Shown here in pieces: positions 1 to 32,335 of a DNA stretch of 32,335 nt; positions within the stretch are counted from its first letter, which is position 1, and every line of letters starts with the position of its first letter. The DNA is from Bryobacterales bacterium (GTDB lineage Bacteria > Acidobacteriota > Terriglobia > Bryobacterales > Bryobacteraceae), in contig PLZX01000336.1 in NCBI GenBank assembly GCA_003152325.1, positions 13,177-45,511 of the forward strand, in the 5' to 3' direction. Position numbers and translations under genes: made by a program. The notes beneath the pieces were generated by a model. It was not told the DNA's origin. It worked only from the letters and a program-made list of their open reading frames with translations, and searched no databases.

Positions 1-855
1 TGGAGCGGCCAGACGATTCGGACACCGGAAGGATCGGGGCCAGTGGGTTTGCATGGTTCCTATTGGGCGGATCCGCAGACATACGATGTGATACGGCTGG
101 AACGGCACGCCGACACTTTTCCTCCCACATTGCCCGTTACCGAGCTGGCGGAGACAGTAAATTATGCCCGGACCCGCCTTGCGGAGAACCTAACGGTGCT
201 GCTACCCGAAGCTGCCGAGCTGCGCATGGTAAAGGACTCCGGCGAGATCAGCCATAACCTGGCCGAGTTCACGCACTGCCGTGTTTTCGGTGCGGAGAGC
301 ACGGTCGAGTTTGGCCAGCCGGGTTCCGCTGAACAGACTCCCCGCTTCGGCGTTGCTGTGCTTGATGAGACGCTTCGCCCGCTGCCCCCTGACTTGCAGA
401 TCGCGGTGAAGTTACGAACCCGAATCTCCGGAGACATGCCGGTCGGCACGTTGATCGATGGCGTGGTCGCGTCCAATGTGATGGCGAACGGCGCGTTGGC
501 GGTCCCGGCTGGCTCAGCAGTGCGCGGGCGGATCCGCCGTATGGAGCACTACACCGACCCGATGTCTTACTTCGTGGTCGGGTTGGAGTTCACCGAAGTA
601 GAGGTGGAGGGAATTCGGCACATCTTCTTCGCTGATCTGGTCGGAATCAGCCCCACTCTCAATGTCGAGCAGACCCTGACCATCAACGGCGACGTGACGA
701 CGCGCACGCTGACCGGCACGATGACAAAGCAAACCGGGGAACGCATATCTTTGTACAACCTACCCGGGGTAGCCGCGTTTTTCTTCAAGGGCGCCAAACT
801 GGATTTGCCCGAGGACTTCCGCACCGTATGGAAAACGCGCCCGTTGAAACCTTGA
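1..855 (+). CDS. Hypothetical protein, probably 5'-truncated by the window edge; weak resemblance to TrbI/VirB10-like beta domains
   Basis: Frame 1 is open from base 1 (WSGQTIRTPEGSGPVGLHGS...) through the listed 43..855 ORF; segment GTLIDGVVASNVMANGALAVPAGSAVRGRI resembles 'LPAG(S/T)xVxGRV' beta repeats of TrbI-like proteins (weak). Confidence 0.6.
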   Translation, partial: WSGQTIRTPEGSGPVGLHGSYWADPQTYDVIRLERHADTFPPTLPVTELAETVNYARTRLAENLTVLLPEAAELRMVKDSGEISHNLAEFTHCRVFGAESTVEFGQPGSAEQTPRFGVAVLDETLRPLPPDLQIAVKLRTRISGDMPVGTLIDGVVASNVMANGALAVPAGSAVRGRIRRMEHYTDPMSYFVVGLEFTEVEVEGIRHIFFADLVGISPTLNVEQTLTINGDVTTRTLTGTMTKQTGERISLYNLPGVAAFFFKGAKLDLPEDFRTVWKTRPLKP

Positions 856-995
856 GACCGACCCGAGCCACTGGTGCAAGAACGCACGGGGTGATCCCCC
901 GCACGCGCTGTTCGCTCGCCAACCTCATTGCTGCGGAGAGTGCTGCCGATGGCACGCAGCCGCGGCCAGGTCCGCGCCGCACATGGTCACCTAAT

Positions 996-1072
996 ATGCC
1001 GTTCCGTTTTCTCAGTCTACTGGCCTTGCTCACGCTGCTTTCCGCGCAGCAGAGCGCTCCCGCAGGAACACA
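996..1072 (+). pseudogene. Truncated 5' gene fragment: signal peptide only
   Basis: ATG at 996 gives MPFRFLSLLALLTLLSAQQSAPAGTQ, a good Sec signal peptide, followed by Arg-rich non-protein-like sequence (KRRGRRHRLPNCLPGLCRES*). Confidence 0.45.
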
Positions 1073-1260
1073 AAAGCGTCGCGGTCGACGGCATCGCCTT
1101 CCAAATTGCCTTCCAGGGCTTTGCCGTGAATCTTGATGTGCTCTGTTGTTGTGGGCTTGGCGCCTGGCACGACTGCGGGCACCTCGGTCTTTACCTGTGC
1201 CAACGCTGCCAGCGCCAGCCCCAGGGTAATCGTCAGTGAACAGACAGTATTCGTTTGCAT
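1062..1260 (-). pseudogene. Truncated 5' fragment of a CE1/esterase-D-like secreted esterase
   Basis: ATG at 1260: MQTNTVCSLTITLGLALAALAQVKTEVPAVVPGAKPTTTEHIKIHGKALEGNLEGDAVDRDAFVFL matches the typical N-terminus of esterases (…HGxxLEGNLEGDxxDRxVxVFLPPSY), then homology stops and the frame ends at 1030. Confidence 0.65.
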
Positions 1261-1319
1261 GGTGGTCCTTTGCCTTGGCACGTCTCTCCCTCACTCAAGA
1301 ACGGCGCAGCGCCAGTAGG

Positions 1320-3221
1320 TCATTTGAGCTCGATTTCAAGCACCTGAATCGAATATGCCGGAACGGTATAGGGCATGCGCTCGCCCTTGATGCTAACCGT
1401 GGACCTCACCGGCACGACCGGTTTCGGATCCGCAATGGTGTTCGTGGCCCACGTCGTGGCAGCCCTCAGTGTCTCTACGTGAGCACTGTGGCCTGCATTG
1501 CCGAGTCCCGTCAGGTTGATCGTAATGGGCTGCTCGACGGACGCGGCGTTAACGAGTTTCACGCAGAGTATCTTGGAAGAAGTGGTGGCGGAGTAGAAAA
1601 ACTTGTCTCCGGTACCCGAGACCGAAGAATCCAACGTGTGGTCGCCCAGGCAGGACGAGAACATCACCTGGGCGTAGTAACTGGGCGAGCCATAGCTGTT
1701 AAGGGCATCGTAGCCGATCAGGTCGGAACTCCACTGCATGCCGCCCGGATTCACGTTCACAAATAACGGCGCATAGGCGGCCATCATCACGACGTCGCTG
1801 TTCCGCTCCAGCCCGGTCATGAACGCGGCATCGCCGAGCGCCGCTCCGAAGTTCGGAGTAGGAGAGCCTTCCCTCGTCGCCCACTCGCCGACGAAGATCT
1901 TCGGGCCGTTCCGGTCGGTCTTGTCGTAGTGCCCGGCTTCCTCGAACATACCCTGCTCTCTCTTGTAGTAGTGGTCGTCGACCACATCCGGAGTGGTGCC
2001 TTTCACCGGAAAAGAGGCGATCACCTGAATATTTGGATACTTCGCCTTGATCGCGTTATAGAATTGCGCAAACCGGCCGTCATAAGTCCGCTGCCTGTCG
2101 AAACTGTCTTCGTTGCCGACCTCCACGTAGCGCAGCGCGAAGGGCGCCGGGTGCCCGTCGCGGACACGCAGGGCGCCCCACTTCGTCTCCGCTCCTCCGG
2201 TGACGTACTCGATCTCTTCAAGCGCTTCCTGCACGTAGGGCTCGAGATCCGGGCCCGGCTTCGCCAACTCTCCGTTGAGTGCGTAGCCGGCAAAAACCCC
2301 GAGCAGCGGCTGCATGCGCAGGTCCTCGCACCACTCCAGGAACTCCAGTAAGCCCATTCCGTCGGTGGAATGATAGCTCCAGGTTGTCGGGTGCGTAGGT
2401 CTGTCCACCAGCGGACCAATCATCTTCTTCCAATCGAAACGTTCCGAAATGCGGCCGCCCTCGAGGTAGTTCCCTCCTGGAAATCGCAGGAAGGAGGGAT
2501 GCATTGCAGCCAGCTTCTCCATAATATCGATGCGGTTTCCGTTCGGCCGGTCATGATAGGTCGGCGGGAACAGGGAAACCAGTTGGAGCCAGAGCGTAGC
2601 TGGACGGTCGATCGTCAGTTCCAGGTGGTTTTCGGAAGAGGCCTTGACATTGCCCGCGCGCATTTCGAACTTATACTCTCTCCAGTCGGTCCCACTAACG
2701 GAGACAGACGTTTGGCCAAGAACTTGTCCGGATTGGTCGGACACAAGCGCGAGTTTCACCGGCAATGGGCCGGCAGAGTCGCTCTTGGCGAACAACGATC
2801 CCTTGTACTGTGTATTCGGCCGGACGGCAATGCCCCAATAGCCTTCATTCAGGAGACCCGCCGGATTGCCGGCATCCGCTTTCGTCACCTGGAGCCGCGC
2901 GCTGGTGCGCAGCGCTGTCGACGGTCCTTCTCTGTTGTCGACCGCCACTCTCGCCGAAGCCGATCCCTTCTCGATCAGAAACCAGTTGAGAATTCCGGTC
3001 CAGTCGGAGCGGAAGGTCCGGTTGCGTACCAGTTCGGCATACAGGCCGCCGTCGTACGAGTAGTTGATCTCTTCCGTCATCAGCCCGTATAGCGTCGGAC
3101 TGACCGCCGCTTTCGGCCGGTTGATGTCGATATTGAGCGTAGACGCCTGGCCGTGCAGGATCGAAGCGGAGAAGGCCGCAACCAGTGAAACGGTCGAGAT
3201 TCTATTGATGCGGTGGAACAT
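1320..3221 (-). CDS. GH51 alpha-L-arabinofuranosidase, secreted
   Basis: Signal peptide; SPTLYGLMTEEINYSYDGGLYAELVRNRTF, FLRFPGGNYLEG, acid/base region YVEVGNED, nucleophile region IFVGEWATREG. Confidence 0.92.
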   Translation of the reverse strand: MFHRINRISTVSLVAAFSASILHGQASTLNIDINRPKAAVSPTLYGLMTEEINYSYDGGLYAELVRNRTFRSDWTGILNWFLIEKGSASARVAVDNREGPSTALRTSARLQVTKADAGNPAGLLNEGYWGIAVRPNTQYKGSLFAKSDSAGPLPVKLALVSDQSGQVLGQTSVSVSGTDWREYKFEMRAGNVKASSENHLELTIDRPATLWLQLVSLFPPTYHDRPNGNRIDIMEKLAAMHPSFLRFPGGNYLEGGRISERFDWKKMIGPLVDRPTHPTTWSYHSTDGMGLLEFLEWCEDLRMQPLLGVFAGYALNGELAKPGPDLEPYVQEALEEIEYVTGGAETKWGALRVRDGHPAPFALRYVEVGNEDSFDRQRTYDGRFAQFYNAIKAKYPNIQVIASFPVKGTTPDVVDDHYYKREQGMFEEAGHYDKTDRNGPKIFVGEWATREGSPTPNFGAALGDAAFMTGLERNSDVVMMAAYAPLFVNVNPGGMQWSSDLIGYDALNSYGSPSYYAQVMFSSCLGDHTLDSSVSGTGDKFFYSATTSSKILCVKLVNAASVEQPITINLTGLGNAGHSAHVETLRAATTWATNTIADPKPVVPVRSTVSIKGERMPYTVPAYSIQVLEIELK

Positions 3222-3418
3222 GATTTCCTTTCAGTGGCCCGCCGATTCGGCGTCATCAGGCCGGCCGGCATTAGAAGAATGGCCGCAGCCAAAGCTGGAC
3301 TTGGTGTGCAGCGTCGGAAGAAACGGGCGGTATCTGGCGCAACAGGATATGGTAGCGGGCAGCATTGCTGGCGGCAAGACATTTGCTGAAAGCCAATCGT
3401 GCTGCGATCGACTGCGGG

Positions 3419-4420
3419 TCATGTTTGAACCGTGTTCCTCCCCGCAGGTCCAGTCGATTCTCGTGTCACGAGTTCGGGATCGATGAGGAATTCATGTTGG
3501 TACTGCGACTCGCGGTTTATAAGAAAATCGCACATGATCTGCCCGATTCGGTCCCGTGGGAGGTGCACGGAGGTCAAGGCCGGATCGCAGAATTGTGCCA
3601 GGTTGATATTGTCGAAGCCCGTCACGGAAATATCGGCAGGCACACAAAGACCGGTCTCGCGCAGTTCCCGGAGTGCGCCCACCGCCATCCAATCGTTTAC
3701 GCAAACAAGTCCCGTGAGAGTCGGATTCGCGGCTAGCAGCGCTCGCGCCGCGCGGCGGCCGCCTTCGAGACTGTCTTCGTCCTCCACAGCGCTCACTTGG
3801 AGGTCGGGATGACGTCGAACCGAATCGAGCACTCCTTTCAAGCGTTCCTGAATCGAGCCTAACTCGGTGTGATGACCCACGAAGCCAACACGACGGTGTC
3901 CCAGGCTGTAGAGGTGGGATATCAGCTTCTCCATGCCGCGCCGGTATTGCACACGGATGTTGAAAATGTTCTTCCGCGGAGTATTGACGCCGTAATACGC
4001 CACCGGGATTCGGTGTCCCTCAAATACTTCTATCCACTGCGGGTCCATCTCCGAAACAATGGCCGCCAGACCCGCCACCCGCTGCCCGAGCATCATCCAC
4101 ACGCTGGCGGCCAGGCTCGCCGAACTGTAATCTGTGTTGGCAATGATTACTTCATACCCGGCATCGCGCGCTGCGCGTTCGAGCGCCCTGTAAATATCCC
4201 AAAAGAAGGGATTCCCGAGGTTCGAGACAATGATGCCTATGCTGCGGCTCTTGCCCGCTGCCAGACTGCGGGCGTGAAGATTGGGATTATACTTGAGCGT
4301 CTCGATGGCCTTCATGACACGAGCCCGTGTCGAATTCTTGACCGAAGGCGCGTTGTTCAGCACGCGCGAGACGGTGGCGGTGGACACCCGTGACCATCGC
4401 GCAACATCTTCCAGTCTCAT
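3419..4420 (-). CDS. LacI-family transcriptional regulator
   Basis: N-terminal HTH MRLEDVARWSRVSTATVSRVLNNAPSVKNSTRARVMKAIETLKYNPNLHARSLAAGKSRSIGIIVSNLGNPFF plus periplasmic-binding-like domain (VTGFDNINLAQFCDPALTSVHLP). Confidence 0.95.
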   Translation of the reverse strand: MRLEDVARWSRVSTATVSRVLNNAPSVKNSTRARVMKAIETLKYNPNLHARSLAAGKSRSIGIIVSNLGNPFFWDIYRALERAARDAGYEVIIANTDYSSASLAASVWMMLGQRVAGLAAIVSEMDPQWIEVFEGHRIPVAYYGVNTPRKNIFNIRVQYRRGMEKLISHLYSLGHRRVGFVGHHTELGSIQERLKGVLDSVRRHPDLQVSAVEDEDSLEGGRRAARALLAANPTLTGLVCVNDWMAVGALRELRETGLCVPADISVTGFDNINLAQFCDPALTSVHLPRDRIGQIMCDFLINRESQYQHEFLIDPELVTRESTGPAGRNTVQT

Positions 4421-4521
4421 ACATGCTCCATCATCGTTCGCGCCACGGAGGGAAGATCAAATGCCCTATACGGCGCACCGCAGAATCGTAATGTCTCTCC
4501 GAACGGCTTCGCCGAACTCGG

Positions 4522-6597
4522 TCAGCGCTGGGCCGTCTTCCACTCGAAACAAGACCCGTCTTTGCGATCCGGAGCCGGTCCGGGATGGTCGGCCGATACT
4601 GCCCCGGGTTCCTTCGGCGCCACGAGGTAGCGATGTGTCCCCAGGGACAGGAACAGCGTGTCTCCGCGCTGGAGGTCTACCCACTGGAAGGTCTCCGCGG
4701 TGCCGGGCTTGCCGGCCTTCAAGGTGACATCGCCGGACTTCCCGTCGCCTCCCACCGAAACGTATTTCCCGTCTTTGGTCTGCAGCGCGATGCGGCCCTT
4801 GCCCTGGTCCACAACCCGAAACGGAGTGGCCTTGCCCGTGCCGCTCAGCGACTGCAACCTCCCGTCCACCACTGCCAGCGCGTTGCCAGTGGCGAGGCCC
4901 GTGATCGTGATGGATTGAGAAACCGGGATCGGCTTGGTGAGCCCGTTCGGCCGAGGCTCGTCAACGTTGAAGAAGTTGAAGTCCGCCTGCCCGCCCGGCG
5001 TCATGCCCGTGTTGTAGTTGAACAGGGCGTAGCGGACCCCCTGAAACGTCGTGAGTTGGAACACCATCACAAAGTCGGGGCCGAGGGGCTTGAAATCTTT
5101 CCCATTGGAGCTGTAGCTGAACTTCGCGATTTCCGTGTCGAAATCGCAGTGCACCCGCAGCCACAGGTGCGGGCTGGAAATCGCCTCATGGACGGTCTTT
5201 CCGGTGCTATGGTCGTACTCCGCGATTGCGTAGCCGTTGTCGTCGCGCTGCAGTCCGATCCAAGCATACGGCAAGTTCAGCAGCGCCAGTCCGGCGACGT
5301 CGCCGGAGTTGAGGCCGGCGCCGTCCAGTTCCGTGGTCACCGTCGATTCCGGCCCGATGGCGCGCTGCGTCAGGGAGTTCCGCGCCCACCAGAAATCCTT
5401 GGCGGGCAGGGAATGCAAACGGAGATAGCCCGGACGTTCGGAAATCGACCACTTGGTGTCGTCGGGAACGTGATTCCACTGCCAGACCATTTGGAGTTTC
5501 GGACCCGAAAAATCGTCGCTGCGGACGTAGGGAGAAGTGATCGGGTTGACGTGCCCGGTGTTCGGCTTCACCCAGATCGACGGCGAGCGCTTCAGATTTC
5601 CCGGCAAACCGAAATAGGGCCAGCCGTCCACCCAAGTGACCGGGGACAGGGCTGTCAGCCGCCCGACCGAGTTGTGGTCCTGCATGGAAAAGCCCCACCA
5701 TTCGCCGGACGGCGTGTCGACGATCCCGCCTTGATGCAAGTCGAGACTGTGGCGTTCGGCGGGATCGGGCGGATTTGCTTCAAACGGCGGATTCTGGCTT
5801 CGACCCTTGGGCCTGTAGCCTTGACCGATTCCCAGGCTCTCTTCCGCGCTGATTGTCTCCACTTCCCACGGTCCCTCGAGCTTGGCGGCCCGGGCGCACT
5901 TCATGGGCACGTGCGCACCGGGAATCGCGCTGACAATGTAGTACTTGCCTTTGAGCTTGTAAATGTGCGACCCCTCACCCATGCCGAGACTTCTTTCGAT
6001 CAGCACGCGGTCGGTTCCAGGGACCAGATCGGTGAGGTCCTGGTTCAGTTCAACAATATGGATGTTGCTGGCTCCGTACACCGCATAGATCTTCCCATCG
6101 TCGTCGAAGAGGACGGACAGATCGTGAAGGCCTTGCTGGATGCGATTGTGCTTCCATGGCCCCCGCGGATCGGAAGTGCGAAACACCTGAAGGCCGAAGC
6201 GGTTCACGTTGGCGAAGACGTAATAGGTCCCGTTGTGGTAGCGAAAGCTCGGCGCCCAGATGCCGCCGCCGTAAACGCTCTTACCGCCCTCCAGGCGGAA
6301 GTCCGGGCCGAGGTCCAAGCGGTCGAAGGCGTAAGCTATGATGCGCCAGTTCACTAGGTCCCGGGAGTGCAGAATGGGCAGTCCCGGCATGGTATGCATG
6401 GTGGTGCCGGTCAGGTAGTAGTCCTCACCCACACGGATCATGTCAGGATCGGAGAATTCGTCGTAGAAAAGCGGGTTTGAGTAGGTCCCGTTTCCGTTGT
6501 CGGCGGCCCATGATCGCCCGCCGCCCTGCCAAGCGTCGGCCGAGGCCGCAGTCAAGAGAGCCAGAAGGATCGTGAACACGCTAGATCGCATTGACAT
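4522..6597 (-). CDS. GH43-family beta-xylosidase/arabinofuranosidase with C-terminal concanavalin-like and fascin-like beta-trefoil domains, secreted
   Basis: NPLFYDEFSDPDMIRVGEDYYLTGTTMHTMPGLPILHSRDLVNW (GH43 blade 1), MGEGSHIYKLKGKYYIVSA; C-terminal VDGRLQSLSGTGKATPFRVVDQGKGRIALQTKDGKYVSVGGDG is fascin-like. Confidence 0.9.
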   Translation of the reverse strand: MSMRSSVFTILLALLTAASADAWQGGGRSWAADNGNGTYSNPLFYDEFSDPDMIRVGEDYYLTGTTMHTMPGLPILHSRDLVNWRIIAYAFDRLDLGPDFRLEGGKSVYGGGIWAPSFRYHNGTYYVFANVNRFGLQVFRTSDPRGPWKHNRIQQGLHDLSVLFDDDGKIYAVYGASNIHIVELNQDLTDLVPGTDRVLIERSLGMGEGSHIYKLKGKYYIVSAIPGAHVPMKCARAAKLEGPWEVETISAEESLGIGQGYRPKGRSQNPPFEANPPDPAERHSLDLHQGGIVDTPSGEWWGFSMQDHNSVGRLTALSPVTWVDGWPYFGLPGNLKRSPSIWVKPNTGHVNPITSPYVRSDDFSGPKLQMVWQWNHVPDDTKWSISERPGYLRLHSLPAKDFWWARNSLTQRAIGPESTVTTELDGAGLNSGDVAGLALLNLPYAWIGLQRDDNGYAIAEYDHSTGKTVHEAISSPHLWLRVHCDFDTEIAKFSYSSNGKDFKPLGPDFVMVFQLTTFQGVRYALFNYNTGMTPGGQADFNFFNVDEPRPNGLTKPIPVSQSITITGLATGNALAVVDGRLQSLSGTGKATPFRVVDQGKGRIALQTKDGKYVSVGGDGKSGDVTLKAGKPGTAETFQWVDLQRGDTLFLSLGTHRYLVAPKEPGAVSADHPGPAPDRKDGSCFEWKTAQR

Positions 6598-6850
6598 CGT
6601 GAGTATGAGGCATTCTTGATCGTGTCCTCAGTCTCGGTCTGCTGGGGATCCAAACAGCCCCGGTGTTGCGCGAGACTCATCCTCCCAGGCGAACTCCTGA
6701 GCGCGAGACACCGAATCCACCCTGAACGATATACATGAAGATGATAATCTCTCAGGCCCAAATGTTGTAGCTTAATACGGTTGCCGATCCGCTAAGGCCA
6801 ATGGAATCATGTCAATGACCTCACAGTGACGCTTCGACATAGTGCTCGCC

Positions 6851-6862
6851 TTAACAGGTTAA
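6851..6862. promoter_or_regulatory. Palindromic putative operator TTAAC-AG-GTTAA
   Basis: Perfect 5-bp inverted arms in the divergent GH43/CE7 intergenic region. Confidence 0.35.
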
Positions 6863-6906
6863 TGGAGCCCGTTAGCAGCCTTCGTGCCTCGGAAAGCCAT
6901 GAATCT

Positions 6907-6921
6907 CCGCCAGTTTGGCGG
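6907..6921. other. Short hairpin CCGCCA-GTT-TGGCGG
   Basis: Perfect 6-bp stem with 3-nt loop in the intergenic region. Confidence 0.35.
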
Positions 6922-6946
6922 GGTGAAGGGATTCTAATCGTCCGGC

Positions 6947-6957
6947 TTAACGGTTAA
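6947..6957. promoter_or_regulatory. Palindromic putative operator TTAAC-G-GTTAA
   Basis: Perfect 5-bp inverted arms, same core as the 6851 site. Confidence 0.4.
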
Positions 6958-7009
6958 AGCAAACCTGCTAGGGATCGGGCAATACCCAGATTCTGTGGGG
7001 TTTAGGCAC

Positions 7010-7328
7010 CACATACAGTACAGAACCTGGACCGTTGGGAAATAGGGTACTATAATAGGCCGAGTTTGCCGCTATTTCAAGGGCGGGCGCTTTACCCGCT
7101 CGTCTTCGGCTTGAGCTATTGCAGCGTCCAGTGTTCGAGCTTGACCGCCCAAGCGGACTGCGAAGGGCGCCGAAGTCCGCGCGGCGGTGAAGAAAACCTC
7201 GTGGCCAGAGCCAACAAGTGACCTTCACGCTCAATTCGGAGGACATCCCGGCGTCGAAGTTGGAGATCAGCGTCGGCGGGACAATCACAGGGAACAACGC
7301 GCATGTACAAGGTTACGCTGTAGTGTGA
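7010..7328 (+). pseudogene. Decayed C-terminal remnant of a GH3 glycoside hydrolase
   Basis: One frame reads YYNRPSLPLFQGRALYPLVFGLSYCSVQCSSLTAQADCEG, alignable to YNMTNRTYRYYQGTPLYPFGYGLSYSKFEYSNLKLSAD of the intact GH3 at 8823..11726. After a frameshift, QVTFTLNSEDIPASKLEISVGGTITGNNAHVQGYAVV* (7216-7328) matches the GH3 FnIII-like C-terminus (HVRFTLNPRDL...VFVGGG). The left boundary is approximate. Confidence 0.75.
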
Positions 7329-7400
7329 GGATGCTCGGGCGCCGTATCATGAGCTTCCAGCCCCTCGAGTGATGAGAATGTTTCCTTTTCGGAGGTTTTG

Positions 7401-8798
7401 ATGATTCGAACCCGTCCACATCTCATATTCGCTCTCATGCTCGGTGCTGCGGCTGCTTTCGCGCAGCGGGGCCCGGAGATCCCCCAGCAACTGACGTTTA
7501 CGCCGTATCACGCCAGCGGCATCTACGACATCAGCGAAACCGTCGGCTGGACCGTTGCGCCAGGTCCGGTAACGCCCACCTATCTATATAAGTGGACGAT
7601 TCGCCGCAACAACGCCGTGGTTCTCAAGGAGGGCAAGCTGGACCTTTCCGCAGGCAATGACAAGATCGAAATCGCCGGGGATCAGCCCGAAATGATCTAT
7701 GTCGCGGTGGAAGCATACGCGAACCTCGGCGGCGAGGTGTCGCCCCTGCCCGCCGCTCCTACACCCCAGGATGCCGCCGCTGGCCGGGGCCGCGGCGCCG
7801 CGCCCCGTTTTGTGGGCGGCAACACCGGCCGCAATAACGGGATTTACGCGGTCGGCGCCGCCGTCGCGCCGCTGAAGATCGGGCTTTCGACGCCGCGGCC
7901 CGCCGACTTCGATTCCTTCTGGGATGCCAAGCTCGCGGCTCAAGCCAAAATCCCGATCAACCCCGTCCTGACAGCGGTCCAAACCGATGTCCCTGGAGTT
8001 GAGTTGAGCATGTTCGTCCTCGATGCTCTCGGCTCGAAAACCCACGGCTACCTGGCCAAGCCTACCGAGGATGGAAAGTTCCCGGCGGTCATACAACTGC
8101 AGTACGCCGGCGTGTATGCGTTGAATGCTCGTGGAGCCGCGCAGCGCGCCGCCGAGGGCTGGCTCATGATCAACGTCGATTCACACGACAAGCTGCCGTC
8201 GGATCCATCCGGAGATATCCCGCGGGGCTATCAGGCCGTCGGCAACACCGACCGCGAAGAATCGTACTTTCTCAACATGTATCTGCGGGACTCCCGGGCG
8301 CTGGATTACCTGCTGACGCGGCCCGACTGGGATGGCGAAACCATCGTTCTGACCGGAGGCAGCATGGGCGGCCAACAGAGCATCGTTCTCGCCGGCCTGC
8401 GGCCCGAAAAAATAACCGCGGCGCTGGTCTGCGTGCCGGCCGGTGCCGATACCAACGGCGATCTGCACGGCCGGAAGGCCGGCTACCCCAACTGGCCATC
8501 GGACAACCCCGACGTGATGAAGACCGCGCTCTACTTCGATACCGTCAATTTCGCTTCGCGCATCAAGGCGCCGGTAATGGCAGGTATGGGCTTCATCGAT
8601 ACTACATCGCCGCCCGCCGGGGTCTGGACGATGCTCAATCAGATCCCCGTCCCCAAAGAACCGTTGCCCATGATAGAGTCCGACCACGACAACTTTACGC
8701 CCGACAAAGGACGGGCCTGCCCCGCGAGGACGCGGGAAATACTGGATCAGTTGGTGAAGGGCGGTGAGTACAAGCCCACGGCGTCAAGTCCTAAATGA
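7401..8798 (+). CDS. Secreted CE7/AXE1-like acetylxylan esterase (alpha/beta hydrolase)
   Basis: Signal peptide; RPADFDSFWDAKLA, nucleophile motif TGGSMGGQQSIVLAGL, late MGFIDTTSPPAGVW (Asp) and ESDHDN (His) motifs. The ORF is listed from TTG 7398; the ATG at 7401 follows GGAGG. Confidence 0.85.
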   Translation: MIRTRPHLIFALMLGAAAAFAQRGPEIPQQLTFTPYHASGIYDISETVGWTVAPGPVTPTYLYKWTIRRNNAVVLKEGKLDLSAGNDKIEIAGDQPEMIYVAVEAYANLGGEVSPLPAAPTPQDAAAGRGRGAAPRFVGGNTGRNNGIYAVGAAVAPLKIGLSTPRPADFDSFWDAKLAAQAKIPINPVLTAVQTDVPGVELSMFVLDALGSKTHGYLAKPTEDGKFPAVIQLQYAGVYALNARGAAQRAAEGWLMINVDSHDKLPSDPSGDIPRGYQAVGNTDREESYFLNMYLRDSRALDYLLTRPDWDGETIVLTGGSMGGQQSIVLAGLRPEKITAALVCVPAGADTNGDLHGRKAGYPNWPSDNPDVMKTALYFDTVNFASRIKAPVMAGMGFIDTTSPPAGVWTMLNQIPVPKEPLPMIESDHDNFTPDKGRACPARTREILDQLVKGGEYKPTASSPK

Positions 8799-8822
8799 GA
8801 AAGGCCATTCGGTGACAGCCCT

Positions 8823-11726
8823 ATGAAATGCGCTTTTTTAGCTCCCTTCGCGCGGCGCGCGGTGCAAGAGTACCCTCGGATAAACATGTTCACCTGGCGT
8901 ACCTCCTGTGGCGGGCGTGCAGTTTTGGCCGCCGGTCTGATATTTCTAAGTTGCGTGGGCCCGGCCGCGGCCCAGCAGCAGGGCGCCGCCTCGCTCCCGT
9001 TCATGAACCCGTCGTTGACGCTCGACCAGCGCGTGGACGACCTCGTTTCGCGTCTCACCATCGAAGAGAAGGCCGGGCAGATGATCAACACAGCCGCCGC
9101 CATCCCGCGTCTGCAGATCCCCGCCTATAACTGGTGGAATGAGGCCCTGCACGGGCTGGTTTCGGGCAACGTCACCGTCTTCCCGCAGGTGATCGGCCTG
9201 GGCGCGACCTTCAACTCGGCCTTGATCAAGCAGATGAGCACCGTGATCAGCACCGAAGCGCGCGCGCGCTACAACCAATCCCGGCAACAGCAGCAGGCCG
9301 GTGGAGCGGCACCCGGCCGCGGCGCTGGTCTGGATTTCTGGGCGCCCAACATCAACATCTTCCGCGATCCGCGCTGGGGCCGCGGCCAGGAAACCTACGG
9401 CGAGGATCCGTTCCTCACCGCGCGCATGGGCGTATCTTTCGTCCAGGGCATGCAGGGCGATGATCCGAAGTACTTCAAGACGGTTTCCACGCCGAAGCAC
9501 TTCGCCGTGCACAGCGGTCCGGAACCCACCCGCCATTTCTCGGACGTGAGCGTTTCCCTGCACGACATAGAAGACACCTACCTGCCGGCGTTCCGCGCCA
9601 CCGTCGTGGAAGGCAAGGCGGACTCGGTGATGTGCGCCTATAACCGCATCAACGGCGAAGCGGCCTGCTCCAGCAAGTTCCTCCTGCAGGACACGCTGCG
9701 CGACGCCTGGAACTTCAAAGGCTACGTGGTTTCCGACTGCGGCGCGATCTCCGACATCTATAAGAAGCCGGGCATCGGCCACCACATCGTGAACACGCTG
9801 GCCGAAGCCGCAGCCCTTTCGTTGAAGACCGGCACGGACAGTGATTGCGTCTGGCAGACAAACGACGTTCCCGCGTACCTGGAAGCCATGCAGAAGGGCC
9901 TCATCAGCCAGCAGGAAGTGGACGTCAACCTGAAGCGCCTCTTCAAGGCCCGCTTCCAGTTGGGCATGTTCGATCCGCCCGAGATCGTTCCGTACTCGAA
10001 GATCTCCCCCAATGAGGTGGACACGCCGGAACACCGCGCACTGGCGCTGAACGTCTCCCGCCAGGCCATGGTGCTGCTGAAGAACGACGGCATCCTGCCG
10101 CTCAAGTCCAGCGTGAAGACCATCGCCGTCGTGGGGCCGCTTGCTGATAACGAAACCGTACTGCGCGGCAACTACAGCGGCACGCCGAGCCATTCCACGA
10201 CCATCCTAGACGGCATCCGCAAACAGTTCTCCGGCGCCACCGTCACTTACACACCGGGCACCAAGTTTTTGCGCAACGCCGTCATCATTCCGACGTCGGC
10301 CCTCAAGACCGCCTCCGGCCAGCCGGGAGTGGACGCCGTGTACTTCAACAACAAGACCCTCTCCGGCCAACCCGCAGCCAGCCGCGTGGAACAGCAGATC
10401 GGCACCGCGCCGATGGGCTTCGGCGGCGGACGCGGCGCCGGGCAACCGGCTCCCCGCCTGCCGGCGGAAGTGAATACCAGCGGCGATTTCTCCGGCCGTT
10501 GGACCGCTACCCTCACCGCGCCGGAAACCGGCAAGTGCGAGTTCAGCATTAGCGGTAACGGCGGCGTGCGCATCAGCATTGACGGGAAGCAAGTCGTCAA
10601 CGACTGGGTGCAGCGCGCCCCTGCCGGCCGCGGCGCGGCATTCGGCGGTCCAGGCCTGCAGGAACGCACGTCCGAAATCAGCTTTGAAAAAGGCAAGACC
10701 TACAACCTGGTCGTGGAGTTCTTTCGCGATGCCGCTGAAGCCACGGCGCAGACCAACGCCTCCGCCGCTGCCAATGCCGCAGCCGTCATTGCGGCGGCCG
10801 GCGGACCGGGCCGCGGCGGCGCCGCGCCGGTCACCGGCCCCACGCTGAACTGGAACTACGGCTACGATCCCGAAGCGGCCCTCAACGCCGCCCAAAAGGC
10901 GGATATCGTGGTCGCGGTGGTCGGCATCACTTCGCAATTGGAAGGCGAACAGGGCAACACCCGCGGGGAGTTGCCGGAAGGCTTCCAGGGCGGCGACCGC
11001 ACCGTCCTCGATCTGCCGAAGGATGAAGAGGTTCTTCTCCAAGCCATGAAGACCGCCGGCAAGCCGCTCATCGTCACCCTCGTCAACGGCAGCGCCATGG
11101 CGGTCAATTGGGCCGACCAGAACGCCAACGCCATCCTGGAAGCCTGGTATCCGGGCGAAGATGGCGGCCAGGCGGTGGCCGAAACCCTCGCCGGCGTGAA
11201 TAACCCGGCCGGCCGCCTTCCGCTCACCTTCTACAAGGGCCTGGCGGACCTGACACCCTTCTCCGACTACAACATGACGAACCGTACCTACCGCTATTAC
11301 CAAGGTACGCCGCTCTATCCGTTCGGCTACGGCCTGAGCTACTCGAAGTTTGAGTACAGCAACCTGAAACTCTCCGCCGACACCCTACAGGCGGGTTCCG
11401 ACCTCACTGTGGAAGTGGATGTGAAGAACGTCAGTTCCATCCCGGGCGATGAAGTGGCGCAGCTCTATCTGGTGTTCCCGAAGGTACCAGGCGCTCCGCT
11501 GCGCGCGCTGCGGGGGCTCGAACGGGTCAGCATTCCCGCCGGCCAGTCCAAGCACGTGAGGTTCACTCTGAACCCGCGGGATCTGAGCTGTGTCAGCGAA
11601 GATGGCGAAACCCGCGTGGCCCCGGGTGCCTACAAGGTGTTCGTGGGCGGCGGACAGCCGAACACCAAGGCCCCCGGCAAGGAAGTCGCCCTCACCATCC
11701 AGGGCGAACAGAAGCTGCCACGGTAA
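8823..11726 (+). CDS. GH3 beta-xylosidase/beta-glucosidase with PA14-like insert, secreted (alternative ATG 8886)
   Basis: DDLVSRLTIEEKAGQM, nucleophile region GYVVSDCGAISDIY, PA14-like segment (SGRWTATLTAPETGKCEFSISGNGGVRISIDGKQVVNDW), TPLYPFGYGLSYSKFEYSNL and FnIII-like tail. Confidence 0.93.
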   Translation: MKCAFLAPFARRAVQEYPRINMFTWRTSCGGRAVLAAGLIFLSCVGPAAAQQQGAASLPFMNPSLTLDQRVDDLVSRLTIEEKAGQMINTAAAIPRLQIPAYNWWNEALHGLVSGNVTVFPQVIGLGATFNSALIKQMSTVISTEARARYNQSRQQQQAGGAAPGRGAGLDFWAPNINIFRDPRWGRGQETYGEDPFLTARMGVSFVQGMQGDDPKYFKTVSTPKHFAVHSGPEPTRHFSDVSVSLHDIEDTYLPAFRATVVEGKADSVMCAYNRINGEAACSSKFLLQDTLRDAWNFKGYVVSDCGAISDIYKKPGIGHHIVNTLAEAAALSLKTGTDSDCVWQTNDVPAYLEAMQKGLISQQEVDVNLKRLFKARFQLGMFDPPEIVPYSKISPNEVDTPEHRALALNVSRQAMVLLKNDGILPLKSSVKTIAVVGPLADNETVLRGNYSGTPSHSTTILDGIRKQFSGATVTYTPGTKFLRNAVIIPTSALKTASGQPGVDAVYFNNKTLSGQPAASRVEQQIGTAPMGFGGGRGAGQPAPRLPAEVNTSGDFSGRWTATLTAPETGKCEFSISGNGGVRISIDGKQVVNDWVQRAPAGRGAAFGGPGLQERTSEISFEKGKTYNLVVEFFRDAAEATAQTNASAAANAAAVIAAAGGPGRGGAAPVTGPTLNWNYGYDPEAALNAAQKADIVVAVVGITSQLEGEQGNTRGELPEGFQGGDRTVLDLPKDEEVLLQAMKTAGKPLIVTLVNGSAMAVNWADQNANAILEAWYPGEDGGQAVAETLAGVNNPAGRLPLTFYKGLADLTPFSDYNMTNRTYRYYQGTPLYPFGYGLSYSKFEYSNLKLSADTLQAGSDLTVEVDVKNVSSIPGDEVAQLYLVFPKVPGAPLRALRGLERVSIPAGQSKHVRFTLNPRDLSCVSEDGETRVAPGAYKVFVGGGQPNTKAPGKEVALTIQGEQKLPR

Positions 11727-11821
11727 GCACCAACTGTCAACGGGTAGGTTGTAAGCATAATGGCCTGGCTCAATGCAACGCATCGGTCTGGGTGAACCGA
11801 GTGGTCATCCATACTGACAAT

Positions 11822-11844
11822 CCGGGTCCCTCGACGGATCCCGG
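11822..11844. terminator. Hairpin between GH3 and RraA-like gene, possible weak terminator
   Basis: CCGGGTCC-ctcgac-GGATCCCGG, an inverted repeat with a one-base bulge; no clear T-tract. Confidence 0.3.
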
Positions 11845-11865
11845 TGGGAGGGGTAGGCAAAAGAA

Positions 11866-12603
11866 ATGCACCGAACGATTCGCAATAACGGTTGTCTCGC
11901 GATGATCGCGGCTTGGTCGCTGGCGTTGCTCACCATGCCAGCCGCCAAAGCCCAGATGTTCTCCTGGACCAAGGAAGAGATGGTCGAATACACCAAAGCC
12001 TGGACGGGCGAACGCTTCCCCGACGGGCGGCCCAAAGTTCCAGACAGTTGGCTCGAACGCGCCAAGGGAATGTCACAGGAAGAAGTGATCATTCCGGGCT
12101 GCCGAGGCGGCGGCCCGGCAAACATCTCCAGCTACACCCAGTACGATGGAAATTTCAGGGTGTTGCACCCGGAACTGAAGATGGCCGGCCGGGTGGTGAC
12201 GGCAATGTACATGCCGACTCGCGCCGATATCGATACCATCCTTTTCGCCAAGGCTCGCGACAAGGGTGTTGCCCTGACGAACCAGTGGCCGATCGACCAA
12301 TTGCAGGCCGGGGACGTCCTTGTGATCGATCTCTATGGCAAGGTGGAGAGCGGCGGCATCATCGGCGACAACCTTTACTACTACATCATGAAGGCGACGA
12401 AGGGCGGCGGCCTGGTGATCAACGGATCCATACGCGATCTGGAAGGTATCAGCGAAATCAGGCTGCCGGCATACGTCCGCACCCTCACGCCGACATGGTT
12501 CGGCGGATCGACCCTATACGGCTACAACGTGCCCGTGCGTATGGGTAATGTGGTGGTGATGCCGCGGCCACCATGTGGCGGCGATACGCCGAGGCGGACC
12601 TGA
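11866..12603 (+). CDS. RraA/HMG-aldolase-family protein with signal peptide; C-terminus truncated and replaced by out-of-frame sequence
   Basis: LQAGDVLVIDLYGKVESGGIIGDNLYYYIMKATKGGGLVINGSIRDLEGI is the RraA core. The usual GDVVxGDxxGVxxIPP C-terminus is missing after VRMGNVVVMP, where the ORF ends RPPCGGDTPRRT*. Confidence 0.8.
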   Translation: MHRTIRNNGCLAMIAAWSLALLTMPAAKAQMFSWTKEEMVEYTKAWTGERFPDGRPKVPDSWLERAKGMSQEEVIIPGCRGGGPANISSYTQYDGNFRVLHPELKMAGRVVTAMYMPTRADIDTILFAKARDKGVALTNQWPIDQLQAGDVLVIDLYGKVESGGIIGDNLYYYIMKATKGGGLVINGSIRDLEGISEIRLPAYVRTLTPTWFGGSTLYGYNVPVRMGNVVVMPRPPCGGDTPRRT

Positions 12604-12812
12604 TGATCGCTGGCGAGGTACGCGAATGGGAGAACACATATTACGCCGCCGACATCTTCAGCGCAGGCGAGAAGCGCGGACTGGTGACGGTCGGCCGCGT
12701 GGTTTCGGAAGATCCCGGAATGCGCGCGTGTGCCGCCTGGTTGAAAGCAGTGGTGAAGGAAGTGCCGGCGCAATGGATCAGCGCCGGCGACCTCTATTGG
12801 AGGGCGATCTGA
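12573..12812 (+). pseudogene. C-terminal fragment of a NIF3-like protein
   Basis: AEADLMIAGEVREWENTYYAADIFSAGEKRGLVTVGRVVSEDPGMRACAAWLKAVVKEVPAQWISAGDLYW aligns to the C-terminus of the intact NIF3-like protein downstream (DTDVVIGGEQQEADGGFDNVEYVADAASLGIPKGLVMLGHVVSEQPGMEDFAKFLQTFIKGVPIEFVPAEEPFW). Confidence 0.8.
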
Positions 12813-13594
12813 TGACGGCGCGGGAAATAGTGGACCTGATTAAAAAGAATTCCGGGATTACGTGGAATGAGCGGTCTATCCGCGACACCTTCAAAATGGG
12901 CGACCCGGATGCCCAGGTCAAGGGCATCGCCACCACCATGATAACGACCTTCGACATGCTGAGGCGCGCCAACCAGGCAGGTCTGAACTTTGTGATCACC
13001 CACGAGGATACCTGGTGGAACGATCCCGATGTCACCAAAGACCTCACCGCGGACCCGCTTTACCTCAAGAAGGCGGAGTTTATCCAGAAGAGCGGCATGG
13101 TCATCTGGCGCAACCACGACGGCATGCACGCCATGAAGCAGGACTATACCGTGACGGCGACGCTGCGGGCGATCGGCCTCAAGGGTGGAGAGACTTCCAG
13201 CATGCGAGCTCCGGTGCTCCCGTTCCCGGAGACAACGCTGGGCCAGTTCGCTTCGCAGGTCAAGCGAGTCAGCGGAATCCGCACCATCCGTTGTGTGGGC
13301 GATCCGAAAGCGAAGGTGGGCAAGGCGCTTTTTGGGCCCGGCTATGCCACTCCGCGCATGACTCCCGACACCGACGTCGTGATCGGCGGCGAGCAGCAGG
13401 AAGCCGACGGCGGCTTCGACAATGTCGAGTACGTGGCCGACGCCGCGTCGCTGGGTATTCCAAAAGGTCTTGTCATGCTGGGGCACGTTGTGTCGGAGCA
13501 GCCCGGCATGGAAGATTTCGCCAAGTTCCTGCAGACCTTCATCAAGGGCGTCCCGATTGAATTCGTGCCGGCGGAAGAGCCGTTCTGGACATAG
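12812..13594 (+). CDS. NIF3-like dinuclear metal centre protein
   Basis: MTAREIVDLIKKNSGITWNERSIRDTFKMGDPDAQVKGIATTMITTFDMLRRANQAGLNFVITHEDTWW is typical of NIF3-like proteins. The true start is inside the 12575 ORF; ATG 12812 overlaps the TGA at 12810-12812. Confidence 0.8.
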   Translation: MTAREIVDLIKKNSGITWNERSIRDTFKMGDPDAQVKGIATTMITTFDMLRRANQAGLNFVITHEDTWWNDPDVTKDLTADPLYLKKAEFIQKSGMVIWRNHDGMHAMKQDYTVTATLRAIGLKGGETSSMRAPVLPFPETTLGQFASQVKRVSGIRTIRCVGDPKAKVGKALFGPGYATPRMTPDTDVVIGGEQQEADGGFDNVEYVADAASLGIPKGLVMLGHVVSEQPGMEDFAKFLQTFIKGVPIEFVPAEEPFWT

Positions 13595-13672
13595 TCACCA
13601 CGCAGCTCAAGGAACCGCAGCACTGCAACTGTCGCTTCGGATAGAATACTTGGAACGACGTCTGGAGGGACC

Positions 13673-15586
13673 GTGTCGCTGTTCCTGCGCTGCGTTATGA
13701 TACTGCCGCTCGTAACCCTAGGGGTACGCGCTCAGTTTGCCGGCAGCCAGCAGTGCCAAACGTGCCACCCCGACCAGTTCACAGCGCAAGCGAAGTCGGG
13801 GCACGCGCGTGCATTGGCGCCTGCAACACCCGGCAGCCCCGGCGAGTGGGCGTTTGGGGCGGGACGGAAAGCGATTACGTACGTCAGCCAGACTGACGAG
13901 GAAACATACGCCGAGCGGGCGGCTTCGTACTACGCGTCCTCCAAGTCAATGGGCGTGACTCCCGGGCATCAGGCCGGCATCGACCTGGCCTATCCTACCT
14001 TCGCGCCGTCCAAATCGGCTATGCGGTGCTTCCGCTGCCACTCCACGGGTAATCTGACACTTTCGGCCGGTTTTGCGCTGCGCCCGGCCGAGAACGGAAT
14101 CCACTGCGAGGCGTGCCACGGGCCGGGCGCGGCGCACGTGGCAGCGGGCGGCGGCGCCGCCACAATTCGAAATCCGAGACGCCGCAACGCGGTCGAAATC
14201 AACGAATTCTGCGGGACCTGTCATCGCAAGCCGCCGGAAGCTGGTGACGAGAAGGACTGGATGAATCCCTGGAACGTGCGCCATCAGCCGGCTTCGCTGA
14301 GCCAGGCGGTCTGTTTCCGGAAGAGTGCAGGCGGCCTGTCATGCCTGACCTGCCACGATCCGCATGCCCCTCTCAACACGTCCAACAAGGCTTATGACCT
14401 ACGTTGCTCTCAGTGCCATCACGAAGTGCGTCATCGGACTGCCACCGCCGGGGCGTCGTGCGTGACGTGCCATATGCCGCAAGTACAGGCGACGCCGGAA
14501 CTCCAGTTCACGAACCACTGGATCGGCATTTATACCAAAACCAATTTCCTCCTGCCTGTGGCCCGGCCGGACCGCAGCGTCCCGCCTCTCGTGTTGCCAC
14601 CCACCGCGGAAGGCAAACTCGTGCCACCCAACGCCCCCTCCACTCTGCGTCCTCTGTTTGCACAAGCCGTTACCGAACGCGAGAAAGCGCTCGGTCCGGG
14701 AGACGCGAAAGTGGCTCACAGCCTGAAGGCGCAGGGGCTGTTTCTCAGAGAAACGGGCGACCCGGGGGCGGCCGCACTTCCGCTACGCCGCGCGATGGAT
14801 ATCGACCGGCGCAACAGTGACCGCGAGCTGTTCGAGGTGGAAGAGGCGCTTGCGCAAGTGCTGGTTCTCGCGGGCAACCGCCGGGAAGCCTCCGAATTGT
14901 TCCAGCAAGCGGCCACCGGCGCCGACCTGCAGGTCTCGGCACGAAGTTACGCCAGCCTGGCGGGGCTCGATCCCGCCCGCGCCGACTCGTACTATACGAG
15001 AGCGCTTGAGGCGGAGGAAAAGATTGACGGGCCGGACCACCCGCGGGTTGCGCTCCTGCTCAACAGCCTCGCCCTGGCTCTGGAACAGAAAGAGAACTTC
15101 CGGGACGCCGAGCCGCTGTTGCGGCGCGCCCTGTCGATTCAACGCAAGGCGCTCGGGCCGTCTCACTTCGATACTGCCGGTACTCTGGTCAACCTGGGGA
15201 GCCTGCTCCAAAACCAGCATCGCGTCGCGGAATCGGAGCGTCTGGAACGTGAGGCCATTGGCATTTTGGAGCAGGTGCGTCCACAGAGCGTCGAATTGGC
15301 TACGGCCTGCACCAACCTGGCGGACCTTCTGTCCAATCAGCAAGACGCCTCCGCCTCAGCCGCGTTGCTGCGGCGAGCTCTTGCGATTGACGAAGCCATT
15401 TACGGAACCGACGACCCGGAGGTCGCAGTCGATCTGACGAATCTTGGAGAATTGCTGAAGGGGCATGGGCAGGCCGCGGCGGCTCGCTCGCCACTGCTGC
15501 GTGCGCTGGCAATCTACGAAAAACGCCTCGGCCCCGATAGTCCGCAGGCTCGGGACGTACGAGAGAGTTTGCGGCATCTCCAGTGA
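13673..15586 (+). CDS. Multiheme c-type cytochrome (7 CXXCH) fused to C-terminal TPRs, exported (alternative ATG 13697)
   Basis: CQTCH, CFRCH, CEACH, CGTCH, CLTCH, CSQCH, CVTCH, followed by kinesin-light-chain-type TPRs (HPRVALLLNSLALALEQKENFRDAEPLLRRALSIQRKALGPSHFDTAGTLVNLGSLLQNQ). Confidence 0.92.
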   Translation: MSLFLRCVMILPLVTLGVRAQFAGSQQCQTCHPDQFTAQAKSGHARALAPATPGSPGEWAFGAGRKAITYVSQTDEETYAERAASYYASSKSMGVTPGHQAGIDLAYPTFAPSKSAMRCFRCHSTGNLTLSAGFALRPAENGIHCEACHGPGAAHVAAGGGAATIRNPRRRNAVEINEFCGTCHRKPPEAGDEKDWMNPWNVRHQPASLSQAVCFRKSAGGLSCLTCHDPHAPLNTSNKAYDLRCSQCHHEVRHRTATAGASCVTCHMPQVQATPELQFTNHWIGIYTKTNFLLPVARPDRSVPPLVLPPTAEGKLVPPNAPSTLRPLFAQAVTEREKALGPGDAKVAHSLKAQGLFLRETGDPGAAALPLRRAMDIDRRNSDRELFEVEEALAQVLVLAGNRREASELFQQAATGADLQVSARSYASLAGLDPARADSYYTRALEAEEKIDGPDHPRVALLLNSLALALEQKENFRDAEPLLRRALSIQRKALGPSHFDTAGTLVNLGSLLQNQHRVAESERLEREAIGILEQVRPQSVELATACTNLADLLSNQQDASASAALLRRALAIDEAIYGTDDPEVAVDLTNLGELLKGHGQAAAARSPLLRALAIYEKRLGPDSPQARDVRESLRHLQ

Positions 15587-15633
15587 GAGGAGAGCAACCG
15601 GCCGCTCCGATTTGAGGCGAGTAGAATGACCCT

Positions 15634-17409
15634 ATGATATTCCCGGCCATGCGTGACTCCGCTATCGCGGCTTTTTTGTGTGTGGTGCCGATGCTAGCCT
15701 GGGGGCCGGCCCTGATCGAAGGGTTCCAGGGCCAATCGACCGCAACGCGACCGGCCAAGGCTGCGAGCATTCAAACCAAGCTTGCTCCGATCCAGGTGGA
15801 TTTCCGCGATGTCGCCGAGAAGGCCGGTCTCACCGCCATCAATGTCACCGGCGGCTCGGACCACAAGAAGTACATCCTGGAAAGCACGGACGCCGGAGTC
15901 GCGATCTTCGATTTCGACAATGACGGGCTGATGGACGTATTCCTGGTCAACGGGACCACGCTCGACGGCAAGGGCCCGGGCGAGAAGTCGACCAGCCACC
16001 TGTACCGCAATCTCGGCAACCTGCGCTTCGAGGACGTCACGGCGAAATCCGGCCTGGGGCGCACTGGCTGGGGACAGGGCGCCTGCGTCGGCGACTATGA
16101 CAACGATGGGCTGCGCGATCTGTTCGTGACCTACTACGGCCACAGCGTGCTGTATCACAACGAAGGCGGCGGAGTGTTCCGCGACGTCACCAAAGAAGCG
16201 GGGCTCAGTTCCGATGCGGTCCGCTGGGATACCGGCTGCTCGTTCGTCGATTACGATCTCGACGGGAAACTCGACTTGGTGGTCACCGGCTACCTGGACT
16301 TCGATCGCACACGCATTCCCGAACCGGGCGCCAAGAGCACCTGCCAGTGGAAAGGCGTGCCGGTGTTCTGCGGTCCGCGAGGTCTGCCGCCCGGCCGCAA
16401 TTTCCTGTTTCACAACAAAGGGGACGGCAAGTTCGAGGATGTATCGGCGCCGAGCGGAATCGGCCAGCCGACGGGCTGCTACGGTTTCACCGTCGTGGCT
16501 TCGGATTTCGACAACGACGGCTATCCCGATCTGTACGTCGCCTGCGATGCCCGGCCCAGTCTGCTGTATCACAACCGGAAGAACGGGACTTTTGAAGAGA
16601 TCGGCATTCTCTCCGGCACCGCGCTGAACGAGGATGGGGAGGAACAGGCCGGCATGGGCGTCGCCGTGGCGGACTACGACGAGGATGGCTACTTCGACAT
16701 CCTCAAAACCAATTTCAGCGAGGACACGCCGAACCTGTACCACAACTCCAAAGACGGGAGCTTTTTCGATGAGGTGTATGCCGCCGGACTCGGCGTGCGC
16801 AACCAGTTCCTCGGCTGGGGAGCGCTATTCCTGGACGTCGATCACGACGGGCGCAAGGATATTCTGCTGGTGAACGGGCACGTGTTCCCGGAGGTCGACC
16901 GGATGTCGGGCGGGCCGAAATACCGCCAGCAGCGCCTGTTGTTCTGGAACGTCGGTGGCGGGAAGTTCAAGGATCTGTCGGATTCAGCGGGTCCGGGGAT
17001 CAAGGCGGCATGGTCCTCGAGGGGAGCCGCGGCGGGCGATCTCGATAACGACGGCTCGCTCGAAGTGGTGATCAACAATCTCGGAAACCGCCCGAGCCTA
17101 TTGAAGAACTTCGGGACGAAGAAGAACTGGCTGCTGGTGCAACTCCGCGGCGTGCAATGCAACCGGGATGCCGTGGGAGCGCGCGCATACGTATTTGTCG
17201 GCGCACGGAAACTGTCGGGCGAGGTCCAGAGCGGCGCCAGTTTCCTTTCGCAGAACGATTCGCGGCTGCACTTCGGATTGGCCGAGGAGGCCAGCTATAG
17301 CCGGATCGAGGTGAAATGGCCGGGAGGAGAGACAGAGACCTTCCCCGGCGGTGCGGCGAACAAGATCGTGCTGCTGGAACAAGGGAAAGGGTCTCTTAAG
17401 GCGCGCTGA
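15634..17409 (+). CDS. FG-GAP/VCBS repeat protein with ASPIC/UnbV C-terminus (CRTAC1-like), exported
   Basis: Repeated DFDNDGLMDVFLVNG, DYDNDGLRDLFVTYYG, DFDNDGYPDLYVACD, DVDHDGRKDILLVNG; C-terminal GVQCNRDAVGARAYV...SGASFLSQNDSRLHFGL...EVKWPGGETETF. Confidence 0.93.
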   Translation: MIFPAMRDSAIAAFLCVVPMLAWGPALIEGFQGQSTATRPAKAASIQTKLAPIQVDFRDVAEKAGLTAINVTGGSDHKKYILESTDAGVAIFDFDNDGLMDVFLVNGTTLDGKGPGEKSTSHLYRNLGNLRFEDVTAKSGLGRTGWGQGACVGDYDNDGLRDLFVTYYGHSVLYHNEGGGVFRDVTKEAGLSSDAVRWDTGCSFVDYDLDGKLDLVVTGYLDFDRTRIPEPGAKSTCQWKGVPVFCGPRGLPPGRNFLFHNKGDGKFEDVSAPSGIGQPTGCYGFTVVASDFDNDGYPDLYVACDARPSLLYHNRKNGTFEEIGILSGTALNEDGEEQAGMGVAVADYDEDGYFDILKTNFSEDTPNLYHNSKDGSFFDEVYAAGLGVRNQFLGWGALFLDVDHDGRKDILLVNGHVFPEVDRMSGGPKYRQQRLLFWNVGGGKFKDLSDSAGPGIKAAWSSRGAAAGDLDNDGSLEVVINNLGNRPSLLKNFGTKKNWLLVQLRGVQCNRDAVGARAYVFVGARKLSGEVQSGASFLSQNDSRLHFGLAEEASYSRIEVKWPGGETETFPGGAANKIVLLEQGKGSLKAR

Positions 17410-17423
17410 ACCCTTGCGCGCTT
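17398..17423. terminator. Putative bidirectional terminator overlapping both convergent stop codons
   Basis: AAGGCGCGC-tgaaccctt-GCGCGCTT inverted repeat with one bulged G. The flanking ORFs end at 17409 (+) and 17423 (-). Confidence 0.4.
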
Positions 17424-18988
17424 CACTTCGCGACCGTGTGCTCGTTCGAGGCGGCGCCTTCGCGAATGAGACGCTTCATCTCATCATTCGGGTCGATCCC
17501 GTCCTTCTGATGGCGCAGCTTGACGACGCGGGCGAGCATTTCCTGAGCCCGGGCTGCGTCACCCATTCGACGATACGCCTGGCCAAGCTGATACGCCGCT
17601 GTGGCGTCCTCGGGATCGAGCTTCACCGCCGTTTCGAGGTGCTCAATCGCAGCGCCGACCTCTCCGCTCTTCAGCAGCAGCTTCCCCATCTCAGCATGGG
17701 CGCGCGAAAACCGCGGGTTCAGGCGCACCGACGCTTCGAAGGCCGCTTTGGCCTCGCCCGTTTCCGCGCCCGAGCGGATCAGCGCGATCCCTAACATATA
17801 GGACAGCATGAAGTCATTCGGGTTCGATTTCACCCGCGCCCGCAGCACTTCCCCCGCTTTGGCCGTGTCTCCGCGCTGCATCCACGCAAACCCCAACATT
17901 ACATATGGCAGCGATTGCGAAGGGGAAAGACGGCTGGCCATCTCGAAATCTCCTTCGGCTTCCTGTGTGCGGCCTTGCTGCGCCAGCAACAAACCCCGAT
18001 GCAGGTGCAGACGGTAAGAGTCCGGCAGGTGCTTCAGTCCGATATCGGCGATTTCCAGGCCGAGTTCGTAGTTGGCGTTGTCGAGGCAAATGCCTATGAA
18101 GTCGGCATAGTTGTCTTCGGCCTCGGGTTCCAGTTCGGTGGCGGTCCGCAGCGCGTGATACGCCTTTTCGACCTGCCCGGTCTTCAGGTATGCTTCCGAG
18201 ACCAGGTTGTACAAGTCGGCGTGTCCCAGGCCGGCAGTGAAAAGCTCGCTCGAGAGTTGGATAGCTCCCGAGAAGTCACCTCCGCGGATAAGCATCAGGG
18301 TCTGATCATAGGCGGCGATATGCGGATCGTTCGCATGTGCGCGCGCGCGGCCAAAATATGGCGCCGCCTCCAGGTACGCCCCGGCTTTTCCCAGCAGGAT
18401 CCCGGCCTGGAATTGGTTTTTGGTGTCCTCTTCCGGGATGGCACCGAGGACAGCCGAAAGATCGTCTTTTCGGCCAGTCTCGAGCAGACACTCGGCGTAA
18501 TGCAGGATTACGGGGTACACCTTCGTCCGCCCTTTTTCGTAGTGCGCGGCCGCCTCCCCGAACTGCTTCACGACGAACGCGATCTCGCCCAGGTAAACGT
18601 GGGCGACCTCATCGTTTGGGGAGTGCTCGAGCACCGTCTCCAGGCCCACTTTGGCCTGATCCGCATGGCCCAGCGCAAACTCGTTGACCGAAAGGTTCGT
18701 CAGAGCCGGCAGGAATGCCGGATCCGCTTCGAGCGCCTGCCGGAAGCGCGCATTCGCCTTCTCGAGGTCGCCAGCGCCGCTGAGAGCGATGCCAAGCAGG
18801 TTCAGTGCCTTGAGGTTCTGCGGCGATTCCGCGGTCAGTTTCTCCAGCAATTCGATCGCGGCGGGGAAGCGCCCCTTCTGCAGCAGGGCGACCGCGCAAT
18901 CGTAGGGCGCCGCGCCGTTGCAGTCATCAGCGGCCCACGTAACCAGAGGAAACGCCGCGAGCAGGAACGGCAGGAGCCGAGATCGCAT
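17423..18988 (-). CDS. TPR-repeat protein, exported
   Basis: Signal peptide MRSRLLPFLLAAFPLVTWA and many TPRs (NLKALNLLGIALSGAGDLEKANARFRQALEADPAFLPALTNLSV...). Confidence 0.9.
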   Translation of the reverse strand: MRSRLLPFLLAAFPLVTWAADDCNGAAPYDCAVALLQKGRFPAAIELLEKLTAESPQNLKALNLLGIALSGAGDLEKANARFRQALEADPAFLPALTNLSVNEFALGHADQAKVGLETVLEHSPNDEVAHVYLGEIAFVVKQFGEAAAHYEKGRTKVYPVILHYAECLLETGRKDDLSAVLGAIPEEDTKNQFQAGILLGKAGAYLEAAPYFGRARAHANDPHIAAYDQTLMLIRGGDFSGAIQLSSELFTAGLGHADLYNLVSEAYLKTGQVEKAYHALRTATELEPEAEDNYADFIGICLDNANYELGLEIADIGLKHLPDSYRLHLHRGLLLAQQGRTQEAEGDFEMASRLSPSQSLPYVMLGFAWMQRGDTAKAGEVLRARVKSNPNDFMLSYMLGIALIRSGAETGEAKAAFEASVRLNPRFSRAHAEMGKLLLKSGEVGAAIEHLETAVKLDPEDATAAYQLGQAYRRMGDAARAQEMLARVVKLRHQKDGIDPNDEMKRLIREGAASNEHTVAK

Positions 18989-19170
18989 CGCAGCTATTCT
19001 TTCAGATCAAGACGGCATTCGCAACGAGGATTTGCGGGTGGGGCATGGCGCCTTAAGGTACCTTTTCCTTGGCTGGCCCTCCACTGCTCCAGAGGTCCAG
19101 ACGGGGCATTGGGACCAGGGTGTGAAGCTGAAAACACCGCATCCAACGGTATGGTTTGACCCAGGCCGCG

Positions 19171-19233
19171 CATTTTACGGTTAGGAAACCTCCTCTTTGA
19201 CCCCCGGCGTAGCGCCCATTTAACCGTTAGGAA
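19171..19233. repeat. Pair of 17-bp direct repeats CATTTTACGGTTAGGAA / CATTTAACCGTTAGGAA
   Basis: Copies start at 19171 and 19217, 15/17 identical, 46 bp apart, upstream of the TonB-dependent receptor. Confidence 0.6.
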
Positions 19234-19322
19234 TCGTCTCGACGACAGTCTTGGCGGATGGCCCGGTGCCGCGAGAATTATTGAAAAAATGGGGGTTGCC
19301 GATCTTGAGGTGATTGGTGAAT

Positions 19323-19360
19323 CCGACAGCGCAGGCCTGGAGGGGCAAAAGCGCTGTCGG
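19323..19360. other. Strong hairpin in leader/upstream region of the TonB receptor
   Basis: CCGACAGCGC (19323-19332) and GCGCTGTCGG (19351-19360): perfect 10-bp stem, 18-nt loop. Confidence 0.65.
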
Positions 19361-19404
19361 GGATCAAATTGGAGAATAGTGGTCATATTTGTCTTGAACC
19401 GCTG

Positions 19405-19410
19405 TATACT
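19405..19410 (+). promoter_or_regulatory. Possible -10 box TATACT upstream of the TonB receptor
   Basis: TATACT at 19405, ~87 bp before ATG 19497; no convincing -35. Confidence 0.25.
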
Positions 19411-19496
19411 ACTGCAACTGAGATCGGCGGCTCCTGCCAAATCAGTGGGTACGGCATCCAGGGCACGACGAGCATCTGGAGCCGTGGAGGGTAATT

Positions 19497-22400
19497 ATGG
19501 AAGGCAACCGAATAGGGCGTCTTGTGTGCGCCAGTGCACTAATGTGCGGCTGCGTTTTCGGCCAGTCAACAACTGGCACTTTGCAGGGGACAGTGTTGGA
19601 CCCCGCCGGCGCGGCCGTGCCGAATGCAACCATCGTAATTAAAGATCCGAGTGCCGGTACAACTCGCAATGCCGTGTCCGGAACGGACGGGATCTTTATA
19701 TTAAACGGCGTCGAACCAGGTACATACAATTTGACGGTTACCGCCAAGGCCGGTTTCAAGACCTACTCTCTGGAGGCCATCGCCCTCTCGCCGAATGAGC
19801 GGCGCGATTTGGGCAAGATCGCGCTGACGATCGGATCGCTGACCGAGGAAGTTTCGGTCATCGCTACCAGCACGCCCATACAGACGTCTTCCGGCGAGAA
19901 CTCGAAGCTGATCGAGGCTGCCCAATTGAACAACATCACCATTAAGGGCCGTGATCTGTTCGAAATCCTGCAGACCGTTCCCGGCGTAACCTTTGGCAAC
20001 GCTCTGCTTTTTGGCAACGCCGCCGATGCTACCAGTAACGGGAGCAGCACTTTTGGCAGTCTGCAGATCAATGGCGGCGGTACCGCGCGCACCAACTTCG
20101 TCGTCGATGGCGTGCCGGACGTGGACAACGGCAATAACTCCCAGGTAGACTTCGAGCCCACCATGGACACCATCGCCGAGATCCGCGTGCTGACGTCCAA
20201 CTACCAGGCGGAGTTCGGCCACAGTTCCGGCGGCCAGATCAGTCTGATCACCAAGGGCGGCAGCAACTCATTCCACGGCAGCGCTTTCTACAACAAGCGG
20301 CATGAGATGTTTAATGCCAAAGACTATTTCACCAACTTGAACGGCAACCAGAAGACGATTTCCCGCTTCGGGGTATACGGCTTTACCATTGGCGGGCCGG
20401 TCTACATTCCCAAAGTCTGGAACGTGAACAAGAACAAGGTGTTCTTCTTCTTCTCCCAGGAATATACGAAGACGAAGCCGGCTAGCACCACGCAAGAGGC
20501 AATGGTGCCTACGGCAGCTCAGTTGCAGGGCAACTTCTATGACCGCTGCCTCGTCAACACCGGCGTAAACGGCGTTCCCTGCACGCCGGGTTACACCGAC
20601 AACAACGGGAATGACAGGAGCACCTTCCTGGTGAATCCGGCCGCCGGCAAGACTACGCTGGCTGGTGGTAATTTGAACACACTGATTGGTACCTCGGCCT
20701 ACAATTCGGCTTCTGCGGCCATTGGCCAGGCGATGCTGAAGTACCTCCCCTCGCCGAACCTCTGCACCGCGGCCGCCGGCATCTACAACGGCAATGCGAT
20801 CAGCCCCACGAATTGCCCCGCTGGCTTCTCCAACCACGCCATCTCGAATCCCTCGTGGAACTACGGCTTCAACTACATCTGGTCGGCCAACGAGGTCCAC
20901 CCGCGGCGCAACGACACGGCACGTATCGATTGGAACATCAACCAGAAAAATCGGCTGTTTGCCCGTTACTCGCAGGACTACGACGCCGACTTGACGAATT
21001 TTGGCATCCCAGTGAGAGATACCTCCGGCAACTATGCTCCAACCGCCGCGAACTTCACCAAGCCGGGCCACGGATACGCGATCGGCCTCACGACCACTCT
21101 CTCCGCAACCATGGTGAACGAGTTCACTTTTGGGAAGATTTTCAACGGAATCGGCTATTACGAGGCGAATGATAACCAAGTCCAACGGTCGAACATGGGC
21201 AATCCCCCCTCGTTCGATAATTTCGCCACCGATCCGCTGTTCAACAACACCGGAAAGCGGTGGTTGGCCGGCACCGGCCCGCTGAACTTCGCCGATTACG
21301 TCCCCACCGTCTCCTTTGGCGACTCTGCCAACCGCACCGAGACTGCCCCATCCACCAACCCCTGCTGGAATGGGTGTCCCTATACCAACAAGGCCGATTC
21401 GTGGACTTTCGCCGACAGTCTCACCAGGGTTGTGGGCAAGCACAACCTGAAGGCGGGCATTTACGTCGAGCGCACCTTCAAGGTGCAGGACGGCAGCCAA
21501 GGTAATTACCTGGGCGCCTATACCTTCGGCAACGACTCGACCGGACAGAACCCCCTCGACACGCAGGATGGCTTTGCCAATGCCTGGTTGGGCAACTACC
21601 GGCAATACTCGGAAGGCCAAAAGAACATCGGAGACTGGAAGTTCTGGCAGGTGGAGTTTTACGTGCAGGATTCCTGGCGCGTCAGCCCCCGCCTAACTCT
21701 CGATGTCGGCCTCCGCTTCTACGGCATGCCTCCGATTACCAACGTGGGCACCGGCCGGAACGCTTCGACGGAATTCGTCGCGTCCGCCTATAACCAAAAC
21801 CTGGCGGAGCGGCTCTACATTGGGGAGTGCGTCAACCCCACCACTAATGCGATCATTTCGACCGCCGGTGGTCCCTGTCCCAGCACCGCAACAACCAAGG
21901 CCTACGATCCAGTTAGCAATACCTTTGCCCTTGGGTCGTTAGTCGGAACGTTCGTTCCCAATTCGGTAGCCAACTATCCGTCTGGGGCGACTCCGTTCCC
22001 GGGTATGGTCATTGCCGGCACCAGTGCGGCGCTGCCCCAGAGCCTGTACACCGTGCCGCTCATTTCTCCGGCGGGCCGTCTCGGCTTCGCTTGGGACGTG
22101 TTCGGCAACGGCAAGACGGCCATTCGCGGCGGTATCGGTCAATTCCTGAACCGGCTCAGCTACAACCAAATCGCCAGCCCGGTTTCGTTCCAGCCCACTC
22201 TGCAAAGTCTGAACCTGTACAACGGAAACATCACCAATATCACGTCGGGCGCATCGTCGCTCGGCGCCGTTTCGCCGATTGGTATGAACGCCGATTTCGT
22301 GGGACACCAGCAAAACGAATCCACGTACAACGGTAGCCTGCAAGTTCAGCAAAAAGTAGGCTTCTCCACGGTGGTGGAGGCGTCCTGGGTGTTCGAACTG

Positions 22401-23600
22401 CGCCGCCACGTGCCGCTCAACTATCCGCTGGATTACTTCCCGCTCTACTCGCAGTTCAATAACGGCGCTGCCTGGGTGAATCCTACGACAGCGTACTTCC
22501 AAAACAATGCGCTGACGGGGTATACAGGTGGGAACAGCGGTCTGGGGCTGCTCGGCAACCAATACATCTTCAATTCGAGCGTGTGCCCCACCTGCGTCTC
22601 CGGTTATCCCTCCATCTCCGCCCAACAGTTCGAGGGGACCTCGAACTACGAGGCCTTGCAGGTCAACGTGCGGCGTAACATGACGAGGCGCCTTTCCTAC
22701 GGATTTGCTTTTACGTGGAACAAGTCAATGGGACCGTCGGGAGCTCTCCTCAACAACAATGACCCGGGCTTCACCCGCGACCCCCTCTTGCCGGACAAGT
22801 TCCGCAACTGGGGACCGTCCTACGCGAACACGCCGTTTTACTTTACGATCAACTCGGTGTACGAGATTCCGGGCCTCGGAGAGAAGCTGAACTTCAAACC
22901 GCTGGGTTGGGTTACCGATCACTGGGTCCTTTCCGGACTGTACCAGTGGCGCAGCGACCAGATGTCGTCGATACCTACCCCCACCTTCGCCAATACCAGC
23001 AACACCTGCTCCACCTCTACTAACTGCTACCCGCAGTGGAACTGGACAGGCACGCCTAACGACAACTACAGGGCGGTCGTCACCGGTGACTACCACCTGT
23101 CAAGCATCGGGGGGACCTTGCAGATCAACCCCGCTGCCAGCACGACGGGCACGCAGTCCGGCAGCCCGGCTACCTCGAGCTACCCCCTGAACGGAAACCC
23201 TGGCAACCAGATCATCAACACGGCGGCCTTCACCATTCCGTTCCCGTGCAGCCAGACACCTCAGGCCGACCCGCACTACGGCGTGGGCGAGAACCTGTCC
23301 TGCCTGGGCAACGCAGGTATCGGTCAGCTCCTCAACATCCCCGGCACCCGCGTCAGCAACCTGGATCTGACCATCACGAAGAATATCCCGCTGGGGAAAG
23401 AGGGACGCAGTCTCCAATTCCGCGCGGAGGCGTACAATCTCCCGAACCACACTCAGTTCTCTGCGTACAACATCACACCGTCGTACGACTGGCGGAACTG
23501 GCTGCAGGGCCGGCTGGTCCAGACCAACGCCAGTCTGAACCGTTTTACACAAACGCTGAACCCCCGGCAGATGGAGATGTCGCTGCGGCTGGTGTTCTGA
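19497..23600 (+). CDS. Oar-like TonB-dependent receptor with N-terminal carboxypeptidase-regulatory-like domain
   Basis: GTLQGTVLDPAGAAVPNATIVIKDPSAGTTRNAVSGTDGIFILNGVEPGTYNLTVTAKAGFKT; plug INGGGTARTNFVVDGVPDVDNGNNSQVDFEPTMDTIAEIRVLTSNYQAEFGHSSGGQISLITKGGSNSFHGSAF; terminal F of MSLRLVF; GGAGG at 19486. Confidence 0.95.
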   Translation: MEGNRIGRLVCASALMCGCVFGQSTTGTLQGTVLDPAGAAVPNATIVIKDPSAGTTRNAVSGTDGIFILNGVEPGTYNLTVTAKAGFKTYSLEAIALSPNERRDLGKIALTIGSLTEEVSVIATSTPIQTSSGENSKLIEAAQLNNITIKGRDLFEILQTVPGVTFGNALLFGNAADATSNGSSTFGSLQINGGGTARTNFVVDGVPDVDNGNNSQVDFEPTMDTIAEIRVLTSNYQAEFGHSSGGQISLITKGGSNSFHGSAFYNKRHEMFNAKDYFTNLNGNQKTISRFGVYGFTIGGPVYIPKVWNVNKNKVFFFFSQEYTKTKPASTTQEAMVPTAAQLQGNFYDRCLVNTGVNGVPCTPGYTDNNGNDRSTFLVNPAAGKTTLAGGNLNTLIGTSAYNSASAAIGQAMLKYLPSPNLCTAAAGIYNGNAISPTNCPAGFSNHAISNPSWNYGFNYIWSANEVHPRRNDTARIDWNINQKNRLFARYSQDYDADLTNFGIPVRDTSGNYAPTAANFTKPGHGYAIGLTTTLSATMVNEFTFGKIFNGIGYYEANDNQVQRSNMGNPPSFDNFATDPLFNNTGKRWLAGTGPLNFADYVPTVSFGDSANRTETAPSTNPCWNGCPYTNKADSWTFADSLTRVVGKHNLKAGIYVERTFKVQDGSQGNYLGAYTFGNDSTGQNPLDTQDGFANAWLGNYRQYSEGQKNIGDWKFWQVEFYVQDSWRVSPRLTLDVGLRFYGMPPITNVGTGRNASTEFVASAYNQNLAERLYIGECVNPTTNAIISTAGGPCPSTATTKAYDPVSNTFALGSLVGTFVPNSVANYPSGATPFPGMVIAGTSAALPQSLYTVPLISPAGRLGFAWDVFGNGKTAIRGGIGQFLNRLSYNQIASPVSFQPTLQSLNLYNGNITNITSGASSLGAVSPIGMNADFVGHQQNESTYNGSLQVQQKVGFSTVVEASWVFELRRHVPLNYPLDYFPLYSQFNNGAAWVNPTTAYFQNNALTGYTGGNSGLGLLGNQYIFNSSVCPTCVSGYPSISAQQFEGTSNYEALQVNVRRNMTRRLSYGFAFTWNKSMGPSGALLNNNDPGFTRDPLLPDKFRNWGPSYANTPFYFTINSVYEIPGLGEKLNFKPLGWVTDHWVLSGLYQWRSDQMSSIPTPTFANTSNTCSTSTNCYPQWNWTGTPNDNYRAVVTGDYHLSSIGGTLQINPAASTTGTQSGSPATSSYPLNGNPGNQIINTAAFTIPFPCSQTPQADPHYGVGENLSCLGNAGIGQLLNIPGTRVSNLDLTITKNIPLGKEGRSLQFRAEAYNLPNHTQFSAYNITPSYDWRNWLQGRLVQTNASLNRFTQTLNPRQMEMSLRLVF

Positions 23601-23610
23601 TACGAACTCG

Positions 23611-23630
23611 GTCAAGCCTTCGGGTTTGAC
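23611..23630 (+). terminator. Hairpin with UUCG tetraloop just after the TonB receptor
   Basis: GTCAAGCC-TTCG-GGTTTGAC, 8-bp stem (one G-T), 11 bp after the stop. Confidence 0.55.
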
Positions 23631-23645
23631 AGGGTAATGAATCGG

Positions 23646-23678
23646 GCCGGCTTTCCACCCATGAGGCGGAAAGCCGGC
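23646..23678. terminator. Strong hairpin between convergent TonB receptor and GH31
   Basis: GCCGGCTTTCC-acccatgaggc-GGAAAGCCGGC, perfect 11-bp stem. Confidence 0.6.
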
Positions 23679-23725
23679 ATGACTTCTTGACGATCAGTGC
23701 CCGGAGGCCGAGGCCGGAAGCCCGC

Positions 23726-26332
23726 TCACTCAAGCGTGAAAGCCAGTCTGTGTCCCGTGTACTGCACGTGTTTGTCTTTCGATGGGCTGGTTCCTGCCAG
23801 ATGGATTGCGAACTGGCGTTTGGCGATCATGCCGGGATACGCACCTTTTCGGTCGCCGATCGAAAGTGTGTGCACCTGGTCATTCCAGCGTAAAGAGATG
23901 GTCGAACGTACGCCCTTCTCGTAGGCGTAGTTCACGCCTTCATCTTCGTACAGCGTGAAGTCCGCGTCCGCTCCGGGATAAACGCGCCACTCGATCTCTC
24001 CGGTTCGATCCTGACCGGAATACTGCTGAACCGGTCCTAGCGGGACAATGCTGCCCGCCCTCACCATCAGGGGAATTTTCGCGATCGGGGCATCCGTTGC
24101 TGTCGTCTTTCCGCCGGCCACCTTGGCCTCTGTCCACCAATCGAACCAGCCGCCCGGGGTAGACGGTGCGTACACCGGCCACTGCCGCGGCTCGGGCTGC
24201 AACACGGGCGCTACCAGGAACGCCGGACCGAACATGAATTCGTACTTCTGCGCCAGAGCCTGCTCGTCGTCCCGGAAATCCATCACAAGAGGACGCATCA
24301 GAGTGGAACCGCGGAAGGTGATTTCGGCCGCCTGGCTGTATATGTAAGGCAGCAGCCGGTAGCGCATCTCGAGATACTGGCGTTCCTGGGCCTCAACGGC
24401 GGCGCCGAAATGCCAGGGCTCCGTCTTGGTCTGGAAGCCGTGGACGCGCATCAACGGCGTAAACGTGGAGAACTGCAGCCAGCGCAGGAAGCGCTCGTGG
24501 TACGCGCTGTCGGTGTACTGCCTTTCACCCGGACGGAAGAAACCGCCAGTATCGGTGGTCCAGTAGGGGAGTCCTGTGACGGAGAAATTCAAGCCAGCCG
24601 CGACCTGGCGGCGGAGAGTCTCCCAGTCGTTGCCGATATCGCCCGACCATGTTGCGACAGCATAGCGCTGCGCACCCGCGAAGGCGCTCCGCGTCAGGAC
24701 GAAAACCCGCCGATCAGGTGCGTCTTTGCGCTGTCCTTCATAGATGGTCTTGGTGACGAGCAACGGATAGACCAGACGGAAACGATCTCCGGGACCGGCG
24801 AAGGTCTTCTGGCCGGCGAGAGCGTCGTTCTCCGGTTCGGTGGCGTCCTGCCACCAGGCGTCGATCCCGAGAGACAGCATGCGGCTGGAGAAATGCTTCC
24901 AGTACAGCGCACTTGCCTCGGGATTGAAGAAGTCCACCCACTGGGTTCCGGGCAGAAACAGATCTCTTGCGGCAAACTCCTGGCCTACCGTCGATTTCGG
25001 ATCGATCTTCGACCAGACGGACACCATGAACTTGGCATTCAGGTCGTGTAGCTGGCGCACCAGGGCTGCCGGATCGGGGTAGTTGGCCTCGTCCCACTGC
25101 ATGGCGTTCCAGCCATACTTGCCCCAGTATTGCCAGTCCTGAACGATCACGTCCATGGGAAGCTTGCGCTTGCGGAATTCACGGGCGTTTTCGAGAATGT
25201 CGTCGCTCGATGTGTACCGCTCGCGGCACTGGATGAAGCCATATGCCCAGAGAGGCAGCAACGGGGCCTGACCCGTCAGTTTGCGATATGTCGCGATGAT
25301 CTCGTCGGCGGTGGGGCCTGCAAAGACCACGTAGTCGATGCCGTCCGAGACGGGCGAGCGCAGCACGGTTTCGGCGGCGGACGGTCTCCAATAGAGTGAC
25401 GGCTGGTCTCTCATGTTGCCTTCGACGCGCACCTGGTGCTTCCCGGGTTTCAGCTCCAGGAACCAGCTCGAGGTTGGAGGCAGCCAGCGGTTTGCGAAAT
25501 CGACCACGGTGCCGCCATCGATCTCGACGTGGTAGCGTTGGGCCATTTCCTGGCCCACGTCCAGCATCATCGCGTAGCGTCCGGGCGCGGCGGTTTCAAA
25601 ATCGCCGCGGAACACTCCCGCAGTGCGGCTCACGGTACGGGCGCCCTCGGCGGTGGTCACGGCGGCAGTGGTGGTATTGCCGGAAGCTTCGCGGGCCAGC
25701 GTCAGGTGCTCATCGGCGGGATTGAGGTTGGTCAGCCCGTAATTGTGCCAGAGCAGCCCGTAACCCTTGCTCGATAGCAGAAATGGGATGGAAATCTGGC
25801 TGTTGACCTGAGTGAGGCGCCGGGGAAGGTCGCGAATGTCCAGAAATCCATCCTGAAACTGGCCGGAGCCGAAGATGTGCTCATCGGCGGGTGAGCGGAA
25901 CCGGTCCTCCGCGGTGAGTGTGGGTTGTCCCTGAATTCTCGATGGACGCACACGGCGCGAACCGGGCAACTCTTCCAGGAGGAGTCTCCCCTTCGCATCG
26001 GAAAACCGCAGCGTTCCCGTCTTTTGATCGTAGGTTGCCGTCAGCCGGGAGGTAGCGAGAGTGACGGACACCGCGGTTTTTCGAATGGATTGGCGGACAT
26101 CGCTAGCGGGATGGATCAGCACCAGGCTTGTCGAGTCTGCCGCCTGGGCAGGAGTGCACCGGACGCGCAGCGCGCCGTCGGCAATCGGGACCACAGAGAG
26201 GACCCCGCAGTCGGCCTTGATCGAGACACCAGGTTGTGCGGAGGCCTGCTGGGCTTGGGCGGCATATACGCTGAAAGGGGACAGCACCGCGACCAGGAGA
26301 AATCCATGTCTCGGGAGATACGATTTTGACAC
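23726..26332 (-). CDS. GH31 alpha-xylosidase/alpha-glucosidase with PA14-like insert, secreted
   Basis: LPLWAYGFIQCRERYTSSDDILENAREFRKRKLPMDVIVQDWQYW, nucleophile region WWQDATEPEND, acid/base region WSGDIGNDWETLRRQVAAGLNFSVTGLPYWTTDTGGFF, PA14-like AGVFRGDFETAAPGRYAMMLDVG. The GTG at 26332 (VSKSYLPRHGFLLVAVLSPFSVYAAQA) follows GAGGTG; the longer 5' ORF extension is not protein-like. Confidence 0.9.
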   Translation of the reverse strand: MSKSYLPRHGFLLVAVLSPFSVYAAQAQQASAQPGVSIKADCGVLSVVPIADGALRVRCTPAQAADSTSLVLIHPASDVRQSIRKTAVSVTLATSRLTATYDQKTGTLRFSDAKGRLLLEELPGSRRVRPSRIQGQPTLTAEDRFRSPADEHIFGSGQFQDGFLDIRDLPRRLTQVNSQISIPFLLSSKGYGLLWHNYGLTNLNPADEHLTLAREASGNTTTAAVTTAEGARTVSRTAGVFRGDFETAAPGRYAMMLDVGQEMAQRYHVEIDGGTVVDFANRWLPPTSSWFLELKPGKHQVRVEGNMRDQPSLYWRPSAAETVLRSPVSDGIDYVVFAGPTADEIIATYRKLTGQAPLLPLWAYGFIQCRERYTSSDDILENAREFRKRKLPMDVIVQDWQYWGKYGWNAMQWDEANYPDPAALVRQLHDLNAKFMVSVWSKIDPKSTVGQEFAARDLFLPGTQWVDFFNPEASALYWKHFSSRMLSLGIDAWWQDATEPENDALAGQKTFAGPGDRFRLVYPLLVTKTIYEGQRKDAPDRRVFVLTRSAFAGAQRYAVATWSGDIGNDWETLRRQVAAGLNFSVTGLPYWTTDTGGFFRPGERQYTDSAYHERFLRWLQFSTFTPLMRVHGFQTKTEPWHFGAAVEAQERQYLEMRYRLLPYIYSQAAEITFRGSTLMRPLVMDFRDDEQALAQKYEFMFGPAFLVAPVLQPEPRQWPVYAPSTPGGWFDWWTEAKVAGGKTTATDAPIAKIPLMVRAGSIVPLGPVQQYSGQDRTGEIEWRVYPGADADFTLYEDEGVNYAYEKGVRSTISLRWNDQVHTLSIGDRKGAYPGMIAKRQFAIHLAGTSPSKDKHVQYTGHRLAFTLE

Positions 26333-26373
26333 GAGCGTCACCTCAGTTCTGTTTTTTCTAGCGCCGGCATGCG

Positions 26374-27369
26374 TCATGCGACGGACACCTGATTGACCCA
26401 ATCGAGCGGCTGGTGGTGGCCCAGTTTCAGGTGGAAGGTCACCGGCCTGTTCTCCGGCAAGTGCACATCGATGTCGGCCTTGCCGACCCGGAGTGCGGCC
26501 GCCAGGACGCCCGCAGGAGCGGTGATGGCTTCGATTCCGTACCGCGCTATCAGAGTGACGTCCTGCTTTCTCACCGAGGTGACCGTCAGATCGACGGTAC
26601 GGGCGTCCATGTCCCTTGCCAGTCTGTCGATCCGCGCGAAGGTCCGAGCAAGCATCCCGTGAATCGATCCCTTTACAAGCTTGGAAGGAAGGGCGGGCAG
26701 CACCTCCATGACACCAGGGCGTGAGTAGGCCAGCATTTCCATGATGATCGTGGGAATTCCGCCCAGCGCATCCGGCACAGGCGGGCCATAAGGCTCGCGC
26801 GAACACCGGAGCGCGGTGCTCACGTAGCCCTGCTCCATCAACTGCCGCCGTTGGACGTCCACGATGACGTTGTCTTTGAGCCGAGCCCCGACCAGCGCGC
26901 GATGGCAGCGACCATAAGCAGGCAAAGTCTCGCCCGCGACCGCGGTGGCTAACGCATCAACCGTGCGCCTTCGGCCGGCGATCTCAGCGGCTCGAGCCAG
27001 TTGCGGCGTGCGATCGGGATCGATTTCATCGGCCGGCCAAGCCCCATCCGGCCAAGGCCCATAGAGAGGGGACACGTGCCGATGGGTGTAATGCTCTTGC
27101 AGCGTAGGCCAAGCCCATTCCTTCAGGGTGCCGTCCGGTTCGAGCAGGTAGGGTGGCATCTTGGCCAGCATCGCCTTCCGTTTCGGCACGGGGCCGCTGT
27201 TTTGCTTCTGCAGCACCTTTTCTTCGAGCGTCATGCGGGACACCAGGTCTGCCGCGCGCCGCTCCGGAGTCAGGGTCAGATCCTGGTAAGGAGCGTTACC
27301 TGGCTGTTGTGCGAATGAAGCCAGGCCAATGAGCAATAACGACGCAATTGTAGGCCGGTTGGGTCTCAC
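26374..27369 (-). pseudogene. Chimeric ORF: GH3 N-terminus (signal peptide + first ~35 residues) joined to a GH95-like C-terminal fragment
   Basis: N-term APYQDLTLTPERRAADLVSRMTLEEKVLQKQN is a GH3 start; from ~residue 63, KRKAMLAKMPPYLLEPDGTLKEWAWP...YTHRHVSPLYGPWP...DEIDPDRTPQLARAA...EMLAYSRPGVMEVLPALPSKLVKGSIHGMLAR is GH95-like. Total 331 aa, far short of either family. Confidence 0.75.
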
Positions 27370-27410
27370 TTCGAAATCTCCTGTCTCGCTTCGAAAGGTC
27401 CTGCCGTTCC

Positions 27411-29705
27411 TCAGGGTAGCTTTACGCGAACCTCTTTGCCAGAGTAGGCCACTGGCCGCGCACCAGCGGAATCATCCAAGCCGCCTCCTGGCTGCTGATC
27501 CACGAGCACAACCCGGAAGGTCCGCCTCTGCAACATCCCAGCATAGTTGCCCGCGCGCTTGCCGATGGTGAGCGTCTTGGCCGCATCGTTCCAGTGGAAC
27601 GGAATGGTCGCATAGGCGCCGTGTTCGTAGTCGTAGGATTCGCCGGCGTCTTCGTAGAGGGTGAACGAGCCGTTCGCGCCCGGATAGACGCGCACCTCGA
27701 GCGGATCGGCCGGCTTCTGATCGACGTACTCGACGTCCGGTCCGAGCGGAAGAATCGAACCAGCCGGAACGTACAACGGCATGGAGTCGATGGAGGCGGC
27801 GGCCTCCACGCGCCCACCCGCCGATTCCTTCTTGCCCGTCCAGAAGTCGAACCATGGAGCCTTGCCCGGCAGATAGACGGGGCGTGAGGAGGCCCCCGCC
27901 GTCGTCACGGGATTGACCATCAGATCCGGGCCGAACAGATACTGGTCGGCGACATTGAGCGCATTCTTGTCTCCCGCGAAATCCATCACCAGCGGGCGCA
28001 ACATGGAACCGCCCTTATCGGTCACCTGCCAGGACATGGAGTAGATGTACGGAATCAGGCGGTAACGCAGCCGTTCGAACTTCAACATGGTCCGCTGCGT
28101 AGGCTCGTCCCACTGCCAGAATTCCTTGCCGGAGCCGCTGCCATGCACGCGGAACATGGGAGTGAAAGCTCCGAACTGGAACCAGCGCACGAACAACTCC
28201 TGATACTTCGGGTCTTTCGTATTCCCGCCGAAGAACCCGCCGATATCGGTGTTCCAATAGGGAATGCCACTCAGCGAAAAGTTTAGGCCGGCCGGAATCT
28301 GCTTGCGGAACACGTCCCAGTTGCCCTGGATGTCGCCGGACCAGGAGATGGCCGAATTGCGCTGCTGTCCGGCATAGGCTGAGCGGGTGAGGACGATGAC
28401 GCGTTTCTTGTCCGTCTGCGCGCGCTGCCCCTGGTAGATGCCCGTAGTGGTCATAAGGGGATAGGCGTTGAAGACCGTCGCGGCGGATCCTTCGGCGGTA
28501 GTAAACGTGCGATACTCGCCCCATTTTCCGCCGATCTCTGGCTCCGTGGCATCCAGCCACCAGCCGTCCATACCCATCGTGCCTAGGCGTTCCCAAATCT
28601 GCTTCCAGTAGAGGCGGCGGCCTTCTGGATTGAAGGCGTCGTACCACTTGCCTTGGCCCCTCGGGTAGACATTCGGAATCACGGCAGGGTAGAGCGCACC
28701 GGCCTGCTCCAGTTCCTTCTCGTTAGCCGTGTCGAGGTCGAAGCGCGACCATACCGAAATCAGAATGTGCGCGTTCATTTCATGGATGGAGTCCACCATC
28801 CCCTTGGGATCCGGATAACGGGCCGGATCGAACTCGTGGGAACCCCAGCCACCGGGCGCCCAGTATTGCCAATCCTGCACAATGCCGTCGAGCGGCCTGT
28901 GGGTCTCGCGGTATCGCGAGACAATCCCCAGCATTTCCGCCTGACTGGCATACCGCTCCTTGCACTGCCAGAAGCCCCAAGCCCATTTGCCCAGCAGGGG
29001 CGCCGCGCCAGTCAGCTGGCGGTATCCGGCGATCACGTCGTCCGACTTGGGACCGAAAATGAAGTAGTAATCGATCGCCTTGCCGGTCTCGGAAACCCAA
29101 CGCAACAGGCCTTCGTTGCCTTTGACTCCAACCTCCACATCGGTAATCGACGGATTGTCCCACAGCATGCCGTAGCCACGGCTGGAAACAAGCACCGGAA
29201 TGCCGATCTCCATGTTTTTCTGCTGGAGGTGAACCGAGGTTCCGCGATAGCTCATGAATCCAGCCTGGTGCTGGCCCAAGCCGTAGATCTGTTCCTCAGG
29301 GTCGAGGACGAAGCTGTCACCGACGGACGATTCGCGGGGCCCTTTCTCCTCGAAAATCGTCTTGCCGGCCAAGTCGCGGAACGAAACAAGGCCGGTGCCT
29401 CTATCGACTACCGCGCGCAGCGCGCGCGTGGAGAGTTCGACGGCAGCCGGCGTCTCTTTGAATTGGAAGGGTATGGCGGCGGGCGAAGAGATCACACTCA
29501 GGCTGTGAGTGACCGGAATGGCCGAACCCGGGGCGTAGGAAACCCTCACAACCCGGTCGGACCAGACTTCAAGGCGAAGCGTTCCAGCGTCGAATCGTAT
29601 CAGGGCGCCGTGCGCCTGCTTCTCCACTGCGGGAGGCGCTGCGCCAGAGGACGGAGTGGCGACCGCAAGTGCGGTCAGGATGAGGACCTGCCAACAAGAA
29701 TTCAC
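27411..29705 (-). CDS. GH31 alpha-xylosidase/alpha-glucosidase, secreted
   Basis: GKWAWGFWQCKERYASQAEMLGIVSRYRETHRPLDGIVQDWQYW, WWLDATEPEIGG, SWSGDIQGNWDVFRKQIPAGLNFSLSGIPYWNTDIGGFFGG. GTG start preceded by AGGAGG. Confidence 0.93.
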   Translation of the reverse strand: MNSCWQVLILTALAVATPSSGAAPPAVEKQAHGALIRFDAGTLRLEVWSDRVVRVSYAPGSAIPVTHSLSVISSPAAIPFQFKETPAAVELSTRALRAVVDRGTGLVSFRDLAGKTIFEEKGPRESSVGDSFVLDPEEQIYGLGQHQAGFMSYRGTSVHLQQKNMEIGIPVLVSSRGYGMLWDNPSITDVEVGVKGNEGLLRWVSETGKAIDYYFIFGPKSDDVIAGYRQLTGAAPLLGKWAWGFWQCKERYASQAEMLGIVSRYRETHRPLDGIVQDWQYWAPGGWGSHEFDPARYPDPKGMVDSIHEMNAHILISVWSRFDLDTANEKELEQAGALYPAVIPNVYPRGQGKWYDAFNPEGRRLYWKQIWERLGTMGMDGWWLDATEPEIGGKWGEYRTFTTAEGSAATVFNAYPLMTTTGIYQGQRAQTDKKRVIVLTRSAYAGQQRNSAISWSGDIQGNWDVFRKQIPAGLNFSLSGIPYWNTDIGGFFGGNTKDPKYQELFVRWFQFGAFTPMFRVHGSGSGKEFWQWDEPTQRTMLKFERLRYRLIPYIYSMSWQVTDKGGSMLRPLVMDFAGDKNALNVADQYLFGPDLMVNPVTTAGASSRPVYLPGKAPWFDFWTGKKESAGGRVEAAASIDSMPLYVPAGSILPLGPDVEYVDQKPADPLEVRVYPGANGSFTLYEDAGESYDYEHGAYATIPFHWNDAAKTLTIGKRAGNYAGMLQRRTFRVVLVDQQPGGGLDDSAGARPVAYSGKEVRVKLP

Positions 29706-29844
29706 ATAACCTCCTGGTGCTTTTGCCGGCGATGGTACGCTGTTAGCGCTTCAAGATGGAAATCGCCTGTCGTCATTCCTTGGTACTGTCTGAAGTGTAT
29801 TCCAGCGCGCCCTTTATTTCCAGGATGGCGGTGTCTCAAATGAC

Positions 29845-29868
29845 GCCGCGTTGCATGCCGCGTTGCAG
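29845..29868. repeat. 12-bp tandem duplication GCCGCGTTGCAT/GCCGCGTTGCAG
   Basis: Two adjacent copies, 11/12 identical. Confidence 0.6.
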
Positions 29869-29901
29869 CATCACCCGCGATTCACGGATGTATACTGGGC
29901 T

Positions 29902-29923
29902 ATTTCATGGCGGGCAATGAAAT
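29902..29923. promoter_or_regulatory. Inverted repeat ATTTCAT-N8-ATGAAAT upstream of the esterase
   Basis: Perfect 7-bp arms, 19 bp upstream of ATG 29943. Confidence 0.4.
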
Positions 29924-29933
29924 CAGATTTTAG

Positions 29934-31115
<1,182 letters not shown>

Positions 31116-31116
31116 T

Positions 31117-31243
31117 CCATGATCGCGCCGGAACGCGATAAACTCCCTGCCCGGACGCGCCTGCCCCGCGCGCAAGTAATGAACTACTCGATCGGTTGGT
31201 GACTGGCGGCGAGTTCAAGCCGACAGCAATCAGGCGATAGATC
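31117..31243 (+). pseudogene. Decayed C-terminal remnant of a CE7/AXE1-like esterase
   Basis: Frame-shifted pieces ACPAR (31167-31181 region) and LLDRLVTGGEFKPTAIRR* match ACPART...ILDQLVKGGEYKPTA at the end of the intact CE7-type gene (7401..8798). Similarity is also visible at nucleotide level (gcctgccccgcg; ggttggtga-tggcggcgagttcaagccgac vs agttggtgaagggcggtgagtacaagcccac). Confidence 0.7.
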
Positions 31244-31251
31244 TGCTTGCG

Positions 31252-32292
31252 CTATTTGAAGATGCGCTGGCTAAAGAGGTACAGGTTGTTGTCCCACTCG
31301 GTGTTGTCGTGGGCATTTCCATCCACGTGCCAGACGTGCGGGACGCCGTTCTCCTTGAGATAGCCGTGGACCGCCTGGCTGATGCGTATCAGGTTGTCCT
31401 TGTTCCCACAGGCCAGCCAAATCAGCTTCAACTGCTTGGGAACCGCCGGATCGGGCACGAGTGCGGACGGAGGCTCCTTGGTGTCCGGGGCTGACGAGAA
31501 CCCACCGACCCAGGCGAACGTCTCGGGGTGAACCAGACCGATGTTCAAGGTCTGGCCGCCCCCCATCGAGAGACCCGCCAGGCCGCGATGATCGCGGTCG
31601 GTGTACACGGAATAGTGAGCATCGACGTAGGGGATGATGTCTTTGAGCAGGTCGCTCTCGAAGGGCGTCAGCCACGGGTCCATTCCCATCCTGCCGCCCC
31701 CGCCGCGTCCGGCTCCGGCTCCTGCCCCGCCGCCCCCAGCCGCCAGGTCGGCCGCCGACCTGGATGAATTGCCGTCGGGGAAGACTAAGACCATCGGCTG
31801 AATCTTGCTCTCGGCCAGGAGGTTGTCGATGATGATATTCGCGTGGCACGCTTCCGTCCACTCGGTGTCGGTGCCGCCGATGCCGTGCAGCAGATAGAGC
31901 ACCGGGTACTTGCGATTCGTCGAGTAGGCCGGCGGCGTGTAGACGCGCATCCGGCGGCGCGTTCCGAGCGACTTGGAGTCGTACTCAACGGGCGTGAGCT
32001 CGCCGTGAGGGACGTCTTCACGCCGTGCGTTGAACCCGGATGGCGGATCAGGAAAAGCAGGCTTGTCATCCGGGCCCAACTCAATCGGTCCGCCGAAGCT
32101 GCCTCTGCCTCTGCCGGCGACCTGTGGGGCCGCTGCGCCGCGCGCCGCCGCATCCTGGACAGCCGCAAGCAATGTGGGGGCCACCTGCCTCACGCCGGCC
32201 TTGGAGTCGCTCGAAGTCCTATCGGTCTGAGCCAGACACGTCCCAACAACCAACGTCACCGTGAATAATACAAAGAACAGAGCTCGTTTCAT
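31252..32292 (-). CDS. CE1-like secreted esterase with Gly/Ala-rich insert
   Basis: Signal peptide; [54 protein letters not shown]; low-complexity LAAGGGGAGAGAGRGGGGRMGMDPW; SD AAGGAGA upstream. Confidence 0.92.
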   Translation of the reverse strand: MKRALFFVLFTVTLVVGTCLAQTDRTSSDSKAGVRQVAPTLLAAVQDAAARGAAAPQVAGRGRGSFGGPIELGPDDKPAFPDPPSGFNARREDVPHGELTPVEYDSKSLGTRRRMRVYTPPAYSTNRKYPVLYLLHGIGGTDTEWTEACHANIIIDNLLAESKIQPMVLVFPDGNSSRSAADLAAGGGGAGAGAGRGGGGRMGMDPWLTPFESDLLKDIIPYVDAHYSVYTDRDHRGLAGLSMGGGQTLNIGLVHPETFAWVGGFSSAPDTKEPPSALVPDPAVPKQLKLIWLACGNKDNLIRISQAVHGYLKENGVPHVWHVDGNAHDNTEWDNNLYLFSQRIFK

Positions 32293-32335
32293 TAAGCGGC
32301 AGTCTCCTTGAACAGTCCTGTATTCGCATCCGTTC

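Follow-up and report, generated by a model that had tools for sequence, protein, structure and literature searches.

Does an open reading frame that begins as one glycoside hydrolase and ends as another encode a new secreted protein, a gene in the course of being lost, or an error of assembly? The question is raised by a frame on the minus strand of the 32,335-nucleotide stretch of DNA from a soil-type Bryobacterales bacterium that was analysed here (the window; all positions without a locus number refer to it), which starts with the secretion signal of a GH3 enzyme and finishes with the C-terminus of a GH95 enzyme. The frame lies between two GH31 genes, and the window also encodes, by Pfam assignment, an arabinofuranosidase, GH43, an acetyl xylan esterase, GH3 and esterases, such that as a whole it looks like a plant-polysaccharide cluster (Table 1). 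Elsewhere in the window, at 11866-12800, the beginning of a NIF3-like ORF is overlapped by an RraA-like ORF; the initial ~75 residues of the NIF3-like product appear to be in the wrong frame, and a frameshift near 12560-12600 is possible.

Table 1. Positions of the chimeric ORF, its component parts and neighbouring features in the window.
Feature	Position	Strand	Description and basis
Chimeric ORF	26374-27369	minus	331 codons; GTG start at 27369, TGA stop at 26376-26374, zero internal stops
Ribosome-binding-like sequence	27370-27385	minus	AGGAGAT, just 5' of the GTG start; direct sequence reading
GH3-derived 5' part	27190-27369	minus	Signal peptide and first ~60 residues, TPERRAADLVSRMTLEEKVLQKQNSGP; protein identity and DNA alignment
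Deletion junction	27189-27190	minus	Parents overlap by 2 bp, CG; nucleotide alignment
GH95-derived 3' part	26374-27188	minus	Last ~155 barrel-profile positions and C-terminal beta domain
In-frame tandem duplication, about 15 bp	27034-27066 (approximate)	minus	LYGPWPDGAWPADEI versus LYGAWPGDEI in relatives; 27-sequence alignment and DNA
Upstream neighbour, GH31 enzyme	27411-29705	minus	Frame intact; Pfam
Downstream neighbour, GH31 enzyme	23726-26332	minus	Frame intact; 41 bp past the chimera stop; Pfam, start codon from sequence
Large receptor-like protein	19497-23600		Named from sequence alone, without a family search
GH3 C-terminal relic	7058-7313		Broken frames; flanked by the genes for GH43 and acetyl xylan esterase

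The original prediction of a frame that runs from GTG to TGA through 331 codons without a stop was borne out, and because none of 5000 dinucleotide-preserving shuffles of this frame remained open, its openness is not due to chance. A split comparison of the two halves likewise confirmed the proposed fusion of a GH3 secretion signal to a GH95-like C-terminus. Residues 1-60 correspond to GH3 N-termini, with 73-74% identity to residues 1-60 of the 864-aa GH3 of L057, and residues about 61-331 correspond to the GH95 C-terminus, with 82-83% identity to the GH95 proteins of L064 and L007 (about 905 aa) and 77-78% identity to several further GH95 proteins. The GH95 part aligns with residues 651-905 of the L064 protein (82% identity), and it amounts to the C-terminal third of such an enzyme. 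The junction falls within the range of ~27175-27210 in which the switch had been placed, and its two sides, CCCCG from the GH3 parent and CGTGCCGAAA from the GH95 parent, have only CG in common.

The shortness of this overlap bears directly on the explanation that two genuine genes were wrongly joined in a draft genome. The assembly is indeed a draft, in 388 contigs, 82% complete and with 5% contamination, and the chimera is present in a single genome, but short-read misjoins normally require that the two sides share a k-mer of at least about 20 bp, and since the parents overlap by only 2 bp, far below that length, a misjoin is unlikely. There is also no N gap at the junction, the frame is kept, and the lost GH3 and GH95 pieces are on no other contig: in the same assembly the GH3 body is absent at orthologous identity, the nearest GH3 being 63% identical, as are the N-terminal 650 residues of the GH95, the only other GH95 being 31% identical. 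An assembly error is thus an unlikely source of the chimera, to which we give little weight.

A second chimera was not found among relatives. No single protein in 237 genomes of the family matched both halves, and a probe of 91 residues with the junction at its centre gave 0 crossing matches in 257 genomes of the order, where its matches end by residue 57 or begin at residue 44 or later. The possibility allowed for at the outset, that homologs with the same N-terminus are widespread and form a genuine family, is rejected on the absence of any junction-spanning match from these 257 genomes, and the reading as a fusion stands. In many genomes of relatives the two halves are separate genes, as a fusion by deletion would have it, and the usual gene order is GH95a-GH95b-GH3 (L058, L060 and L036). 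In L057 and L067 the GH3 gene is followed by a GH95 gene on the same strand with a gap of 15-18 bp, an order that is a plausible substrate for a simple deletion; the GH95 that adjoins GH3 in these two loci is of another subtype than that of the chimera, without the TFDALATAVAGETLPAY stretch. A GH3-GH95b arrangement, which would be the exact state before the deletion, was seen in none of the relatives compared. A search of relatives for this state by synteny of the two flanking GH31 genes gave near orthologues of the upstream one (80-82%) in genomes G044 and G045, and no GH3 or GH95 lies beside them. Literature searches returned nothing on the chimera locus. Pairs of GH95a-GH95b genes were also observed in L034, L037, L041 and L044, from records titled Sedimentisphaerales, Phycisphaerae and Bacteroidetes, with GH95b proteins 68-79% identical to the GH95 part of the chimera; that such pairs occur in records assigned to phyla other than this one is suggestive of horizontal transfer or of mis-binning.

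In the mechanism that we propose, an illegitimate deletion of several kb would have brought GH3 codon ~60 up against codon ~650 in a GH95 gene that lay downstream. Judging from gene lengths in relatives, at least about 4.4 kb would have been removed if the GH3 and GH95 genes were adjacent, and about 7 kb if there was another GH95 gene between them. The frame would have been kept by luck; a random deletion leaves the frame open with a one-in-three chance, so that a kept frame is in itself unremarkable. The resulting product of 331 residues would be translatable, probably exported and catalytically dead, although the deletion event, the loss of function and the expression are all three what we infer from the DNA. 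Deletion-fusion pseudogenes are known from bacteria, and the chimera resembles them in that two genes meet with minimal homology after the DNA between them has been lost, but differs in that its frame happens to be open.

What was left of the two parent enzymes was assessed by domain content. The GH3 domains PF00933 and PF01915, both of which are found in the L057 GH3, gave zero Pfam matches in the chimera, and the entire GH3 catalytic domain is missing from it; the chimera is like PA14-containing GH3 enzymes in its first ~60 residues and signal peptide, and unlike them in having no GH3 Pfam domain. On the GH95 side, the match to Glyco_hydro_95_cat (PF22124) covers profile positions 252-407 of 408 (E 1.7e-12), which is an incomplete domain, compared with 105-408 in the best stretch of a full-length GH95 relative, and the match to Glyco_hydro_95_C (PF21307; E 4.8e-5, 24.2 bits) is under the curated cut-off of 27.6, compared with 27.9 bits for the full-length relative. 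The junction cuts through the (alpha/alpha)6 barrel itself instead of falling between domains, so that the last ~155 of the 408 profile positions are kept. More than 60% of the catalytic domain is missing, and with it both the NxN motif and the SPE motif that holds the inferred general acid. The AfcA enzyme has Glu566 as its general acid together with the paired Asn421/Asn423 (PMC11943901). By motif, SPE and NxN would be the counterparts of these residues, and when the full-length relative is aligned with 2RDY and 7ZNZ, both NxN and the glutamate of SPE are located upstream of the cut; the counterpart of AfcA Asp766 seems still to be present in the chimera, in VPDALGG. In comparison with GH95, the alpha-1,2-L-fucosidase family (BH0842, 2RDY; FucOB, 7ZNZ; AfcA, 2EAB), residues 61-331 align to the barrel end and C-terminal domain of a GH95-like subfamily, but the N-terminal domain is lacking in addition to most of the barrel and the two motifs. 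AlphaFold, given a GH95-only alignment of 12 sequences (a mixed GH3 and GH95 alignment was dropped), returned a block with pLDDT of about 60-87 at residues 221-320 and values below 50 for nearly all other residues, with a mean of 47 from this shallow alignment, and the confidently predicted part is limited to the C-terminal beta domain. The predicted product lacks the active site of either parent and, judged by the residues that it retains, cannot be an active GH95.

The comparison of dN/dS with relatives that had been proposed for this ORF was made by a distance-based method, using triplet distances of dN and dS and eight outgroups. Terminal-branch dN/dS for the GH95 part was about 0.14-0.25, like the 0.11-0.22 of the intact sister L007, with wide and overlapping bootstrap ranges. 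This resemblance to the sister suggests that most of the terminal branch evolved under constraint and that the deletion is probably recent, though the dN/dS fits either a recent deletion or a constraint that partly persists. Against 24 relatives, the GH95 part departs four times from a residue that is otherwise invariant, by W3R, G52A, I161M and W192R (alignment numbering), such that radical changes at conserved positions include W-to-R twice, and the chimera has HRHxSP where the relatives have HRHxSH. Four such changes are not exceptional when compared with L007 (4, of which two come from its contig end) and L041 (5 and 8), and as L007 equally has four, the count alone is not decisive. Taken together, the 15-bp duplication and the conserved-residue changes suggest that decay of the chimera has begun.

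These data also bear on the explanation that the chimera is a neofunctionalised secreted protein, in which the beta domain from the GH95 C-terminus, exported by means of the GH3 signal, would now bind glycans or serve in some other non-catalytic way. Such a protein would agree with the open frame, in which no stop or frameshift interrupts the 331 codons, with the signal-peptide-like start and the ribosome-binding-like sequence, with the low branch dN/dS, and with a C-terminal beta domain modelled at pLDDT of about 60-87, but about 155 residues of broken barrel still precede that domain, the fusion is shared with no relative among the 257 genomes of the order, and the dN/dS mixes pre- and post-deletion time. 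We consider this origin improbable, and likewise the reading that selection maintains the fusion because it yields a secreted protein without catalysis, based on the C-terminal domain of GH95; if true, the latter would represent a new non-enzymatic use for a GH95 fragment. Of the two fates offered by the original prediction, a gene that is dying or a domain that has been neofunctionalised, the first is favoured by the cut barrel, the lost catalytic residues, the low-confidence model, and the radical changes together with the duplication, and the second was left without positive support. The chimera is very probably a recent in-frame deletion-fusion pseudogene, catalytically dead and in early decay.

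The other scars that had been suspected in the window are at least partly real, in that a broken GH3 relic is present (Table 1). In genome G001, a GH3 gene (L066:1069-2272) has internal deletions that remove residues of about 308-614 and 671-822, with the first join in frame, and GH95 C-terminal tails that stand alone, with no other part of the gene, are found at L065:2752-2922 (G001) and L070:6306-6452 (G002). From these relics and that of the window, loss by internal deletion thus appears to recur for GH3 and GH95 genes in Bryobacteraceae. The L066 GH3 adjoins a LacI-type gene and an esterase that is 59% identical to the product of the window gene at 31252-32292. In a separate observation, at L057:12731-15371, a GH95 directly after a GH3 has its frame broken in at least two places.

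Beyond the snapshot of gene loss and the caution for annotation that it provides, the chimera is ordinary. It captures an early stage in the loss of genes from a plant-polysaccharide cluster of Bryobacteraceae, and it warns that in annotation this ORF will be labelled a secreted GH95 though it is unable to be an active one.

Follow-up and report, generated by a model that had tools for sequence, protein, structure and literature searches.

The window, a stretch of 32,335 nucleotides, is part of contig C163 of a 5.9-Mb assembly (388 contigs, 82% complete) and carries a polysaccharide-degrading cluster of GH43, GH3 and GH31 genes, an arabinofuranosidase, a LacI regulator, a TonB-type receptor and several esterases. 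We compared it with MAGs of Acidobacteriota from the order Bryobacterales and the family Bryobacteraceae; a literature search for CE7 in Bryobacteraceae found nothing. Two of the esterases, both matching PF00756, converge on a gap of 136 bp (31115/31252), as the original prediction had described, and the gap holds the relic of a CE7 gene (Table 1). The intact CE7 gene elsewhere in the window matches PF05448 at 2e-25, and just upstream of it the tail of a GH3 gene, also proposed beforehand, is detectable by tblastn (E=8e-7), split over two reading frames. Right after the window end (32335) there is a run of 24 N (L045 5512-5535), and the 781-aa open frame across it fuses two separate esterase genes, an artefact.

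In relatives the usual operon consists of a GH43-like gene, a gene for a ~225-aa protein, CE7 and CE1. The CE7-CE1 operon conserved there is broken up in this genome, where its genes are spread over ~45 kb of the contig (CE7 at 20.6 kb, CE1 at 43.1 kb and the GH43-like/225-aa pair at 63.4-65.8 kb). With this scattering and the GH3 relic, the repeated loss and rearrangement that had been suggested for the locus is a fair description. The ~225-aa protein (L046 5103-5798; family F1, present at many loci) is a conserved member of the Bryobacteraceae operon, encoded between the GH43-like gene and CE7, and has no Pfam match.

Table 1. Coordinates of the features discussed, in window positions
Feature	Position	Strand	Evidence or remark
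GH3 gene tail, second relic, frameshifted (FQGRALYP.., GQSQQVTFTLNSEDI...)	7075..7329	+	upstream of intact CE7
CE7, intact	7401..8798	+	only one found in assembly; probably not direct parent of the relic
CE1-like esterase, intact, PF00756 with CBM48-like N-terminus	29943..31115	+	domain match, end to end
CE7 (AXE1-type) esterase gene relic	31117..31240	+	alignment, window-free profile, tblastn, tail tree
Short spacer, relic stop to 3' end of reverse esterase	31241..31251	.	alignment with L149
CE1-like esterase, PF00756 end to end	31252..32292	-	putative former convergent partner of lost CE7

A disabled CE7 gene tail

Aligned by Smith-Waterman with the tail of the intact CE7 gene, the gap scored 63, as against a mean of 16 and a maximum of 26 for shuffled sequences (n=2000) and 25 for the best-scoring part of the rest of the window, CE7 excluded; the core of the alignment (CE7 positions 8709-8783) has 77% nucleotide identity over 75 bp, and tblastn with the intact CE7 protein found the gap at E=2e-7. 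To avoid dependence on the window's own gene, a DNA profile was built with the window left out, on full-length CE7 genes taken from other genomes, and with it nhmmer matched 31110-31237 at E=3.6e-13, a homology to CE7 genes that is beyond chance and marks CE7 ancestry. The match covers model positions 1225-1358 of 1361 and so stops at most three positions short of the model end, and in the alignment the stop codons of full CE7 genes fall on its TAG (31238-31240). Read with its frames corrected, the relic gives MI..E.D..., RACPAR and ELLDRLVTGGEFKPTAIRR followed by the stop, and its C-terminal end (GCAATCAGGCGATAG) is comparable to that of the CE7 of L060 (GGCATCAGGCCATGA). As judged by this homology, 31117-31240 is the 3' end of a CE7 (AXE1-type) gene, stop codon included: 124 bp, or about the last 41 of ~465 codons, the alignment reaching back to 31117 with looser scoring. 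A fossil CE7 C-terminus between convergent CE1-like genes had been predicted at 31117-31243, which was right to within a few bases, and the alignment to the CE7 tail is far better than that of shuffled sequence. Chance similarity in GC-rich DNA, for which only the shortness of the match speaks, is refuted by the shuffle test, the profile E-value and the junction shared with a relative (see below), and its probability is practically negligible.

The relic is disabled. The frameshifts that had been noted in it are two: 5 bp are missing near 31152, and 1 extra bp is present near 31181. The N-terminal ~90% of the CE7 gene is absent, which leaves no complete alpha/beta-hydrolase domain with its nucleophile motif; truncation and frame disruption (-5, +1) relative to intact homologues are those of a pseudogene remnant. 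The codon of the conserved His, which is CAC or CAT in the aligned full genes, is CGC (Arg) in the relic; this His belongs to the CE7 motif ES(D/E)HDN, and we take it to be the C-terminal His of the catalytic triad. Compared with L060, the relic differs at 6/41 first, 9/41 second and 21/41 third codon positions. The excess at third positions suggests, on small numbers, that selection had acted on the CE7 gene for a long time before it was inactivated, and the raised second-position count, on equally few sites, fits later decay. No promoter or terminator was found within the relic, no present function is indicated, and judging from its sequence it most likely does nothing.

A DNA search of the same assembly gave the relic and the intact CE7 alone; a second CE7 tail relic was not found in ~870 kb of related loci searched with the CE7 profile, and the gap that precedes the CE1 gene (29706-29942) contained no CE7 remnant by either profile or tblastn.

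Parentage of the relic and the junction shared with G421

The original prediction matched the relic to the intact CE7 at 7401-8798; the match itself holds, but direct descent from that gene is improbable, since the CE7 of another Bryobacteraceae genome, G421 (locus L149), is closer by its higher identity, by the tree of CE7 tails and by a shared place beside the reverse-strand esterase. Over the whole tail the relic is 73.8% identical to L149 and 68.0% to the window's own CE7. In the tail tree the relic is the closest to the tail of L149 and is joined with it (support 0.86), a position weakly supported because the relic is only 124 bp long, and the window's CE7 groups elsewhere. The CE7 tail of L146 (G423) is equally close (74.0%), but its neighbour differs, so that by sequence and position combined the best match is the intact CE7 of G421.

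Synteny with relatives, which had been suggested as a check, was informative here. In G421 the intact CE7 is convergent with about the last 25 codons of a reverse-strand esterase (L149 5325-5399), the mirror image of the arrangement in the window, and 23/24 amino acids of this remnant are identical to those of the window's reverse esterase. At the DNA level, 31117-31327 matches L149 at 74% (blastn E=1.5e-35) across the CE7 tail, the spacer and the esterase tail, the spacer having a counterpart of ~29 bp that is alignable in part. An intact relative of the reverse esterase in G487 (L181) adjoins the same type of esterase as abuts the remnant in G421, and the G421 remnant therefore looks like a deletion product too. 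The reverse esterase occurs at 12 further loci too, and there a different sequence lies downstream of it.

We weighed whether recombination within the cluster could instead have copied part of the window's CE7 tail (8668-8798) to a place behind the CE1 gene, given that both lie in one rearranged cluster and share the 77% core. However, whole-tail identity is 68% to that gene versus 74% to both L149 and L146, the relic has the common ending ..AIRR or ..GIRP before the stop that the window's CE7 does not have, and G421 shares its junction with the reverse esterase, all of which make such a duplication unlikely.

The CE1 gene on the other side offers no better origin. Its closest relative, in L084 (85% at the nucleotide level), is homologous over 29929-31118 and its homology stops at 31118, among the first bases of the relic; in the CE1 tree the window CE1 groups with L084, outside the clade of operonic CE1 genes (support 100/99). 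Since the gene is non-operonic in the tree and the L084 homology ends where the relic starts, the relic is unlikely to have arrived with it. The same tree position speaks against a tandem duplication of the conserved CE7-CE1 operon in which the second CE7 was later deleted. Nine relative loci do have CE7 directly upstream of CE1, and a tandem copy would put a CE7 downstream, but such a duplication is not needed for the CE7/reverse-esterase junction of G421, and we regard it as distinctly unlikely. A simple CE1-CE7 tandem ancestor was rejected, the conserved operon having CE7 upstream of CE1 and not downstream. The same-strand order CE1 then CE7 was seen in one relative only (L061), with an intervening gene. 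That full-length CE7 (L061 9020-10401) has a single 1-bp deletion near 9771, which makes it a recent pseudogene unless the deletion is an assembly error.

Proposed history and comparison with known remnants

Probably, an ancestral convergent CE7/CE1 pair lost the CE7 body here and the CE1 body in G421. In the ancestor, a complete CE7 gene would have faced the reverse-strand CE1-like esterase tail to tail. A deletion would then have taken ~90% of CE7, along with whatever separated it from the CE1 gene now at 29943-31115; its breakpoints would lie directly after the stop codon of that CE1 gene and within the CE7 motif PMIES. The leftover tail, freed from selection, would then have acquired its two frameshifts and amino-acid-changing substitutions, and in G421 the opposite partner would have decayed, leaving CE7 intact and the reverse esterase cut to its last ~25 codons. 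That the relic is CE7, that it is disabled and that its junction occurs in G421 as well is shown by the sequences; that there was a single deletion, where it broke and in which order things happened is what we infer, the breakpoints being taken from the sequence as it stands today. Among the 237 family genomes searched, with the flanks of the best matches examined, none had both convergent genes intact, so that the ancestral pair itself is an inference. Reciprocal loss in a relative makes a tidy story but is one case, the shared junction being known from G421 only, on a single 8.9-kb contig of a fragmentary MAG. That both lineages broke reciprocally through preferential retention of 3' tails, for instance as a buffer between convergent genes, is very unlikely.

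The relic thus records a reshuffling of a sugar-polymer esterase cluster in a soil acidobacterium. It illustrates how carbohydrate-esterase clusters turn over in Bryobacteraceae, where genes shift between loci and deletions leave recognisable tails, and how synteny can trace a relic of 124 bp to a more probable ancestral gene than its most conspicuous nearby paralogue. Beyond this family it alters nothing.

In regard to known systems, the relic corresponds to the C-terminal end of a CE7/acetyl xylan esterase AXE1 (PF05448) gene, and it is not an active member of that family because it is cut short, its frame is broken and the conserved His codon has been replaced. It is ordinary bacterial gene decay, which is well supported. 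Set beside published truncated bacterial pseudogenes and gene remnants (Genome Biol 2004, PMC522871; Pseudofinder, PMC9336565), it is alike in being a disabled intergenic fragment of a known gene and shows no essential difference; its one unusual trait is the loss, in a relative, of the other member of the convergent pair.
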